Source: Megasphaera sp. (GTDB taxonomy: Bacteria; Bacillota; Negativicutes; Veillonellales; Megasphaeraceae). From it: DNA of 64,000 nt. Position numbers and translations under genes: made by a program. Position 1 is the stretch's first letter; every line of letters begins with the position of its first letter. Below are positions 1 to 64,000 of the stretch, one piece after another. The notes below the pieces were generated by a model. It worked only from the letters and a program-made list of their open reading frames with translations. It was not told where the DNA came from and did not search any database. The DNA is taken from the NCBI GenBank assembly GCA_022486585.1, contig JAKVKI010000002.1, positions 1 to 64,000 on the forward strand, given 5' to 3'.

Positions 1-1
1 T

Positions 2-418
2 CCGGCAGTTCCTAAACATGAAGAACCGTTACAGAATCAAGATGCGGCGGAAACGGCAGATACAGTAGAAGATTGGATGAAAGATATTCATATACCTTCA
101 TCCTTCCAAACACCGCCGCCGGCGGCGGTGCAAGCCCCGGAGGCCCCGAAAGCGGCAGATGACTTGCCTGTTAAAGCGGCTGCTGAGACGGTGATCACTA
201 AGGCTGAACCGAAGTCCTTATTCGTACCGCCTGTTTTCCACAATCCCGATACGATTCCAACACAGACTGCAGCAACAACATCGCAAGAAGTGGAGAAACA
301 GTCGAAACAGCAAGAACGGATGACCTCTTCACCATGGAAGACAATGCAAACCGCGCCGAAACGGGAAAAGCATTTTACCCGTTCGCCGTGGTCCCAGGAA
401 GGAGAAGATAGGAAATGA
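2..418 (+). CDS. Hypothetical protein, C-terminal part (5' end outside window)
   Basis: The reading frame is open from the first bases of the window, so the gene begins upstream; an internal ATG at 77 is not a convincing start because no Shine-Dalgarno sequence precedes it. The visible 138 residues are rich in Pro, Ala, Glu, Lys and Thr, with an Ala/Pro run and no hydrophobic segment, which suggests a disordered tail. I do not recognise a family. The stop overlaps the start of the next gene in an ATGA arrangement, so the two are translationally coupled. Its function is unknown; the missing N-terminus may carry the diagnostic domain. Confidence 0.6.
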   Translation, partial: PAVPKHEEPLQNQDAAETADTVEDWMKDIHIPSSFQTPPPAAVQAPEAPKAADDLPVKAAAETVITKAEPKSLFVPPVFHNPDTIPTQTAATTSQEVEKQSKQQERMTSSPWKTMQTAPKREKHFTRSPWSQEGEDRK

Positions 419-1083
419 TAAAGAATACATGGAAGTTTTCTCCTGATGGTACACACAAATGGATTATTTTTTTGCTTGTCATAGTGGTGCAGCTTTCTGT
501 TATTGCATTCATAGGCTGGCGCTGGCACAATATCAGTGTAGATGGCATACCCTACCAGTGGAAATGTGTGCCGCGACTGGAAGTATCTTCATTCGGGACC
601 GATTATGTCCGTGTCGTATTTCCGGAAGATACAGTACAATGGACAGGGAGTAAGGTGCCTGAACCAGGAGAAATCATTTATATCCAAATTTCCCGTGATG
701 AAAAGGGAATTCTGCAAATTGAAGGGGCATCGCCAGATAAACCAGGCGTCGGCAGTGACTATATGAAAGGCACAGTCGTAGCCTATCATGACGGTTCTGT
801 CCAGTTCCAAGTCGGCTTTGACCGGTATCGCATCGCACCAGAGCAGTCAGATGGTATTTATGATATTAACAGCACAGATAACGTGATTGCCAGCATTCGT
901 ATGAAGAAAGGCGAAGGCGTTATTGAAGGGATATTTGTCAATGGGATACCATTGGAATCCTCCAGCAACGGTGCTGCCATGAAGGCTGCCAGAGATGCGG
1001 CGAATGGTTCGCAAGAGACTGCCTCTAAATCTACTAAGCCGCGCATAGCCGAATCGGGTATGGTGCCGCCTAAGGAAGAATAA
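415..1083 (+). CDS. Membrane-anchored protein with GDYXXLXY-like domain (tentative)
   Basis: A 222-residue protein with one N-terminal membrane segment at about residues 15-35 (hydrophobic, after a Lys/Trp-rich start) and an extracytoplasmic domain. The sequence GTDYVRVVF near residue 60, followed by a segment about proline-glycine turns and a later GFDRYRI stretch near residue 138, resembles the GDYXXLXY family of membrane-anchored proteins, whose function is not established. The C-terminal 45 residues are polar and low in complexity. The start overlaps the stop of the upstream gene (ATGA), and a gene for another membrane protein follows at 27 nt. The family match is from memory of the motif pattern and is weak. 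Confidence 0.55.
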   Translation: MIKNTWKFSPDGTHKWIIFLLVIVVQLSVIAFIGWRWHNISVDGIPYQWKCVPRLEVSSFGTDYVRVVFPEDTVQWTGSKVPEPGEIIYIQISRDEKGILQIEGASPDKPGVGSDYMKGTVVAYHDGSVQFQVGFDRYRIAPEQSDGIYDINSTDNVIASIRMKKGEGVIEGIFVNGIPLESSSNGAAMKAARDAANGSQETASKSTKPRIAESGMVPPKEE

Positions 1084-1110
1084 TTGTTTGGACAGAAAGT
1101 GGAGGATACC

Positions 1111-2418
1111 ATGAAAACTTATGTAAAAGTCGGCATGACAGTCATGTTGATTGCAGCGTTTTTCTTGCTGTCAGGCTTTCGGGCGCAGACAATTATTCAT
1201 GATGACGGCAGTGAAACGCAAGATGTCCTGAAAGTGTCGGAAACGGCAGGAGGACAGAAAAAATTACGTGACGATGCCGACGAATTCCAAAAACGGAATT
1301 ACACCATTATGGATTATAACAATGGCAATGGCGAAGGGTTCCGGGCAATGAAGACCATTACTAAAGAAGGGGCTAACAAGAGTTCGGTAGACCGCATCGT
1401 TCATAAAACCCATGATGGATTCATTTGTTCAACCTATTATATTGATTATAAATATGATGCTGACAGTCTCCAGTCGTTACGGCTGGGTATGCCTATGGAT
1501 GAAAATGGTGTCGATTTAGAATATATCGTGTCTTTCCCATCAGGTACACGTGTTGTCAGTAATAGTTCTAAAGCGGATGATCCAGGCAGTACCTATATGT
1601 GGAGTCTGCAAAATTCCAGTCCGTCAGAAATCAAGTTGCAGGCTACAGTGTGGCATAAATTATTCATTTATTTAGCGCTAATCCTTATTGCCGCTATTTT
1701 ACTGCTTATTATCATCATGGAACACCGTCGCAAGAATGTTATTAGTTGGAAACAAGCAGCTCATATGCGTAAAGTGGAAATGATGTTGCTGTGTATTCCT
1801 GTTATCATTTTAGGTTATATGGGATATGAATACTATGTAGGTACACATGTGACGGCGGATACACTGGCTAAGGTCTCACAGCAGCAGCAGGAAGAACTCT
1901 TGGAAAGCCGCGAAGAAGATAGAAGGCTCAATAGTACGGATGCGCAAAAACAGCGTATGGGCGAAAAAGCAGCGTCTGTGATCCGCAGTAAGACGGCGGA
2001 AATTTCCAGTTCACTGCGAGAATTGAACCGCAACTATCAATCTGGTTCTATCAGCCAGGGATCTGCCCGTTCCGAAGCCCGCTCACTGGCTTCACAGGCA
2101 CAAAGCTTGCTGGATAGCAGCAAAGGACTATCAGAAGCAGATCGGGATGTATTGCAGCAATTGGTGGATCGATTGGTGGAGGAAGCTGATTCTATCGGCA
2201 GTGGTCCCGCACCTTCTCAAAGTCGTAGTGAACGGACCGTAACGGAAGAACCGCGCCGTTCTGAGGCAGCGGCCAGTGATGCACAGAAAGATGTGCGGAG
2301 TGATACGTCTGGCAGCACGTCGTCTGGAGATACTGCTGGCAGTGATGCTGCTTCAGCTAAGTCGAGTGACGCATCGAAAGGTACGGCAACAGGTAAAAAT
2401 GCCGATAAAACAAGGTAG
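1111..2418 (+). CDS. Membrane protein with disordered Ser/Ala-rich tail, unknown function
   Basis: About 435 residues. ATG at 1111 is preferred over an in-frame TTG at 1084 because GTGGAGG lies at a proper distance before it. The N-terminus is a signal or anchor segment (about residues 7-25). An extracytoplasmic domain of about 155 residues follows, then two membrane segments at about 184-207 and 225-244, then a charged, probably coiled-coil region, and finally a Ser/Ala/Asp-rich disordered tail of roughly 100 residues. I do not recognise a catalytic motif; a remote likeness to LppM/DUF3153-type domains is possible but unproven. It is the third gene of a compact set of membrane proteins, so the three probably act together at the envelope. 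Confidence 0.6.
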   Translation: MKTYVKVGMTVMLIAAFFLLSGFRAQTIIHDDGSETQDVLKVSETAGGQKKLRDDADEFQKRNYTIMDYNNGNGEGFRAMKTITKEGANKSSVDRIVHKTHDGFICSTYYIDYKYDADSLQSLRLGMPMDENGVDLEYIVSFPSGTRVVSNSSKADDPGSTYMWSLQNSSPSEIKLQATVWHKLFIYLALILIAAILLLIIIMEHRRKNVISWKQAAHMRKVEMMLLCIPVIILGYMGYEYYVGTHVTADTLAKVSQQQQEELLESREEDRRLNSTDAQKQRMGEKAASVIRSKTAEISSSLRELNRNYQSGSISQGSARSEARSLASQAQSLLDSSKGLSEADRDVLQQLVDRLVEEADSIGSGPAPSQSRSERTVTEEPRRSEAAASDAQKDVRSDTSGSTSSGDTAGSDAASAKSSDASKGTATGKNADKTR

Positions 2419-2441
2419 AGGATATTTTTTGTCAAATATAG

Positions 2442-2469
2442 TTGCCATTGTGGAAAAACATGGTATGAT
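2442..2469 (+). promoter_or_regulatory. Probable sigma-70 promoter of the flavodiiron gene
   Basis: TTGCCA at 2442-2447 and TATGAT at 2464-2469 are separated by 16 nt. They lie about 70 nt before the ATG of the flavodiiron protein. Confidence 0.5.
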
Positions 2470-2536
2470 AGTAGTGAAGCACGACTTAAATGGTTATGTT
2501 TGACCCCTTTATTTTTAGATAGGAGGCAAGAATAGT

Positions 2537-3772
2537 ATGTATTGTGTAGAAGAAATTAGAAATGGTGTATACTGGATGGGTTGTAATGATTTTCGCACGG
2601 AATTGTTCGAACGCATTTTCCCGATTCCTGAAGGTGTTTCGTACAACACCTATTTTATTGATGACGAAAAAACCTGCGTCATCGATGCTATGGATAAATC
2701 ATGCCGTGATGAATATTTGGAAGATGTAGAACATCTCCTCCATGGTCGTAAACTCGATTATTTCGTTCTGCAGCATATGGAACCGGATCATGCCAGCTCA
2801 GCACTGGCACTGCTCGAAAAATATCCGGAAGCTAAAATTATTGGCCAGCCGCAGACGTTTAAACTGTTTGAACAGTTTTTCCGTCATCCTTTCCCGGATC
2901 GGTATGTCGCTGTTAAAGAAGGCGATCAGCTGGCACTGGGCAAACATACCTTGCAGTTTATCAAAGCACCGATGGTTCATTGGCCAGAAGTCATTATGTC
3001 CTATGACATTACAGATAAGATTCTTTTCAGTGCAGATGCCTTTGGTTCCTTTGGGACATGTGGCAACGTGTTTGCTGACCAGGTAGATTATGAAGAAAAC
3101 TATTTGGAAGCTGCTCGTCGCTACTATGTCAACATCGTTGGTAAATATGGCCCGCAGGTTGTCAATGTATTGAAAAAAGCCTCCGGTATTCCTATCGAAA
3201 TTATTTGCCCGCTTCATGGTCTTGTATTCCGCACACCGGAAACGGTACAGTATATTATTGAAAAGACCTTGCATTGGGCTAAATACGTGCCAGAAAAGAA
3301 TGGTGTCGTCATTGCGTTCACCTCTATTTATGGCAATACAGAACGCGTTGCCTGCGTATTGGCGCATAAATTGAGTGAACAAGGAATCAAAGACGTACAG
3401 CTCTTTGATGTAGCAAAGAACCATTCGTCGTATGGTACGGCTAAGGCTTGGGAATACAGCCATTTGGTACTTGCAGCTCCGACATATAACTTGAACTTGT
3501 TCCTGCCGATGGAAAATTTCCTTCATGATTTAAAGACCCTGTCGTTCCAAAAACGGAAGATAGCCGTCATCGCTTGCCATAGCTGGGCTTCGGCAGCATA
3601 TAAGACCATGACAGATTATGTAGAAAATCAATTTAAAAACTGCGAACTCCTCGAACCAAGCTTGGATATGAAATCGTCCTTGCAAGATGATCAGGAAAAC
3701 ATTATTGATGAAATCGCTAAGGTCGTAGCCGATGACATCAAAGCAGCTCCCAATCCACAAACCTTGATTTAA
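2537..3772 (+). CDS. fprA: FprA-type flavodiiron protein (oxygen/NO reductase)
   Basis: A 411-residue cytoplasmic protein with the two-domain layout of A-type flavoproteins, which reduce O2 to water or NO to N2O and protect anaerobes. The N-terminal metallo-beta-lactamase-like domain (about 1-250) has the diiron ligand set: His80, Glu82, Asp84 in HMEPDH, His148, Asp167 and His227. The C-terminal flavodoxin-like domain (about 256-400) starts with the FMN phosphate loop TSIYGNTE. Length is normal for the family. AGGAGGC precedes the ATG. There is no fused rubredoxin, so an external electron donor is needed. The gene appears to be a single transcription unit with its own promoter and a strong terminator. 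Confidence 0.93.
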   Translation: MYCVEEIRNGVYWMGCNDFRTELFERIFPIPEGVSYNTYFIDDEKTCVIDAMDKSCRDEYLEDVEHLLHGRKLDYFVLQHMEPDHASSALALLEKYPEAKIIGQPQTFKLFEQFFRHPFPDRYVAVKEGDQLALGKHTLQFIKAPMVHWPEVIMSYDITDKILFSADAFGSFGTCGNVFADQVDYEENYLEAARRYYVNIVGKYGPQVVNVLKKASGIPIEIICPLHGLVFRTPETVQYIIEKTLHWAKYVPEKNGVVIAFTSIYGNTERVACVLAHKLSEQGIKDVQLFDVAKNHSSYGTAKAWEYSHLVLAAPTYNLNLFLPMENFLHDLKTLSFQKRKIAVIACHSWASAAYKTMTDYVENQFKNCELLEPSLDMKSSLQDDQENIIDEIAKVVADDIKAAPNPQTLI

Positions 3773-3782
3773 ATTAGGACGG

Positions 3783-3830
3783 AACAGCATAAAAAGACCG
3801 CCAGCAAAATGGCGGTCTTTTTATGCTGTT
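3783..3830. terminator. Perfect 21-bp inverted repeat, terminator after fprA
   Basis: Arms 3783-3803 and 3810-3830 are exactly complementary, with a 6-nt loop. The stem contains a GC-rich core flanked by A and T runs, so it can act as an intrinsic terminator on either strand. Confidence 0.85.
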
Positions 3831-3850
3831 ATATACCTTTGCAGATAAGG

Positions 3851-3880
3851 TTGAAAGTACATTGATAAGTATAATATAAT
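3851..3880 (+). promoter_or_regulatory. Probable promoter of the BMP-family gene
   Basis: TTGAAA at 3851-3856 and TATAAT at 3875-3880 have an 18-nt spacer. Transcription would begin near 3887, just before the structured leader, leaving an untranslated leader of about 165 nt. Confidence 0.5.
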
Positions 3881-3895
3881 GAACGTAATAGATCC

Positions 3896-4008
3896 AACTA
3901 TCATTCTGGAGGGGATGCTGCATTTGTTGAGAAATGCGTATTTAGAATGATAGTTCCATTAAATACAAAACATGTATCTGATGGAAGTTCAATTTTTTTT
4001 ATTGTATT
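3896..4008 (+). promoter_or_regulatory. Structured 5' leader, candidate cis-regulatory RNA
   Basis: A 12-bp perfect stem pairs 3896-3907 with 3944-3955. It encloses an asymmetric purine-rich segment (GGAGGGGATG) and a small inner hairpin GCATTT/AAATGC with a 6-nt loop. Directly after it, TTCCAT at 3954-3959 can pair with ATGGAA at 3981-3986, followed a few bases later by a run of eight T. An aptamer-like stem followed by a terminator-like hairpin in a long leader suggests an attenuator or riboswitch. It does not match the purine riboswitch consensus (no CTACC or matching loop motifs) or any other class I recall. Confidence 0.4.
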
Positions 4009-4051
4009 GGTATTGTGCCGCAAGCGATAGCGGTGGAAGTGAGAGGTTAGT

Positions 4052-5125
4052 ATGCAAATCAAAAAGCCCCTAGCATGTATGTTGGCAACTTGCTGTATTC
4101 CCTTTGCTAGTTTTGCAATAACCGTGGAAACAGCAAATCCGTCTTCTATAGAACCCGTAGAGATTACTGTATTGTTACCAGGGAAAGCTCATGACAATGG
4201 TTTTATGGAAGCTGGGTATCGTGGGTATGAACGCATTGCTAAAGAACTTACGCACAATGTAAAATGTGTTTCTGATGTATCGGCAACTTCGGATGGAGCT
4301 ATACTGACAAAGGAATTAGAAGTATTAGCAAAAGAACAGCCAAAACTTATTATTTCTCATGGTGGTCAGATGAATGGTCCAGTCATGACGGTCAGTAAAG
4401 AATTTCCAACGATACAGTTTATAGTGATCCAAGGGAATGTAAGCGGCAAAAATATTAGCAGTTATGTAGTTAATCAAGAACAATCCGCTTTTTTGGCAGG
4501 AGCACTGGCAGGATATATGACAAAAAGCAATAAGGTGGGACATATTTCCGGAGCTTGGCCTAAACCAGGATTAAAAGCTAGAGCGGCTTTCTATAATGGT
4601 CTGAAGTATGCTAATCCTAACGCTGTATTTTATTCTACTTTTACGGGGAATCTAGATGATAAAGCGATTAATGTAAACGCAACTAAGGCACAAATAGATG
4701 CAGACTGTGATATTATTTATACTATGCTAAATGGTGGCCGCAGTGGCGTTAATGAAGCTATTTCTGATACACATGGCAAGGTACGGGAAATTGGTAATGT
4801 TATTGATTGGACAAAAGAATCTACTATTTTTATTGGTTCAGCCGTAGCAGATTCCAGTGTTGCACTGTACAATGGAGCTAGTGATTATAAAAAGGGGACG
4901 CTACAGGCTGGAACAGTAACTAATATCGGTTTGGAGAGTCCGGATGTCGTCCGTTTGGCGATTTCAAAAAAAGTTCCTTCATCAGTTAGTAAAAAATTAG
5001 ATGAATTGCAGCATAAAATGATGGCGGGTCAGGTAAAAATCAATGAAGAATATACAGGACCTGAATTTGACGCAGCGACAAAGAAATTCGTTGATCAAGA
5101 TGCTAAAAATCATAGACAGACATAG
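4052..5125 (+). CDS. BMP-family (Med/PnrA-like) periplasmic binding protein
   Basis: A 357-residue exported protein with a signal peptide (hydrophobic residues about 6-22, Ala-rich end, no lipobox Cys at the usual place). The mature part follows the BMP family: a start with ITVLLPGKAHDNGFMEAGYRGYERI, shortened here to the diagnostic DNGFMEAGYRG, then QEQSAFLAGALAGYMTKS, typical of the hinge region. Known members bind purine nucleosides for ABC import, or act as sensors. No ABC ATPase or permease lies next to it, so it is an orphan binding protein or works with a transporter elsewhere. GAGAGG precedes the ATG. A molybdenum hydroxylase operon follows 69 nt later on the same strand; a shared purine theme is possible but not shown. 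Confidence 0.85.
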   Translation: MQIKKPLACMLATCCIPFASFAITVETANPSSIEPVEITVLLPGKAHDNGFMEAGYRGYERIAKELTHNVKCVSDVSATSDGAILTKELEVLAKEQPKLIISHGGQMNGPVMTVSKEFPTIQFIVIQGNVSGKNISSYVVNQEQSAFLAGALAGYMTKSNKVGHISGAWPKPGLKARAAFYNGLKYANPNAVFYSTFTGNLDDKAINVNATKAQIDADCDIIYTMLNGGRSGVNEAISDTHGKVREIGNVIDWTKESTIFIGSAVADSSVALYNGASDYKKGTLQAGTVTNIGLESPDVVRLAISKKVPSSVSKKLDELQHKMMAGQVKINEEYTGPEFDAATKKFVDQDAKNHRQT

Positions 5126-5194
5126 ACAGAGATTGATACAATAATATAAAGAATAGATAACATAATCTATATGCATATAAGGAGGTGCCATATC

Positions 5195-5980
5195 ATGCAG
5201 ATTGCACAATATGTGAAGGCACAAAGCCTGGAAGAGGCTTGGAAGCTGAATCAGAAGAAAACGACTGTTATATTGGGCGGGTGTTGCTGGTTGCGGTTGT
5301 CACCGCGGCGGCGGATCCAGCAGGCTGTTGATATATCTGCTCTGGGACTGAATACGATAGAGGAAACAGAAAATGAATTCCGTATCGGCGCTATGGTGAC
5401 GCTGCGGCAGCTGGAACAGTGGTCTGCCTTGGAAGCGTATACCGATGGCGCTGTAAAGGAAGCGTTGCGTCATATTGTCGGCGTTCAGTTTCGCAATTTA
5501 GCAACCGTTGGTGGCAGCCTTTGCGGACGGTTCGGATTTTCTGATGTATTGACAGTATTATTGGCATTAGATGCCAGTGTTGTCCTTTATAAAGGCGGTA
5601 TAGTTAAATTAAGCAAGTTTGCTGCTGTTGGTGTTGCTGCAGACATCGTAACGCATGTGATAATTCCTCGCCGCCCCCGTTGTACTGCCTATGCTTCACT
5701 GCGCCTCAATGCTACGGATTTTCCGGTCATTGCCTGTGCCGTATCATCGACAGAACACCATGTGTACTGTGCTATTGGGGCTCGTCCGTTACGGGCGGAA
5801 GTACAAGTGTTGCTTAAAAATGATGTTCGCCATGACGGAATTTCGGCGACGGCGCAGGTCCTGACGGATTCTATGGGGTATGGGTCGAATATGCGAGGTT
5901 CTGCGGAGTATCGCCATGATATGGCGGCGGTTTTGTGCTGGCGCCTATTGGTACAGGTCATGGGGGAGGGTAGACTATGA
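5195..5980 (+). CDS. Molybdenum hydroxylase, FAD-binding subunit
   Basis: A 261-residue homologue of the FAD subunit (CoxM/XdhB type) of xanthine dehydrogenase-family enzymes. ATG at 5195 follows AAGGAGGTG; a longer form from 5171 would lack a ribosome site. The segment ILGGCCWLRLS corresponds to the first FAD phosphate loop, and RNLATVGGSLCG near residue 106 is the second hallmark. No 4Fe-4S insertion is seen. Length is slightly short for the family (about 270-290). It overlaps the next gene by ATGA, giving the order FAD, 2Fe-2S, Mo subunit. It passes electrons between the iron-sulfur subunit and an acceptor in the cytoplasm. The substrate is not readable from sequence. Confidence 0.88.
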   Translation: MQIAQYVKAQSLEEAWKLNQKKTTVILGGCCWLRLSPRRRIQQAVDISALGLNTIEETENEFRIGAMVTLRQLEQWSALEAYTDGAVKEALRHIVGVQFRNLATVGGSLCGRFGFSDVLTVLLALDASVVLYKGGIVKLSKFAAVGVAADIVTHVIIPRRPRCTAYASLRLNATDFPVIACAVSSTEHHVYCAIGARPLRAEVQVLLKNDVRHDGISATAQVLTDSMGYGSNMRGSAEYRHDMAAVLCWRLLVQVMGEGRL

Positions 5981-6447
5981 ACATAACGTATTGGTTGAAT
6001 GGACATCGTGAACAGGATGATATTGAACCGTCGGCAAGGCTTCTCGACGTTCTCCGTGCCAAAGGGTGCTATAGTGTGAAGTGTGGTTGTGAAACGACAA
6101 ATTGTGGCCTTTGTACGGTATGGCTCGACGCCAAACCAGTACTGTCCTGCGCAGTATTGGCTGTGCGTATAGAGGGCTGTCATATTACGACGCTGGAAGG
6201 GTTGCAGAAAGAAGCCTTGGAATTTGCCCAATATATGGGCCGTGAAGGGGCCGATCAATGCGGTTTCTGTAATCCAGGGTTTGTCATGAATGTGTTAGCT
6301 ATGGTACGGGAATTAGATGCCCATCCAACGGAAGCAGCTGTAAAGGAATACTTGTCAGGTAATCTGTGCCGCTGTACTGGGTATGTTAGCCATATGCGGG
6401 CACTGCGGGCCTACTTGGCGGCTAAGGGAAAGGCGGTGCAGTCATGA
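5977..6447 (+). CDS. Molybdenum hydroxylase, 2x[2Fe-2S] subunit
   Basis: A 156-residue electron-transfer subunit. The plant-ferredoxin-type first cluster is formed by CGCETTNCGLC and a later Cys in VLSC; the second, characteristic cluster is formed by CGFC and CRC in NLCRCTGY. These eight cysteines are the standard set for xanthine dehydrogenase and CO dehydrogenase small subunits. It overlaps both neighbours by 4 nt, so the three subunits are translationally coupled and probably made in fixed ratio. Function: shuttles electrons from the Mo centre to FAD. Length is normal. Confidence 0.95.
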   Translation: MNITYWLNGHREQDDIEPSARLLDVLRAKGCYSVKCGCETTNCGLCTVWLDAKPVLSCAVLAVRIEGCHITTLEGLQKEALEFAQYMGREGADQCGFCNPGFVMNVLAMVRELDAHPTEAAVKEYLSGNLCRCTGYVSHMRALRAYLAAKGKAVQS

Positions 6448-8735
6448 ACGAATGGAAAGAAATCAATCGCCCGAAGATGAAAAAAGATGCTGTCAGTCTG
6501 CTTACAGGAAAACCTGTATATACACAGGATTTGGCACCGGCAGACTGTCTTATCGTAAAAGCCGTGCGCAGCCCTTATGCGCATGCTATCGTGCGGTCAG
6601 TGAAAACCGATGCGGCAAAAAAAATTCCCGGTATTGAATGTATCATTACGGCAGATGATGTGCCGAAAAAAAGATTTACTACAGCAGGACAGACTTTTCC
6701 TGAGCTGAGTCCGTATGATAAATATATCCTGGATACCCATATTCGCTATGTCGGTGATCCAGTCGCGTTGGTAGCAGGGAGAACGGAAGAGGCTGTTGAT
6801 AAAGCGGTACAGATGATTCGTGTCGACTACGACGTACGAGAACCACTATTAGACTTTACCAAGGCCATTGATAACGCTATTATCGTTCACCCGGAAGCGG
6901 ATTGGACGCCTATGGTCAATGTAGGCGGTGATAATAAACGGAATATCATTGCCAGTGGTACAGACGAATGGGGGGATGTGGATTCGGTCCTGGCTGGATC
7001 CGATATCATCATCGATGAAACCTATCATACGAAACAAGTCCAGCAGTGTATGATGGAAACCTTCAGGGCATTTTCCTACATCGATATGTATGGCCGCCTG
7101 ACTATCGTAAGCTCGACGCAGGTGCCTTTCCATATCCGGCGCATTGTTGCTAATGCACTGGGAATTGCCAAATCACAGATACGGGTCATTAAGCCCCGCA
7201 TTGGCGGCGGTTTTGGTGCGAAACAAACGGCTGTCGTTGAAGTCTATCCGGCATTTATTACGCATCTTACAGGTAAGCCGGCACTCATGGTGTACAGCAG
7301 GGAAGAGTCTATGACGGTTTCAGCACCGCGCCATGAAGCACAAATTCACGTTCGTGTCGGAGCGTCGAAAGAGGGAATCATTCGTGGAATCTCCTTGCAT
7401 TCGTTGTGGAATGGCGGTGCTTATGGCGATCATAGTCCGACGACGGTTACGTTGTCAGGCCATAAATCGATACCGTTGTATAATAAATTTTCAGCCTATC
7501 GATTCCAGTATGAGTCGGTGTATACCAATACGATTTCTGCTGGTGCATATCGCGGTTATGGTGCAACCCAAGGGATTTTCGCACTTGAATCAGCTATCAA
7601 TGAGCTGGCAGTACAACTGCATATGGACCCGGCTGTATTGCGCCTGAAAAATATCGTGCATGAAGGCGAAGTTATGCCGGCGTATTTTAATGATACGGCA
7701 TCGAGTTGTACGTTAGATGCATGCATCCAACGAGTCAAGGAAATGAGCGGCTGGGAGGATAACTATCCGCGTACGATGCTGCCTAACGGGCATATCCGCA
7801 GTCTGGGCATGTCCTTGTCTATGCAAGGGTCCAGTATTGCTCATGTTGATGTGGCATCAGTTACAATCAAAGTGAATGATGATGGCTTCTATACACTGGC
7901 TATTGGAGCGACCGATATGGGTACAGGCTGTGATACGATTTTGGCTCAGATCGCTGCAGAATGTCTGCAGTGTTCTGTCGATGACATCGTAACTCGCGGC
8001 GTCGATACGGATACGTCGCCGTATGATAGTGGTTCTTATGCATCGTCGACGACCTATCTTACGGGCAAGGCCGTAGAACTGACTTGTCAGAGTCTCATCA
8101 AACGGATGAAGGCCCGGGCGGCTGTCGTGTTTGGCATCGACCAGTCGGAAGGGCTTGTATTCACGGGGCAGTCTATAGACGATCCGGAGACAGGGAAGAC
8201 GATTACGATCAAAGATCTGGGAAATGGAGCTATGTGTGGCAATGACATTGCCCTTGAAGCAACAGAGTCCCATCATTCGCTGACATCGCCGCCGCCGTAT
8301 ATGGCTAGCGTAGCGACACTGGATATTGATCCGGAAACAGGTCATATTGATGTTGTCGACTTTGCGTCTGTCGTCGATTGCGGCACTGTCATCAATCCAG
8401 CATTGGCTAAAGTCCAGGTTGAAGGCGGAATTGTCCAAGGGATAGGGATGGCGTTGACAGAAAATGTCCAGCTCGATCAGCGGGGACGCATCCAAAATAA
8501 TTCGTTTATGCAGTACCGGTTGCCAACGAGACAGGATATTGGCGATGTACGGGTTGAATTCGCCCCGAGCTATGAACCGCAGGGCCCTTTCGGAGCGAAA
8601 TCCATCGGGGAAATCGTCATCAATTCGTCGGCACCAGCCATTGCCGATGCCGTATATAATGCTGTAGGCGTACGTTTTCGGGAATTGCCCATTACGGCGG
8701 AACGAGTATACATGGCATTGAAACATAAACCATAA
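6444..8735 (+). CDS. Molybdenum hydroxylase, Mo-pterin catalytic subunit
   Basis: A 763-residue catalytic subunit of the xanthine dehydrogenase/aldehyde oxidase superfamily. The N-terminal a/b-hammerhead domain (about 20-130) includes DCLIVKAVRSPYAHA; the large molybdopterin-binding part carries GGGFGAKQ (about residues 254-261), AYRGYGATQG, and near the C-terminus GPFGAKSIGE, whose Glu is the expected catalytic base. The substrate could be a purine, nicotinate-type heterocycle or aldehyde; the binding-pocket residues cannot be assigned safely. No XdhC-type sulfurylation/maturation gene or cofactor gene is adjacent, so maturation must be supplied from elsewhere. A T-box leader begins immediately downstream, and I see no strong terminator between them. 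Confidence 0.93.
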   Translation: MNEWKEINRPKMKKDAVSLLTGKPVYTQDLAPADCLIVKAVRSPYAHAIVRSVKTDAAKKIPGIECIITADDVPKKRFTTAGQTFPELSPYDKYILDTHIRYVGDPVALVAGRTEEAVDKAVQMIRVDYDVREPLLDFTKAIDNAIIVHPEADWTPMVNVGGDNKRNIIASGTDEWGDVDSVLAGSDIIIDETYHTKQVQQCMMETFRAFSYIDMYGRLTIVSSTQVPFHIRRIVANALGIAKSQIRVIKPRIGGGFGAKQTAVVEVYPAFITHLTGKPALMVYSREESMTVSAPRHEAQIHVRVGASKEGIIRGISLHSLWNGGAYGDHSPTTVTLSGHKSIPLYNKFSAYRFQYESVYTNTISAGAYRGYGATQGIFALESAINELAVQLHMDPAVLRLKNIVHEGEVMPAYFNDTASSCTLDACIQRVKEMSGWEDNYPRTMLPNGHIRSLGMSLSMQGSSIAHVDVASVTIKVNDDGFYTLAIGATDMGTGCDTILAQIAAECLQCSVDDIVTRGVDTDTSPYDSGSYASSTTYLTGKAVELTCQSLIKRMKARAAVVFGIDQSEGLVFTGQSIDDPETGKTITIKDLGNGAMCGNDIALEATESHHSLTSPPPYMASVATLDIDPETGHIDVVDFASVVDCGTVINPALAKVQVEGGIVQGIGMALTENVQLDQRGRIQNNSFMQYRLPTRQDIGDVRVEFAPSYEPQGPFGAKSIGEIVINSSAPAIADAVYNAVGVRFRELPITAERVYMALKHKP

Positions 8736-8740
8736 TCTAT

Positions 8741-8769
8741 TTGACAAATCTTCGTAATGTTGCTAGAAT
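8741..8769 (+). promoter_or_regulatory. Promoter of the valS T-box transcript
   Basis: TTGACA at 8741-8746 and TAGAAT at 8764-8769 are spaced 17 nt apart. The leader RNA would start about 8776, matching the beginning of the T-box. Confidence 0.7.
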
Positions 8770-8779
8770 ATGTATCAAC

Positions 8780-9028
8780 AATAGAGGCGTTGAACGGAAG
8801 AAGCTGCATTGTCCTAGGACAGAGAGGTATCTGATTGGTGCGAGGATACTCATGGAGAAGCGGCACGTCACCCGTGAGCCGGCAGGAGGAAAGGCCTGCC
8901 CGGGTTAGGAACCGTTATTTCCTTGATGAAGCGGCTGCAGCATGCTGTGGCAAATTAGGTGGTACCGCGGAAGATATAGCGTTCTTTCGTCCTAAGGATG
9001 ACCCTTAGGATGGGGGAACGCTTTTTGT
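8780..9028 (+). promoter_or_regulatory. T-box leader controlling valS
   Basis: The conserved T-box sequence AGGTGGTACCGCG is at 8957-8969. It is followed by a long terminator hairpin (about 8978-9022: AGCGTTC pairing with GAACGCT, with an inner CCTAAGG pairing) and a T run. Upstream, GGTGCGAG at about 8837-8844 is the usual distal Stem I element. GTC at 8867-8869 is a candidate valine specifier. Uncharged tRNA-Val should stabilise the antiterminator and let transcription enter valS. The region fills the whole gap of about 310 nt between the Mo subunit and valS. Confidence 0.9.
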
Positions 9029-9048
9029 ATGGCAGGAGGAATTTTATC

Positions 9049-11712
9049 ATGAATTGGAATAAAGGAAAATTAGAAGGCTACGCGCCTAATGACATTGAAA
9101 TGAAATGGTATGACTTCTGGGAAAAGAAAGGCTATTTCCATCAGGAACCGGATTCTTCAAAAAAACCGTTCAGTATCGTTATGCCGCCGCCAAACGTTAC
9201 AGGACAGCTCCACATGGGCCATGCTCTCGATAACACGTTGCAGGATATTCTCGTTCGTTTCAAACGGATGGAAGGATATAACGTTGCTTGGATTCCTGGT
9301 ACAGACCATGCAGGCATTGCTACGCAGGTCAAAGTGGAACAACAGTTGGCCAAAGAAGAAGGAAAGACCCGCTACGATATTGGCCGTGAAGCCTTTTTGA
9401 AACGCGTCTGGGCTTGGAAAGAACAGTATGGCAGCCGTATTGAAAAACAGGTCCGCCGTCTGGGTTCATCCTGTGACTGGAGCCGCAAACGCTTCACCAT
9501 GGACGATGTCTGTGCCCGTGCGGTCCGCGAAGTCTTCGTTGACTTATATAACGAAGGGCTCATTTATCAGGGCCAGCGCATTACTAACTGGTGCCCTCAT
9601 TGCCATACCGCATTGAGTGATATTGAAGTTGACCATTCAGATGTACAAGGCCATCTGTGGTATGTCAAATACCCAATCGTTGGGGAAGATGCGTATATCA
9701 TGATCGCTACAACGCGTCCGGAAACGATTATGGGCGATACAGCTGTTGCTGTGAATCCTAAAGACGAACGATTTGCTAAATACATTGGCAAAAAATGTGT
9801 CGTTCCGCTGGTAAACCGTGAAATCGAAATCATTGCTGATGATTACGTTGACCTGGAATTTGGTACGGGTGCTGTGAAGATTACGCCGGCTCATGATCCG
9901 AATGACTTTGAAATGGGACAGCGCCACCATTTGGAATCGATTATGATCATGAACCTCGATGGGACTATGAATGCCAAGGCTGGTGCTAAATACGATGGTA
10001 TGGGTCGTGAAGAATGCCGTAAAGCCGTTGTCGAAGATTTGCAAGAATTAGGCCTTTTGGATCATATTGAAGAACTGACGCATGCCGTTGGTCATTGCTC
10101 ACGCTGCAAGACTATTGTCGAACCGTTTACGACAAAACAATGGTTCGTCAAGATGGGGCCTTTGACAGATGATGCTATCAAAGCGGTGGCGGATGATAAG
10201 ACAAAGTTTGTTCCTGACCGTTTTGCTAAAACATATAATCATTGGATGGAAAACGTTCATGACTGGTGTATCTCTCGGCAGCTCTGGTGGGGCCATCAAA
10301 TTCCGGTATGGTATTGTGATGACTGCGGTGCTGTATCGGCCAGCAAAACTGATTTGACGGAATGCCCGCATTGCCACAGCAAACATATCCATCAGGATCC
10401 TGATGTACTTGATACATGGTTCAGCTCTGCGCTGTGGCCGTTCTCGACGATGGGCTGGCCTGATAAGACTGCTGATATCCAGCAATTCTTCCCGACAAGC
10501 GTCATGGTCACTGGCTATGATATTATCTTCTTCTGGGTAGCCCGCATGATGTTCATGACCTGCAAATTCATGAAGGATATCCCCTTTGACCATGTATTTA
10601 TTCACGGCTTGGTCCGCGATAGTCAGGGTCGTAAAATGAGTAAATCCTTGGGCAATGGTATTGACCCGCTGGGAGTCTGCGAAGAATATGGTGCCGATGC
10701 CTTGCGCTTTACGTTGGTAACAGGCAACACGCCAGGCAATGATATGCGGTTCTATATGGAAAAAGTAGAAGCGAACCGTAACTTTGCCAATAAGATCTGG
10801 AATGCGTCTAAATTCGTTATTATGAATCTTACCGATTTTGATGAAACGTTTGTACCGGAAGATGCTGATTTGACCTTAGCTGACCGTTGGATCCTGTCGA
10901 CCTTCAATGATACCATCCGCAGTGTCACGACTAACCTTGATTCCTTTGAATTAGGCGATGCAGCTGATGGTGTGTATAATTTCATTTGGAATTCTTACTG
11001 TGACTGGTACATCGAATTGGCTAAACAGCGTATCTATCAGTCTGATGATGAACGAAGCAAACGGACTGTTCAGTATATCCTGGTCTATGTGCTGACGCAT
11101 ACCTTGGAAATGCTCCATCCATTCATGCCTTTCGTTACAGAACATTTATGGCAGCATTTGCCGCATGAAGGAGAATCCATCATCGTTGCTCCGTGGCCAC
11201 AGCCCCAGGCAGCATGGGATTTCAAAGCGGAAGCAGCAACGATGAATACGCTCATGGAAGCCATCAAAGGTATTCGTAATATGCGTGCTGAATCGAATGT
11301 GCCTATGGGTAAAAAAGCACCGGTTACGATGGCGCCAGCAGATGAAACCATGGCTAAAACGTTGCGTACGTATGAATCCTATTTCCATACACTGGCCTTT
11401 GTCGATCACATGACGTTGCTGACACCGACTGATGCTAAACCGGACAATGCTGTCGTTACAGTCGTACCGGGCATCGAAGTATACTTGCAGCTCAAAGACC
11501 TTATTGACGTGGAAAAAGAAACAGCTCGCGTAGAAAAAGAACAAGCGAAACTGACCAAAGAAATCGAACGCCTGACTAAAAAATTATCCAATCAGGGATT
11601 CTTGGCTAAAGCGCCGGAAGCGGTTATTGACAAAGAAAAAGGAAAGTTAGCTGATTATAGTGAAAAAATGGCTTCACTGACGAAACGCATGGAAGACCTG
11701 AAACAGTTATAG
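9049..11712 (+). CDS. valS: Valyl-tRNA synthetase
   Basis: An 887-residue class I aminoacyl-tRNA synthetase that charges tRNA-Val and edits threonyl-tRNA-Val. ATG at 9049 follows GGAGGA; the upstream in-frame extension would lie inside the T-box terminator. The HIGH-type motif is PPPNVTGQLHMGHA (46-59), the KMSKS motif lies at 529-533, and a CP1 editing domain sits between them. Zinc-knuckle-like CPHC and CDDC pairs are present. The last about 65 residues form the charged coiled coil that contacts the tRNA corner in ValRS. folC follows after 9 nt, so the two are co-transcribed and folC would also fall under T-box control. Confidence 0.98.
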   Translation: MNWNKGKLEGYAPNDIEMKWYDFWEKKGYFHQEPDSSKKPFSIVMPPPNVTGQLHMGHALDNTLQDILVRFKRMEGYNVAWIPGTDHAGIATQVKVEQQLAKEEGKTRYDIGREAFLKRVWAWKEQYGSRIEKQVRRLGSSCDWSRKRFTMDDVCARAVREVFVDLYNEGLIYQGQRITNWCPHCHTALSDIEVDHSDVQGHLWYVKYPIVGEDAYIMIATTRPETIMGDTAVAVNPKDERFAKYIGKKCVVPLVNREIEIIADDYVDLEFGTGAVKITPAHDPNDFEMGQRHHLESIMIMNLDGTMNAKAGAKYDGMGREECRKAVVEDLQELGLLDHIEELTHAVGHCSRCKTIVEPFTTKQWFVKMGPLTDDAIKAVADDKTKFVPDRFAKTYNHWMENVHDWCISRQLWWGHQIPVWYCDDCGAVSASKTDLTECPHCHSKHIHQDPDVLDTWFSSALWPFSTMGWPDKTADIQQFFPTSVMVTGYDIIFFWVARMMFMTCKFMKDIPFDHVFIHGLVRDSQGRKMSKSLGNGIDPLGVCEEYGADALRFTLVTGNTPGNDMRFYMEKVEANRNFANKIWNASKFVIMNLTDFDETFVPEDADLTLADRWILSTFNDTIRSVTTNLDSFELGDAADGVYNFIWNSYCDWYIELAKQRIYQSDDERSKRTVQYILVYVLTHTLEMLHPFMPFVTEHLWQHLPHEGESIIVAPWPQPQAAWDFKAEAATMNTLMEAIKGIRNMRAESNVPMGKKAPVTMAPADETMAKTLRTYESYFHTLAFVDHMTLLTPTDAKPDNAVVTVVPGIEVYLQLKDLIDVEKETARVEKEQAKLTKEIERLTKKLSNQGFLAKAPEAVIDKEKGKLADYSEKMASLTKRMEDLKQL

Positions 11713-11721
11713 AGGCGCAGC

Positions 11722-13032
11722 ATGACATATACAGAAGCAGTACAGTATTTGGAAACAGCCAGCTCCTTCGGTATCCAGCTCGGTTTGGGGCGCATTGAAG
11801 CGCTTCTTGCCCGGCTGGGCAATCCGGAACGGCAATATAAGACGATCCACGTGACAGGAACGAATGGCAAAGGGTCAGTGACAGCCATGATCGCTGCCGG
11901 TCTGACAGCAGGTGGCATCAAGACAGGCCGCTATACGTCGCCTCATCTGGAAGAATATACAGAACGCATAGCTATTGACGGCAGGGATATAAGCCAGGCA
12001 GATTTTGCTGCGGCGACAGCTGTCGTTGCGGAAGCAGTAGAAGCCGTAGTTGCTGAAGGAACAGAACGGCCAACGGAATTTGAAATGCTGACAGCAGCAG
12101 CTTTTTGGTATTTTGCGCAGCAGCAAGTAGAATATGCTGTCATTGAAGTGGGGCTGGGCGGTCTTCTCGATTCGACGAATGTCATTGTGCCGCAGGTATC
12201 GGTCATTACTAATGTAGCAATGGATCATATGAAATACTGTGGCAATACGATAGAAGAAATCGCGGCTGTTAAAGCGGGCATTATCAAAGAAGGGGTTCCC
12301 GTCGTAACGACGGCAGACGAACCGGCACTATCGGTCATCGCCCGGACTGCGTATCAGAAACATAGTCATCTTTATGCGCTGGACCACAGCTTTGAAGTTG
12401 TTGGCAATGCAGGTCCGGAGGATCCGGCAACCGGTCAGATGGTCACGGTACGAGAAAACTGCCGGTATGCTATTACGACGACGATTCCGCTATTGGGCAA
12501 ACATCAGCGGACCAATGCAGGGGCAGCTATTATGGCGCTCATGGTCATTGCTCGTCATGAAAAACGCCTGACCCGCACCGCTATCGAACAAGGCACAGCG
12601 AATGTAAAATGGCCAGGCCGGTTTCAGGTCATCCGGGCTGGCGGCATGGATATAGTCATTGACGGTGCTCACAATCCGGCAGGTATTGACACGTTCTGTA
12701 AGACCTATGAAGATGTCTTTGCTGATCGGAAACGGGTATTTCTGTTCTCGGTTCTTGCCGATAAGGATTATACTCATATGGTACAAGAACTTTTTCATGA
12801 CGATGATTACGTTGTCTGTGCACCAGCACCGACACCACGGACATCGGATCCGAAAAAAATGGCGGCCATGCTGCCATGTAAAGCCATTGCGGCAGATAGT
12901 ATCGCTGCGGGATTAGACCAAGCCATTGCTGCCGTTACGGCAGGACAGGTCTTATGTATCGTAGGGTCCTTGTATATTCAAGGCGAAGTAAGGGACTATC
13001 TGCGCCGTAGGTTTTCTCTGACAGACATATAA
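11722..13032 (+). CDS. folC: Folylpolyglutamate synthase / dihydrofolate synthase
   Basis: A 436-residue Mur-ligase-superfamily enzyme that adds glutamate to dihydropteroate or folates with ATP. The P-loop VTGTNGKGS is at 44-52. The segment EVGLGGLLDSTN (near 141-152) and the later VIDGAHNPAG (near 312) are standard FolC signatures. Length is normal. It starts 9 nt after valS with GAGGCGC just before the ATG. The pairing valS-folC is common in Firmicutes, so the arrangement is ordinary. After it there is a gap of about 115 nt with a TATAAT at 13122-13127 that may serve the next gene. Confidence 0.96.
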   Translation: MTYTEAVQYLETASSFGIQLGLGRIEALLARLGNPERQYKTIHVTGTNGKGSVTAMIAAGLTAGGIKTGRYTSPHLEEYTERIAIDGRDISQADFAAATAVVAEAVEAVVAEGTERPTEFEMLTAAAFWYFAQQQVEYAVIEVGLGGLLDSTNVIVPQVSVITNVAMDHMKYCGNTIEEIAAVKAGIIKEGVPVVTTADEPALSVIARTAYQKHSHLYALDHSFEVVGNAGPEDPATGQMVTVRENCRYAITTTIPLLGKHQRTNAGAAIMALMVIARHEKRLTRTAIEQGTANVKWPGRFQVIRAGGMDIVIDGAHNPAGIDTFCKTYEDVFADRKRVFLFSVLADKDYTHMVQELFHDDDYVVCAPAPTPRTSDPKKMAAMLPCKAIAADSIAAGLDQAIAAVTAGQVLCIVGSLYIQGEVRDYLRRRFSLTDI

Positions 13033-13145
13033 CAAACATATCATCTTATCGTTTCCTTTGCCTATTTCCCATAAGAGACAGTAATGTTTACGCAGAACTA
13101 GCCACTGCAGGGGATTTCTAGTATAATGAGAAGCAAAGGAGCGAT

Positions 13146-14423
13146 ATGATGAACATTACGACGTTACAGACAACCAGTTCTCATGACAAAGCACGCATAC
13201 GTGTTGTATATGCTCTCATGGGAACTGTTTTTTTTATGCCTCTCAACCTCTTTATTATGGAAGCCTGTTTGATTGCAACGACCTTGCTGGCAGCTCGGTA
13301 TGTGTGGAAATATGATGCCAGTCCGTTGCCACGGTGGCGGCTTTTTGTACCTGCTGCCGGTTTTGCGCTGACAGCCTTGTTATCACTGGCAGGCGCACCG
13401 CATATGCTCATGGGAATTGCTTTTTACTGTTTTACCATATTGCAATATATATTGTTATATATGCTGGTCCTTTACTTCCTGCGTGGTGAAGAAGAGCGGC
13501 GCCTCCTGTTGTGGTGCCTGCTGGCCAGTGCGTGTTGCGTCGTTCTCTATGGATTGTATCAATATGCCCATATGCTGACATTGCATGAATCAGAATGGGT
13601 CGACCAATCGGCGTTTCCTATGTTGCGGCGCCGTATGTATTCAACGCTGTATAACCCGAATCTATTATCGGCATTTCTGCTCATGGTCCTCGGGGCAGCG
13701 GCGTCCATGGTCATTTGGACGAAGAATACCTGGCATAAGGTCATGTATGCAGTCTTGTTTGCCCTGCTCATGCTATGTCTTATTTTGACGTATTCCCGCG
13801 GTGCCTGGATGAGCGTTTGTGCACTAGTCGTCTTTTTTGGACTGGTATGGGATAAACGGTTATGGTTGTTGTTGCTCTTCGTGCCGGTAATCCTGCTCTT
13901 TTATCATGGTGGTGTTACGGATCGGCTCTTGTCTATTTTTACTCATAGTGAGGCCGATACATCCGTATCGATGCGTATCGATATGTGGACGGCAGCGCTG
14001 GCCATGGCTGGCGACCATCCCATACTAGGTATTGGCTGGGGGGCATTTAAATATGTGTATCCTGTATATAATGAACTTATTCAGGAAGCAGGTATCGTTA
14101 TTTTTCATGCGCACAACATGTTCCTCAATGTCTTAGCGGAAACAGGTATGGTTGGTTCATTTTTTGGATTGTGGTTTTTCTATGGCAATGCCTGGTATGC
14201 TGGAAAATTCTTAAGGCATGTAAAAAATAATACATTTGATCGCGTCATCGCTATGACCATACTGGCGGCAATTGTTTCGATTACGTTTAGCGGTGTGACA
14301 GATTATGATTTATTTAGTACCCAAATTTCACTAACATTATGGTTTTTATGTGCCCTTTTTGCCAATACGTATGTAGAATATCAAAAAAGATGCAAAAAAA
14401 GTTTGCGAAATAATTCACAATGA
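13146..14423 (+). CDS. O-antigen ligase / Wzy-like polytopic membrane protein
   Basis: A 425-residue protein with about ten to twelve hydrophobic segments and a large extracytoplasmic loop between about residues 270 and 330. The segment LTYSRGAW (near 215) and the loop with GIGWGAFKYVYP and HAHNMFLNVLAETG (near 295-340) are typical of the WaaL/O-antigen ligase family (Wzy_C), which joins glycans to a lipid or protein acceptor outside the cytoplasmic membrane. Two ATGs (13146, 13149) share an AAAGGA site; the second has better spacing. The 3' end of the gene contains the Rex operator of the next gene, so the stop codon region doubles as regulatory DNA. Which glycan is transferred cannot be told. 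Confidence 0.85.
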   Translation: MMNITTLQTTSSHDKARIRVVYALMGTVFFMPLNLFIMEACLIATTLLAARYVWKYDASPLPRWRLFVPAAGFALTALLSLAGAPHMLMGIAFYCFTILQYILLYMLVLYFLRGEEERRLLLWCLLASACCVVLYGLYQYAHMLTLHESEWVDQSAFPMLRRRMYSTLYNPNLLSAFLLMVLGAAASMVIWTKNTWHKVMYAVLFALLMLCLILTYSRGAWMSVCALVVFFGLVWDKRLWLLLLFVPVILLFYHGGVTDRLLSIFTHSEADTSVSMRIDMWTAALAMAGDHPILGIGWGAFKYVYPVYNELIQEAGIVIFHAHNMFLNVLAETGMVGSFFGLWFFYGNAWYAGKFLRHVKNNTFDRVIAMTILAAIVSITFSGVTDYDLFSTQISLTLWFLCALFANTYVEYQKRCKKSLRNNSQ

Positions 14424-14431
14424 TATATAAT
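14403..14431 (+). promoter_or_regulatory. rex promoter with overlapping Rex operator
   Basis: TTGCGAAATAATTCACAA at 14403-14420 matches the Rex consensus TTGTGAnnnnnnTCACAA except for one base. Its first six bases also form the -35 element; after 17 nt TATAAT occurs at 14426-14431. A bound Rex dimer would therefore cover the -35 box, which implies autorepression relieved by NADH. The operator lies within the last codons of the upstream O-antigen-ligase-like gene. Confidence 0.8.
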
Positions 14432-14511
14432 AAATCTGTAACTATAATTGGCTAGCATTTTAATCAATCGTTATAGGTATAGCGTTTGGATATAGATAGG
14501 GGAGTTTATTC

Positions 14512-15159
14512 ATGAGACGGAAAAAAGCAATATCAGATGCCGTCATCGAAAGGTTGCCGCTGTATTACAGAGATTTATTATTATTGCAGGATGCGGGAAT
14601 CGATATTATTTCTTCAGAGAAATTAGGCGAACGGCTGGGCATTACACCAGAACAAATCCGTAAGGATTTGACCTGCTTCGGCGCCTTTGGCAAAAAAGGC
14701 GTAGGGTATTATGTCAGTGAATTATGTCAGCAGATCGTGGAAATCATCGGCCTGCAGCAGCATTGGAAAATCGGTATTGTAGGAATTGGCCATTTAGGCT
14801 GGGCTCTGGCCAATTATAAGACCTTTGGCAGATTAGGATTCCGTACGACCGGTTTGTTTGATGTGGATCACCGCGTCATTGGCCAAAACGTAGGCGGTAT
14901 TATCGTTACGCCTATTTCGCAGATGGGCGAGGTCATCCGCAAAGAAGATATACAGATTGGCATCATTACGACACCTGCTGCAGTAGCACAGCAAGTAGCA
15001 GATCAAATGGTGGCAGCAGGAATTAAAGGGATATTGTCTTTTGCGCCGCTTCGTCTCAGTGTTCCTGATAACATCTTCGTATTCCGTGAAGACCTGTCTA
15101 TCGGGCTGAGCCGTATTTCTTATTATTTGACGAATAAACCACAGGATAAAGAAGTATAA
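14512..15159 (+). CDS. rex: Redox-sensing transcriptional repressor Rex
   Basis: A 215-residue cytoplasmic regulator. The N-terminal winged helix (about 1-80) contains the family-typical GITPEQIRKDLTCFGAFGKKGVGY; the C-terminal Rossmann domain carries GIGHLG at 91-96 for NAD(H), followed by the domain-swapped helix. Rex binds its operator when NAD+ dominates and leaves when NADH rises, controlling fermentation and respiration genes. AGGGGAG lies before the ATG. The leader of about 80 nt starts at the Rex-box promoter inside the gene before. It is monocistronic, ending at a shared terminator with the convergent glycosyltransferase gene. Confidence 0.97.
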   Translation: MRRKKAISDAVIERLPLYYRDLLLLQDAGIDIISSEKLGERLGITPEQIRKDLTCFGAFGKKGVGYYVSELCQQIVEIIGLQQHWKIGIVGIGHLGWALANYKTFGRLGFRTTGLFDVDHRVIGQNVGGIIVTPISQMGEVIRKEDIQIGIITTPAAVAQQVADQMVAAGIKGILSFAPLRLSVPDNIFVFREDLSIGLSRISYYLTNKPQDKEV

Positions 15160-15164
15160 AATAT

Positions 15165-15215
15165 AAGACCAGTCATCTAGCATCGCTGCTAGTATGACTG
15201 GTCTTTTTTATTTTT
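15165..15215. terminator. Bidirectional terminator between rex and mtgA
   Basis: Arms 15165-15176 and 15194-15205 pair, with an inner CTAGCA/TGCTAG stem and a TTTTTTATTTTT tail on the plus strand. It lies between two convergent genes. Confidence 0.85.
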
Positions 15216-15984
15216 GCAAGTGTAATCGTTCGTCATAGGCACGGGCTGCTTCTGTAGAACTGAGGTAACCTTGTTCTGCCATAAGCGTCAAGACCGTTTT
15301 TTGTCGCGCCCGGGCACCGTCGTAATTTTCTAAGGGGTTATAATACGAAGGTGCCTGTACCAGTCCTGCCAGCATCGCTGATTGGGCTAGCGTCAGCCGT
15401 TCCGGTTTGACATTGAAGTAGGATTGGGAGGCTGCTTCAATGCCTGTAGCGTTATTACCGAAGTAAGCCGTATTGACATAGATTTCCAGGATTTCATCTT
15501 TGGTATAGTTGTGTTCCAGCAAGAAGGCCAGGACGACTTCCTGCGCTTTGCGTGTCATCGTTCGCTCTTGGGACAGGAAGACGTTTTTTACTACTTGCTG
15601 ACTTAAGGTACTGCCGCCTTCGACGGTTTCACCGGTTTGGAAATTCACGTACATTGCTCGAACGATACCGATGATGTCGATTGCACCATGATCATAAAAG
15701 CGGCGGTCTTCGGTAGCGATGACAGCATGCTGCATATTTTTAGGGACGAGGCCGATAGACACATATACTGGTATTTTTTTTATATGACTGTCCATTGCTT
15801 CACGGAAATGGCGATAGGGATAGAGGCTGTCACTGACTTCCGCCATGGGAGCATTCCACCAATGCTGTTGCTCTGTCACGGATATGGCAGCTGATTTGTT
15901 GACTTTCGGCGTATCGACGAAGGTGTTCCATATAGCGCAGGCGGCAAAAGCAAGCAAAAAGACGACAATGAATTTTTTCTTCAT
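15208..15984 (-). CDS. mtgA: Monofunctional peptidoglycan glycosyltransferase (GT51)
   Basis: A 258-residue membrane-anchored enzyme polymerising lipid II into glycan strands. One N-terminal membrane segment (about 4-20) is followed by the GT51 domain. The catalytic Glu is in ATEDRRFYDHGAIDIIG (near residue 90); GGSTLSQQVVKN, KAQEVVLAFLLEHNYTKDEILEIYVN and YFGNNATGIEAASQ are the remaining GT51 motifs. No transpeptidase domain is present; the protein ends soon after the GT fold. TAGGAGG precedes the ATG. A bifunctional PBP1A is encoded elsewhere in the window (48470-50497), so this enzyme is an accessory polymerase. The mtgA symbol is by function rather than proven orthology. Confidence 0.9.
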   Translation of the reverse strand: MKKKFIVVFLLAFAACAIWNTFVDTPKVNKSAAISVTEQQHWWNAPMAEVSDSLYPYRHFREAMDSHIKKIPVYVSIGLVPKNMQHAVIATEDRRFYDHGAIDIIGIVRAMYVNFQTGETVEGGSTLSQQVVKNVFLSQERTMTRKAQEVVLAFLLEHNYTKDEILEIYVNTAYFGNNATGIEAASQSYFNVKPERLTLAQSAMLAGLVQAPSYYNPLENYDGARARQKTVLTLMAEQGYLSSTEAARAYDERLHLQK

Positions 15985-16147
15985 ATATCCTCCTAACTAG
16001 GTGTATTGTATCATATTGTGGGGAAAAATCCCATATTTTCCAAAGAAATACTCGGCAACGGTACTGTTTGAGAAGGAAGGGGAAGGCTCAATCAGAGAAG
16101 CTTTATAAATAGACCTGATGAAATGACAAAAATAATATACAAAATAC

Positions 16148-16176
16148 TTGCATATTATTTCAATTAGGTGTATACT
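16148..16176 (+). promoter_or_regulatory. argG promoter with overlapping ArgR-like box
   Basis: TTGCAT at 16148-16153 and TATACT at 16171-16176 have a 17-nt spacer. TGCATATTATTTCA at 16149-16162 differs at two positions from the ARG box TGAATnnnnATTCA and overlaps the -35 element. Repression by an arginine-bound ArgR is therefore plausible. The rest of the 15985-16239 gap shows no gene. Confidence 0.65.
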
Positions 16177-16239
16177 ATCAACCGTAGACAATAAGTAATG
16201 ACAATTCATATATGTAGTTACATAGAGGAGGAACCTATC

Positions 16240-17466
16240 ATGAGTGATATCAAAAAAATCGTCTTAGCGTATTCCGGTGGGTTGGATACATCTTGCATTA
16301 TTCCTTGGTTAAAAGAAAATTATGCCGGTGCTGAAGTCATCGCTGCTTGTGCAGATGTAGGCCAGCCGGATGATTTTGAAGCAATCGAAAAGAAAGCCTA
16401 TGCATCGGGTGCTTCTAAAGTATATGTTATGGATATTAAATCCGAATTCTTAAAAGAATATGTATGGCCGACAATTAAAGCCGGTGCTGTATATGAAGGC
16501 AAATATTTGTTAGGTACTTCCTTTGCCCGGCCGCTCATTTCCAAAAAGCTCGTTGAAGTTGCCAAAAAAGAAGGCGCTGATGCTATCGCTCATGGTGCTA
16601 CTGGTAAAGGTAACGACCAGGTTCGGTTTGAACTGACTGTAAAAGCCCTGGCTCCTGAAATCAAATTGATTGCACCTTGGAGAATGTGGGATATGAAGTC
16701 CCGTGAAGATGAAATCAAATACTGTGAAGACCATCACGTACCAGTTGATTACAAGTCAGAAGAAAATCCGTACCCGTACAGCATGGACTGGAATATTTGG
16801 CATTTGAGCCACGAAGGCGATGATTTGGAAGATCCGGCTAATGCACCGAAAGATATGGTATATATGGTGACGACACCACCGGAAAAAGCACCTGACACAC
16901 CGGAATACATTGAACTTACCTTTGAAAAAGGGGAACCGGTCGCATTGAATGGCAAAAAAATGGATGCCTTGGAACTCATGACGGCTGTCAATGAAATTGG
17001 TGCTAAAAATGGTATCGGCATCGTCGATATCGTTGAAAACCGTCTTGTTGGCATGAAGAGCCGTGGTATCTATGAAAATCCGGGTGGTGCTATCCTCGTA
17101 TATGCGCATAGAGAAATGGAATATCTCTGCCTTGATAGAGATACCTATCATTACAAAGAAAACGTAGCCAATGAATATGCTGAACTCGTGTATGACGGCA
17201 AATGGTTCTCGCCGCTTCGTGAAGCATTGCAGGCCTTTGTTGATGAAACGCAGCAGACCGTTAGCGGTACTGTTAAATTGAAACTCTATAAAGGCAATAT
17301 CATCAACGCTGGTGCAACATCACCGTATTCCTTGTACAGTGAAGAATTCGTTACGTTCGGTGAAGACGAAGTATACAATCAGAAAGATGCAGAAGGCTTT
17401 ATCAACCTCTTTGGTTTGCCGCTCAAGATGCGTGCTTTGATGATGAAGAACGCAAATAAACAGTAA
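16240..17466 (+). CDS. argG: Argininosuccinate synthase
   Basis: A 408-residue cytoplasmic enzyme joining citrulline and aspartate with ATP to give argininosuccinate. ATG at 16240 follows GAGGAGG; the longer in-frame form from 16198 has no ribosome site. The N-terminal ATP-pyrophosphatase loop [11 protein letters not shown] lies at about 8-18. [13 protein letters not shown] (about 114-126) and the segment around [20 protein letters not shown] are standard ArgG signatures. argH follows after a possible attenuating hairpin at 17519-17544, making the final two steps of arginine synthesis adjacent. Codon use is slightly more biased than in neighbours, as in a well-expressed gene. Confidence 0.98.
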
Positions 17467-17518
17467 CACGTACGATAAGACTAACAGACAGATAGGAAAA
17501 GGTCCGAAGTCAATGCAG

Positions 17519-17546
17519 GGGCGTCCCTCGGGACGCCCTATTTTCG
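17519..17546 (+). terminator. Hairpin between argG and argH
   Basis: GGGCGTCCC (17519-17527) and GGGACGCCC (17530-17538) form a GC-rich stem, followed by TATTTT. It could terminate or reduce transcription into argH, or act as a processing site. Confidence 0.6.
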
Positions 17547-17586
17547 TAGGGAGAATATACGATCTTGCAAAAAGGAGCAGACGATT

Positions 17587-19020
17587 ATGAAATTATGGGG
17601 CGGCCGGTTTACGAAGGCTACAGATAAAAGTGTAGAGGAATTTAATGCGTCTATTCAATATGATTGCCGCATGTATGCAGAAGATATTTGTGGCAGTATT
17701 GCTCATGCGACCATGCTGGCAAAGCAGGGGATTATTTCGCAAGAGGACAAGGATGCTATTGTCAGCGGTTTGAAAACGATTTATGAACAAATTGAAGCAG
17801 GGGATTTTGAGTTTTCTGTGGAATTAGAAGATATCCATATGAATGTAGAAAAACGCCTTACTGATGCGATTGGCGAAGCAGGAAAACGCTTGCATACAGG
17901 GCGCAGCCGTAATGATCAGGTGGCACTGGATACACACATGTATATCCGTAAAGAAATTGCAGCTATCGCTAAACTACTCATACAGCTCCAGCAGTCTCTT
18001 GTCAGTGCAGCAGAAAAACACAAGGATGTCATCATGCCGGGATATACTCATTTGCAACGGGCTCAGCCGGTCCTGTTTAGTCACCATATGATGGCGTATT
18101 TTTCCATGCTGTCCCGGGATTTCATCCATTTGCAGTATGCCTGGGATATGGCTGATATGATGCCTCTTGGTGCCGGCGCTCTGGCTGGGACGACCTATCC
18201 GCTGGATCAGCCCTTTGTTGCCAAGACCCTTCATTTTGGCAAACTCTATGACAACAGTCTCGATGCTGTCAGCGATCGGGATTACATCATAGCCTTCTTG
18301 GAATTTGCTGCTGTCCTCATGATGCATTTGAGTCGTTTGTCTGAAGAATTTATTCTTTGGTCTTCGTCGGAATTTAAATTCATTGAACTCGACGATTCTC
18401 ATTGCACTGGTTCATCGATTATGCCGCAGAAAAAAAATCCTGATATTTGTGAACTCGTTCGTGGTAAAACTGGCCGTTTCTATGGCCATCTTATGGGCGT
18501 GCTGACCATGATGAAAGGGATTCCTATGGCCTATGACAAAGATATGCAGGAAGACAAGGAAGGCGTCTTTGATGCTATCGATAATTTGAAATTCGCTCTG
18601 ACGATTTATGCAGCGATGATCGATAAGATGACGGTCAATAAAGAACATATGCGGGAAGTATTGGAAACAGATTTTTCCAATGCGACGGATATGGCCGATT
18701 ATTTAGCTAAGAAAGGATTACCGTTCCGGGAAGCTCATGCTGTCGTTGGCAAAGCTGTCCATTACTGCATCGAAAAGGGAAAAGTCCTGCAACAGCTCAG
18801 CCTCGAAGAATTACAGGCTATGAGTCCGTTGTTTGCTGAAGATATTCATCATTATTTGGATATTGAAATCTGCGTCGATCAGCGGAATACGTATAATGGC
18901 ACGGCGCCAAGCTCGGTAGAACGCCAATGCCGGGACGGACACCAGACGGTTCATACGGAACAAGAACAAATGGATCAGTGGAGTGACATTGTTTCCACCG
19001 TCTATGATTTGGTGAAATAA
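17587..19020 (+). CDS. argH: Argininosuccinate lyase
   Basis: A 477-residue fumarase/aspartase-superfamily enzyme that splits argininosuccinate into arginine and fumarate. The signature [12 protein letters not shown] (about 277-288) holds the catalytic Ser loop, and [11 protein letters not shown] (about 155-165) has the catalytic His. The N-terminal MKLWGGRF is typical. The protein is about 15 residues longer than usual because of a polar C-terminal extension (after ECQRDGH-like [13 protein letters not shown]). AAAGGAG precedes the ATG. It lies 120 nt downstream of argG with a GC-rich hairpin between, so expression may be partly independent. Confidence 0.97.
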
Positions 19021-19057
19021 TTAAATTGTAAGGTCAATGGATCTTGCGTGCATAATG

Positions 19058-19106
19058 AAATCCGGCAGCTTCTGTACAGAGGAACAGAGACTGCCGGATT
19101 TTTGTG
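19058..19106. terminator. Bidirectional terminator between argH and acyl-CoA ligase
   Basis: AAATCCGGCAG (19058-19068) pairs with CTGCCGGATTT (19091-19101), with an inner TCTGT/ACAGA pairing and a T run. It separates convergent genes. Confidence 0.8.
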
Positions 19107-19117
19107 TATGGACGAAA

Positions 19118-20614
19118 CTATTTTTTGCTAGTATCAGAAAGTGTACGATTATATAGATCTTTTAGTGCTAGTTTAGCGATTTTACCGCTGGCCATACGAG
19201 GCATTTCGCTGATTTTGTAATACTTTTTTGGTACTTTGAATAAGGCTAGATTTTCCTGGAGAAATTTTTTCAAGGCTCGCTGAGAAATCTCAGTGTTGTC
19301 TGTTGTCGTATAGTAGCAGCAGCCGACTTGGCCGCGGACCGTATCGGGTATGCCGATAACAGCGCCTTCTTTGATGCCTGGGTATTGATACAATACTTCT
19401 TCAATTTCACGGGGATAAATATTTTCTCCCATACTGATGATCATTTCTTTAATGCGGTCGACAATATGCAGATAATTATCAGTGTCACAGATGGCGATAT
19501 CTCCCGTATAGAGCCAGCCGCCGCGTAATGTTTCAGAAGTGGCGCCTGGCTGATGCCAATAGCCTTGCATGACATTTTTACCTTGGACGATGAGTTGTCC
19601 TGCTGTGCCGTTAGGGACATCATAGCCGTCCTCATCGACGATGCGGACTTTGACGCCAGGAAGCGGCAGACCAATAGAGCCGGCCTTGACCTTGGCCGGG
19701 GGATTGACAGCTACGACGGGCGAGGCCTCTGACAGGCCGTATCCTTCGATAATGGATAAACCGAATTTAGCTTCAAAGACCTCGATGAGGTGTAACGGCA
19801 GCGTCGTACCGCCTAAAATAGTATATCGTACAGTAGCCAGATCCTTTTTTGTTGCTGTTTGAATGAGGACCGTACAGATGGACGGAACAAGATAAACAAC
19901 GGTGAGCTCATAATCACGAATGCATTTGACGACGTCCTTTAAGGTGTAGGAATCGAATAAGACGATTTTGGCACCAGCCAGGAGCGGATTCATGATGCCT
20001 GTGCAAAGACAGAAACAATGATACATTGGCAAAATGCAAAGAATCTTATCGTTCCGTGTGATATGGAGGACTTCCTGGACTTGGCGGGCATTACAGGTTA
20101 TATTGTTATGGCTCAGGACGGCGCCTTTGGGGGAACCAGTCGTTCCTGACGTATAGATAATAATATATGGTTCACATGCTTTGAAATATGCCGGTAAGGG
20201 TGGAGCAGGCGGGGCACCAGCTGGAATACTGCAGGTTTCGATATCCAACTGTTTCAACGTGCCGATGAATTCCTTGGTGTACTCTTTCGCTGTCCAGTCG
20301 AACGGACGGGAGGTTAGCAGGAAGGTACTGCCTGAGCTTTTTAGGATATAAGCTGTTTCACGGATACTGAGTTGTATATTAATGGGGACGACAATGGCAC
20401 CAAGAGAAGAAATAGCCATATACGACACGATGTAGTTGACGGTCTTGCGGGAAAAAATAGCGATGCGGTCGCCACGGCGTACACCGGCGGCATAAAGGTT
20501 ATTGCGGCATACGGTTACAGCTTGTCGCAGCGCGCGATAGGTGATCTCTTTTTTTCGGTCAACGACGGCGACATCTTCGTCCCGCCCATAGGCGAGTAGT
20601 TCATGGACTAGCAT
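19118..20614 (-). CDS. AMP-forming acyl-CoA synthetase / ligase
   Basis: A 498-residue ANL-superfamily enzyme that activates a carboxylic acid to an acyl-AMP and then usually a CoA thioester. The P-loop-like IIYTSGTTGSPKGAVLSHNN (near 150-170), the EGYGLSEASP motif (near 285), and YTGDIAICD...IVDRIKEMIISMGENIYPREIEE (near 365-405) are all present, as is a C-terminal Lys in SGKIAK. Best guess is a medium/long-chain fatty-acid CoA ligase; the acid cannot be fixed from sequence. No carrier-protein domain or membrane segment is seen. It stands alone, divergent from tRNA-Leu and convergent with argH. Confidence 0.88.
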   Translation of the reverse strand: MLVHELLAYGRDEDVAVVDRKKEITYRALRQAVTVCRNNLYAAGVRRGDRIAIFSRKTVNYIVSYMAISSLGAIVVPINIQLSIRETAYILKSSGSTFLLTSRPFDWTAKEYTKEFIGTLKQLDIETCSIPAGAPPAPPLPAYFKACEPYIIIYTSGTTGSPKGAVLSHNNITCNARQVQEVLHITRNDKILCILPMYHCFCLCTGIMNPLLAGAKIVLFDSYTLKDVVKCIRDYELTVVYLVPSICTVLIQTATKKDLATVRYTILGGTTLPLHLIEVFEAKFGLSIIEGYGLSEASPVVAVNPPAKVKAGSIGLPLPGVKVRIVDEDGYDVPNGTAGQLIVQGKNVMQGYWHQPGATSETLRGGWLYTGDIAICDTDNYLHIVDRIKEMIISMGENIYPREIEEVLYQYPGIKEGAVIGIPDTVRGQVGCCYYTTTDNTEISQRALKKFLQENLALFKVPKKYYKISEMPRMASGKIAKLALKDLYNRTLSDTSKK

Positions 20615-20708
20615 AGTATCACTCTTTTCATGATAGAGGTATTGTTTACTACGATTTTACCATGAATGGATTAAAAAATCAGCAAAAAAATAATTTCAGG
20701 AAAATTCC

Positions 20709-20737
20709 TTGACGAACATATAAATAATTGGTATAAT
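20709..20737 (+). promoter_or_regulatory. Promoter of tRNA-Leu
   Basis: TTGACG at 20709-20714 and TATAAT at 20732-20737 are separated by 17 nt, about 40 nt before the tRNA. Confidence 0.75.
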
Positions 20738-20777
20738 CATTCTTGTGCTAAGGATGCTTGGTACGAACAAGATACAT

Positions 20778-20861
20778 GCCGGAGTGGCGGAATGGCAGAC
20801 GCACCTGACTCAAAATCAGGCGGGTAACACCGTGTGGGTTCAAGTCCCACCCCCGGCACCA
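20778..20861 (+). tRNA. tRNA-Leu (anticodon CAA)
   Basis: A class II tRNA of 84 nt with encoded CCA. The anticodon stem CCTGA/TCAGG encloses the loop CTCAAAA, giving anticodon CAA, which reads TTG. The variable arm is CGGGTAACACCG-like, and the T arm is GTGGG TTCAAGT CCCAC. The acceptor stem GCCGGAG/CCCCGGC has a non-Watson-Crick A6-C67 position, while the other six pairs are standard. Confidence 0.92.
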
Positions 20862-20862
20862 T

Positions 20863-20911
20863 AAAAAGCTTCATCATGCAGCTGACTATCAGCAGAATGA
20901 TGAAGCTTTTT
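20863..20911 (+). terminator. Terminator after tRNA-Leu
   Basis: A 15-bp perfect arm pair AAAAAGCTTCATCAT (20863-20877) and its complement (20897-20911), with an inner GCTGA/TCAGC stem and a T run. Confidence 0.85.
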
Positions 20912-21017
20912 ACGTAGGACCAGTTCAGGCAGAGCGGAACTGCAAAGATATCCCTGGCGATGCCCGTACAGGTTGTTGCTTGCCATTGTCACATATTCTT
21001 TTATGGGGTCATGTTAT

Positions 21018-21782
21018 ATGGAATCTAAAGAAAATGAAAACCAAGAAAACCAGGAACTAAACAAACAGACGGAGATCGTGCCTGCTGATCAGGCGAATAT
21101 GCCCTTAAGCGGTCATTTGGATGAATTCCGTTTTCGGCTTATTATCTGTCTGGTCGTAGTAACAGCTGCCAGTGGCATTGCCTATGCCTATGTGGAAGAT
21201 ATTATCGCGGCTATTGCAGCACCGGCAGGGAAGCTGTATTTCCTCAATCCGGCGGAGGTGTTTTTTTCATATATCAAAATCGCTGTATTTACAGGCTGCA
21301 TGGCTGCATTGCCAGTTCTGTGCTATGAAGTCTGGGCTTTTGTCCGACCGGCATTGAAGCCGTCAGAGCGTGTATCCGTGTGGTGGTTCATCCCGACGGT
21401 AGTCTTACTGTTCTACGCTGGCTTAGCTTTTTCTTACGTTGCTGTATTGCCGGCAGCAGTGACCTTTTTCATGGGTTTTGCAACGGATACATTACAACCC
21501 ATGTTCTCGCTGGATGCATATTTATCATTTTTTATTGCCTTTGAGCTGCCTTTTGGTATCGTTTTTGAGCTACCGCTCATCTTGTTCCTTTTAGCCAAAG
21601 CCGGCCTCATTACATCAACATTCCTAAAAAGCAAGCGGAAGATCATGATTGTCATTGCATTCGTTTTTGCAGCAATCGTATCGCCGACAACGGATATATT
21701 TACACAGGCCATGATTGCGGTTCCCATGATATTGCTTTATGAATTTAGCATTGTCTTGGTAAAATGGTTATTACGGAAATAA
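21018..21782 (+). CDS. tatC: Sec-independent protein translocase TatC
   Basis: A 254-residue polytopic membrane protein with six hydrophobic segments, the twin-arginine signal receptor of the Tat system. The N-terminal PLSGHLDEFRFRLI (about 30-43) matches the TatC consensus HLxELRxRL. The segment FVRPALKPSERV in the second loop and SPTTDIFTQ near the end are typical. ATG at 21018 is preferred over an upstream TTG at 20973 because the extension is not TatC-like, though its ribosome site (GGGG) is weak. No tatA or tatB gene is adjacent, which is unusual; they must be elsewhere. The charged N-terminal 28 residues (Glu/Asn/Gln-rich) are a small extension. Confidence 0.93.
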   Translation: MESKENENQENQELNKQTEIVPADQANMPLSGHLDEFRFRLIICLVVVTAASGIAYAYVEDIIAAIAAPAGKLYFLNPAEVFFSYIKIAVFTGCMAALPVLCYEVWAFVRPALKPSERVSVWWFIPTVVLLFYAGLAFSYVAVLPAAVTFFMGFATDTLQPMFSLDAYLSFFIAFELPFGIVFELPLILFLLAKAGLITSTFLKSKRKIMIVIAFVFAAIVSPTTDIFTQAMIAVPMILLYEFSIVLVKWLLRK

Positions 21783-21847
21783 AGATTCGTGAAGTCAAGG
21801 GAATCATGAATATAAAAATTATGTAAATGAGCAGGGTATACTTCTTA

Positions 21848-21876
21848 TTGACAAGCGCTAAAGCGTAATGTATAAT
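21848..21876 (+). promoter_or_regulatory. Promoter of tRNA-Pro
   Basis: Consensus TTGACA (21848-21853) and TATAAT (21871-21876) with a 17-nt spacer, 12 nt before the tRNA start. Confidence 0.9.
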
Positions 21877-21887
21877 AAGAACGTTGA

Positions 21888-21964
21888 CGGGACGTGGCGC
21901 AGCTTGGTAGCGCGCTTCCTTGGGGTGGAAGAGGTCGCGAGTTCAAATCTCGCCGTTCCGACCA
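21888..21964 (+). tRNA. tRNA-Pro (anticodon GGG)
   Basis: A 77-nt class I tRNA with encoded CCA. The anticodon stem CTTCC/GGAAG encloses TTGGGGT, anticodon GGG, reading CCC and CCT. The T arm is GCGAG TTCAAAT CTCGC. The acceptor CGGGACG/CGTTCCG has one G-T wobble. Confidence 0.95.
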
Positions 21965-21978
21965 CGTAATAAACGAAT

Positions 21979-22009
21979 CTCCGGACTTTTAGTCCGGAGT
22001 ATTTTTTTT
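21979..22009 (+). terminator. Terminator after tRNA-Pro
   Basis: CTCCGGACT (21979-21987) and AGTCCGGAG (21991-21999) form a stem, followed by a run of eight T. Confidence 0.9.
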
Positions 22010-22140
22010 GCCTGATTAGGCGTAGAAAGTCTTGAGGGCATCCGTATGAAAATCAGCCTTGTACCAATATTGTGGTGATGGTATAGTAAACATAGTACAT
22101 CGTATTGTCTATTCATCATAGGAACAGGGAGGATACTGTA

Positions 22141-23367
22141 ATGGATATCAAACAACGCATATGGGAACAAGGACAGCAATATGACAGCTTTTATTTATAT
22201 GATGAAAAAAGAATCATAGAAAATACCCATCGTCTTCAACAGGATTTCCCTTTAGTTGATTTTTTATATTCTATGAAGACCAATCCAGCACCAGCTGTTG
22301 TACGCTGTGTATGTGCGCAAGGTTTTGGCGTTGATGCAGCCAGCCTGAACGAAGTCAAACTAGCTGTATCAACAGGCGTGCCAGCTGCGCATATCCTGTA
22401 TTCGGCACCAGGAAAAAGGGAAGCAGATATACAAGAGGCGCTAGGGAAATCTACTGTGATAGCTGACAGTATTGCTGAAATCATGAAGATACAGAAAATA
22501 GCGCAGGAAAAGGGTATCATAGTCCCAATCGGTATTCGCATTAATCCTGATTTTACGTTTACAATGGATAAGGGGATGCCATCTAAATTTGGTATAGATG
22601 AAGAACAAGTACTGTCATTGATTTCGCAATGGGTACAGTTACCCAATATAAAAATCATTGGTATCCATGTCCATGTTAAAAGTCAGGAATTACAGGCCGA
22701 TGTATTGGCAGCATATCATAAAAAAATATTTCAATTGGCGTATACGATTCGGCAAGCATTAGGATATGCGCTTACGTTTGTGAATATGGGATCCGGTCTT
22801 GGTATTCCCTATTCTCGTAGCGATGTACCACTGGATACAGCACGATTAGGACGTCAAACAGCGGTACTGATAGACGCATACAGAAAAAAATTAGCTGGTA
22901 CGAAAATCATTTTGGAAACTGGACGGTATGCCGTTGGGGATAGCGGATACTACGTTACTAAGGTGTTGGATCGCAAAGAGTCGCGAGGCAAAACCTTCAT
23001 CATATTGCAAAATACGCTCAATGGTTTTGTCCGACCAAGTTTAAACCAGCTGGTCCGGCATTATACAGATAAAGAACACCCGACTATGTATGAACCATTT
23101 TTTACTTGTACAGATGCGTTCCCGATAGATGCGCTTACAGAAGAAAAGGAAACGGAAATGGTGACTTTAGCGGGCAATTTGTGTGCAGCGACGGATGTTA
23201 TTGCAACGGATATGGTGTTACCCAAACTTAAACCAGGTGATTTGATCGTTATGAACGATGCTGGCAGCTATGCGGCAGTTATGACACCGATGCAATTCTC
23301 ATCTCAAGAAAAACCACAACAATTATTTTTGCGCAAGGATGGAACGGTAGTCAACGCAATGGAATAA
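22141..23367 (+). CDS. PLP-dependent decarboxylase, LysA/type III fold
   Basis: A 408-residue enzyme of the alanine-racemase-like barrel plus C-terminal beta domain. ATG at 22141 follows GGGAGGA. The PLP lysine is Lys46 in FLYSMKTNP; GFGVDAASLNEVKLA and ILYSAPGKREADI follow as in diaminopimelate and ornithine decarboxylases. GSGLGIPY (near 221) is the PLP phosphate loop, and CAATDVI (near 350) replaces the CESGD motif of classic LysA. This last difference makes a role in another amino-acid or siderophore pathway (SbnH/BtrK-like) possible, but meso-diaminopimelate decarboxylation to lysine cannot be excluded. It is alone, convergent with the MFS gene and 17 nt from its stop. Confidence 0.78.
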   Translation: MDIKQRIWEQGQQYDSFYLYDEKRIIENTHRLQQDFPLVDFLYSMKTNPAPAVVRCVCAQGFGVDAASLNEVKLAVSTGVPAAHILYSAPGKREADIQEALGKSTVIADSIAEIMKIQKIAQEKGIIVPIGIRINPDFTFTMDKGMPSKFGIDEEQVLSLISQWVQLPNIKIIGIHVHVKSQELQADVLAAYHKKIFQLAYTIRQALGYALTFVNMGSGLGIPYSRSDVPLDTARLGRQTAVLIDAYRKKLAGTKIILETGRYAVGDSGYYVTKVLDRKESRGKTFIILQNTLNGFVRPSLNQLVRHYTDKEHPTMYEPFFTCTDAFPIDALTEEKETEMVTLAGNLCAATDVIATDMVLPKLKPGDLIVMNDAGSYAAVMTPMQFSSQEKPQQLFLRKDGTVVNAME

Positions 23368-23384
23368 GGGGGCTCCGTTAGCAG

Positions 23385-24563
23385 TTATCGCTTGTTCTGC
23401 TGTCGTTGTACAGCTATGCTGATGGCTGCCAATATGATTCCTGCGGTCACGAAGACGTATTTCATGCCTAACATGGTAGCGATGACACCGCCCAGGAGCG
23501 GCCCTAACATAGAACCAATCTGCTGAGCTGAGAATAAGAGACCGAAGACACGTCCTTTCGTATGGGAATCTGTGCTTTCAGCTAATATAGCATTGATAGA
23601 GGGGTAAATGCCAGAGAAAAACAACCCTACAGCAAACTGACAAGCAGCGAAATAATAGAGATTATTCGGCAGTGCCTGGATGAAGCTGCAAATGGAAGCG
23701 GCCATAAGGGCATAGGTCAATGACTTATGGAATCCATGGTGCTGCCCGAATTGTCCCCATAACGGTGCTGTCATAGCACTGGCAAAACCACCGAGTGAAA
23801 AAATGAACCCCGATACGAGGACTAAGTTGTCCATTTCACCGGCTAAAGCAGTGATATACGTTGTCAATATGGGCTGAATGAGCAGGATGACCATGGAAAC
23901 AAAAATGGAGTACAGCAATAGATTGCGGATTACCGGATTCTTCCACAGGTGCGGTTCTTTTACGGCGGCACCGTTTTTTTCCGGTATGGCGAGGCTGTCT
24001 GGCGGTTCTTTGATACAGAACGTCAGGACCAGAAAATTGACGAACAGGGCAGCTGCTGCCAGAAAGAAGGACATGCGCATACCAAAGATTTCAGCTAAAA
24101 TACCGCCGAAGAGTGGTCCAATGACGCCGCCGGCTGTGAGACCGCCTTGCATGACACCGAGGCACAGTCCTAATTTTTTAGGGGGTGCGTAAATAGTCAT
24201 GATAGCTAATTCCATAGGCCACAGGCCGCAGGCAAAGCCTTGGAAAACACGCATCAATGTCAGCTGTAACGGTGTCTGGACGATACCGCCGAGAAAGTAA
24301 CTGATAGCTAATAGAAAGCTGGCTCGCATAGCCATGAGCCGTTTCCCTTTTTTATCAGCCAGTCCGCCCCAAATAGGCGTCATTACGGCTGTAATGGCAA
24401 AACAAGAGGAAAAAACAAGACCAGACCACAGGTTGACAGAGGCGGGATCGCAGCCTAATTCATGAGTCAGATACAGTGGTAAAAATGGTACAAGCATAGT
24501 ATAACTAGCTGACATGAAGACGACATTACAGGTCAAAGTAGCGAGACAGATTTTCCAATTCAT
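23385..24563 (-). CDS. MFS transporter, DHA1-like multidrug efflux
   Basis: A 392-residue protein with 12 predicted membrane segments. The loop 2-3 motif GGLADKKGKRLMAMR (about 65-79) is the MFS A motif, with its second-half equivalent APLWGQFGQHHG. GPLFGGILAE (about 152) in TM5 is the antiporter C motif, which supports drug:proton efflux. Substrate cannot be predicted. AGGTGAC stands before the ATG. It is divergent from the peptide importer operon and convergent with the PLP decarboxylase; no linked regulator gene is present. Confidence 0.87.
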   Translation of the reverse strand: MNWKICLATLTCNVVFMSASYTMLVPFLPLYLTHELGCDPASVNLWSGLVFSSCFAITAVMTPIWGGLADKKGKRLMAMRASFLLAISYFLGGIVQTPLQLTLMRVFQGFACGLWPMELAIMTIYAPPKKLGLCLGVMQGGLTAGGVIGPLFGGILAEIFGMRMSFFLAAAALFVNFLVLTFCIKEPPDSLAIPEKNGAAVKEPHLWKNPVIRNLLLYSIFVSMVILLIQPILTTYITALAGEMDNLVLVSGFIFSLGGFASAMTAPLWGQFGQHHGFHKSLTYALMAASICSFIQALPNNLYYFAACQFAVGLFFSGIYPSINAILAESTDSHTKGRVFGLLFSAQQIGSMLGPLLGGVIATMLGMKYVFVTAGIILAAISIAVQRQQNKR

Positions 24564-24672
24564 AGTGTCACCTGATTCTTTCGTAAACCAATCGCATTAA
24601 CAACATATTATACCGCAAATCCTTTGTTTTTTATAGAGGAGTGGCGCTGTTGGATAATACGAATAGGGACTC

Positions 24673-24701
24673 TTGAACTATTGTGCTCAGCCATATATAA
24701 T
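24673..24701 (+). promoter_or_regulatory. Promoter of the peptide-importer operon
   Basis: TTGAAC at 24673-24678 and TATAAT at 24696-24701 with a 17-nt spacer. The leader is about 60 nt and AT-rich. Confidence 0.65.
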
Positions 24702-24764
24702 AGTTATATTATGTACTTAATGTATATGATTTTTATTAAAATTTAACGTAAAGAGGGATTGCCC

Positions 24765-25697
24765 ATGTTTGTCTATCTTACAAAACGCCTGGTCGGCGCC
24801 TGCGTCGTTCTATGGGTCATCATTACGATCACCTTCGGCCTTATGCATGCTATTCCTGGCGGGCCGTTTACACAGGAAAAGAAACTGCCTCCAGCAGTCA
24901 TGGCGACTGTCGAAGCCCGCTATCATCTGGATGATTCGCTGTGGGATCAGTATGTCGATTATGTCAAACATGCAGCTGTCCTTGATCTGGGGCCATCTTA
25001 TAAATACCCCGGCAAGACCGTCAACGATATTATTGCCGAAACAATGCCTGTCTCAGCAGAATTAGGCCTTGCAGCATTGTTATTAGCAATCGGTGTTGGT
25101 GTTTTTGCCGGCATGGTGGCTGCCTGGTATAAAAATACGTGGATAGATTATAGTATGATGGTAGGTGCGACGTTAGGTGTCTCTGTGCCGAGTTTTATAT
25201 TAGCGGCTGTCCTCATTCAGCTCTTTGCCTTTACGTGGCCTGTCTTGCCGGCAGCTATGTGGAAAGGGCCGGCGTATGCCATCTTACCGGCGCTGGCACT
25301 GGCAGCACAGCCAACGGCGTTTATCATGCGTCTGACCCGATCGAGTGTGCTCGATGCGTTGGCCCAAGATTATATTCGTACAGCCCGTTCCCGTGGCGTT
25401 GGTACATGGAAGCTTCTCTGGCATCATGCGTTGCGTAATGCTTTGCTGCCAGTGGTCAGTTACATCGGTCCGCTTACGGCAGCCTTGCTTACAGGCAGCT
25501 TCATCGTTGAAACGATGTTTGCGATTCCGGGGCTGGGCCGGCATTTCGTTACCAGTATTTATAACCGTGATTATACCGTTATCTTGGGCATTACGATTTT
25601 CTATAGCTTTCTCATTATGATCATGAATTTGCTTATCGATGTCATGTATCCGTTATTAGATCCGCGGATCACGTTGAAGAACACGAAGGGGGAATAG
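24765..25697 (+). CDS. Oligopeptide/dipeptide ABC importer permease (OppB/DppB)
   Basis: A 310-residue inner-membrane permease with six segments. ATG at 24765 gives the family-typical N-terminus YLTKRLVGACVVLWVIITITF; AGAGGGA stands before it. The coupling loop RTARSRGVGTWKLLWHHALRNALLP (about 205-230) is the EAA-type contact with the ATPases, and VETMFAIPGLG (about 250) is typical of OppB. It is first in an eight-gene run on the same strand with permease OppC two bases downstream. Substrates of this family are short peptides, nickel complexes or murein tripeptides; the downstream peptidases favour peptides. Confidence 0.93.
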   Translation: MFVYLTKRLVGACVVLWVIITITFGLMHAIPGGPFTQEKKLPPAVMATVEARYHLDDSLWDQYVDYVKHAAVLDLGPSYKYPGKTVNDIIAETMPVSAELGLAALLLAIGVGVFAGMVAAWYKNTWIDYSMMVGATLGVSVPSFILAAVLIQLFAFTWPVLPAAMWKGPAYAILPALALAAQPTAFIMRLTRSSVLDALAQDYIRTARSRGVGTWKLLWHHALRNALLPVVSYIGPLTAALLTGSFIVETMFAIPGLGRHFVTSIYNRDYTVILGITIFYSFLIMIMNLLIDVMYPLLDPRITLKNTKGE

Positions 25698-25699
25698 CT

Positions 25700-26611
25700 A
25701 TGGAGGCTCATGAATTTCAGCCCATTACTGATGCAGACCGGATTGGTGCCTATGTAGCACCTCAGACCTTGCGTGACCGGGGATGGCAGCAAATGAAAAA
25801 AAATCGCCTCGCTCTTTGGGGGATGGCAATCGTTATTATTATGACCGTACTGGCTGTCGTGGGTCCGTGGGTAGTGCCCTATACATATGATTATCAGGAT
25901 TTGACCGGCGCCAATGCCTGGCCGTCGGCAGCCCATTGGTTCGGTACGGATTCCCTGGGGCGGGATCTCTTTGTCCGCGTCCTCTATGGAGCCCGTATTT
26001 CCCTGTCTATCGGTCTTGTTGCTAGCCTGATCAATCTTTTTATTGGTGTCTTATATGGTGGTATAGCCGGTCTTGCAGGGGGCAAAGTGGATCGGATGAT
26101 GATGCATGTCATCGATGTTCTCTACTCCATTCCTATGTTGCTTTACGTCATCCTGCTCATGGTAGTATTCAAGCCTGGCTTGTTGAACATTTATATTGCC
26201 CTTGGGATTGCCTATTGGCTCAATATGGCTCGTATCGTCCGTGGTCAGATCCTCAGTCTGAAACAGCAGGATTATGTCATGGCGGCGCGGGCTTGTGGTA
26301 CGTCGAACTGGCAGATCCTGCGCCGTCATATGATTCCCAACTGTGTTGGTCCGATCATTGTTACGCTGACGTTATCTATTCCAGATGCGATTTTTACAGA
26401 AGCATTTTTGAGCTTCATCGGTCTCGGCGTATCAGCGCCGATGGCTAGCTGGGGTGTTTTGTCGTCAGAAGGCATTAACAGTATGCGTTCATTTCCGTTT
26501 CAATTGATTTTCCCGGCACTGGCATTGTGTCTTACGATGCTGGGATTTATGTTCCTGGGCGACGGCCTTCGTGATGCCTTGGATCCGCAGAATCAGAAGG
26601 AGGGAAACTGA
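25700..26611 (+). CDS. Oligopeptide/dipeptide ABC importer permease (OppC/DppC)
   Basis: A 303-residue second permease. The N-terminal cytoplasmic stretch with RDRGWQQMKKNRLALWGMAI is the OppC_N domain; HWFGTDSLGRDLFVRVLYGARISLSIG (about 80-106) and the EAA-loop AARACGTSNWQILRRHMIPN (about 195-214), then EAFLSFIGLGVSAP, are all family signatures. It begins 2 nt after the OppB stop and overlaps the start of the ATPase gene by one base, so stoichiometric expression is expected. With OppB it forms the membrane channel. Confidence 0.94.
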   Translation: MEAHEFQPITDADRIGAYVAPQTLRDRGWQQMKKNRLALWGMAIVIIMTVLAVVGPWVVPYTYDYQDLTGANAWPSAAHWFGTDSLGRDLFVRVLYGARISLSIGLVASLINLFIGVLYGGIAGLAGGKVDRMMMHVIDVLYSIPMLLYVILLMVVFKPGLLNIYIALGIAYWLNMARIVRGQILSLKQQDYVMAARACGTSNWQILRRHMIPNCVGPIIVTLTLSIPDAIFTEAFLSFIGLGVSAPMASWGVLSSEGINSMRSFPFQLIFPALALCLTMLGFMFLGDGLRDALDPQNQKEGN

Positions 26612-27603
26612 TGAACTCATTACTGGAGATTAGTCACTTGTCCATATCGTTCCATACGTATCGCGGTACGCTGGAAGCTATCCATGACGTGTCCCTGTCT
26701 GTTGCAGCAGGAGAAACTGTCGGTATTGTCGGAGAATCAGGTTGTGGTAAATCAGTGACTGCTCAAGGCGCGATGAAATTACTTCCTTCGGGGGCGGCTG
26801 TGTATAGCAGCGGTCATATATATTGGGATGGCTGCGATGTCATACCGCTATCCGAGCAGAAAATGAATACGTTGCGAGGGCGTGATATGGCCATGGTTTT
26901 TCAAGATCCCATGACGGCGCTGAATCCGGTCCTTACGATTGGCAGTCAGATTCGTGAAGGCCTGCAGCTCCATCAGCATCTGGATGGTCATGCTGCCACT
27001 GTCAAAGCAGCAGAACTGTTGCGGGATGTGGGTATGACATCACCAGAAAAACGGCTCCATCAGTATCCGCACGAATTATCAGGCGGTATGCGTCAGCGCT
27101 GTCTTATAGCTATGGCCTTATCGTGTTCGCCGCGTCTGCTCTTTGCTGATGAACCGACGACAGCTCTCGATGTGACCACTGAAGCTCAGGTACTGGCACT
27201 TCTTCGGAAACTGCAGCAGCAATCTGGCATGGCTGTCGTTCTCATTTCCCATAATTTAGGCGTTATTGCCCAAATGTGCCGACGGATTTATGTGATGTAT
27301 GCCGGTACTATTGTTGAAGAGGGAAGCGGTGAAGATATTTTTTATCGTCCTGCTCATCCATATACTACAGGTCTTCTGGCATCCTTGCCAGATCCGGATC
27401 ATAAAGATAAAATACTGACTGGTATTGACGGCCAGGCGCCAGATTTGTTCCATTTGCCAGAAGGATGCCGATTCTATCCCCGCTGTCCGCATGCGATGAA
27501 CATTTGCATGCACCGCCAGCCTCCGGCATACAGGCAGGGCGACGGACATACAGCTTCGTGCTGGCTTCTCAGCCCGGATATGGCAAAAGGAGGGAATGCC
27601 TGA
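26611..27603 (+). CDS. Peptide importer ATPase OppD/DppD
   Basis: A 330-residue cytoplasmic ABC ATPase. Walker A is GESGCGKS (about 41-48), the Q loop is VFQDPMTALNP, the signature is LSGGMRQR (about 156), Walker B is LLFADEPTTALD, and the H loop is ISHN. The C-terminal oligopeptide-transport domain (oligo_HPY) contains the cysteines of CRFYPRCPHAMNICM that in related OppD bind a 4Fe-4S cluster. It overlaps OppC (TGATG), and its stop overlaps the start of OppF in the same way. It works as a heterodimer with OppF. Confidence 0.94.
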   Translation: MNSLLEISHLSISFHTYRGTLEAIHDVSLSVAAGETVGIVGESGCGKSVTAQGAMKLLPSGAAVYSSGHIYWDGCDVIPLSEQKMNTLRGRDMAMVFQDPMTALNPVLTIGSQIREGLQLHQHLDGHAATVKAAELLRDVGMTSPEKRLHQYPHELSGGMRQRCLIAMALSCSPRLLFADEPTTALDVTTEAQVLALLRKLQQQSGMAVVLISHNLGVIAQMCRRIYVMYAGTIVEEGSGEDIFYRPAHPYTTGLLASLPDPDHKDKILTGIDGQAPDLFHLPEGCRFYPRCPHAMNICMHRQPPAYRQGDGHTASCWLLSPDMAKGGNA

Positions 27604-28574
27604 TGGATCTGATTGCGATTCGCCATCTGACAAAAGAATTTGTTATGGAAACGAACTGGCTGGGCAGGCCTGTCAGCGTGTTGCCGGCAGTCCGTGATAT
27701 ATCCCTGACCATCCATGCTGGTGAGACCGTAGGCCTTGTCGGTGAATCTGGTTGCGGTAAATCGACATTTGCCCGTACTGTTTTGGGTCTATATAGCAAG
27801 ACGGCAGGACAGGTGTTTTATGAAGGCAAGGATACAGCTGAGGAAAAAACAGCCAGAGAATTTCGCCGTCATGTGCAGATGATTTTTCAAGATCCGTATT
27901 CTTCACTCGATCCGCGCATGACTGTTGAAGATATTATTAGTGAACCCTTGCGGAATTATCAGTTATATCATACCAATGCAGAACGACAGGCCAAAGTAGG
28001 GGCACTGCTGGAACAAGTTGATCTGAGCCGTGAAGCGGCACAGCGGTATCCCCATGAATTCAGCGGTGGCCAGCGACAGCGTGTCGGTATTGCCAGAGCA
28101 TTGGCCGTATCACCGCAGTGCATCTTTTGTGATGAACCTATATCGGCGCTCGATGTATCTGTGCAGGTACAGATTGTCAATATGTTGCAACGGCTGCAGA
28201 AGGAATTGGGGCTGTCCTATTTGTTCATTGCCCATGATTTGGCCATGGTGCATCACATAAGTCATCGTATAGGCGTTATGTATTTGGGGCGCCTTGTCGA
28301 AATCGGCCCAGGTGATGCTGTATTCCATACGCCGCTGCATCCATATACGCAGGTCCTTATTGCCTCTGTACCGCGGCCGGACCCGCTGGCAAAGCCCTGC
28401 AGTGTTGTCAAAGGAGAAGTACCGAGCCCCTTGGATGTACCGTCAGGCTGTGTATTTCATCCGCGCTGTCCCTATGCAGATGAGCGCTGCCGACAGGAAG
28501 AACCGTTACTGCGTCAAGTCGGACCAGGGCGGTTTGCCGCCTGTCATCACATCCAGGGAGGTGCTGGACAATGA
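27603..28574 (+). CDS. Peptide importer ATPase OppF/DppF
   Basis: A 323-residue ABC ATPase. ATG at 27603 overlaps the previous stop (TGATG) after GGAGGGA; a longer reading frame from 27465 would intrude into the previous gene and is rejected. Walker A GESGCGKS, Q loop IFQDPYSSLDPR, signature FSGGQRQRV and Walker B CIFCDEPISALD are all present. The C-terminal oligo_HPY part holds CVFHPRCPYADERC. The 3' end overlaps the binding-protein gene by ATGA. Together with OppD it powers the importer. Confidence 0.94.
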   Translation: MDLIAIRHLTKEFVMETNWLGRPVSVLPAVRDISLTIHAGETVGLVGESGCGKSTFARTVLGLYSKTAGQVFYEGKDTAEEKTAREFRRHVQMIFQDPYSSLDPRMTVEDIISEPLRNYQLYHTNAERQAKVGALLEQVDLSREAAQRYPHEFSGGQRQRVGIARALAVSPQCIFCDEPISALDVSVQVQIVNMLQRLQKELGLSYLFIAHDLAMVHHISHRIGVMYLGRLVEIGPGDAVFHTPLHPYTQVLIASVPRPDPLAKPCSVVKGEVPSPLDVPSGCVFHPRCPYADERCRQEEPLLRQVGPGRFAACHHIQGGAGQ

Positions 28575-30154
28575 AATGGAAATATATAGTAACAGCAGTG
28601 ACAGCCATAGCAGTCTTGGCTCTCAGCGGCTGTAGCGCTGTGCGTCATCCTGACACGGTGAGTTATGTCCTGGAAGCGGAACCGTCTCGTCTGGATCCGG
28701 CTATGACGACGACGTTACCAGAAAACAATACAGAATTGCAACTTTTTGAAGGATTGACTCGTTTGGATGAACAGGATATGCCTCAACCGGCGTTGGCGAA
28801 GTCTTGGGAGATTTCGCCTGATGGGAAAACCTATACATTTCATCTCCGTGATGGCATCCGCTGGAGCGATGGTACGGCTATTACGGCACAGGATATAGAA
28901 TATTCCTGGAAACGGGTCATGAATCCCGAGGTTGCCTCAGAGAATGCATACATGATGTTTCCCATTGATAAAGCGGAAGCGTATTTCAATAAAAAGGCGT
29001 CAGCTCATGAAGTAGGTGTAACGGCTCTTGATGACCAGACGCTGCAAGTCCGTTTGCAGAATCCGACTGCATATTTTCTTAATTTGACAGCGAATCACTG
29101 CTATTATGCTGTGCCTAGGAAAATCGTTGAAGCCAATCCTGATACGTGGGCTTCTGATGCAGAAACGATGATTTGCAGCGGTCCGTTTAAAATCACGCGC
29201 TGGATCCATTCCAGTCAGATCGATATGGTCAAGAATGATGCGTATTGGGATGCAGATGCAGTGAAATTATCCCATATGGAATTTCCCATCAGTGACTCCC
29301 AGGCAACTCGACTGACCCTCGTTGAAAGCAATCAAGCGAATATGACGGTTGAACCGCCGCCGTCAGATCAGACACGGCTGGAAAAAATGGGCTTGTATCG
29401 TATTGCTCCGTATTTAGGAGCATACTATTATGTGTTCAATGTCCAAGCTAAGCCTTTTGATGATGTCCGTGTCCGTCGAGCTTTTGCACTGGCTATACAA
29501 CGGCAAAATCTGATCCATTATATTGTCCGTGGTCAGAAACAAGCTGCCTATGCCTGGGTACCGCCAGGAATCGTAGATGAAGTAACAGGGACGGATTTCC
29601 GTGCTGACGGAGGCAATTGTATAACAGAAGATGTACCGCAGGCACAGCAACTGCTGAAGGAAGCAGGGTATGATGGGGATCATCCCCTGCCGGAAGTAAC
29701 GGTTCTCTTTAATACGAATGAAATGCATAAAGCAGTAGCAGAAGCGATGCAGGCCATGTGGAAGCAAAATCTCGGTGTTGAAGTCCATCTCATGAATCAG
29801 GAATCGAAGGTATTTATGGCATCACGGGCAAAAGGGGATTATCAAATCGCCAGAGCGTCGTGGATTGCTGATTACATTGACCCCATGTCTTTTATGGAAG
29901 TATTTTCTGACGAAGAAAATGACGCCCAATATCACAATGATGCCTACAATGAGCTGATTAAAAAGGCAAAGGAAACGAATGATGAAATACAGCGTCTTCA
30001 ATATCTCCATGATGCTGAAAAAATTCTTTTCGATGACTGCGTTATCATTCCTATTTATTACACGACGCAGCCGTATGTGGCCCAGTCTTACATTAAAGGC
30101 TATCACTGGTCTCCGTTAGGAATCGTAGATTTTAAACGTGCCTATATCGAATAA
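28571..30154 (+). CDS. Peptide-binding lipoprotein (OppA/DppA, SBP family 5)
   Basis: A 527-residue extracytoplasmic binding protein. The signal peptide ends in the lipobox LSGC with the lipid-accepting Cys21. The mature protein has the SBP_bac_5 pattern: a start with SYVLEAEPSRLDPAM, AKSWEISPDGKTYTFHLRDGIRWSDGTAITAQDI near residues 75-110, and the C-terminal half with ADYIDPMSFMEVF. It sits after the ATPases, rather than first as in many opp operons. Related proteins bind short peptides or murein tripeptide (MppA). The LD-carboxypeptidase gene 42 nt downstream makes a murein-peptide ligand attractive, but no binding residue proves it. Confidence 0.92.
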   Translation: MKWKYIVTAVTAIAVLALSGCSAVRHPDTVSYVLEAEPSRLDPAMTTTLPENNTELQLFEGLTRLDEQDMPQPALAKSWEISPDGKTYTFHLRDGIRWSDGTAITAQDIEYSWKRVMNPEVASENAYMMFPIDKAEAYFNKKASAHEVGVTALDDQTLQVRLQNPTAYFLNLTANHCYYAVPRKIVEANPDTWASDAETMICSGPFKITRWIHSSQIDMVKNDAYWDADAVKLSHMEFPISDSQATRLTLVESNQANMTVEPPPSDQTRLEKMGLYRIAPYLGAYYYVFNVQAKPFDDVRVRRAFALAIQRQNLIHYIVRGQKQAAYAWVPPGIVDEVTGTDFRADGGNCITEDVPQAQQLLKEAGYDGDHPLPEVTVLFNTNEMHKAVAEAMQAMWKQNLGVEVHLMNQESKVFMASRAKGDYQIARASWIADYIDPMSFMEVFSDEENDAQYHNDAYNELIKKAKETNDEIQRLQYLHDAEKILFDDCVIIPIYYTTQPYVAQSYIKGYHWSPLGIVDFKRAYIE

Positions 30155-30196
30155 AAGGGCTGTATAGATTACCCTGGTATAGGAGAAAGGGACAGG

Positions 30197-31123
30197 ATGA
30201 AGTATATATTTCCACGAGGGTTGCACTCCGGCGATACGCTTGGCATCGTCGCACCCTCGTCAGCCTTGGCTGATGACAGTATCGAATCAGGATTAGCTTT
30301 TTTGCACAGCCTCGGTTATACAACAAAATGTTACCCGTCAGTGTATGCTGCTGACGGGTATTTGGCTGGCTCTGATGCTGTCCGGGCCAATGATATTAAT
30401 GCGGCCTTTGCCGATGATGAGGTGGCTGGTATTGTTTGTCTTCGCGGCGGTTATGGGGCGACACGGCTGTTACCGCTTCTGGATTACGACAGGATAGGGG
30501 CCCATCCCAAGCTGTTTATCGGATTCAGTGATATTACGGCACTTCATACAGTATTGCAGCAGCGCTGCCATATGGCAACGATTCACGGGGCTATGGTCAT
30601 GTCGCTGGGACGTGCGCCAACGCCCTATACGATAGCCCAATTTACGCAGGGCTTGGCAGATCCATGGCATACAGGTGTGCCGGATTTGCCACCGTCATGT
30701 ACGTTGGAAACGATTGTTCCCGGTGATGTCAGCGGCCCTTTATGCGGTGGCAACCTGATGCTCCTGTCCGTGACGACTGGCACAACCTATGGTCTCGACG
30801 GCAGCGATGGTATTTTGTTACTAGAAGAAATAGGGGAAGAAGCATATTCCCTGGATCGCATGTTACGGCAATTGGAACAATCCGGTCTCATCGACAGAGT
30901 ACAGGGCATCCTGTTTGGAGAATTCACCAAATGTATGCCTGTAGAAGCACAGCCGTATGAATTTACGGTGAAAGATGTTGTTACGCAGTATGCCCGGCGA
31001 TGGGGAAAGCCAGCCTTATGGGGCTTTCCTGCAGGTCATGGCCGGGATAATGCCTGGCTTCCCTTAGGACAAAATGTACATCTGCACCTGACAAGGCATC
31101 AGGCGGATGTTATAATACAATGA
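30197..31123 (+). CDS. ldcA: Muramoyltetrapeptide LD-carboxypeptidase (S66 family)
   Basis: A 308-residue cytoplasmic peptidase that removes the terminal D-Ala from murein tetrapeptide during cell-wall recycling; MccF immunity peptidases share the fold. The nucleophile is Ser111 in FIGFSDITALH. The Glu of LLLEEIGEEAYSLDRM (near 215) and the His of GFPAGHGRDN (near 283) complete the S66 triad. GGGLHSGDTLGIVAPSS-like start and RGGYGATRLL are family signatures. Ribosome site GGAGAAAGGG. Location directly after the peptide importer supports a murein-peptide recycling role; MccF-type antibiotic-peptide hydrolysis is the alternative. Confidence 0.88.
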   Translation: MKYIFPRGLHSGDTLGIVAPSSALADDSIESGLAFLHSLGYTTKCYPSVYAADGYLAGSDAVRANDINAAFADDEVAGIVCLRGGYGATRLLPLLDYDRIGAHPKLFIGFSDITALHTVLQQRCHMATIHGAMVMSLGRAPTPYTIAQFTQGLADPWHTGVPDLPPSCTLETIVPGDVSGPLCGGNLMLLSVTTGTTYGLDGSDGILLLEEIGEEAYSLDRMLRQLEQSGLIDRVQGILFGEFTKCMPVEAQPYEFTVKDVVTQYARRWGKPALWGFPAGHGRDNAWLPLGQNVHLHLTRHQADVIIQ

Positions 31124-31153
31124 TATGATGTAAAACCACCCTATGAGGAGAAC

Positions 31154-32314
31154 ATGATGAATAAGAACGAAATGAAAAAAAAAGCCTGCCAGTGTGTGGA
31201 TGACTTGCAGTCCCTTATATATGGCATTGCTGATTATTTGCATGAACACCCTGAAATCGGTACACAAGAAGTACTGGCTTCAGCGTATTTACGGAATATA
31301 TTGGAAAAATACCATTTCACCGTAACGGACCTCGTACCAGAAGCTTTTCCGACAGCGTTCCATGCGACTTTTGGCCACGGTGCCTGCCAAATGGCTTTTT
31401 TGGCAGAATACGATGCACTGCCCGGTTTGGGCCATGCCTGTGGTCATAACCTTATTGCGGCTATGAGTGTCGGTGCGGCTATTGCTTTTTCTAACGTTTG
31501 TGGAGAGGCAGCAACGGTTCATGTTTTTGGTTGTCCTGCCGAAGAAACAGAAGGCAGTAAGATTTATATGAGTGATCATGGTGTTTTTGATGATATTGAT
31601 GCAGCTGTCATCATTCACCCGGGATCGGATAAAACACAGATCGGCGGAACATCGTATGCGACGCATCCTATGGAATTTACGTTTCTTGGCAAAGCAGCTC
31701 ATGTTGCCGATCCATGCTACCATGGTATTAACGCCCTGGATGCTCTCGTCGATTTCTATGGCAAGTTAAAAAACTATGATAAACAGCTGAAAGAACGCCA
31801 TATTATCGGGACCATCATCACCGATGGCGGTACTGCTCCCAATATTATTCCTGACAAAGCCGTTATGAAAGCGACCATTCGTGCTCTTGATGCGGATTTC
31901 CTGGAAAAAACGATGCTGCCACAAATACGCCGTATGGCGCAGGACGTGTCAGCTGCACATGGAACGACGCTGGATATGTATCATTACGAACCACTATTTC
32001 GCAATATGGTGAATGATGCCAGGCTGGACGTGTATTTCGCAGATGCATTCAGTGAACTTTACGAAGAATTCGGTATCAAAGACGATGAGCATGCCGAAGG
32101 TTCTACAGACGTAGGCGACGTCAGCCACATTACCCGTGTGAGCCAGCCAGAGATATGTATCGGTTGTGATATTGCTGCCCATACGCCGGCTTTTGCTGTT
32201 GCCGCCGGCAGTACGTATGGCAAGATGCAGGCCCTGACAGGAGCGAAAGCGATGGCAATGGTAGGCATTGACGTCATGACAGAAACAGAAAGGACGAATC
32301 ATGGGCAGCATTAA
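31154..32314 (+). CDS. M20-family amidohydrolase / metallopeptidase
   Basis: A 386-residue metal-dependent hydrolase of the M20 (AbgB/HipO-like) group, which cleaves acyl-amino acids, aminoacyl-glutamates or dipeptides. Metal-binding motifs are GHACGHN (about 95-101), CPAEETEGSK (about 125-134) and the His in later VAAHTPAF. The lid/dimerisation domain lies between about 180 and 290. Two adjacent ATGs (31154, 31157) share AGGAG. Its last 14 nt overlap the ABC-F gene. In context it could process imported peptides after the carboxypeptidase; the exact substrate is open. Confidence 0.86.
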   Translation: MMNKNEMKKKACQCVDDLQSLIYGIADYLHEHPEIGTQEVLASAYLRNILEKYHFTVTDLVPEAFPTAFHATFGHGACQMAFLAEYDALPGLGHACGHNLIAAMSVGAAIAFSNVCGEAATVHVFGCPAEETEGSKIYMSDHGVFDDIDAAVIIHPGSDKTQIGGTSYATHPMEFTFLGKAAHVADPCYHGINALDALVDFYGKLKNYDKQLKERHIIGTIITDGGTAPNIIPDKAVMKATIRALDADFLEKTMLPQIRRMAQDVSAAHGTTLDMYHYEPLFRNMVNDARLDVYFADAFSELYEEFGIKDDEHAEGSTDVGDVSHITRVSQPEICIGCDIAAHTPAFAVAAGSTYGKMQALTGAKAMAMVGIDVMTETERTNHGQH

Positions 32315-34235
32315 AGTACAGAAATTAGCAAAATCATTTGGCATCCATACGGTTTTTCACGATGTTACCTTTGAGATCCGCCGCGGCGAACGGATCGGTC
32401 TTATTGGGGCTAATGGTGCCGGTAAGTCAACGCTTCTTAAATGCCTCATTGGTGAAGAAGACTATGACAATGGCATGTTTTCAGTTTCCGAAGGTGAATC
32501 CATCGGCTATTTACAACAGGATATTACCGTCGATGACGATATTACCCTGCGGCAGACGATTACCGAGGCTTGGCAGGATGTGCTATCTATTGAACAGCAA
32601 ATCAAAGAGGCAGAACAGGAGATGCAGGATCATCCTGATGATGAAGGGGCGATGAACCGCTATGCCCGCTTGCAAGAACGATTTGAATGGCTTGGCGGTT
32701 ATGAATATGAATCGTCTTCCCGTAAAATAGTCCACGGACTAGGATTTACAGAGGATGATATGGACCGGCCAGTCCGGCAGTTTTCTGGCGGTCAAAAGAC
32801 ACGGATCAACTTGGCGAAAGCCTTAGTGCGTCGCCCGGATTACTTGTTTCTGGATGAACCGACGAACCATCTCGATATGGATATGCTCGAATGGCTCGAA
32901 GGGTATTTATTGTCCTATGGCGGCGGTATCCTCATCGTATCCCATGACCGGTATTTTTTGGATCGAGTAACTACAGGAATCTTAGAACTTGATCATAGCA
33001 CGGTTACAAAATATAAGGGAAATTATTCATCATATATAGAACAACGGCAGCAACGCCGTAAAGCCCTTGAAGGGGCATATAAGAAACAACAGGAACATAT
33101 TCGGGAAACAGAAGAATATATCCGTAAATATAAAGCCGGCATCAAGGCTAAACAAGCGCGGGGACGCCAATCCCAATTGGACCGGCTGGATCGGATTGAA
33201 TTATCTGCCGAAGCAGCGACGCTTCATTTCCATTTTGCTCCTGTAGAAGAATGTGGTCAGAAAGTCCTTGTCGTCGACGATATTTGCGGCGGCTTCCCAG
33301 ACCGGCAGCTCTTCGACCATATGTCGCTATTATTGCGGCGCGGCGAATCGGCATCCCTTATCGGTCCTAATGGTACAGGGAAGACGACGCTCATCCGCAT
33401 GATCATGGGTGAAAAGCAACCAGATAGCGGCCACATTACGTTGGGAAGCCGGGTCCATATCGGGTATTTTGCGCAGGAACATACAGAACTCCACGGAAGT
33501 TGGACTGTTTTGGAAGAAATCATGAATGATTTCACCTATGGCGAAGATGATGCCAGAGCGGCACTAGGGCATTTTCTGTTCCGCGGCGATGATGTATTCA
33601 AGGTCATTGACAGCTTGAGTGGTGGCGAACAAGCTCGGTTAGCCTTATTGAAACTATTCCTGCAGGGCGCCAATTTTCTGATCCTCGATGAACCGACGAA
33701 CCATCTCGACATCCCTACGAGGGAAGTCCTTGAACAGGCACTGCTGGATTTTGGCGGTACGTATCTGGTTGTTTCGCATGACCGGTATTTCCTTGATAAG
33801 ATCACACAACGTACCTTAGTGCTCGAACAGAAGAAGCTTACAGAATTTGTCGGGAATTATACGTATTATCGGGAAAAGGAAAAAGAAGCGGCAGAATTAG
33901 CGGCGCAGGAACAAGCGGAGACGGAACGGGAAATCAGCAAAGACTTGATCAAACGTCCAGATGCAGCACCTATAAAAAAAGAACCGGCACCACCTGTACC
34001 GGTTCAAGCAAAAGCAATACATAAAGCTTCCTCGTATGGAACGGCGCAAAAGCTGGCAAAAGTCGAACTGAAGATAGCCGAGCTGGAAGCGACCATAAAA
34101 ATGTATGAAGTTCAAATGAACATGCCGGCTAACCAAAGCGATGCTGACGTGATGCTGGACTTGACGAAACAATACGAGGAAACACAGCACCAATTAGACG
34201 CTGCCTATGAAAAATGGGAAGAATTGTCAGAATAA
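32301..34235 (+). CDS. ABC-F ATPase (ribosome-associated, Uup/YdiF type)
   Basis: A 644-residue soluble protein with two ABC domains and no membrane segment. First Walker A GANGAGKSTL (about 36-45) and signature FSGGQKTR; second Walker A GPNGTGKTTL (about 354) and signature LSGGEQARL. The interdomain P-site tRNA-interaction linker (about 240-310) is rich in Lys/Arg/Gln. The C-terminal about 80 residues form a coiled coil with a Pro/Lys linker before it, as in Uup and YdiF. ABC-F proteins act on stalled ribosomes. It overlaps the M20 gene by 14 nt and meets the response regulator gene tail to tail with 11 nt between; no terminator is seen there. Confidence 0.92.
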   Translation: MGSIKVQKLAKSFGIHTVFHDVTFEIRRGERIGLIGANGAGKSTLLKCLIGEEDYDNGMFSVSEGESIGYLQQDITVDDDITLRQTITEAWQDVLSIEQQIKEAEQEMQDHPDDEGAMNRYARLQERFEWLGGYEYESSSRKIVHGLGFTEDDMDRPVRQFSGGQKTRINLAKALVRRPDYLFLDEPTNHLDMDMLEWLEGYLLSYGGGILIVSHDRYFLDRVTTGILELDHSTVTKYKGNYSSYIEQRQQRRKALEGAYKKQQEHIRETEEYIRKYKAGIKAKQARGRQSQLDRLDRIELSAEAATLHFHFAPVEECGQKVLVVDDICGGFPDRQLFDHMSLLLRRGESASLIGPNGTGKTTLIRMIMGEKQPDSGHITLGSRVHIGYFAQEHTELHGSWTVLEEIMNDFTYGEDDARAALGHFLFRGDDVFKVIDSLSGGEQARLALLKLFLQGANFLILDEPTNHLDIPTREVLEQALLDFGGTYLVVSHDRYFLDKITQRTLVLEQKKLTEFVGNYTYYREKEKEAAELAAQEQAETEREISKDLIKRPDAAPIKKEPAPPVPVQAKAIHKASSYGTAQKLAKVELKIAELEATIKMYEVQMNMPANQSDADVMLDLTKQYEETQHQLDAAYEKWEELSE

Positions 34236-34246
34236 ATAAAGGAGAT

Positions 34247-34945
34247 CTAATCCGTTTCTTTGAACCGGTATCCGGCACCCCACACTGTTTCTATGTATAT
34301 GGGGTTCGACGGATCCGGTTCTATTTTTTCACGGATGCGGTTGACATGCACCATGACAGTAGCCGTGTCACCGAGCGCATCTTGTCCCCAGACGCGGTCG
34401 AATAATCGTTCCCGGCTGAATACGATACCCGGATGCTGTGCTAAAAAAGCCAATAATTCAAATTCACGATGGGTCAGTGTGATTTCTTTTCCTTCAGAAA
34501 AAACGCGATGCTTTTCTGGTTGTATTTCTAAGCTGCCAAAACAAAGGGAGGTCTTTTGATCCCGTTCCGCCAGCCCTGTCAGGCGTTCGTACCGCGTAAT
34601 ATGTGACTTGACACGGGCTACCAGTTCTGTCGGACTGAAGGGTTTGCAAATATAATCATCAGCTCCCAAGCCGAGACCACGGATCTTGTCGATATCTTCC
34701 CGTTTTGCTGTGACCATTAAGATGGGCACTTCTTTTTTTGCCCGGATTTCTCGGCATACTTGGAAGCCATCCATTCCGGGCAGCATGATATCCAATAAAA
34801 TGAGGCCATAGTCGCCGGACAATGCCTTTTCCAGTCCTTGTCTGCCATCAGTGGCAGCCGTGACGGCAAAGCCGTTAGCTTCTAAGAAATCCCGCTCCAA
34901 TTCGATGATTTCCTGATTATCTTCAATGATTAGAATCTGTTTCAT
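34247..34945 (-). CDS. OmpR-family response regulator
   Basis: A 232-residue two-domain regulator. The receiver domain has the acidic pair in IIEDN, phospho-acceptor Asp52 in LILLDIMLPGMDG, Thr in MVTAK and Lys in CKPFSP. The C-terminal winged helix (about 130-230) includes LTHREFELLAFLAQHPGIVFSRERLFDRVWG and TVMVHVNRIREKIE. The gene overlaps its histidine kinase by 23 nt, in the order kinase then regulator. Its probable target is the divergent PepSY-like gene and its own operon, through the palindrome at 36471-36484; this is inference. Confidence 0.95.
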   Translation of the reverse strand: MKQILIIEDNQEIIELERDFLEANGFAVTAATDGRQGLEKALSGDYGLILLDIMLPGMDGFQVCREIRAKKEVPILMVTAKREDIDKIRGLGLGADDYICKPFSPTELVARVKSHITRYERLTGLAERDQKTSLCFGSLEIQPEKHRVFSEGKEITLTHREFELLAFLAQHPGIVFSRERLFDRVWGQDALGDTATVMVHVNRIREKIEPDPSNPIYIETVWGAGYRFKETD

Positions 34946-36422
34946 GAGAGTCCTCCTTTGCCATGGGCAAGGTAATAGAAATAGTCAAGCCGCCGCCAAG
35001 GGTCTGGCTGGCACGAATCTGACCGCCTAAACCGAGAATAATCTGTTTGGAAATAGCCAGTCCCAAACCGCTGCCTTTTGTCGTATCTGTGCGGGCAGCA
35101 TCGGTACGGTAGAAACTATCAAAAATCTTGTGTAATTGGTCTGTACTGACGCCCTTTCCGTGATCGGCAAAAGAAATGGTGACACTGTCAGCCAATGGCT
35201 GTATATGAATGTCCATGCGGGCTGTAGCACCTTCTTTATATTTCAAGCTATTGCCGATGATATTCTCGACGACACGGCGGAACTGCATGCGATCTAATGA
35301 CACGACGACTTCCGTATTTTTACTGTCCAGTGTGAGCGACAATCCTTGCTGCTGTAGTGCGTCTTTCCGCTCTGCCGTGAAATCTTCAAAGTAACGGTAA
35401 ATAGGAACTGGTTCCATGGTGAAGGGAATACGTCCTAATTCTAGTTTGGAAAACAGGAACAGACTATCGACGAGTTGCTCCATCGTGCATGCTGCATGAT
35501 AAATATGGCCGAAGTAGCGGTGTTGTTTTTCTGGTGTAGTGGCAATTCCTTCAAGGAGACCGCTGGAATAGCCCTTGACCAGTGTGAGTGGCGTAGCGAT
35601 ATCATGGGAAATGCCGGCAATAAGTTCTTTACGGCTTTGTTCGTACGCTTCCCGCTCATCGCGGCTGTGTTTCAATTCCAGTCGCATCATATTAAAATCA
35701 CGGCACGTATCGCCTAGTTCATCCTGACTGGGAATGGGTACCGGTGTATCTAAATTTCCCCGGCGTATTTCGGCAGACGCATTGCGCAGGGATCCTAAGG
35801 GCTCCAGTATTTGTCGTGATAGCAGCCGCGATACGTAGAGCCCCATACAGATGACCGTGAGAATCGCTGTACCTACGATGATAAGCAACAGAAATTGAAT
35901 GATTTCCTTGGCCGGTCCGTCATGGGCAGGCCCTTGTGCTAAAAACGGCAAGTGGCCGGCAGCAAGTACGGTTGTACCTGATTTAGGTGAGGTATAGCAG
36001 AAGGCAATGCCCTCGTCATCCCAATATAAAGACGACGAAGGGGAAGGACATTTGGCAGCAATGATATGTTGTAACGTGCGGACTGTCGTTCCCGGTGTTA
36101 CATAACGGGACTGGCCGTTTTCGATGACGGCAGTCTGGATGCCTTGCTTTTCTAATATATGCAGATCTTCTCCCATATCTTTGACATGGGAGGTTTTTTT
36201 GTCAGCTTTATTACGCAGGGATGTAATCGCATATTGGATAGATAAGGATGGTCCCTTTTCAGGCCATAAAGCAGCCAAGTCATTTTGCCGTGCCGTTCCG
36301 GCAAGGCGTAATCCGCCAATGAGTATGGTGCCAATACAAATCAGCACGACAACTGGTACAAAAACCATCATAAAATTGGCGAAGAGGATTCGTTTTTGTA
36401 AAGATATATCCCGTAGCTTCAT
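34923..36422 (-). CDS. Sensor histidine kinase (HAMP, HisKA, HATPase)
   Basis: A 499-residue membrane kinase. One membrane segment near the N-terminus (about 13-37), an extracytoplasmic sensor part of about 135 residues, and a second segment (about 185-208) are followed by HAMP with LEPLGSLRNASAEIRRGNLD. The phospho-accepting His is in GISHDIATPLTLVKGY. N box NIIGNSLKY and G boxes DHGKGVS and GSGLGLAISKQ are intact. AGAAGGG stands before the ATG. Signal unknown. The divergent neighbour encodes a PepSY-like exported protein, an arrangement seen with kinases sensing envelope conditions or peptides. Confidence 0.95.
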   Translation of the reverse strand: MKLRDISLQKRILFANFMMVFVPVVVLICIGTILIGGLRLAGTARQNDLAALWPEKGPSLSIQYAITSLRNKADKKTSHVKDMGEDLHILEKQGIQTAVIENGQSRYVTPGTTVRTLQHIIAAKCPSPSSSLYWDDEGIAFCYTSPKSGTTVLAAGHLPFLAQGPAHDGPAKEIIQFLLLIIVGTAILTVICMGLYVSRLLSRQILEPLGSLRNASAEIRRGNLDTPVPIPSQDELGDTCRDFNMMRLELKHSRDEREAYEQSRKELIAGISHDIATPLTLVKGYSSGLLEGIATTPEKQHRYFGHIYHAACTMEQLVDSLFLFSKLELGRIPFTMEPVPIYRYFEDFTAERKDALQQQGLSLTLDSKNTEVVVSLDRMQFRRVVENIIGNSLKYKEGATARMDIHIQPLADSVTISFADHGKGVSTDQLHKIFDSFYRTDAARTDTTKGSGLGLAISKQIILGLGGQIRASQTLGGGLTISITLPMAKEDSHETDSNH

Positions 36423-36470
36423 GGGGTACCCTTCTTTCCTGCAAGCTGTGCAGCATGAATATGAACTATA

Positions 36471-36484
36471 TATACTATAGTATA
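36471..36484. promoter_or_regulatory. 14-bp perfect palindrome between divergent genes
   Basis: TATACTATAGTATA is exactly self-complementary. It lies 49 bp from the kinase start and inside the 236-bp divergent intergenic region. It may be an operator, or overlap a -10 element of the kinase promoter. The AT-only core makes chance occurrence possible. Confidence 0.4.
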
Positions 36485-36658
36485 CAGCGTAATCCTAAAT
36501 TTTCCATAACGAGATACAAAACTTTAGTATAACCTCCGTATAAACTTATTCTTATGATGAAGTTATGGCCCTGTTTAGATGGATTTTAGATTTATCCGGT
36601 ATAGTACAAGTGTACCCGGAAGAAGGGGCGAGGAAACAAACAATAAGGAGTGATTTAT

Positions 36659-37360
36659 ATGGAAAAGAAGACAATGATGAATACAGTAAAAGAACAAGCA
36701 GCTAATATTTTCACGCCGCGTCATATAAAACAAGGGGCAGCCGTACTTGTCGTCTGTGCTATCTTAGGCGGAGGCGGAGCATGGTACCATCAGCAGCAGG
36801 AACAGACCCGTAGAGCACAAGTCATGGAAGCACGGTCGCAGCTCATCGTGGCGGAGGCGGAGCAACGTAATATGAGCCTTATCGGTGAAGATCAAGTGAA
36901 AGCCATTGCAGCTAAGACGATAGGAGCTGATGAAAGCAGCCTTGTATTTAAAACGGTAGCCCTGCAAAATAATGTATATGGTAAGGATCATAAAGAAGGG
37001 GCGGAACACAAGAATCGTAAAGAACATAGAAAGGATAAGGGCCATAGAGGAGAAGCAGAAGAAGATCATCAGGAAATCGTGACTACACAGGCATCGAAAT
37101 CACCGCGGACACAACCGGCACCACAGGAACAAGCGGCAGTACTACCACAGGGTCAACCGGCAGTGCCGCCACAGGATCAACCGGTAGGGCCATCACAGGA
37201 TCAGGCGGCACCAGAACAAACGGTGCAGCAGCCACAACAGATGGCAGCAGTCGATTTCCGCCCTGTCTATAAAGTGGAATGTAAACAGGGAAATATAAAA
37301 TATAAACTGGCTATTGATGCTGTAACAGGACAGGTATTACGGAGCAATGTAGAATCATAA
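36659..37360 (+). CDS. Membrane-anchored PepSY-like protein with Pro/Gln-rich insertion
   Basis: A 233-residue protein. ATG at 36659 follows AAGGAG. A single membrane segment lies at about 28-45. The stretch with IGEDQVKAIAAKTIGADES (about 79-98) and the end VYKVECKQGNIKYKLAIDAVTGQVL form the two halves of a PepSY domain, separated by about 100 residues: first a Lys/His/Glu-rich charged part, then imperfect repeats of roughly 9-10 residues (PAVPPQDQ, PVGPSQDQ type). PepSY domains commonly inhibit peptidases or sense envelope signals. The insertion is unusual. Divergent from the two-component system, which probably regulates it. Confidence 0.75.
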   Translation: MEKKTMMNTVKEQAANIFTPRHIKQGAAVLVVCAILGGGGAWYHQQQEQTRRAQVMEARSQLIVAEAEQRNMSLIGEDQVKAIAAKTIGADESSLVFKTVALQNNVYGKDHKEGAEHKNRKEHRKDKGHRGEAEEDHQEIVTTQASKSPRTQPAPQEQAAVLPQGQPAVPPQDQPVGPSQDQAAPEQTVQQPQQMAAVDFRPVYKVECKQGNIKYKLAIDAVTGQVLRSNVES

Positions 37361-37369
37361 CCACATACA

Positions 37370-37415
37370 AAACAAGGACTATTCCATGTAGAATATGGAA
37401 TAGTCCTTGTTTGTA
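37370..37415. terminator. Hairpin after the PepSY-like gene
   Basis: Arms 37370-37387 and 37395-37412 form an 18-bp perfect stem with a 7-nt loop. The T tail is short (TTTGT), so termination strength is uncertain. Confidence 0.65.
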
Positions 37416-37474
37416 ACAGAGGACAGTATAATACGTTTCCGTCACTAGTACGGACTTGCCATGAGACAGACTGG

Positions 37475-37512
37475 TATAAAAAGGCCACGTATCCATGGTG
37501 ACTACGTGGCTG
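37475..37512 (-). terminator. Terminator of the GHKL kinase gene
   Basis: GCCACGTA (37484-37491) and TACGTGGC (37503-37510) pair. On the minus strand the stem is followed by CTTTTTAT, fitting an intrinsic terminator. Confidence 0.7.
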
Positions 37513-37517
37513 TAAGA

Positions 37518-38843
37518 CTAGGGATTCTTTGCCAAATATGTTATGAACCAGCCGTCTTTTTGAGTACATAAGACGATGGCATTATAGTACTGAGCAAAAA
37601 CAGTGATGGAGCGCATGCCAATACCGTGACCTGGTGTGGTAGTGACGGGGAGACCGTCTCTACCAAGGGTGACCGTATGGCTGCAACAATTTTTGATCAT
37701 TAATTTCATTCGTTCATCGTCAATCTGAAGAATGAGCTGTATTTTTTGCATACTTGGAATTTCGCCTTTTACGGCATGAATAGCGTTTTCCAGAAGATTG
37801 GACAGAACGGTGGCAAGATCGGCATCGTCGATGGACATGTCTTCTGGAACGGCTATTTCATAAGATATGATGATATTTTCTTTTTGTGCTTTGAATATAT
37901 AGAAGGATAATACTGCATTAATAAGAACATTTTTACAAAAGGACTGTACTTTGGTTCGATCCATCATGCCTTCTAAGGATTCCAACAGGCGAAGGGCTTC
38001 CTTATTTTTGCCGTTTTGAATAAGTGAGTAAAGGATACGCGTATGGTGGCGTGTATCGTGTCGCAGAATCGCCATCTTTTTCTGTGCATCTTGGAGGATA
38101 ATGGCGTGGCTTTTATAGGATTTGACTTGTGTTTTCAACGCTTGATTGTGTCGTTGCAAGTCTACCTTATTTTGTATCCATTTCAAATCAAGAAGGATGC
38201 AGTAGCAGATCAGGGCAGTGCATAGGACCAGTATCAACTGTGATGGCAATAGTGTCCAGTTGAGGAAGTCATCATTTATGACGAAAAGTACGTTGTTTGT
38301 ATAAAGCAGTAAGGGAATGATGCATATCTGCCGCCAATAGTAGTTGTTGTCTGCGTCACGATAGGTGATAAATATCTTTTTGAAGAATTGTTTGATGACG
38401 CGGACTGTCAGGAAAAACAGAAAGACGTATCCTATACATTGGCCGTACGCCCAGATTACTAAGTTCTCTGGCGGTATCAGTAACAGCAATAGGCTGGATA
38501 CGATAATATGCAGGGCAAAGGTATAGATACACTGTATTCCTAGTATGAACATGTGTTGCGGTACCTTGTGAGGTATAAATAGCAGATTAATTAGGAAAAA
38601 AGGTACCCAGCCGATGATCATGACGAATTTCCAAAATAGGACAGAAAAAGGAATCAAACCTGTGATCAGTAAGGTCGTCAGGAGACAAGGTTCTGTTACA
38701 GCCCAAATAAAATAGCCTGTTTTCAACTGCTTCTTTTGCAGCGGTGTGAGAAAACTGTGGAATGGTAAATAACGCAGATACAGGCCACAGAGTTGGGTGG
38801 CTAAAATGGACAGGGCAATGGAAAAGTCAATACTAATCGGCAT
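37518..38843 (-). CDS. GHKL-type sensor histidine kinase (AgrC/NatK-like), orphan
   Basis: A 441-residue kinase. ATG at 38843 is chosen because GAAGG stands 7 nt before it; earlier in-frame ATGs at 38849 and 38870 are poorly placed. The first about 215 residues hold six hydrophobic segments. A coiled region then leads to the phospho-acceptor motif LRHDTRHHTR (near 260), and the GHKL ATPase has LSNLLENAIHAVK and TPGHGIGMRSI. This layout is typical of peptide-pheromone receptors such as AgrC, or of NatK. No LytTR regulator or peptide gene is adjacent, so the partner is elsewhere. Signal is unknown. Confidence 0.85.
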   Translation of the reverse strand: MPISIDFSIALSILATQLCGLYLRYLPFHSFLTPLQKKQLKTGYFIWAVTEPCLLTTLLITGLIPFSVLFWKFVMIIGWVPFFLINLLFIPHKVPQHMFILGIQCIYTFALHIIVSSLLLLLIPPENLVIWAYGQCIGYVFLFFLTVRVIKQFFKKIFITYRDADNNYYWRQICIIPLLLYTNNVLFVINDDFLNWTLLPSQLILVLCTALICYCILLDLKWIQNKVDLQRHNQALKTQVKSYKSHAIILQDAQKKMAILRHDTRHHTRILYSLIQNGKNKEALRLLESLEGMMDRTKVQSFCKNVLINAVLSFYIFKAQKENIIISYEIAVPEDMSIDDADLATVLSNLLENAIHAVKGEIPSMQKIQLILQIDDERMKLMIKNCCSHTVTLGRDGLPVTTTPGHGIGMRSITVFAQYYNAIVLCTQKDGWFITYLAKNP

Positions 38844-38900
38844 AGGCATACCTTCTTTCACGGGATTCACAGCATATGTGTATAGACACGATAGTATTTC

Positions 38901-40007
38901 TTATACATTGAAGCGGAAGTATGTGACGTCGCCGTCTTGCATAGCGTAGTCTTTACCTTCGAGGCGGACGAGCCCTTTTTCTTTGGCAGCAGCTTCGCTG
39001 CCGCAGGCGATGAGATCGTCGTAAGAGACTATTTCGGCACGGATGAAACCGCGTTCGATGTCCGTATGGATTTTGCCGGCAGCTTTTTGTGCTTTTGTAC
39101 CATTGACAATGGTCCAGGCTCGTACTTCGTCAGGACCTGCGGTGAAGAAATTAATCAGGCCGAGGAGGGCGTAGCTGGCTTTGATGAGTTTATCCAGCCC
39201 CGCTTCAGGAAGCCCTAATTCTTCCAAAAAGACACTTGCTTCATCAGACGGAAGTTCGGCGATTTCTGCTTCGATTTTGGCAGAAACGGCGACGACTTGG
39301 GCGCCTTCTTGAGCGGCATAGTCTTCGAGTGTCTTGACGTGGGGATTGGAGTCGGGGTCAGCCGCTTCATCTTCGGCGACATTAGCGATATAGATGATAG
39401 GCTTCAGTGTCAGGAGGTTCAGATCCTTTACTTGGGGCAATTCATCTTTTGTCAGGCCGGCCTTGCGGGCAGGATCACCATTTTCCAGGCAGGTCAGGAC
39501 TTTTTTCAATATATCGTATTCAGCGCGGGCTGCTTTGTCGCCACACTGAGCGACTTTGGCGATGCGGTCGGCACGTTTTTGTGTCATTTCCAGATCTGCC
39601 AAGCAGAGTTCTGTATTGATCGTTTCGACGTCGCGGACTGGATCGATGGAGCCGTCTACATGGGTGATGTTAGAGTCTTCAAAGCAACGCACGACTTCGG
39701 CAATGGCGTCGGTTTCACGGATGTGGCTGAGAAATTTATTTCCCAGTCCTTCGCCTTTGGAGGCACCGGCAACGAGACCGGCAATATCGACGAAACGGGT
39801 GACGGCAGGAATCGTACGTTTAGGTTTGTACATGTCCGTCAGGACTTGGATGCGGGCGTCAGGAACTTCGACGACGCCGACGTTTGGTTCGATGGTGCAG
39901 AAGGGATAGTTTGCTGCTTCTGCGCCGGCCTTGGTAATTGCGTTGAATAGTGTGCTTTTACCGACATTCGGCAGGCCGACGATGCCGATTTCTAAATTGG
40001 TACTCAA
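38901..40007 (-). CDS. ychF: Redox-responsive ATPase/GTPase YchF (OLA1)
   Basis: A 368-residue Obg-family P-loop protein. G1 loop GLPNVGKSTLFNAI (about 11-24), G3 DIAGLVAGASKGEGLGNKFL, and the C-terminal TGS-like domain with FFTAGPDEVRAWTIVNGTKAQKAAGKIHTD and the final YFRFNV are diagnostic. Family members prefer ATP and associate with ribosomes and stress control. The start codon is TTG at 40007, with AAAGGTGG suitably upstream. It follows dapL by about 14 nt, so the two are probably co-transcribed. Confidence 0.97.
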   Translation of the reverse strand: MSTNLEIGIVGLPNVGKSTLFNAITKAGAEAANYPFCTIEPNVGVVEVPDARIQVLTDMYKPKRTIPAVTRFVDIAGLVAGASKGEGLGNKFLSHIRETDAIAEVVRCFEDSNITHVDGSIDPVRDVETINTELCLADLEMTQKRADRIAKVAQCGDKAARAEYDILKKVLTCLENGDPARKAGLTKDELPQVKDLNLLTLKPIIYIANVAEDEAADPDSNPHVKTLEDYAAQEGAQVVAVSAKIEAEIAELPSDEASVFLEELGLPEAGLDKLIKASYALLGLINFFTAGPDEVRAWTIVNGTKAQKAAGKIHTDIERGFIRAEIVSYDDLIACGSEAAAKEKGLVRLEGKDYAMQDGDVTYFRFNV

Positions 40008-40021
40008 TGGTTATACCACCT

Positions 40022-41263
40022 TTATTTAATTAATTTTAGATTAGCGATGCGCTGTACGGCTTCTATGGTGTTTTCTTTGCTGCCAAAAGCAGTCAGGCGC
40101 ATATATCCTTCGCCGTGCGGACCAAAACCGGTACCCGGTGTGGTGACGACTTGAGCTTTGTCTAAGAGAAGATCAAAGAAATCCCAGCTCTTCATGCCAT
40201 TGGGTGTCTGGACCCAGGCATAGGGGGAATTGGTAGCGCCGTATACTGTGAAGCCAGCCTTTGTCAGGCCGTCACGAATGATATGGGCATTTTCCATATA
40301 GTACTTGACATCAGCCAGGCATTGTTGCTGTCCTTCTGGTGAATAGTAGGCTTCGGCGGCGCGCTGGATGATGTAAGGAGTGCCGTTGAAGAACGTGCAT
40401 TGGCGGCGGTTCCACAGGGGATTTAGGGCAACGGCTTCGCCAGTTGCAGTGTAAGCATTGGCGGCTTTTGGAACGACGACGTAAGAGCAGCGTGTGCCAG
40501 TGAAGCCAGCGCATTTGGAGTAGGAGCGAAGTTCGATGGCTACTTCTTTAGCGCCTTCGATTTCGAAGATGCTGTGTGGTACGTCCGGTTCGGTAATATA
40601 TGTTTCGTAAGCCGAATCATATATGATGATGAACTTATTTTCTTTGGCAGTGCGGACCCAAGCTTCGAGTTCGGATTTGGTCATGGCAGTCCCTGTAGGA
40701 TTGCTAGGGTTGCAGAGATAGACGATGTCGACTTTTTCCGTTGGTGGTTCCGCTTTGAAACCGTTTTCTGGTGTGCAGGGCAGGTAGACGACGCCGTCGT
40801 ATGTACCTGTAGCGGCATTCCAGTTACCGGTGTGGCCCATCATGACGTTGGAGTCGAGGTAGACCGGGTATACAGGGTCAGCGACAGCAAATTTGAGGTC
40901 GCTGCCGAAGATTTGCTGGATATAGGCGACGTCTGTTTTAGCGCCGTCACCAATGAAGATTTCGTCAGTATCAAGGTGGATGCCCCGCGTTTCATAGTCG
41001 CCTTTGATGATGGCGTTGCGGAGAAAGTCGTATCCTTGTTCCGGACCATAGCCGCGGAAGGTGGCAGCATCAGCCATTTCGTCAACGGCGTTGTGCATAG
41101 CGGCAATAATAGCTGGTGCGAGGGGACGGGTGACGTCGCCAATGCCCAGACGGATCATATTGGCATGAGGATGCGCTGCTGCGTAGGCATCCACTTTTTT
41201 TGCAATCGTGGCAAATAGATAATTGCCCGGGAGTTTCGAATAGTTTTCATTTACATGGGCCAT
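40022..41263 (-). CDS. dapL: LL-diaminopimelate aminotransferase
   Basis: A 413-residue PLP enzyme that converts tetrahydrodipicolinate and glutamate directly to LL-diaminopimelate, bypassing the acylated intermediates. ATG at 41263 follows AAGGAGGAC. The N-terminus NENYSKLPGNYLFATIAKKV and the block RLGIGDVTRPL are typical of DapL. The PLP lysine is in ELRSYSKCAGFTG, with CNPSNPTGTAM before it. Length is that of the family. Presence of DapL agrees with an anaerobic Firmicute that makes meso-diaminopimelate for peptidoglycan and lysine; a LysA-like decarboxylase is encoded at 22141-23367. Confidence 0.95.
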   Translation of the reverse strand: MAHVNENYSKLPGNYLFATIAKKVDAYAAAHPHANMIRLGIGDVTRPLAPAIIAAMHNAVDEMADAATFRGYGPEQGYDFLRNAIIKGDYETRGIHLDTDEIFIGDGAKTDVAYIQQIFGSDLKFAVADPVYPVYLDSNVMMGHTGNWNAATGTYDGVVYLPCTPENGFKAEPPTEKVDIVYLCNPSNPTGTAMTKSELEAWVRTAKENKFIIIYDSAYETYITEPDVPHSIFEIEGAKEVAIELRSYSKCAGFTGTRCSYVVVPKAANAYTATGEAVALNPLWNRRQCTFFNGTPYIIQRAAEAYYSPEGQQQCLADVKYYMENAHIIRDGLTKAGFTVYGATNSPYAWVQTPNGMKSWDFFDLLLDKAQVVTTPGTGFGPHGEGYMRLTAFGSKENTIEAVQRIANLKLIK

Positions 41264-41518
41264 AAAAGTGTCCTCCTTAAATAACATCTTTATTATGTTA
41301 ACACTACTATTCTACTACATTACGGAAAAGTTGAAAAGGCGAACGGCAGAGTTCACCGTATAGTAATATAAAATCATAGTTATTCTTATTTCCGATGGAG
41401 CTTCCTGCAGGAATGCTGGACTGTGGTACAGGGAGTTCCACGCAAATGCTACTAGTCAGAGGGATGGTTTTGCCGTATAATAATTATATATAGTTTGAAT
41501 TTTACTGGTGGAGGGCAG

Positions 41519-42049
41519 ATGCATATGAACTATAGAGAAAAGAAGTGTCTTATCGCCTATTTTTCCCATGCCGGCATGAATTATGCCAGTGGTAATTTGG
41601 TTAATTTATCCGTTGGTAATACGGAACGGGCGGCGGATATGATTTGTAAATATACGGGTGGAGATTTATTCCATATTCGTACGGCTGCGGTGTATCCTAA
41701 TGATGATTACCATAAGGTAGTGGCAATTGCCCGCAAAGAAAATGAGGAAGGAGCCCGGCCGGCATTGCAGAATGATATTGATAATGCTGAGGTGTATGAT
41801 GTCGTGTTCCTGGGGTATCCGAATTGGTGTGGCACCATGCCGATGGCGGTGTGGACGTTCTTGGAGCATCACGATTTTGCCGGAAAAGTCATCAAGCCAT
41901 TTTGTACTCACGAAGGAAGCGGTTGGGGACGCAGCTTGGAAGATATCCATGCGTTGTGCCCAAAGGCGACGGTAGAACCGGGCATCACGTTATTCGGTAC
42001 GACAATTATGGATGCAGAAGATGATATCAAGCGTTGGATAAAAGGATAA
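41519..42049 (+). CDS. Flavodoxin family protein
   Basis: A 176-residue FMN-binding protein. ATG at 41519 is 4 nt after GGAGG, and another ATG at 41525 is 10 nt after it; either may be used. The phosphate loop AYFSHAGMNYASG is longer and different from classic T-x-T-G-x-T, as in the flavodoxin_4 group. FLGYPNWCGTMPMAVWTFLEHHDFAGKVIKPFCTHEGSGWG contains the aromatic FMN-stacking loop; only GYPNWCGTMP need be cited as its core. Role: probably low-potential electron carrier or quinone/disulfide reductase. Monocistronic, with its own terminator. Confidence 0.85.
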   Translation: MHMNYREKKCLIAYFSHAGMNYASGNLVNLSVGNTERAADMICKYTGGDLFHIRTAAVYPNDDYHKVVAIARKENEEGARPALQNDIDNAEVYDVVFLGYPNWCGTMPMAVWTFLEHHDFAGKVIKPFCTHEGSGWGRSLEDIHALCPKATVEPGITLFGTTIMDAEDDIKRWIKG

Positions 42050-42055
42050 AAAAAC

Positions 42056-42096
42056 ATCTCTATTTGGATACAAGTGTCCAAATAGAGATATTTTTT
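42056..42096 (+). terminator. Terminator after the flavodoxin gene
   Basis: ATCTCTATTTGGA (42056-42068) and TCCAAATAGAGAT (42077-42089) form a 13-bp stem with an 8-nt loop and a TTTTTT tail. Confidence 0.88.
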
Positions 42097-42152
42097 ATAT
42101 GGGTAAAAAGGATACGGCCAATCCTTGAAAGGGTGGCCTGTTTATACATATA

Positions 42153-43370
42153 TCATTCGTAACGCAGGGCGTCGATGGGATCCAAGCGGGCGGCTTTTTT
42201 GGCAGGATAGATGCCAAAGAAGAGGCCGATGCCGACGGAAAAGGCGAAGGAGATGATAATAGGCGCTGCTGTAATGACCGTATTGAGGCTGGTGAATTTG
42301 GCAATAGCCAGAGAGCAGCCAACACCGATAGTGACACCTAAAAGGCCGCCAATGACACCGATGACGACAGATTCAATGAGAAACTGGGTCATAATATTCT
42401 GAAAGGTAGCACCCAGGGCTTTACGGATGCCAATTTCCCGTGTTCGTTCGGTAACGGATACCATCATGATGTTCATGATGCCAATGCCGCCGACGAGGAG
42501 GGATATGGCAGCGATACTGCCGAGAAAGATAGTCAGCATCGTCGTCGTGCTAGTCATTGTTTCCATAAGGCTGGTCAGGTTGCGGACAGTGAAATCATTG
42601 TCTTTGCCTGTGGCAATGTGGTGGTTCTGACGCAGCAGCGTTTCCACCTGGCTTTGGACGGCATCGATTTTATCGGAGCTCGATACTTGGATATTGATGG
42701 AGCGGACATAGGTAATGCCCATGAGTCGTTCCTGTGCGGTCGTCAAGGGAACGATGACCATGTCATCCTGGTCCGTGCCCATGGAAGACTGGCCTTTTTC
42801 TTGCAGGACGCCAATGACTTTGAAAGGCTGGTTATGAACGCGGATGTTTTTACCGACGGGATTCGCTGTACCGAAGAGGTTCGAGGCGACAGTCGGACCG
42901 ATAACGGCAACACGGTTTCGGGAGTTAAGGTCGCTGTCCGTAATGAAAGATCCGCTTTCTACGGTGAGGGAGCGAATCTTCAAATACTCTGGCGTGACGC
43001 CGTAGACCGAAGAGTTCCAGTTTTCGTTGCCGTAAACGATTTGGTAGGAGCTATTGACGGTCGGTGATACGTAATCGATGTTTTTGATTTTATTTTTGAT
43101 GGCGACGGCATCTTCGTATTTCAGTTTCTGGCTGGAACCAGCTGCTGAGCGGACACCACCGTTGTTGGTAGAGCCTGGTGAAACGATGAGCATATTGCTG
43201 CCTAAGCTGGCAATAGAGCTGGTGACATTTTCACGCACACCGAAGCCAATGGAAATCATGACGATGACGGCACCGACACCGATGATGATGCCCAGCATGG
43301 TCAGAATAGAGCGCATCTTGTTGGATAAGAGTGCCGTTATGGCAATTGCGATACTTTCACTAAACAACAT
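42153..43370 (-). CDS. MacB-type ABC transporter permease
   Basis: A 405-residue inner-membrane protein of the FtsX/MacB class. ATG at 43370 follows GAGGAG and overlaps the ATPase gene by about 11 nt. There is one N-terminal membrane segment (about 20-45), a large extracytoplasmic MacB core domain (about 50-275), then three C-terminal segments; [17 protein letters not shown] (about 315-331) is the signature coupling helix. With MacA and the ATPase it forms a tripartite-type exporter for macrolides, peptides or lipoproteins. No TolC-like outer membrane gene is adjacent. Confidence 0.93.
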
Positions 43371-44067
43371 CCATGACCACTCCTCTCCCTTCATCACGGG
43401 TAATGCGCCCATCGCACAGAAGGAGCTGTCGGCTGGCGCAGGCCGCTATTTCTGGTTCATGGGTGACTAAGATGACGGTTTTCTTTTCTTCATGAAGCGC
43501 TTCAAAGAGCTTCATGATTTCTTTTGTTGATTTAGTATCCAAATTCCCTGTAGGTTCATCGGCCATAATGATATGCGGATTGTTGACCAAGGCGCGGGCA
43601 ATCGCTACACGCTGGCGCTGGCCGCCAGATAATTCATTGGGCTGATGATCGGCCCATGTTTCCAGACCGACAGAGCGAAGCTTGTCCATAGCCCGTTCGT
43701 TGCGTTCTTTGCGGCCGACACCGGCGTATACCAGTGGCAGCGCTACGTTATCAAGTGCTGTAATGCGGGACAGAAGATTAAAATTCTGAAAAACGAAACC
43801 AATGCGTTTATTTCTCGTATCAGCTAATTCATCATCGGACAGGTGGGCTACTTCTTTGCCACCTAGTTTGTATGAACCGTATGAAGGGCGGTCCAGACAG
43901 CCGAGGATGTTCATGAGCGTTGATTTGCCGGAACCGGATGGCCCCATGAGGGCGACGAATTCGCCTTCTTCTATTTGCAGGGTAATACCTGCTAAGGCTG
44001 CGAAATCTTCACCGCCTATGTGGTATATTTTTTTTATATCGTTCAGATCAATTACTGCGTGTTCCAT
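43360..44067 (-). CDS. MacB/LolD-type ABC ATPase
   Basis: A 235-residue ATPase. ATG at 44067 follows AAGGAAGGG; a longer frame from 44160 would run into the previous gene. Walker A GPSGSGKS (about 42-49), Q loop [10 protein letters not shown], signature LSGGQRQRV, Walker [14 protein letters not shown] and H loop VTHE are intact. Length and sequence fit the LolD/MacB type, with the ATPase separate from the permease rather than fused as in Escherichia MacB. It begins 16 nt after the adaptor gene ends. Confidence 0.95.
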
Positions 44068-44083
44068 CGTGACGTCCCTTCCT

Positions 44084-45235
44084 TTACATTGGCGGCGGGC
44101 CTTGTTGTTGTTTGTTCTTACTGGAGGAGTTCGAGGAGCTGGAGGATTTACTTGATGCATTATACGTAATGGATACCTTGTCGCCGGCTTCGAGACCAGT
44201 CAGGATTTGGACGTATTCATCGCTCATGACGCCTGTTGTGACGGCGACTTGTTCGGTTTGGCCGGCACTGTTGACGCGCAGAACGTAGGAGCCGTTATCA
44301 TTTGTCTTTAGTGCGGCAATGGGGACTGTCAGCGCGCCGTCAACGTCGGCTGTTTCGATATCGACACGGGCAGTCATGCCCAAACGGAGGACATTGTCCG
44401 GATCATCGACATCGAGAGTAACGTAGTAGTAAATAACGCTGGCAGAAGACGTGGAAGAAGAGGAGCTCGACGAACTGCTGGTACCGTTCGTATCCCACGT
44501 GTTAGAGGTATCAGTTTGGGAAATCTTGGCTACGTGCGCTGTGAAGGTCTGGCCTGTATATGTATCGACAGTGAAGGTTGCGTTTTGGCCGATTTTGATT
44601 TGGCCAATATCTGTTTCATCGACTTTAGCCAGTATTTGTTTTTGCGAGGTATTGGCAACGCGCATAATGACCGTCGGGTTACTATTGCCTTGGACGGCCA
44701 TGGTACCGACTGGTTTGGGTTCGCCGACGACGACACCGTCCATCGGCGCGGTGATGATCGTTTCATTGACGTCTGATTCAGCTTCAGACAGGGCACTGAC
44801 GGCGGTGTTATAGTTGTATTCGGCTGTGTCTAAGGCTTGCTTGGTGCCGGCACCGACTTGGTACAGGTACAGGTAGCGTTCGTACTCTTGTTTTGTATTG
44901 GTTACTTTGAACTGAGCCTGGTCGCGCTTGGCTTCGTAGTCTTTGCCGTCAAGGGTAGCAACGGTCTGCCCGGCAGTGACGGCATCGTTTTCCTTGACCA
45001 GGATAGAATTGATGCGGGCCGTGATTTTCGGAGAGACTTCGACGGAGTCGACAGGGCTGATCGTGCCTGTCGCAGAAACGGTCGATTTCAGATTCATGCG
45101 TTGTACTGTCGCCGTTTCGGTAGCAGTAGCTTGCTTGGCTGTTTGTTGTGCCTGGTAGTACTGATAGCCGCCGACGGAGCAAGCGGCTATAATAATGACG
45201 GCAATGGCTGCCTTCACTTTGTTGTTGATTTTCAT
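44084..45235 (-). CDS. MacA-like periplasmic adaptor (HlyD/RND family)
   Basis: A 383-residue adaptor. ATG at 45235 follows AGGGTG. A single N-terminal membrane segment (about 6-24) is followed by the barrel-sandwich/lipoyl domain with [31 protein letters not shown], a short alpha hairpin, and beta domains. Two low-complexity parts stand out: a run of nine Ser plus STSS at about residues 253-266 within a beta domain, and a Ser/Lys/Asn-rich tail ending in QQQGPPPM. First gene of a three-gene operon (adaptor, ATPase, permease). Confidence 0.92.
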
Positions 45236-45510
45236 ATTCATCACCCTATTTATAGATTTACTACAGTTTATATGACATATAGAAAGTATAGCATAGAACG
45301 GAAAGGCGTGAAAGGCAGGGACGGGCAAGGTTGTGGATGTTATACGAAACTGTAACAAAGGTGGACAGGTACTGGGATATAGAGGGGCACTATTACGTTA
45401 GAGAAATATCTGCAAGGAGTGGAGCGAACGCAAGGGCTGACGAATGATGGCGAGGTGTGGTACAATGAGGTACGTTTAGATCTTAAATTATCAGGGAAGG
45501 GTGAGGACTT

Positions 45511-47163
45511 GTGAAATATATGAGATATGGAAAAACCGGTATGTATGCGGCAATCATGGCAGCGATAGTCAGCTGCAGTACGCTGACCGCTACTGCGGCT
45601 GGTACTGTCCCGGCTGGCATCGTTCAGACGGCAACAACGACGGAGACAACAGGGAATACGGTGACGAAAACGTATAGTCTCGATTTAGATGCGAGTCAGT
45701 ATACGCGGCAGACGATGCAGGTTGACGGCTATGATGTGCCATTTCGAGCATATACGAATCGGGTATATGTAGCAAGGCCTGTTGATGCAGATTGTCAGTC
45801 AATGAATATATATGTGCCTGAAGGGTATTATGATGGTCAGACGATCAATGGGTACACTGCGCAGACGGCGCCGATTTTTATGGCCAATACCGTAGGCGGT
45901 TATATGCCTGGCCAGGCAGGGACACCAGCAGAAAAGGATGAGCGTACAGGAGATGCCAATGCTATTTTGACGGCCTTGTCACGAGGTTGTGTAGTAGCAA
46001 CTCCAGGAGCACGGGGGCGTACAACGGCAGATGCCAAGGGAGATTATACAGGGAAAGCACCGGCCTGTATCGTTGATATGAAGGCGGCTGTGCGCTATAT
46101 ACGCCATAACAAGGGCGTTATTCCCGGTGATACAGAAAAAATCATTTCCAATGGTACCAGCGCCGGCGGCGCGTTATCAGCTCTTTTAGGAGCGACTGGC
46201 AATAGCAGCGATTATGGACCGTATTTACAGGCACTTGGCGCAGCAGAAGAACGGGATGATGTTTTTGCATCCAGTGTGTATTGTCCTATTACTGATTTAG
46301 ATCATGCGGATATGGCCTATGAATGGGTGTTCAACGGCGTCGATACGTATCACCAAAGCAGCAAAGGCGGAGCTATGATGCCAGCCTTTATCAGAGGAAG
46401 TCATGGCCGAATCATTCCGTTAGGACCGGGGCCGGTCATACTGCAGCAGAAAAATCGTCCGGCTAATGCACCTGGCGATTCGGCGGCAGCACAGCCGCTG
46501 ACGGCAGTACAGCTTGCTGCTTCGCAGGAGTTGAAGCGGCAATATCCGGCGTATATCAACGGACTTCATTTGCAAGATGGGACAGGGCGGCAGCTGACGC
46601 TTGATAAAGCTGGGAATGGTCCGTTCAAGGAATATATCAAGTCACTATATATGGCCTCAGCCCAACAGGCACTGAATGAGGGCGATGATTTGTCTTCCCT
46701 GGATTGGCTGACTATTCACGATGGGGCAGTTGCAGATATGGATATGGGAAAATATGCTGTGTATGTCACTCGTCTTAAGGCAGTGCCTGCTTTTGATGAT
46801 TTTAACCTGGAATCGGCTGAAAACCAGGAATTTGGTACGGCTGTCATAGATAAGCAGCATTTTACTACGTATAGTCAAGCGCATTCAGCGATAAAGAAAA
46901 GCAAGATGGCAGATAAAAAGTGCATTAAAGAAATGAATCCGTTAAACTATATTGGCAAGGGGCAAGCGACACTTGCCAAGCATTGGCGTATTCGCCATGG
47001 TTCAACAGATCGCGATACGGTTCTGGCAGTGCCGGCTGTACTAGCGTTGAAATTGCAACAGGCTGGCTGTGATGTTGATTTTGCTGTGCCTTGGGCGCAG
47101 GGACATGGTGGAGATTATGATTTAGATTCATTATTTGCCTGGGTGGATCGTATTTGTAAATAG
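45511..47163 (+). CDS. Secreted tannase-like alpha/beta hydrolase (subtype B)
   Basis: A 550-residue exported esterase. GTG at 45511 is taken as start, with GTGAGG 4 nt before; ATG at 45520 is the alternative. The signal peptide spans about 10-30 and ends in ATAA. The nucleophile elbow GTSAGG puts Ser at 217. Asp500 in HGSTDRDT and His532 in GHGGDYD lie 32 residues apart, the same distance as Asp419 and His451 of the Lactobacillus plantarum tannase. GARGRTT and the block around VDMKAAVRYIRHNKGVIPGD also fit. Likely substrates are galloyl or related phenolic esters; feruloyl esterase is the alternative. It stands alone on its own promoter (CTGACG/TACAAT). Confidence 0.8.
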   Translation: MKYMRYGKTGMYAAIMAAIVSCSTLTATAAGTVPAGIVQTATTTETTGNTVTKTYSLDLDASQYTRQTMQVDGYDVPFRAYTNRVYVARPVDADCQSMNIYVPEGYYDGQTINGYTAQTAPIFMANTVGGYMPGQAGTPAEKDERTGDANAILTALSRGCVVATPGARGRTTADAKGDYTGKAPACIVDMKAAVRYIRHNKGVIPGDTEKIISNGTSAGGALSALLGATGNSSDYGPYLQALGAAEERDDVFASSVYCPITDLDHADMAYEWVFNGVDTYHQSSKGGAMMPAFIRGSHGRIIPLGPGPVILQQKNRPANAPGDSAAAQPLTAVQLAASQELKRQYPAYINGLHLQDGTGRQLTLDKAGNGPFKEYIKSLYMASAQQALNEGDDLSSLDWLTIHDGAVADMDMGKYAVYVTRLKAVPAFDDFNLESAENQEFGTAVIDKQHFTTYSQAHSAIKKSKMADKKCIKEMNPLNYIGKGQATLAKHWRIRHGSTDRDTVLAVPAVLALKLQQAGCDVDFAVPWAQGHGGDYDLDSLFAWVDRICK

Positions 47164-47261
47164 AATAGTGAAGACCAGCTGAAAATATGCACATAGTATC
47201 TATCTATGGTATACTACCCTATGTTAGTACATTTATATTTTAAGAAGGGCAGGTATCATAA

Positions 47262-48419
47262 TTGGAAGAAAACAAAACGTCTGTATTTTCGAACGGACTG
47301 TTATGGTTCGGGGCAGGAATCTCTATTGCAGAAATCCTGACGGGGATGTTATTGGCGCCGTTAGGATTTGTCAGGGGATTCGCAGCAATCCTTATCGGTC
47401 ATATCATTGGCGGTACGGTAATGTTTCTTGCCGGCCTTATTGGGGGCAGGACAGGCATGAGTGCCATGGAGACAGTGCGTATTTCCTTTGGTAAACAAGG
47501 CGCACTATTATTCGCAGGTCTCAATGTCATCCAGCTCATTGGCTGGACGGCAGTCATGGTGGCTAGCGCTGCTTTGGCAGCCAATACGATCGCTGGTATT
47601 GGGACAGCTGTGTGGAGCATCATTCTTGGCGTACTTATTGCTGTATGGGTGCTGCTTGGTTTGAAAAATTTAGGAAAGATCAACATTGTCGTTATTACGG
47701 CGCTGTTTATCCTGACCATTGTATTGAGTGTCGTCATTTTTCATGGGAATACGCCGCAGGCCAGTGGTGAGATCTCCTTTGGCGGTGCTGTGGAATTAGC
47801 TGTAGCGATGCCGCTATCCTGGCTGCCTATTATTTCCGACTATACGCGGACTGCAAAAAAACCAGGCTTGGCGACAGCTGTGAGCTGTACCACTTATTTT
47901 ATTGCCAGCTCGTGGATGTTTCTTATTGGCATGGGTGCAGCGCTGCTGACAGGACAGGATGATATTGCTGCGATTATGGTTGGCGCCGGTATGGGGCTGG
48001 CAGGTATTCTTGTCGTCTTGTTGTCGACCGTGACGACGACCTTCCTCGATGCGTTTTCAGCCGGTGTAAGTGGTAAGAGCTTGTTTCCTAAGGTATCAGA
48101 GAGGACGCTGGCATTGATTGCTACGGTCCTTGGCGTTGTCCTGGCAATTTTTGCTGCAGCCGATCAATTCCAGGATTTCCTGTATCTCATTGGTTCTGTA
48201 TTTGCACCGATGACGGCTATTTTGATTTCGGATTATTTCGTTTTGCACCGTGATCATAGCAGTGAATCTGTGAATTGGCTCAACATCGTGCTTTGGGTCA
48301 TCGGTTTCGGCTTGTATCGCTTTCTGCTTGATGTGGATACACCGTTGGGAATCACCTTCCCGGTCATTGTCGTTATGATGGCAGCCAGTGCAGCTATTCA
48401 TAAGTTTCTTGGAAAATAA
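47262..48419 (+). CDS. cytX: CytX-like hydroxymethylpyrimidine / cytosine permease
   Basis: A 385-residue membrane protein of the NCS1 (cytosine/purine permease) family with about 11-12 segments. The start is TTG at 47262 after AAGGGCAGG. The N-terminal LLWFGAGISIAEILTGMLLAPLGF and the central AVAMPLSWLPIISDYTRTAKKP are typical of CytX, thought to import the thiamine precursor HMP. In many genomes cytX is preceded by a TPP riboswitch; the 98-nt upstream gap here shows no such element, only a TATACT-type -10. Substrate therefore remains inferred. Confidence 0.8.
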   Translation: MEENKTSVFSNGLLWFGAGISIAEILTGMLLAPLGFVRGFAAILIGHIIGGTVMFLAGLIGGRTGMSAMETVRISFGKQGALLFAGLNVIQLIGWTAVMVASAALAANTIAGIGTAVWSIILGVLIAVWVLLGLKNLGKINIVVITALFILTIVLSVVIFHGNTPQASGEISFGGAVELAVAMPLSWLPIISDYTRTAKKPGLATAVSCTTYFIASSWMFLIGMGAALLTGQDDIAAIMVGAGMGLAGILVVLLSTVTTTFLDAFSAGVSGKSLFPKVSERTLALIATVLGVVLAIFAAADQFQDFLYLIGSVFAPMTAILISDYFVLHRDHSSESVNWLNIVLWVIGFGLYRFLLDVDTPLGITFPVIVVMMAASAAIHKFLGK

Positions 48420-48420
48420 A

Positions 48421-48473
48421 AAATACCTGATATCCAAATTGCTGACGCAACTGGATATCAGGTATTTTTTTAT
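48421..48473. terminator. Bidirectional terminator between cytX and pbp1A
   Basis: AAATACCTGATATCCA (48421-48436) pairs with 48452-48467 over 16 bp and is followed by a T run. The hairpin lies between convergent genes and overlaps the end of the PBP gene. Confidence 0.85.
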
Positions 48474-50497
48474 TCTTTATTGTTCCTGCCGGCTTGTTGT
48501 TTGTTTTGCTGGGTAGGGGCAGCTTTTTGTTTTGTCGTTGTTGATTTTTCAGTAGCAGCTTCACTTTTTTGGCTGCTCTTAGAGGTTGATTTTTCTTCCC
48601 GCGATGTTTCTTTGATTCGTTCCATACCGCTAGGGATGTCAAAATCGGTATTCTTAGAATCTTCTGTGGCAGAGGCCATATACGTGCGCCAGATTTCAGC
48701 TGGAATGGTACCGCCGTATACTTCGCCCAAACTATGGGAACCTCCATCATCACCCATCCAAACGGCAGTGACGATATCAGGTGTGTAGCCGACGAACCAG
48801 GCATCTTTATTATCATCTGTCGTACCGGTCTTGCCGGCAGCAGGACGATTGATAGCAGCGGCTGTGCCAGTGCCGTGGTTAATGACGCCTTCGAGCATGG
48901 CGGTCATTTCATAGGCTTCTTTTTCTGACATGACGCGAGTTTCGCTTTGACTGCCTTTAAGGGAAGATTCGTCTTCGATGACGTTGCCATTACGGTCGAG
49001 TATCTTAATGATAGCCGTAGGCTTCACATGAACACCTTTATTGGCGAATGTGCCATAGGCACTAGCCATTTCAAGGGGTGATACGCCACGGGTGAGGCCG
49101 CCGAGAGCCATAGCCAGATTTTGGTCTTTTGATTCATCGAGTGTGGTAATCCCCATTTTCTTGGCATTAGCGATGATATTCTTCGTTCCTACTTTATCAG
49201 CAGCCTGAACGGCAATGGTGTTGACCGATAGTGCTAATGCATCACTCATGGACATACTGCCACGATAGCCGCCTCCGGCATTTTTCGGACTCCAGCCTCC
49301 GTAGGTAATCGGTTTGTCTTCAAAGGTTGTACTTGGAGACATATCGTGCTGCAACGCCGTGACGTAGACGAACGGTTTGAATGCGGAACCAGGTTGGCGG
49401 ACAGCCTGATAGGCACGGTTAAAACTATCTTGACCGCGGCCGCCGACCATAGCCAGGATGTGACCGTTTTTAGGGTCAATGGATACGATGGCGCCTTGCG
49501 GCTGAGTCAAGCCTTTTTCGTCGGTGTAGTTATCTGGCAGTTGTCGCAAAGCACGAATGGCTGCGTGCTGTTTTTCAGCATCCATGGTGGTGTAAATCTT
49601 CAGGCCTTCTTTGTAGAGGGCGTCATCACCATATTTTTTGGCGACAATAGTCGATACGTAATCGATGAAGGAAGAGGTTTCTTCATTTTCTGTTTCAGCC
49701 TTTTTCTTGGTCAGGCCCATATCTTCTTTTTTGGCTTCTTCTCCTTCAGCCTGACTGATGTACTTATATTTGACCATTTGGTCTAGTACAGTGTTTTTAC
49801 GATTTTCTGCTTCGTCAGGATTGTTGAACGGCGAATAATAATTTGGACTCTTAGGAAGGCCGGCCAGCATAGCACATTGTGCTACGTTCAGTTGGTCTAC
49901 GTCCTTGCCGAAGTAGGTCTTGGCAGCCGTTTGGATGCCATACGCGCCTTGGCCAAAATATATTTGATTCATATACATTTCCAAGATTTCTTTTTTGCTG
50001 TATTTGCGTTCGATTTCAAGAGCAAGCATGGCTTCCTGAATTTTACGTTTCAATGTTTGTTCTGGAGAAAGGAAGGCATTTTTGGCCAGCTGCTGCGTTA
50101 TTGTACTGCCACCTTGGGCAATACCGCGATTGGTCAGATTAGTCACGACGGCACGGACGATGCCGATAGGATCGATGCCAATATGATCGTAGAAACGGTT
50201 ATCTTCGGCAGCAATGAAGGCATCCTGTAAATTCTGCGGAACTTTGTTGATGTCAATGGGCAGCCGGTTCTGATCGGAATGAAGCGTCGTAATGAGCCGG
50301 CCATGGATATCAAATACTTGTGATGATACGGCAGGCCGCATATTATTGCTGACAGCAGGCAAGCTTTGATAGGCAGCAAAAATATACCCAAAGCCGAGTC
50401 CGGCGATGACGACTAAAACTAATGCGAGGAAGATGCGTATGCGATGGAGTGGTCCTCTCTTTTTAGCATGCTTAGCTCTGCGTCTCGGTGTATACAT
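48470..50497 (-). CDS. Penicillin-binding protein 1A (bifunctional GT/transpeptidase)
   Basis: A 675-residue membrane-anchored enzyme that polymerises and cross-links peptidoglycan. A basic N-terminus and one membrane segment (about 23-45) precede the GT51 domain with AAEDNRFYDHIGIDPIG (about 90) and GGSTITQQLAKN. The transpeptidase domain has SxxK in QPGSAFKPF (near 375), SxN in SVNTIAV and KTG in AGKTGTTDD. The last about 60 residues are Ser/Lys/Thr/Gln-rich and probably disordered. The gene is monocistronic, preceded by AGGAGG. Confidence 0.96.
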   Translation of the reverse strand: MYTPRRRAKHAKKRGPLHRIRIFLALVLVVIAGLGFGYIFAAYQSLPAVSNNMRPAVSSQVFDIHGRLITTLHSDQNRLPIDINKVPQNLQDAFIAAEDNRFYDHIGIDPIGIVRAVVTNLTNRGIAQGGSTITQQLAKNAFLSPEQTLKRKIQEAMLALEIERKYSKKEILEMYMNQIYFGQGAYGIQTAAKTYFGKDVDQLNVAQCAMLAGLPKSPNYYSPFNNPDEAENRKNTVLDQMVKYKYISQAEGEEAKKEDMGLTKKKAETENEETSSFIDYVSTIVAKKYGDDALYKEGLKIYTTMDAEKQHAAIRALRQLPDNYTDEKGLTQPQGAIVSIDPKNGHILAMVGGRGQDSFNRAYQAVRQPGSAFKPFVYVTALQHDMSPSTTFEDKPITYGGWSPKNAGGGYRGSMSMSDALALSVNTIAVQAADKVGTKNIIANAKKMGITTLDESKDQNLAMALGGLTRGVSPLEMASAYGTFANKGVHVKPTAIIKILDRNGNVIEDESSLKGSQSETRVMSEKEAYEMTAMLEGVINHGTGTAAAINRPAAGKTGTTDDNKDAWFVGYTPDIVTAVWMGDDGGSHSLGEVYGGTIPAEIWRTYMASATEDSKNTDFDIPSGMERIKETSREEKSTSKSSQKSEAATEKSTTTKQKAAPTQQNKQQAGRNNKE

Positions 50498-50751
50498 TTA
50501 TATCCTCCTGTGGTGGTTGATGCGCCTTTACAAAAATCATGGTGATAAAACAAACTTTACATTTTCTTATTATAACACATCTACTTTTGATATCCTATAT
50601 ATGGGTGTTACTTTTAGCTGTGTTTGCATACTGAAGAGACAATGTATGCATATGTGTATTCTAAGAAAACAAATAGCGGAATGTATCAGCAAAAATCATA
50701 TAAGCAGTATACATTATATATAAAAGTAATACAGCAAAATTCATAAATCCA

Positions 50752-50780
50752 TTGACAACATAGCCCAAACAGAGTACTAT
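50752..50780 (+). promoter_or_regulatory. ppsA promoter
   Basis: TTGACA at 50752-50757 and TACTAT at 50775-50780 with a 17-nt spacer (a TATAAT overlaps at 50778-50783). Confidence 0.65.
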
Positions 50781-50802
50781 AATTATAAAAACAAAAGCAT
50801 TA

Positions 50803-50823
50803 GCGTATACAAATAGTATGCGC
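50803..50823. promoter_or_regulatory. Imperfect palindrome, candidate CcpN operator of ppsA
   Basis: GCGTATAC (50803-50810) and GTATGCGC (50816-50823) are inverted with one mismatch. They lie just downstream of the ppsA promoter, where binding would block transcription. The core GCGTATACAAATA recurs as GTGTATACAAAGA before the CcpN-like gene (53342-53354). Confidence 0.5.
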
Positions 50824-50847
50824 GTACGTCAATAGGAGGTATAGGTT

Positions 50848-53250
50848 ATGGTTAAGGACAGAAACAAAGCATTTGTATTGTGGTTTGACGAATTACGCCG
50901 TGCTGATGTGGCGCTTGTAGGCGGCAAATCATCTTCCTTAGGTGAATTGACATCGCATACGGATGTGCCCGTACCGTATGGGTTTGCTACGACGGCTGAA
51001 GGCTACCGTCATTTCATGCATCAGACCGGGATGGATGTCAAAATCAAAGAACTCCTGAAGGGCTTGACCGATGTAGAAGATCCTGTTCAGCTCCGCAATG
51101 TAACAGCAGCTATTCGTAAAGCTATTTGTGATGCAGAAATGCCGAAAGATTTAGCTGATGCGATTCGCCAGAGTTATATCGAACTGGGGAAAAAAGTGGG
51201 CGAAGCCGATCCGTTTGTAGCTGTTCGTTCTAGCGCTACAGCAGAAGACCTTCCTGATGCCAGCTTTGCTGGCCAGCAAGATACGTATTTGAATGTTCAG
51301 GGTCCGGATATGGTTATTCAGAAGGTTAAAGAATGCTATGCTTCGACCTTTACTGACAGAGCTACGTATTATCGTACGAAAAAGGGATTCGATCATTTAC
51401 AGGTAGCACTCAGTGCTGCTGTACAGATGATGGTATTCTCTAAAGCCGCCGGCGTTATGTTTACTGTTGATTTGGTGACTGGCGATGATTCGACTATTAC
51501 TATTGAAGGGGCATGGGGCCTCGGGGAATATGTCGTTCAAGGGACTGTTACACCGGATAATTTTAAAGTACAGAAGGCCGATTTATCTATTATCTCCAAG
51601 ATGATCAATACCAAACCGGTCAAACTGGTTCGCAAACCAGGCGGCGATTGTGAAGAACAGCTGGTACCTATTGACGAACAGAAGGAACAGGTTATTTCTG
51701 ACGAACAGGTAAAAGAACTGGCTTCGTATGCTAAAGCGATTGAAAAACATTACGGTTGCTATATGGATATGGAATGGGGCGTTGATGAACGGACGGATAA
51801 GATTTGGCTGCTCCAAGCTCGTCCGGAAACAGTTTGGTCGAGAAAAAATAAGGAAAAGAAAGAAGGAGGAACTAAGGATATGTCACAGGAACCGATGACG
51901 ACGGACCGCAAAATTGTTGTAAAAGGTTTGCCGGCAAGCCCTGGTCATGCAGCAGGTAAAGCACATATTATTTTAGACCCCAGCAGAATTGAAGAATTCA
52001 ATGATGGTGAAATCCTGGTTACAACCATGACGGCACCGGACTGGGTACCGGCTATGAAGAAAGCAAAAGCCATTGTTACAGATGCTGGCGGGATGACCTG
52101 CCATGCTTCTATTGTCAGCCGTGAATTGGGTATTCCTTGTATTGTCGGCACGAAGAGCCGCAGCACAGAAGCGACGACGACGATTACGGATGGCATGAAC
52201 ATCACTGTGGACGCAACGAATGGTATCGTCTATGAAGGTATTGTAGAAGATATTGTAAAACCGGCAGAAACGACAGGCGGAGCTACCGTTGTAGCAGCTG
52301 AAGCGGCACCGATTACGGGTACGAAGATTTACATGAATCTGGGCAATCCTGATTTGGCTGAAAAATATGGCAAACTCCCTTGTGACGGTATTGGCCTTAT
52401 GCGTGAAGAATTTATTTGGACGACGTTCATTCACGAACATCCATTATATCTCATCGAAATCGGTCATCCTGAACGCGTAGTAGATCAGCTGGCTGACGGT
52501 ATGCGCAAGGTTTGCCAGGCATTGGCTCCTCGTCCGGTAACGTTGCGGTTCAGCGATTTCAAATCTAGTGAATACCGTAATCTTAAAGGCGGCGATAAAT
52601 ATGAACCGCAGGAAAGCAGCGCACTCTTAGGCTGGCGTGGTGCTTCACGGTATTATGATCCGAAATACATGGAAGCCTTCAAGCTGGAAATTAAAGCGGT
52701 TCAAAAAGTTCGTGAAGAATATGGCTTTAAAAACCTCAATGTTATGATCCCCTTCTGCCGCCGCGTCGATGAAATGCAGAAGATCGTAGGGCTCATGGCT
52801 GCTGAAGGCTTGCACCGCGGGCCGGACTTCAAAGTATGGCTCATGGCAGAAATCCCGTCCAATATTATTTTGGCCGATCAGTTCAATCAGTTTGTCGATG
52901 GCTATTCTATCGGTTCCAACGATCTGACAATGCTCATCATGGGTTGTGACCGTGATAATGATACAGTTGCACCGCTGTTCGATGAACGGAATCTGGCTGT
53001 AAAGAGAGCTATCCGTCATTTGATTTCTGTTGCACATAAAGAAGGTAAGACCGTCTCTATTTGTGGCCAGGCACCGAGTGTATATCCTGACTTTACTGAA
53101 TTCTTGGTCAAGAGCGGTATCGATTCCGTATCTGTCAACCCGGATGCTGTCGTATCGACACGCAAGAATGTAGCGCAAATCGAACAGCGAATCCTGTTAG
53201 ATTCGCTGACAGGTAAAGGCCGGTCTGATACAGAAGATTATACGTGGTAA
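50848..53250 (+). CDS. ppsA: Phosphoenolpyruvate synthase
   Basis: An 800-residue enzyme making PEP from pyruvate and ATP (AMP and phosphate released). The N-terminal nucleotide-binding domain (about 1-335) starts with WFDELRRADVALVGGKSSSLGEL. The swivelling phosphohistidine domain has Thr417 and His419 in GGMTCHAS; Thr417 is the position phosphorylated by PpsR in related enzymes. The C-terminal PEP/pyruvate barrel ends with Cys739 in SICGQAPS and SVNPDAV. AGGAGG precedes the ATG. The regulator genes ccpN and ppsR follow, so the enzyme, its likely transcriptional control and its post-translational control are linked. Confidence 0.96.
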   Translation: MVKDRNKAFVLWFDELRRADVALVGGKSSSLGELTSHTDVPVPYGFATTAEGYRHFMHQTGMDVKIKELLKGLTDVEDPVQLRNVTAAIRKAICDAEMPKDLADAIRQSYIELGKKVGEADPFVAVRSSATAEDLPDASFAGQQDTYLNVQGPDMVIQKVKECYASTFTDRATYYRTKKGFDHLQVALSAAVQMMVFSKAAGVMFTVDLVTGDDSTITIEGAWGLGEYVVQGTVTPDNFKVQKADLSIISKMINTKPVKLVRKPGGDCEEQLVPIDEQKEQVISDEQVKELASYAKAIEKHYGCYMDMEWGVDERTDKIWLLQARPETVWSRKNKEKKEGGTKDMSQEPMTTDRKIVVKGLPASPGHAAGKAHIILDPSRIEEFNDGEILVTTMTAPDWVPAMKKAKAIVTDAGGMTCHASIVSRELGIPCIVGTKSRSTEATTTITDGMNITVDATNGIVYEGIVEDIVKPAETTGGATVVAAEAAPITGTKIYMNLGNPDLAEKYGKLPCDGIGLMREEFIWTTFIHEHPLYLIEIGHPERVVDQLADGMRKVCQALAPRPVTLRFSDFKSSEYRNLKGGDKYEPQESSALLGWRGASRYYDPKYMEAFKLEIKAVQKVREEYGFKNLNVMIPFCRRVDEMQKIVGLMAAEGLHRGPDFKVWLMAEIPSNIILADQFNQFVDGYSIGSNDLTMLIMGCDRDNDTVAPLFDERNLAVKRAIRHLISVAHKEGKTVSICGQAPSVYPDFTEFLVKSGIDSVSVNPDAVVSTRKNVAQIEQRILLDSLTGKGRSDTEDYTW

Positions 53251-53274
53251 CTACACAGAATGTAATGTGAGAGG

Positions 53275-53318
53275 GGCAGCCAAAAAGAATGAAGGTTTCC
53301 TTTTGGCTGCCTTTCCTC
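53275..53318 (+). terminator. Hairpin terminator after ppsA
   Basis: GGCAGCCAAAAG (53275-53286) pairs with CTTTTGGCTGCC (53300-53311) and is followed by TTTCCTC. The T tail is weak, so partial read-through into ccpN is possible. Confidence 0.65.
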
Positions 53319-53341
53319 ATGTTTGCCTGTCTGCCATGGTA

Positions 53342-53354
53342 GTGTATACAAAGA
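53342..53354. promoter_or_regulatory. GTGTATACAAAGA motif upstream of ccpN
   Basis: Shares GYGTATACAAA with the element before ppsA (50803-50813), and TAG precedes it in both places. It lies about 40 nt before the ccpN start. Possible autoregulatory binding site. Confidence 0.4.
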
Positions 53355-53390
53355 CTGCGGCAGGGAAGCACCTGGAGGTGAAAAAGAGAC

Positions 53391-54032
53391 ATGCTATCAG
53401 AACGACAGGAAACGATTTTACAAATCGTCAAAGAAAATAGCCCCATTACGGGGCAGCATATCGCTAACAGGCTGCATGTGACCCGCGCAGCGCTGCGGTC
53501 AGATTTGGCTATTCTGACGATGTTGGAACTTATCGATGCACGGCCTAAGTTAGGGTATTTTTTTACAGGCCATAAAGAGAAAGACTTATTGTCACGGGCT
53601 ATTACGGATATCAGCATAGAAACGTGTTTGTCACAGCCCGTCATTGTCGGTGAGCATACGAGTGCCTATGATGCGATTATTGCCATGTTCACAGAAGATG
53701 TCGGGACTGTTTTTGTCGGGACCAATAATATTATGGCTGGCGTTGTATCCCGCAAGGATTTGCTAAAGACCGCGATGGGCCATAATGACCTGCGGGCATT
53801 GCCTGTACGAATGGTCATGACGCCGGTGAGCAAGCTGATTTACGTTCGTCCTGATGAAAAAGCGCTTGTAGCAGCACAACGTATGATAGAATATGAAGTG
53901 GATTGTCTGCCGGTGGTCAATGTCCTGGATACAGAGGAAGAAGACCGCAAAGATCTGCAGATCGTCGGTAGGATTTCAAAGACTAATATTACCCGTTTAT
54001 TTGTAGAATGTGGACTAGGAAGGAGAACATAA
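53391..54032 (+). CDS. ccpN: CcpN-like regulator (HTH plus CBS pair)
   Basis: A 213-residue cytoplasmic regulator. The N-terminal winged helix (about 1-60) with ENSPITGQHIANRLHVTRAALRSDLAIL, here cited as the core ITGQHIANRLHVTRAALR, is followed by two CBS motifs (about 80-140 and 143-205) that usually bind adenine nucleotides. In Bacillus, CcpN represses gluconeogenic genes, and ccpN is coupled to the yqfL/ppsR gene, exactly as here (1 nt between). CTGGAGGTG precedes the ATG at a slightly long distance. Targets are inferred to include ppsA because of the shared upstream motif. Confidence 0.9.
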   Translation: MLSERQETILQIVKENSPITGQHIANRLHVTRAALRSDLAILTMLELIDARPKLGYFFTGHKEKDLLSRAITDISIETCLSQPVIVGEHTSAYDAIIAMFTEDVGTVFVGTNNIMAGVVSRKDLLKTAMGHNDLRALPVRMVMTPVSKLIYVRPDEKALVAAQRMIEYEVDCLPVVNVLDTEEEDRKDLQIVGRISKTNITRLFVECGLGRRT

Positions 54033-54033
54033 C

Positions 54034-54855
54034 GTGCCATTACCTCTTATTTATGCCTGCTCCGATTCATTGGGTGAAACGGCTGAACGCGTGGCTCGCG
54101 CCGCTGCCAGCCAATATGACAAGGAAGAATTCAATATTATCCGAGTCCCGTACATCCGATCGGAACAACAGGTAGCAGACCTTGTGAAAAAAGCAAAAGA
54201 AAATAACGCAATGATTTGTTACACCATCATTTCGCCACTGTTACGCCGGAAATTAAAGGAATTGACAGCAGATGCAAATGTGGTAGTTGTAGATATTATC
54301 GGGCCTATGCTGGAAGGTGTCGGCAAGTTAACTTCGACGGATCCAACGATGAAAGCCGGTATGATCCATCAGCTTGATGAAGAATATTTCAAACGAGTAG
54401 AAGCCATTGAGTTCGCTGTCAAATTTGATGATGGCAAAAATCCGATTGGTTTCCTTCAAGCGGATATTGTCATTGTCGGTGTATCACGGACATCTAAGAC
54501 ACCGTTGTCGATGTATTTGGCTCATAAACGGATCAAAGCGGCCAATCTGCCATTGGTGCCGGAGGTATCGCTGCCACCAGAATTATTCCAGGTGCCGGCC
54601 CGTAAAATCGTCGGACTTATTATTGATCCTTTTAAATTGAATTTCATTCGATCTGAACGGCTTCGCAGTATGGGGCTGGATTCGAATGCAAGCTATGCCA
54701 ATATTGAACGTATCAATGAAGAACTGGCTTATGCCCGCGGCGTTATGCGCCGGCTTCATTGTCCGATTATCGATGTATCTGCTAAAGCGATTGAAGAAAC
54801 TGCCAATTTAGTGTTGGAAATCGTTAAGCGGAATAAGGAACTTTACAACGAATAA
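54034..54855 (+). CDS. ppsR: PEP synthase regulatory protein (kinase/pyrophosphorylase, DUF299)
   Basis: A 273-residue bifunctional enzyme that uses ADP to phosphorylate, and phosphate to dephosphorylate, the Thr next to the catalytic His of PEP synthase or PPDK. The start is GTG at 54034 after GAAGGAG, one base after the ccpN stop. The P-loop-like GVSRTSKTPLSMYLA (about 149-163) and N-terminal YACSDSLGETAERVARAAASQY, cited as SDSLGETAE, are diagnostic. The presumed target Thr417 is present in the PpsA encoded just upstream. Confidence 0.95.
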   Translation: MPLPLIYACSDSLGETAERVARAAASQYDKEEFNIIRVPYIRSEQQVADLVKKAKENNAMICYTIISPLLRRKLKELTADANVVVVDIIGPMLEGVGKLTSTDPTMKAGMIHQLDEEYFKRVEAIEFAVKFDDGKNPIGFLQADIVIVGVSRTSKTPLSMYLAHKRIKAANLPLVPEVSLPPELFQVPARKIVGLIIDPFKLNFIRSERLRSMGLDSNASYANIERINEELAYARGVMRRLHCPIIDVSAKAIEETANLVLEIVKRNKELYNE

Positions 54856-54862
54856 ATGGCAT

Positions 54863-54893
54863 AAAAAAAGACGCCATTCGGCGTCTTTTTTTA
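54863..54893. terminator. Terminator after ppsR
   Basis: AAAAAAAGACGCC (54863-54875) and GGCGTCTTTTTTT (54880-54892) form a perfect 13-bp stem with a 4-nt loop. Only 39 nt separate it from the next start codon, and no promoter is obvious there. Confidence 0.9.
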
Positions 54894-54932
54894 TAGTACC
54901 GGCCCTTGCCATCATGATTGAGGTGATACTGT

Positions 54933-57900
54933 ATGGAAGATGAAAAAAAAGCAGTTTTTACGACGTTAAATGAAGTTTTTAGAGATCCGCGTTTTCTCAA
55001 TATGGCAGGCGTCCGTGAAGAGGAAGTACCGGGATTTATTCGTGAAAATCGCATTCGTATCTTAGCTTCTCGTCTGGCGGCTGAACGCAGTCCTGGCGGA
55101 CGGTTCCAGACACAACGGGTCCTGCAACTAGCCAAAGCCTATATCACCTGTCTTCATGATGAGCCTAAGGAAGGCTGGCTGCTGTATTGTTATCAGTATG
55201 TACTCGAGCAGATTTTTCCCAGCAGAACGGCACACCGTGAAGGCTATGAAAAAGAGGAACAAAAAGGATACGCTCTGGGACGGATGGTACTTATGCAGTT
55301 GTTGCGAGGCTTGTTCCGCTTTGAAAACAAGGTATTACCGTTTGATCCGACACGATATATGGCACTGCTCAGTGAAAAGGATGCAATGACACAAGGATGC
55401 GCCAGAGAGTATCTTCATATGCGCCGCCTTATTATGACTCAGTATGTATATGAATTCATGCGTATTGGTATTGATATTACGCCATTTAATACATTGGGCC
55501 ATATCAGCGGTGTCCATTATGTAGCTATGTATGCAGCGAGACAACTGTATAAGGCAGGGGTCCCTGTCGATTTGGCACTGATTTCCGGGGCGGCAGCCTG
55601 TCATGATATTGGCAAGTACGGTTGCAAAAAGAATGAGGAGAAACGAGTCCCGTATTTACATTATTACTATACAGGTATATGTTGTCAGCGTGTTGGTTTG
55701 TCTGCTATAGGCCATATTGCAGCCAATCATTCTGTATGGGATCTGGAACTGGAAAATCTGTCTGTCGAATCGTTATTGCTCATTTACGCTGATTTTCGTG
55801 TGAAGAGCAGTCGCAATGAAAAAGGTGCTGAAGTCGTCCATTTCTATTCGCTGGCCCAGGCGTTTGATGTGATTTTGGGTAAATTGGATAATGTAGATGA
55901 GAAGAAAAAGCAACGCTATCAAAAAGTCTATGCTAAATTAGCTGATTTTGAAGAATTTATGAAGGAACTAGGTGTCGTAACAGAACTGCCGTCTGATTTT
56001 GCGGCGATGCCGCACAGAGCACCGTTTTATGACCACAAGGAAAAAGTCCTTTTAGAAGGCGAAGATGTCGTTGATGAACTGAAATATGCTGCTATTGATC
56101 ATAATATCCGGCTCATGAGCATTTTCCGTGATGAAAGCGATTTTGGGAATCTGATTGAAGCGGCACGCAGTGAACGGCGCTGGAAAGATGTCCGAACGTA
56201 TATCTGCATTTTTGAAGAATATTCTACGTATATGACAGAACATCAAAAACTCATGACACTGAAATTCCTCTATGAGTTGTTATCTCATAAAGAAGGGGAT
56301 ATCCGTATTCAGGCGGCGGCGTTGATGGGGCATATTGTAGCTGATTTTAATGAACGATATACGAAAGAATTGCCTCAAGGCGCTTCACTGCCCAATAAAG
56401 CTGTTACTAGTCAGACCTTGTTTGCCCGGTATACAGCGATGATCATCCATCCGGATTTACGCTATACAGAACAGCATAAAATATGGATTGGGTACTGTCT
56501 GAGCTTTTTTGTCAGAGCGGCGTTGGAAGGCTGTTCTCCGACAGCAAGGCAGCAGGCTATGGAAAATCTGCGCCAGTACTATACCGTTACGGATTATCAG
56601 ACCGAACGTTGTATTATTTTGCTAAAAACGTTAATGGATATGAAACGGGACTACATGGATGATGCGTTTATGGATACGATTGGCTTGTTCATCCAGGCGG
56701 CAGCTGAATCACAAGCGCTGCCGGTTCGCGTAGCTGCATTGCGGTGTGCCCGGCATTTAATGGAAGGCTATGGAGATGCGGCGTATTACCATGACCTATT
56801 GTCCCTTATGGATTTACCGGAAGATAGGCAGTCCTTTGCCGACAGGGAAGGTAATTTATTTCTTGATGATTTGAAAATGGGCACGCATTGGGTCGTCAAA
56901 GCGGCGAATATTGAGCTCATGCTCCATTACATGGATGATGATAGTGATGCTGGCAGTATTATGCATCTGAGCATGCATTTGACCAATCTCCTCAAGGTCA
57001 GTGAGACTATCTTCGTCCGCCAGGCCGCAGGGATGAGTTTGCTGACAATTGCTGAGCATATGAGTTATTCACAACGTAATGAGCTGGCTGTTGAATTGTT
57101 TAATGGCTTAGAAATAGGGGATCCGCAGATTTCAAAATATGTGCCTGATTTTCTGGGGCGTATGATATTGAAACTGCCAGTTCAGGAATTCGATGAATTC
57201 ATTACGACGATGGAATCACAGCTCATGACGGTGAATACAGCGCTGGCATCCTCTATGGTCCATACAGTAGGCGTTATATTGGAGAACTTTGATGAGTTCG
57301 CTAATGAATTCAGCATGAATGATGGTGAAAATGAAATACGCCAGAGACGCTTGTTGTACATCATGATCAAAGCTTACGCACATTATGATCAGGAATTGAG
57401 TCGTGATGCGTTCCGTGATATGGGCCGTTTTATTTTCCATAGTCCGGTCATGCCACTGGTACGCAAAGACTTCCTGTTCATTCATTGCTATAAAAAATTA
57501 CTGGTCCTTCTCGATGAAAATGCTGGCGGAGTCCTCGATTTTTATAGTAATGCAGCTGTATTGAATCATATTTATCGCTATATTGGCCGTCATCAGTTCG
57601 AGATTGGTGCTTTTGCGTTTCCTGCAGGGAAAAAAGCTTGTTTTTATCCGGGGACATTTGATCCGTTTAGCTTAGGACATAAAGCAGTGGCCTGTAAGAT
57701 TCGTGACTTGGGGTTTGACGTATATTTGGCATTGGATGAGTTTTCTTGGTCGAAACATACGCAACCGCGGCTGATGCGTCGCAAGATCATGAACATGTCT
57801 GTTGCTGATGAAGAAGATTTATATCCGTTTCCAGATGATATTCCCGTCAATATTGCCAATCCATCTGATGTGAAACGGTTGCAGGATATTTTCGAGGGTA

Positions 57901-59783
57901 AGGAATTATATATTGCTGTTGGTACAGATGTCATTGCTCATGCGTCAGCGTATGCAGAGACACCGACGGCTCATTCCATCCATACGATGAATCATATTGC
58001 TTTTGCCAGAGAAACGAGCGAGGCAGACCGGGAAGGCAGTGAAGAAAGCAGTTATAATATTCAGGGAAAGGTTATCCGACTGACGCTCGATAAGTTTTAT
58101 GAAGATATTAGTTCTACAAAAATCAGAGAAAATATTGATTTAAATCGTGATATTTCTAATCTGATCGATGCAGTGGCTCAAAATTTTATTTATGATAATA
58201 ATCTCTATTTGCGTGAGCCTGCGTATAAGCATGTTCTGGAAGCACGGGAAATCGGTATCGGTGCGTTCAAGCCCCGGGGAGCTGAAAGTTTATGGCCCAT
58301 TTGCGGGAAATTGTGGGACACGGGGTATAATACAGATATGCTGGACCGCTATATTGAACGGGAAGGCGTATGGACACTGTATGTTGATGATGCGGCACAG
58401 CATAAGGAAATGATTGCCTATGCGGCAGTTCACCGTGTTGGTACACGGCAGCTGCTCAGTGAATTTGATGATGCCCAGGTGGCGGCGCATATCCGCGAAG
58501 CTGCCGGCGGCAGTGTCGCCTGTATTGGGTTCTTGTATGCTGATGATGATGCCAGTATTGCCAATGTCAGCCAGATTGTTATTACAGAAGTGCTGACGGA
58601 GCTCATTGGCCGTGATTTTGCCTATGCTGTGTATAAGCCTGTTGATGAAGCGGGATATGATAAGAAGCTCATCCGGGCTTTGCAGATGCAGGGCTTCGTC
58701 AACATTGCGCCGCGAGGTGCGCAGCATCCTCTCTATGCAGTGAATATGCAGTCTCCAGTCGTTATTTTCCGCGATGTAGAAACGACCATCAAGAATCCCT
58801 TTAATAAGAATCGCCGTGTCCAGCAGGCACTGGATACAGCTCATAATAATTTACTGTCTGTCATGAATTATATTTATCCGGGTAAATTATTGTTGTCGTT
58901 TAACATGAGTGCAGTCCATAATAAAATCATTAATAAAGTGGCTGAAATCAACGGTGTATCTACTGTTGAAGATAAGAAAAAACGGCGTGGACCGTATATG
59001 TCCGTGCCCTTTGGCAAGGCGCTGAGTGATGTGTTAGTACCGAATACGGTTACGAAGACGCTTCATATAGACAAGTATTTCAATCGGGCCGTTAAAGGAT
59101 TCACTATTGCTGAATCACATCATTACTCGTCTGTTGAAAATCAAGTCAAAACTATCAAATCATTTAACCGGCCAGTTATACTGATTGATGATCTGCTTCA
59201 TAAGGGCTATCGGATGCGTATGCTCACACCGTATTTGAAGAAGAATGATGTCGATATTAAAGAAGTATTAGTCGGGGTCATGACTGGCAAGGCGATGGAT
59301 ATGATGGCAGCTAAAGAGATTAAGGCGGAAAGTGCCTATTTCCTGCCAACGTTGGAGGTATGGCTTAACGAACGGGATTGTTATCCTTGTATCGGCGGTG
59401 ATAGTATGGATAATGCCAATAATTACAGCGGCTACGATGCCAATCCATCCATCAATCTGGTCCTGCCGTATGTTAAACCGGCTTTTATTGGTAATGGCCG
59501 GGAAGAAACTGATTTTGTCTATTCACTGACGTGTTTGCAGAATGCGGCACTCATCATGGAAACGCTGCAAGATGTATATCAGGCTACGTATGAACGGCGC
59601 CTTACATTGAAACGTCTTGGTGAAGTTATTACGTATCCGCGTATTCCTGATATTGATGTAGGTGTCAAATTCGATGAAAATATGGATCCTGTACGGTTCA
59701 TTAAAAACGATATTGAACGACTCGTTCGTTTGCGCTGGGGTGAAATGGACCATGTACCGTCTTCGGGCCACAGCCACACATAA
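54933..59783 (+). CDS. 1616-residue multidomain protein: HD, helical repeats, nucleotidylyltransferase, PRTase-like
   Basis: GAGGTGAT precedes the ATG and the frame is intact. Domains seen: (1) about 180-350, HD-type metal phosphohydrolase with His195, His224-Asp225 in CHDIGK, His261, His266, Asp287; (2) about 380-890, mainly helical, HEAT-like, no catalytic motif; (3) about 900-1095, nucleotidylyltransferase of the NadD/CoaD superfamily with FYPGTFDPFSLGHKA (904-918) and ISSTKIREN (1059-1067); (4) about 1140-1260, possibly GNAT-like, ending in ALQMQGFVNI; (5) about 1300-1500, phosphoribosyltransferase-like with VILIDDLLHKG (1415-1425), and a CxxC at 1483-1486. No membrane segment or signal peptide, so it is cytoplasmic. 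Two redox-enzyme-like genes follow within 18 nt and 16 nt. Function is unknown; nucleotide-cofactor synthesis, salvage or sensing is the natural hypothesis. Domains 1 and 3 are firm; 2, 4 and 5 are tentative. Confidence 0.85.
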   Translation: MEDEKKAVFTTLNEVFRDPRFLNMAGVREEEVPGFIRENRIRILASRLAAERSPGGRFQTQRVLQLAKAYITCLHDEPKEGWLLYCYQYVLEQIFPSRTAHREGYEKEEQKGYALGRMVLMQLLRGLFRFENKVLPFDPTRYMALLSEKDAMTQGCAREYLHMRRLIMTQYVYEFMRIGIDITPFNTLGHISGVHYVAMYAARQLYKAGVPVDLALISGAAACHDIGKYGCKKNEEKRVPYLHYYYTGICCQRVGLSAIGHIAANHSVWDLELENLSVESLLLIYADFRVKSSRNEKGAEVVHFYSLAQAFDVILGKLDNVDEKKKQRYQKVYAKLADFEEFMKELGVVTELPSDFAAMPHRAPFYDHKEKVLLEGEDVVDELKYAAIDHNIRLMSIFRDESDFGNLIEAARSERRWKDVRTYICIFEEYSTYMTEHQKLMTLKFLYELLSHKEGDIRIQAAALMGHIVADFNERYTKELPQGASLPNKAVTSQTLFARYTAMIIHPDLRYTEQHKIWIGYCLSFFVRAALEGCSPTARQQAMENLRQYYTVTDYQTERCIILLKTLMDMKRDYMDDAFMDTIGLFIQAAAESQALPVRVAALRCARHLMEGYGDAAYYHDLLSLMDLPEDRQSFADREGNLFLDDLKMGTHWVVKAANIELMLHYMDDDSDAGSIMHLSMHLTNLLKVSETIFVRQAAGMSLLTIAEHMSYSQRNELAVELFNGLEIGDPQISKYVPDFLGRMILKLPVQEFDEFITTMESQLMTVNTALASSMVHTVGVILENFDEFANEFSMNDGENEIRQRRLLYIMIKAYAHYDQELSRDAFRDMGRFIFHSPVMPLVRKDFLFIHCYKKLLVLLDENAGGVLDFYSNAAVLNHIYRYIGRHQFEIGAFAFPAGKKACFYPGTFDPFSLGHKAVACKIRDLGFDVYLALDEFSWSKHTQPRLMRRKIMNMSVADEEDLYPFPDDIPVNIANPSDVKRLQDIFEGKELYIAVGTDVIAHASAYAETPTAHSIHTMNHIAFARETSEADREGSEESSYNIQGKVIRLTLDKFYEDISSTKIRENIDLNRDISNLIDAVAQNFIYDNNLYLREPAYKHVLEAREIGIGAFKPRGAESLWPICGKLWDTGYNTDMLDRYIEREGVWTLYVDDAAQHKEMIAYAAVHRVGTRQLLSEFDDAQVAAHIREAAGGSVACIGFLYADDDASIANVSQIVITEVLTELIGRDFAYAVYKPVDEAGYDKKLIRALQMQGFVNIAPRGAQHPLYAVNMQSPVVIFRDVETTIKNPFNKNRRVQQALDTAHNNLLSVMNYIYPGKLLLSFNMSAVHNKIINKVAEINGVSTVEDKKKRRGPYMSVPFGKALSDVLVPNTVTKTLHIDKYFNRAVKGFTIAESHHYSSVENQVKTIKSFNRPVILIDDLLHKGYRMRMLTPYLKKNDVDIKEVLVGVMTGKAMDMMAAKEIKAESAYFLPTLEVWLNERDCYPCIGGDSMDNANNYSGYDANPSINLVLPYVKPAFIGNGREETDFVYSLTCLQNAALIMETLQDVYQATYERRLTLKRLGEVITYPRIPDIDVGVKFDENMDPVRFIKNDIERLVRLRWGEMDHVPSSGHSHT

Positions 59784-59801
59784 GTCAGGGAGGAGAAGGG
59801 C

Positions 59802-60776
59802 ATGGAAACATATTATGTAAGCAATCTGCCCGGGGAAATCGGGGCAACGGCGATGGCGCTGAAGCATCATGGCCTGTCGTGTCCAGTGCGAGTTCACATT
59901 TTGGCACTAGGTGATGTCGGCATGACGATGCTCATAGGGCTGCGTCTTCTTGGCGGTGATGTCATTCGTTCCATCGGTATCTGTGATATCAATGAAAAGA
60001 ATGTACAGCGTCTGGAAATGGAAATCAATCAGATTCGATATCCTTTTGCCGGGGTGTATGCACCGTTACCACCTGTGGAATCTATTGGGGAAGAACAGCT
60101 TTTTGACTGCGATGTATTTATTTTCTGTGCCAGTAAAGGTGTGCCGCCAGTTGGTGTGGTCGGTGATGTGCGGATGGCTCAGCTAGAGGCGAACAGAGGA
60201 CTTATCGGTCATTTTGCAGGGTTGGCCCGGAAGGCAGCGTATAGCGGGTTGGTCTGTATTGTGTCTGATCCGGTGGACCCGTTATGTGCGGCCTTCCTCG
60301 ATGCGTCAGGGTGCAGTCCGGCACAGATTCAAGGTTATGGATTAGGTGTCATGAATGCCAGAGCCTGTTACTATGCGGAACGGCATGAAAATATGAGGCA
60401 CTATCTCACAGAAGGGCGGGCTTTTGGCCCGCATGGCCAGGATCTGGTTATTGCTGATAGTGTGACCAAGTATGATGACAGTATATCCCGCTTGTTGACA
60501 GAGTACGTCGTACAGGCCAATGTGGCAATCCGGAATACCGGTTATAAGCCTTATATTGCACCAGCCCTGTCATCGGCAGCTTTATCTATTCTGCTGACGT
60601 TACGGGGGCAGTGGCACTATGGATCGGTCTATTTGGGAGCACCTGGCTGTGGAGCATACTTCGGCGTTAAAAATCATATGGGTCCTGACGGTATCATATA
60701 TGAAGACATACCAATGTGCCGGAGCTTGTACAGCCGATTGGTGACAGCATATACGAATTTATGCAGTCTTCGCTAG
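59802..60776 (+). CDS. Diverged lactate/malate-dehydrogenase-like protein
   Basis: A 324-residue Rossmann protein. The NAD loop is ILALGDVGMTM (about 33-43), followed by GICDINEKNVQRLEME with the acidic residue that binds the ribose. VSDPVDPL aligns with the LDH block VSNPVDVL, and FGPHGQDLVIADS aligns with GEHGDS, keeping the catalytic His. The Asp that normally pairs with this His appears absent: the aligned segment reads GVMNARACYY instead of LDSARFRY. The substrate loop is also altered (SKGVPPVGVVG). So the fold is clear but lactate or malate may not be the substrate. GGGAGGAG precedes the ATG, 18 nt after the giant gene. Confidence 0.8.
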   Translation: METYYVSNLPGEIGATAMALKHHGLSCPVRVHILALGDVGMTMLIGLRLLGGDVIRSIGICDINEKNVQRLEMEINQIRYPFAGVYAPLPPVESIGEEQLFDCDVFIFCASKGVPPVGVVGDVRMAQLEANRGLIGHFAGLARKAAYSGLVCIVSDPVDPLCAAFLDASGCSPAQIQGYGLGVMNARACYYAERHENMRHYLTEGRAFGPHGQDLVIADSVTKYDDSISRLLTEYVVQANVAIRNTGYKPYIAPALSSAALSILLTLRGQWHYGSVYLGAPGCGAYFGVKNHMGPDGIIYEDIPMCRSLYSRLVTAYTNLCSLR

Positions 60777-60792
60777 AAAGAGGGCTTGGGAA

Positions 60793-61878
60793 ATGTTAGC
60801 AGTAGTACGAATCGGTTGGAGTGAGTCTGATCAATCACGTCGCATGGATGCTGTGCTGGCGTATGCCCTGGAAGGGATAGCATATGAATCATGCAGTACG
60901 ATGCATGGGCTGCAGTCGTTTTTGGACAGGAATGGAGCCCATGAAAAAGTGCTTCTGTTTGCCGTGGCGCTGCCATCATGGGGACTGACTTCGTCGTATG
61001 CCCGGTTTTTACACTTTTTGATGGCACAGGAGCATTGTTTAGAAGGTTGTTGGGGCGGTGTTATCGTTGACGGACCTGGTGAAATTTTTACTAAAAAGTT
61101 AGGCCGCGAAGTTATTGCACTGGCTAATCGGGCAGGGTGTGCCTTCCCTGGTAAACCCCTTGTAGAAGCGACGGGTTCACTGTATAATTTTCAAACCCAG
61201 GCGATGATACAAGGCGTTCCTCGTTTTGAAGCGTATGAAAAGAGTGCCCGTCGTCTAGTATTGAAATTGACAGATGGTCATCTGCAAAAAAAAAGCTTTT
61301 CCCAACGAAGGGAAAAGCCGTATATAGTGGCATTGCATGCATCGAGCCGCAAAACATCAAATACATTATTATTATGGGAAATGGTGCGTCAAGCATTACA
61401 AGATCGGGCAACAGTAACGGAAATATCCCTGCGTAATGGCTCCGTTGTCGATTGCCGCGGTTGTAGTTATGAAGCCTGCCTTCATTTTGGTGAAAAAGGG
61501 GATTGCTTCTATGGCGGCGTTATGGTGGATGAAGTTTATCCGGCTGTGCGCCAGTGTGATGCGCTAGTGCTTATTTGCCCTAATTATAATGATGCTGTCA
61601 GTGCAAATATTATGGCATTCATCAATCGTCTGACGGCACTGTTCCGCAAAGACGGGGAGGCCTTTGCACATAAGCGAATCTATGCCTTAGTCGTATCGGG
61701 ATATAGTGGCGGAGATATTGTAGCTGAACAGATCCTGGATGCTATGAATTGCAATAAAAATTTTATTCTGCCGGGACAGTTTGTTCTGATGGAAACAGCA
61801 AATGATCCTAAGAGTATCCTGCGCTGTTCCCGTATTCAAGAACGGGCAGCAGCTTTTGCTGATCATATAGTACGATAA
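60793..61878 (+). CDS. NAD(P)H/FMN-reductase-like flavoprotein with extra N-terminal domain
   Basis: A 361-residue protein. The C-terminal about 185 residues are a flavodoxin-like NADPH-dependent FMN reductase or iron-sulfur flavoprotein: ALHASSRKTSNT (FMN phosphate loop, about 180-191), then DCRGCSYEACLHFGEKGDC with four cysteines (about 218-236), and ICPNYNDAVSANIMAFINR. The first about 170 residues form a separate domain that I do not recognise; it contains ALPSWGLTSSYARFLHFLM and a GVIVDGPGEIFTKKLGRE stretch, and may be a degenerate second flavodoxin fold. Third gene of the cluster, 16 nt after the dehydrogenase-like gene, ending at a strong terminator. Confidence 0.8.
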   Translation: MLAVVRIGWSESDQSRRMDAVLAYALEGIAYESCSTMHGLQSFLDRNGAHEKVLLFAVALPSWGLTSSYARFLHFLMAQEHCLEGCWGGVIVDGPGEIFTKKLGREVIALANRAGCAFPGKPLVEATGSLYNFQTQAMIQGVPRFEAYEKSARRLVLKLTDGHLQKKSFSQRREKPYIVALHASSRKTSNTLLLWEMVRQALQDRATVTEISLRNGSVVDCRGCSYEACLHFGEKGDCFYGGVMVDEVYPAVRQCDALVLICPNYNDAVSANIMAFINRLTALFRKDGEAFAHKRIYALVVSGYSGGDIVAEQILDAMNCNKNFILPGQFVLMETANDPKSILRCSRIQERAAAFADHIVR

Positions 61879-61886
61879 AAGATAAT

Positions 61887-61922
61887 AAAAAAAGATGATT
61901 CAGAAGAATCATCTTTTTTTAT
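61887..61922. terminator. Bidirectional terminator before rpmB
   Basis: AAAAAAAGATGATT (61887-61900) and AATCATCTTTTTTT (61907-61920) form a perfect 14-bp stem. It ends the operon above and the convergent rpmB. Confidence 0.9.
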
Positions 61923-61928
61923 ATGGGA

Positions 61929-62120
61929 TTAAACATCACGCTGTACTTTGCCGGAACGAAGGCAACGAGTGCAAACGTTAACACGTTTGACTTCGCCGTC
62001 TACGACTGCACGTACTCTTTGGATATTTGGTTTCCATGTTTTTTTCGTTTTTAAATGGGAATGGCTGACATTCATGCCGCTTTGTGTTCCCTTACCGCAT
62101 ATTTCGCAATAGTTTGCCAT
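61929..62120 (-). CDS. rpmB: 50S ribosomal protein L28
   Basis: A 63-residue basic ribosomal protein. CEIC near the N-terminus and CTRC near the C-terminus form a zinc-binding, C-plus type of L28. The core KTKKTWKPNIQRVRAVVDG is typical; only its start KTKKTWKPN is needed for recognition. GGGAGGTG precedes the ATG. It is divergent from recG, as is frequent in Firmicutes and Negativicutes. Confidence 0.97.
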   Translation of the reverse strand: MANYCEICGKGTQSGMNVSHSHLKTKKTWKPNIQRVRAVVDGEVKRVNVCTRCLRSGKVQRDV

Positions 62121-62255
62121 TAGTTACACCTCCCTGCACCATTACAGTACAACATAAAAATTTTATCATAAAAGCCACAGTAAATCAAGGATTATTTATA
62201 AAAAGCCTACAAAATATGATACAATAAATACGAGAAAAATACAAGGAGCTTTTTT

Positions 62256-64000
62256 ATGAAATCATCTATTCGCGAGTTAAAGGGCGTAGGAACGCGGAAA
62301 GAAAAATTGTTGAACAAGCTGGGCATCGTTACCATTACTGATTTGTTGCAATATTTCCCGCGGGCCTATGAAGATAGAAGTCGTATACTGCCTATTGGCA
62401 GGGTGGAACTGCCAATGGAGCAGGCTGCCCTGGTATGCGGTACAGTGGCAATGATGCAGGAATTACGGCCGCGACGGGGGATACATATTTTGAAGGTAAC
62501 TGTTGTTGATGATAGTGGTGCCGTTGATTTGGTTTGGTTCAATCAGCCTTTTAAGAAACGCTTATTTAAAAAGGGGATGGAACTAACCGCTTTCGGAAAG
62601 ATGGAATGGGCCTATGGCCGCCGGCAGATGAATAGTCCTGATACGGAGCCGGGGCGGGCCACTGTCGCTGGGTTCACCCCGCTGTATGGTCTTACAGATG
62701 GATTGTATCAGTCTGATATCCGTAAGGCTGTACGCAGTGCGCTGCAGCGGGCTGCTAGCGAACCAGCGTTGCTGCCTGGCTGGCAGGGAGGACGACAGGT
62801 CGGATATTCGACGATGTCTGTATTTGTGGCGTATGAAAATATGCATTTCCCGGAAACCATGGAAAAACAGCAGGAAGCGCGACGACAGCTGGCTTTTGAA
62901 GAGCTCTTTGATATGCAGCTGGGATTGATGTTGCGGCGACGCCGGGAAGGTCAGCGTCACGGCATTAAATGCGGCCCTAATGGTACGCTGTTACGACAGT
63001 TTATAGCGCAGCTTCCATTTACGCTGACTAAGGGCCAGGTCGAAGCGTTTTTAGATATACAGAATGATATGGAAAGTGAAACGCCGATGCAGTGCCTCGT
63101 ACAAGGTGATGTCGGTTCCGGGAAAACGGTTGTGGCGGCGCTGGCCTTGGCAAAAATTGTAGAGAATGGCTACGAAGGGGCGCTGATGGCACCGACAGAA
63201 ATTTTGGCTATACAGCATTATGAGGAATTCAGCCGTTTGTTTCACGGTCTTCCAGTCCGTATTGCATTGCTCACAGGACGTACTAGTGCAAAAGAGCGCA
63301 AGGTGTTGTTGGAAGATTTGCAGCAAGGTAGTATTCAAATACTTATTGGTACACATGCACTTATTCAAAAGGATGTAGTATTTGCTAACTTGGGACTCGT
63401 CGTCACGGATGAACAACATCGCTTTGGAGTCCGTCAGCGGGCAGCGCTGCAAGGTAAGGGGGCAGATCCGCATACTCTGTTTATGACGGCGACGCCGATT
63501 CCACGGACACTGGCGTTATCGGTGTATGGTGATTTGGATGTATCTTCTATCCACGACATGCCACCAGGACGGAAAACGGTCAAAACGTATGCAGTCGGCG
63601 AAGCGATGCGGCAACGGATCTATGTCTTTATGGAAAAACTGATAGCTAAAGGGCAGCAGTGCTATATTGTTTGTCCTTTAGTAGAAGAATCAGAAACGAT
63701 GGACTTACAGGCGGCTACTGATTTATATGACCAGCTTCGTCAAGGGACCTTCCGAAAGCGTCGTTGCGGTCTTGTTCATGGTCGTATGACCGGTAAGGAC
63801 AAGGAAGCCGTCATGGAGGCTTTTCAGCGAGGAGAGATAGATGTGCTCGTAGCAACGAGTGTCATCGAAGTAGGCGTCAATGTACCGAATGCGACGCTCA
63901 TGCTTATCGATGGCGCTGAGCGGTTCGGCCTGGCTCAGCTGCACCAATTACGAGGCCGCGTCGGTCGTGGCGATCAACAGGCGTATTGTATCCTTTTGGC
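62256..64000 (+). CDS. recG: ATP-dependent DNA helicase RecG (3' end outside window)
   Basis: The frame runs from ATG at 62256 (after AAGGAG) to the window end: 581 residues of a protein that is normally about 680. The N-terminal wedge/OB domain (about 1-180) is followed by helicase motif I GDVGSGKTVVA (about 284-294), motif Ia APTEI, motif II DEQHRFG, motif III TATPIPRTLAL, and later motifs V and VI with ATSVIEVGVNVPNA and HQLRGRVGRG. RecG remodels stalled replication forks and branched DNA. The gene is divergent from rpmB, with about 135 bp between containing a TACAAT at 62220-62225. Confidence 0.97.
   Translation, partial: MKSSIRELKGVGTRKEKLLNKLGIVTITDLLQYFPRAYEDRSRILPIGRVELPMEQAALVCGTVAMMQELRPRRGIHILKVTVVDDSGAVDLVWFNQPFKKRLFKKGMELTAFGKMEWAYGRRQMNSPDTEPGRATVAGFTPLYGLTDGLYQSDIRKAVRSALQRAASEPALLPGWQGGRQVGYSTMSVFVAYENMHFPETMEKQQEARRQLAFEELFDMQLGLMLRRRREGQRHGIKCGPNGTLLRQFIAQLPFTLTKGQVEAFLDIQNDMESETPMQCLVQGDVGSGKTVVAALALAKIVENGYEGALMAPTEILAIQHYEEFSRLFHGLPVRIALLTGRTSAKERKVLLEDLQQGSIQILIGTHALIQKDVVFANLGLVVTDEQHRFGVRQRAALQGKGADPHTLFMTATPIPRTLALSVYGDLDVSSIHDMPPGRKTVKTYAVGEAMRQRIYVFMEKLIAKGQQCYIVCPLVEESETMDLQAATDLYDQLRQGTFRKRRCGLVHGRMTGKDKEAVMEAFQRGEIDVLVATSVIEVGVNVPNATLMLIDGAERFGLAQLHQLRGRVGRGDQQAYCILL

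Follow-up and report, generated by a model that had tools for sequence, protein, structure and literature searches.

The NadD-YqeK fusion of mycoplasmas (JCVISYN3A_0380; PRK07152; PMC9426524) joins a NadD-family nucleotidylyltransferase (NTase) and an HD phosphohydrolase in one chain of ∼361 residues, with NadD first and HD second, and serves a housekeeping role. Its HD part hydrolyses NaAD and the mis-made analogues of NaAD, a precedent for NadD and an HD domain acting in one chain as maker and proofreader (PMC9426524). Here, we describe a giant protein encoded in a 64,000-nucleotide stretch of Megasphaera sp. DNA (the window) that likewise combines a NadD-family NTase with an HD phosphohydrolase domain; both proteins keep the ISSTxIR motif and the HD ligands. 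However, the giant protein carries its HD domain at the N terminus, where it is not recognised as YqeK, and places a 500-residue solenoid between the two domains. It also has a GNAT part and a PRTase-like part that the fusion lacks, and it comes with two partner genes. The other described families that invite comparison are NadD itself (TIGR00482), the type I PRTases (PF00156, HPRT-like) and, for the two partners, the L-lactate/malate dehydrogenases (PF00056; TIGR01771) and the FMN_red / iron-sulfur flavoprotein-like oxidoreductases (PF03358).

The giant gene is the first of a three-gene unit that lies between two terminators. The features of the unit are as follows:

54860..54895, no strand assigned: near-symmetrical intrinsic terminator AAAAAAAGACGCCATTCGGCGTCTTTTTTT separating the PpsR-like gene on the upstream side from the giant gene (terminator scan), flanked by an A run and a T run
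54920..54926, + strand: likely ribosome-binding site GAGGTGA of the giant gene, 6 bases before the ATG (read directly)
54933..59783, + strand: giant protein P0001, 1616 aa (frame read and full-length homologues)
55410..55967, + strand: HD phosphohydrolase domain, residues ∼160-345 (Pfam HD, invariant ligands, helical model)
56040..57602, + strand: HEAT/ARM-type alpha-solenoid, residues ∼370-890 (AlphaFold2 model and PDB matches)
57627..58226, + strand: NadD-like nucleotidylyltransferase, residues ∼899-1098, with GTFDPFSLGH, SWSK, GTD and ISSTKIR (profiles, Foldseek, tree)
58227..58763, + strand: GNAT fold, residues ∼1099-1277 (model and fold comparison)
58770..59750, + strand: probable type I PRTase-like domain, residues ∼1280-1606 (Pfam PF00156, hhalign)
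59175..59213, + strand: PRPP-loop-like motif VILIDDLLHKGYR, residues 1415-1427 (column counts)
59787..59799, + strand: likely ribosome-binding site AGGGAGGAGAAGG of the second gene (read directly)
59802..60776, + strand: LDH/MDH-like protein P0002, 324 aa (profiles, alignment, adjacency in 26 loci)
60793..61878, + strand: two-part flavodoxin/FMN_red-like protein P0003, 361 aa (Pfam FMN_red, alignment, co-occurrence)
61885..61922, no strand assigned: intrinsic-terminator-like hairpin of 17 pairs with A and T runs, 3' of the third gene (terminator scan, listed on the - strand)

A first-pass annotation had described one intact frame joining HD, nucleotidylyltransferase and PRTase-like modules to a scaffold of helical repeats. 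Read directly, positions 54933-59783 (+) indeed form 1616 uninterrupted codons, and the quoted motifs were found exactly in place: H224-D225 (within ACHDIGK), the NTase pair 907-GTFDPFSLGH-916 and 1059-ISSTKIREN-1067, and the DD loop 1415-VILIDDLLHKG-1425. The same domain order recurs in 33 other full-length sequences from scattered Bacillota at identities down to about 33%, and the motif residues are near-invariant by column counts across 34 homologues; we therefore consider that these motifs did not arise by chance. Compared with its nearest homologue (85% identical), the giant gene has a Nei-Gojobori dN/dS of ∼0.04 (dN 0.098, dS 2.37) and is under strong purifying selection. The HD, nucleotidylyltransferase and helical-repeat parts of the earlier reading thus stand, the PRTase part less firmly, and two elements are new: a GNAT fold at residues ∼1100-1277 and a unit that runs past position 59783 with two more genes.

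The N-terminal 895 residues gave a confident all-helical AlphaFold2 model with a mean pLDDT of 79. Within its HD part, the pLDDT is mostly 62-88 except in the loop at 230-250. The H...HD...D metal ligands of the HD superfamily are present as H190, H224, D225 and D287, and the full set of putative ligands (H190, H224, D225, H243, H261, H266 and D287) is invariant in 34/34 homologues. We infer the ligand assignment from sequence, and the pattern is that of a working metal-dependent phosphohydrolase. Pfam HD matched 31/33 members of the giant family (best E 4.4e-6), with the window's own protein scoring below the gathering score. A closer identity with YqeK found no support beyond the superfamily level (hhalign P 0.007): in 10 carriers, the YqeK profile (TIGR00488) reported no giant protein at E 0.001 and returned the true YqeK proteins at 1e-38 to 1e-50. 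Following the HD part, the solenoid is modelled as a superhelix of helix pairs of the HEAT/ARM type, and its best PDB matches include the PP2A scaffold, SF3B1 and karyopherins. Because the top Z of 14.0 can be reached by unrelated helical repeats, these matches support the fold class and no particular relative.

The NTase domain was matched by Pfam (E 5.7e-8), by a PDB profile search (E 3.7e-9) and by Foldseek against S. aureus NadD 2h29 (E 9.1e-7). The first-pass annotation had linked it to NadD-type enzymes, and NadD proved to be the right relative: hhalign against the nadD products of the same genomes gave P 2.7e-13, versus 0.01 or worse for unrelated profiles, and in a tree the giants' domains form a single clade next to NadD, with CoaD outside. 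On these comparisons, we place the domain as a deep sister group of NadD. It has the NadD fold and the ATP-site motifs GxFDPxxxGH and ISSTxIR, with G907, F909, H916, S1060, S1061 and R1065 invariant and T1062 kept in 33/34 homologues; ISSTxIR, GxD, SWSK and the Tyr at the stacking position are invariant or nearly so. The NadD pocket, however, is altered. In the alignment, the first His of HxGH is Ser/Thr, PPHK is SWSK, and the stacking Trp is replaced by a Tyr that is invariant among the giants; the Lys of PPHK alone survives, as Lys941. The giants score 35-59 bits on TIGR00482, far below its equivalog cut-off of 112.45 bits, whereas the true nadD of the carrier genomes score 169-188 bits. With these substitutions in HxGH (first His) and PPHK (PPH), NaMN is not necessarily the substrate of the giant protein. 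The retained Lys941 and the aromatic residue at the nicotinate-stacking position would favour a mononucleotide-like substrate, which makes a pyridine-type mononucleotide our leading guess.

Residues ∼1100-1277, which the earlier note had left open, adopt a GNAT fold in the model (pLDDT mostly 68-92), aligning with human NAA60 over 157 residues (Z 12.9, rmsd 3.7) and with RimI (Z 12.7). This is the least conserved part of the protein, at 19-24% identity in most of the distant homologues. A motif scan found the acetyl-CoA loop R/QxxGxG/A absent from the window protein and 28/34 homologues, so acetyl transfer by the GNAT-like domain is doubtful. The segment that follows (residues 1280-1606) probably has a PRTase-like fold, judging by profile comparison. 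Its profile match to type I PRTases, weak yet consistent, spans the PRPP loop and the beta-alpha unit after it: PF00156 matches 23/32 members (best E 2.8e-4), and hhalign against an HPRT-type profile gave P 3.7e-5, versus 0.03-0.4 for unrelated profiles. We gave no weight to an hhalign match with the segment before it, as 16 residues are common to both. Unlike the type I PRTases, the segment has a long family-specific C-terminal part, and its loop reads DDxxxKGxR in place of DDxxx(T/S)Gx(T/S); the DD and the G are kept, the DD in 33/34 homologues, and the last position, usually Thr/Ser, is Arg in 33/34. The structure model has low pLDDT here because the prediction was built from 13 close sequences, and the absence of PRTases from the top Foldseek and VIA matches is, given so poor a model, not evidence against the fold. 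The PRTase claim of the first-pass annotation therefore gains some profile support, and is weakened by the low pLDDT and by a phosphate loop without Thr/Ser. Its companion argument, that PRTase and NadD catalyse successive steps of NAD synthesis, we judged weak: nicotinate PRTase (PncB) is a type II PRTase, the loop here is of type I, and nadD and yqeK are already present in these genomes.

Profile scans found separate, normal nadD and yqeK genes in 10/10 tested carriers. The giant protein is thus not the housekeeping NAD enzyme, and we rejected an identity as housekeeping NadD on this ground; the module does something additional. A side observation concerns genus g319 (G615:C13 12587-13702; G706:C5 50990-52105; L092, L093), in which a single frame of 401-408 aa encodes housekeeping nadD and yqeK as a fusion; the genomes with this fusion also carry the giant protein.

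The earlier note had considered a self-contained enzyme, which is contradicted by the two partner genes that always accompany the giant protein. Homologues of the giant protein, P0002 and P0003 are adjacent and in the same order in 26 loci, in which the other neighbours differ: near relatives in Megasphaera have PEP synthase, CcpN and PpsR next to the trio, and other loci have Pta, DHFR, serine dehydratase, VanY, M18 peptidase or CheD. In three genomes (G615, G706 and G707), the second and third genes lie together on another contig than the giant gene and are still present. The giant protein and a P0003-like protein are carried by the same 8/398 sampled genomes, which are not fully independent owing to shared descent but span several families, with the unlinked cases counting separately. 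A P0003 profile search over these genomes gave E < 1e-127 in the 8 giant-bearing genomes and 5e-15 for the next best of the 398, which rules out a chance association of the three genes. Upstream of the unit, window positions 50848-54855 hold PEP synthase, a CcpN-like regulator and a PpsR-type kinase/pyrophosphorylase, an ordinary gluconeogenesis cluster. We rejected a link of the trio to these genes, which form its context only in near Megasphaera relatives and are separated from it by a terminator. No riboswitch was found in the window, and a scan of 7 carrier loci for riboswitches returned only a tRNA and a cobalamin riboswitch on the opposite strand.

Both partners resemble oxidoreductases with altered active sites. 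P0002 has the Rossmann GxVG of the L-lactate/malate dehydrogenases (Ldh_1_N 27.2 bits against a cut-off of 27), with GDVG and D62 invariant. In the residue numbering of LDH, P0002 keeps the equivalents of Arg106, Arg169 and His193. It differs from these dehydrogenases in that Asp166, the partner of His193 in the catalytic pair, is Met in all 24 aligned members, Asn138 is Asp throughout the family (NPVD to DPVD), and its scores fall far below the equivalog cut-offs. With these two changes, P0002 would be a dehydrogenase of another kind or else a binding protein. The LDH-like protein of distant carriers (L053 to L056, L079, L081 and L175) has ∼95 extra N-terminal residues that the Megasphaera copies do not have. 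A plasmid of Streptomyces sp. NBC_01708 (L189:8628-11823) encodes, in a small operon, an APH-type phosphotransferase, an LDH-like protein and a 371-aa protein without a Pfam match; this LDH-like protein has DVRMAxLxAN in common with P0002, yet retains the catalytic Asp.

The C-terminal half of P0003 is an FMN_red domain (residues 178-336, E 6.7e-21, 74.9 bits against a cut-off of 24), sharing with its described relatives the SNT loop and four Cys near the flavin site. The four Cys form an invariant CxGCx4Cx8C, and PNxND is found in nearly all aligned copies (PNYND in P0003), whereas the usual motif of FMN_red-type proteins is PxYW. P0003 also differs from them in its extra N-terminal half, which is conserved and has no Pfam match. 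We infer from these residues a candidate site for a flavin plus an Fe-S cluster or redox-active Cys.

A search for the domain order of the giant protein across Negativicutes and Clostridia was positive. Full-length homologues of the same size (59-85% identity) occur in Megasphaera, Anaeroglobus, Colibacter, Acidaminococcus and Eubacterium pyruvativorans. The protein is present in 18/300 sampled genomes of the class, a sample in which some Megasphaera lack the module, and in 8/398 of the phylum, with 33-42% identical copies in three further families. Acetoanaerobium noterae has a homologue of 32% identity. The E. pyruvativorans copy (recorded as Eubacteriaceae) branches with the Negativicutes copies in a midpoint-rooted tree with long branches. 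This placement, together with the module-less Megasphaera and the few carriers in the phylum, points to horizontal transfer, in either direction, and loss. Phages and viral contigs yielded no homologue. We rejected a phage or plasmid origin on this basis, the sole plasmid match being a 2.63-Mb Acetoanaerobium record: NZ_CP154629.1 (L175) from A. noterae, labelled plasmid pTPELB2, which carries the full trio and whose size suggests a chromosome or megareplicon. A frame break near residue 1494 interrupts the Anaeroglobus geminatus copy (L007:12458; G235:C7 about 21977), through either a sequencing error or decay of the gene.

Each domain of the giant protein belongs to a known superfamily, and the combination was not found in the searched literature: no published description of the architecture or of the three-gene unit emerged from the open-licence papers. 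The trio suggests an undescribed nucleotide-cofactor pathway. Our tentative but preferred explanation is a specialised module in which the giant protein is the central enzyme, making and hydrolysing a nucleotide conjugate, with two oxidoreductase-type partners. The NadD-like domain would load a phosphorylated substrate, for which the pyridine-type mononucleotide is the leading guess, with a nucleotidyl group, AMP from ATP being the likeliest. The HD domain, like the YqeK part of NadD-YqeK fusions, would hydrolyse phosphoester or pyrophosphate bonds, either in this product or in one made wrongly. Binding or supply of the substrate may fall to the PRTase-like and GNAT-like domains. The HEAT solenoid would hold the parts and probably dock the partners, and these two, the LDH-like protein with its Rossmann half and the flavodoxin-like protein, would perform a redox step on the product or make use of one. 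Against this explanation stand the weak similarity of the HD part to YqeK and a domain order unlike that of the NadD-YqeK fusion. Moreover, with a PRTase loop lacking Thr/Ser, a GNAT loop lacking the acetyl-CoA motif and an LDH-like protein lacking its Asp, three parts may be only binding or regulatory. We consider it very doubtful, though conceivable, that the trio makes, uses and recycles a dinucleotide-type redox cofactor of its own that exists alongside NAD in the cell. Its assembly would then fall to the PRTase-like and NadD-like domains and its breakdown to the HD domain, with the LDH-like and flavodoxin-like proteins as its dedicated oxidoreductases.

The loss of canonical catalytic residues from three parts also fits a sensor or regulator, in which enzyme-like domains bind NAD(P), ATP or a precursor and a HEAT scaffold relays their state to the LDH-like and flavodoxin-like partners. 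The large scaffold and the redundancy with housekeeping nadD and yqeK speak for such a device, but the NTase and HD catalytic residues are invariant beyond what binding alone would need, and a Pfam scan found no DNA-binding or kinase output domain; we regard it as somewhat unlikely. An auxiliary or salvage NAD enzyme, that is, a second NaMN/NMN adenylyltransferase with built-in hydrolytic proofreading akin to an enlarged NadD-YqeK, would explain why NadD is the nearest relative of the NTase domain and has a known fusion as its model. It is nevertheless quite unlikely, given canonical nadD and yqeK in all 10 carriers, scores of 35-59 bits far under the NadD equivalog cut-off (112), changed pocket residues (PPH, HxGH and Trp) and two partners that NAD salvage leaves unexplained. 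A sporadic, partly horizontal distribution and a compact, self-standing cassette could instead reflect synthesis of a small nucleotide-linked natural product (a signal, a siderophore-like compound or an antimetabolite) with the redox partners as tailoring enzymes, but only three genes are conserved, with no transporter, resistance gene or carrier protein among them, and we hold this to be decidedly improbable. The same patchiness, and a large multidomain protein with HD and NTase domains, might recall an anti-phage defence or conflict module that degrades or modifies nucleotides. That role is highly improbable, since none of the three proteins matched a PADLOC family at E 1, the PHROG comparison was negative (we rejected a defence system on these two results), no phage or viral-contig homologue was found, and there are no defence genes among the typed flanking genes.

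In genomes already equipped with this activity class of NAD synthesis, the giant protein duplicates it and couples it with two redox-type partners whose active sites are altered. If the sensor reading holds, the module would represent a new way to read the pyridine-nucleotide state. Were a new nucleotide cofactor or signal its product, the module would extend the cofactor metabolism of gut and rumen anaerobes such as Megasphaera and Acidaminococcus by one pathway.
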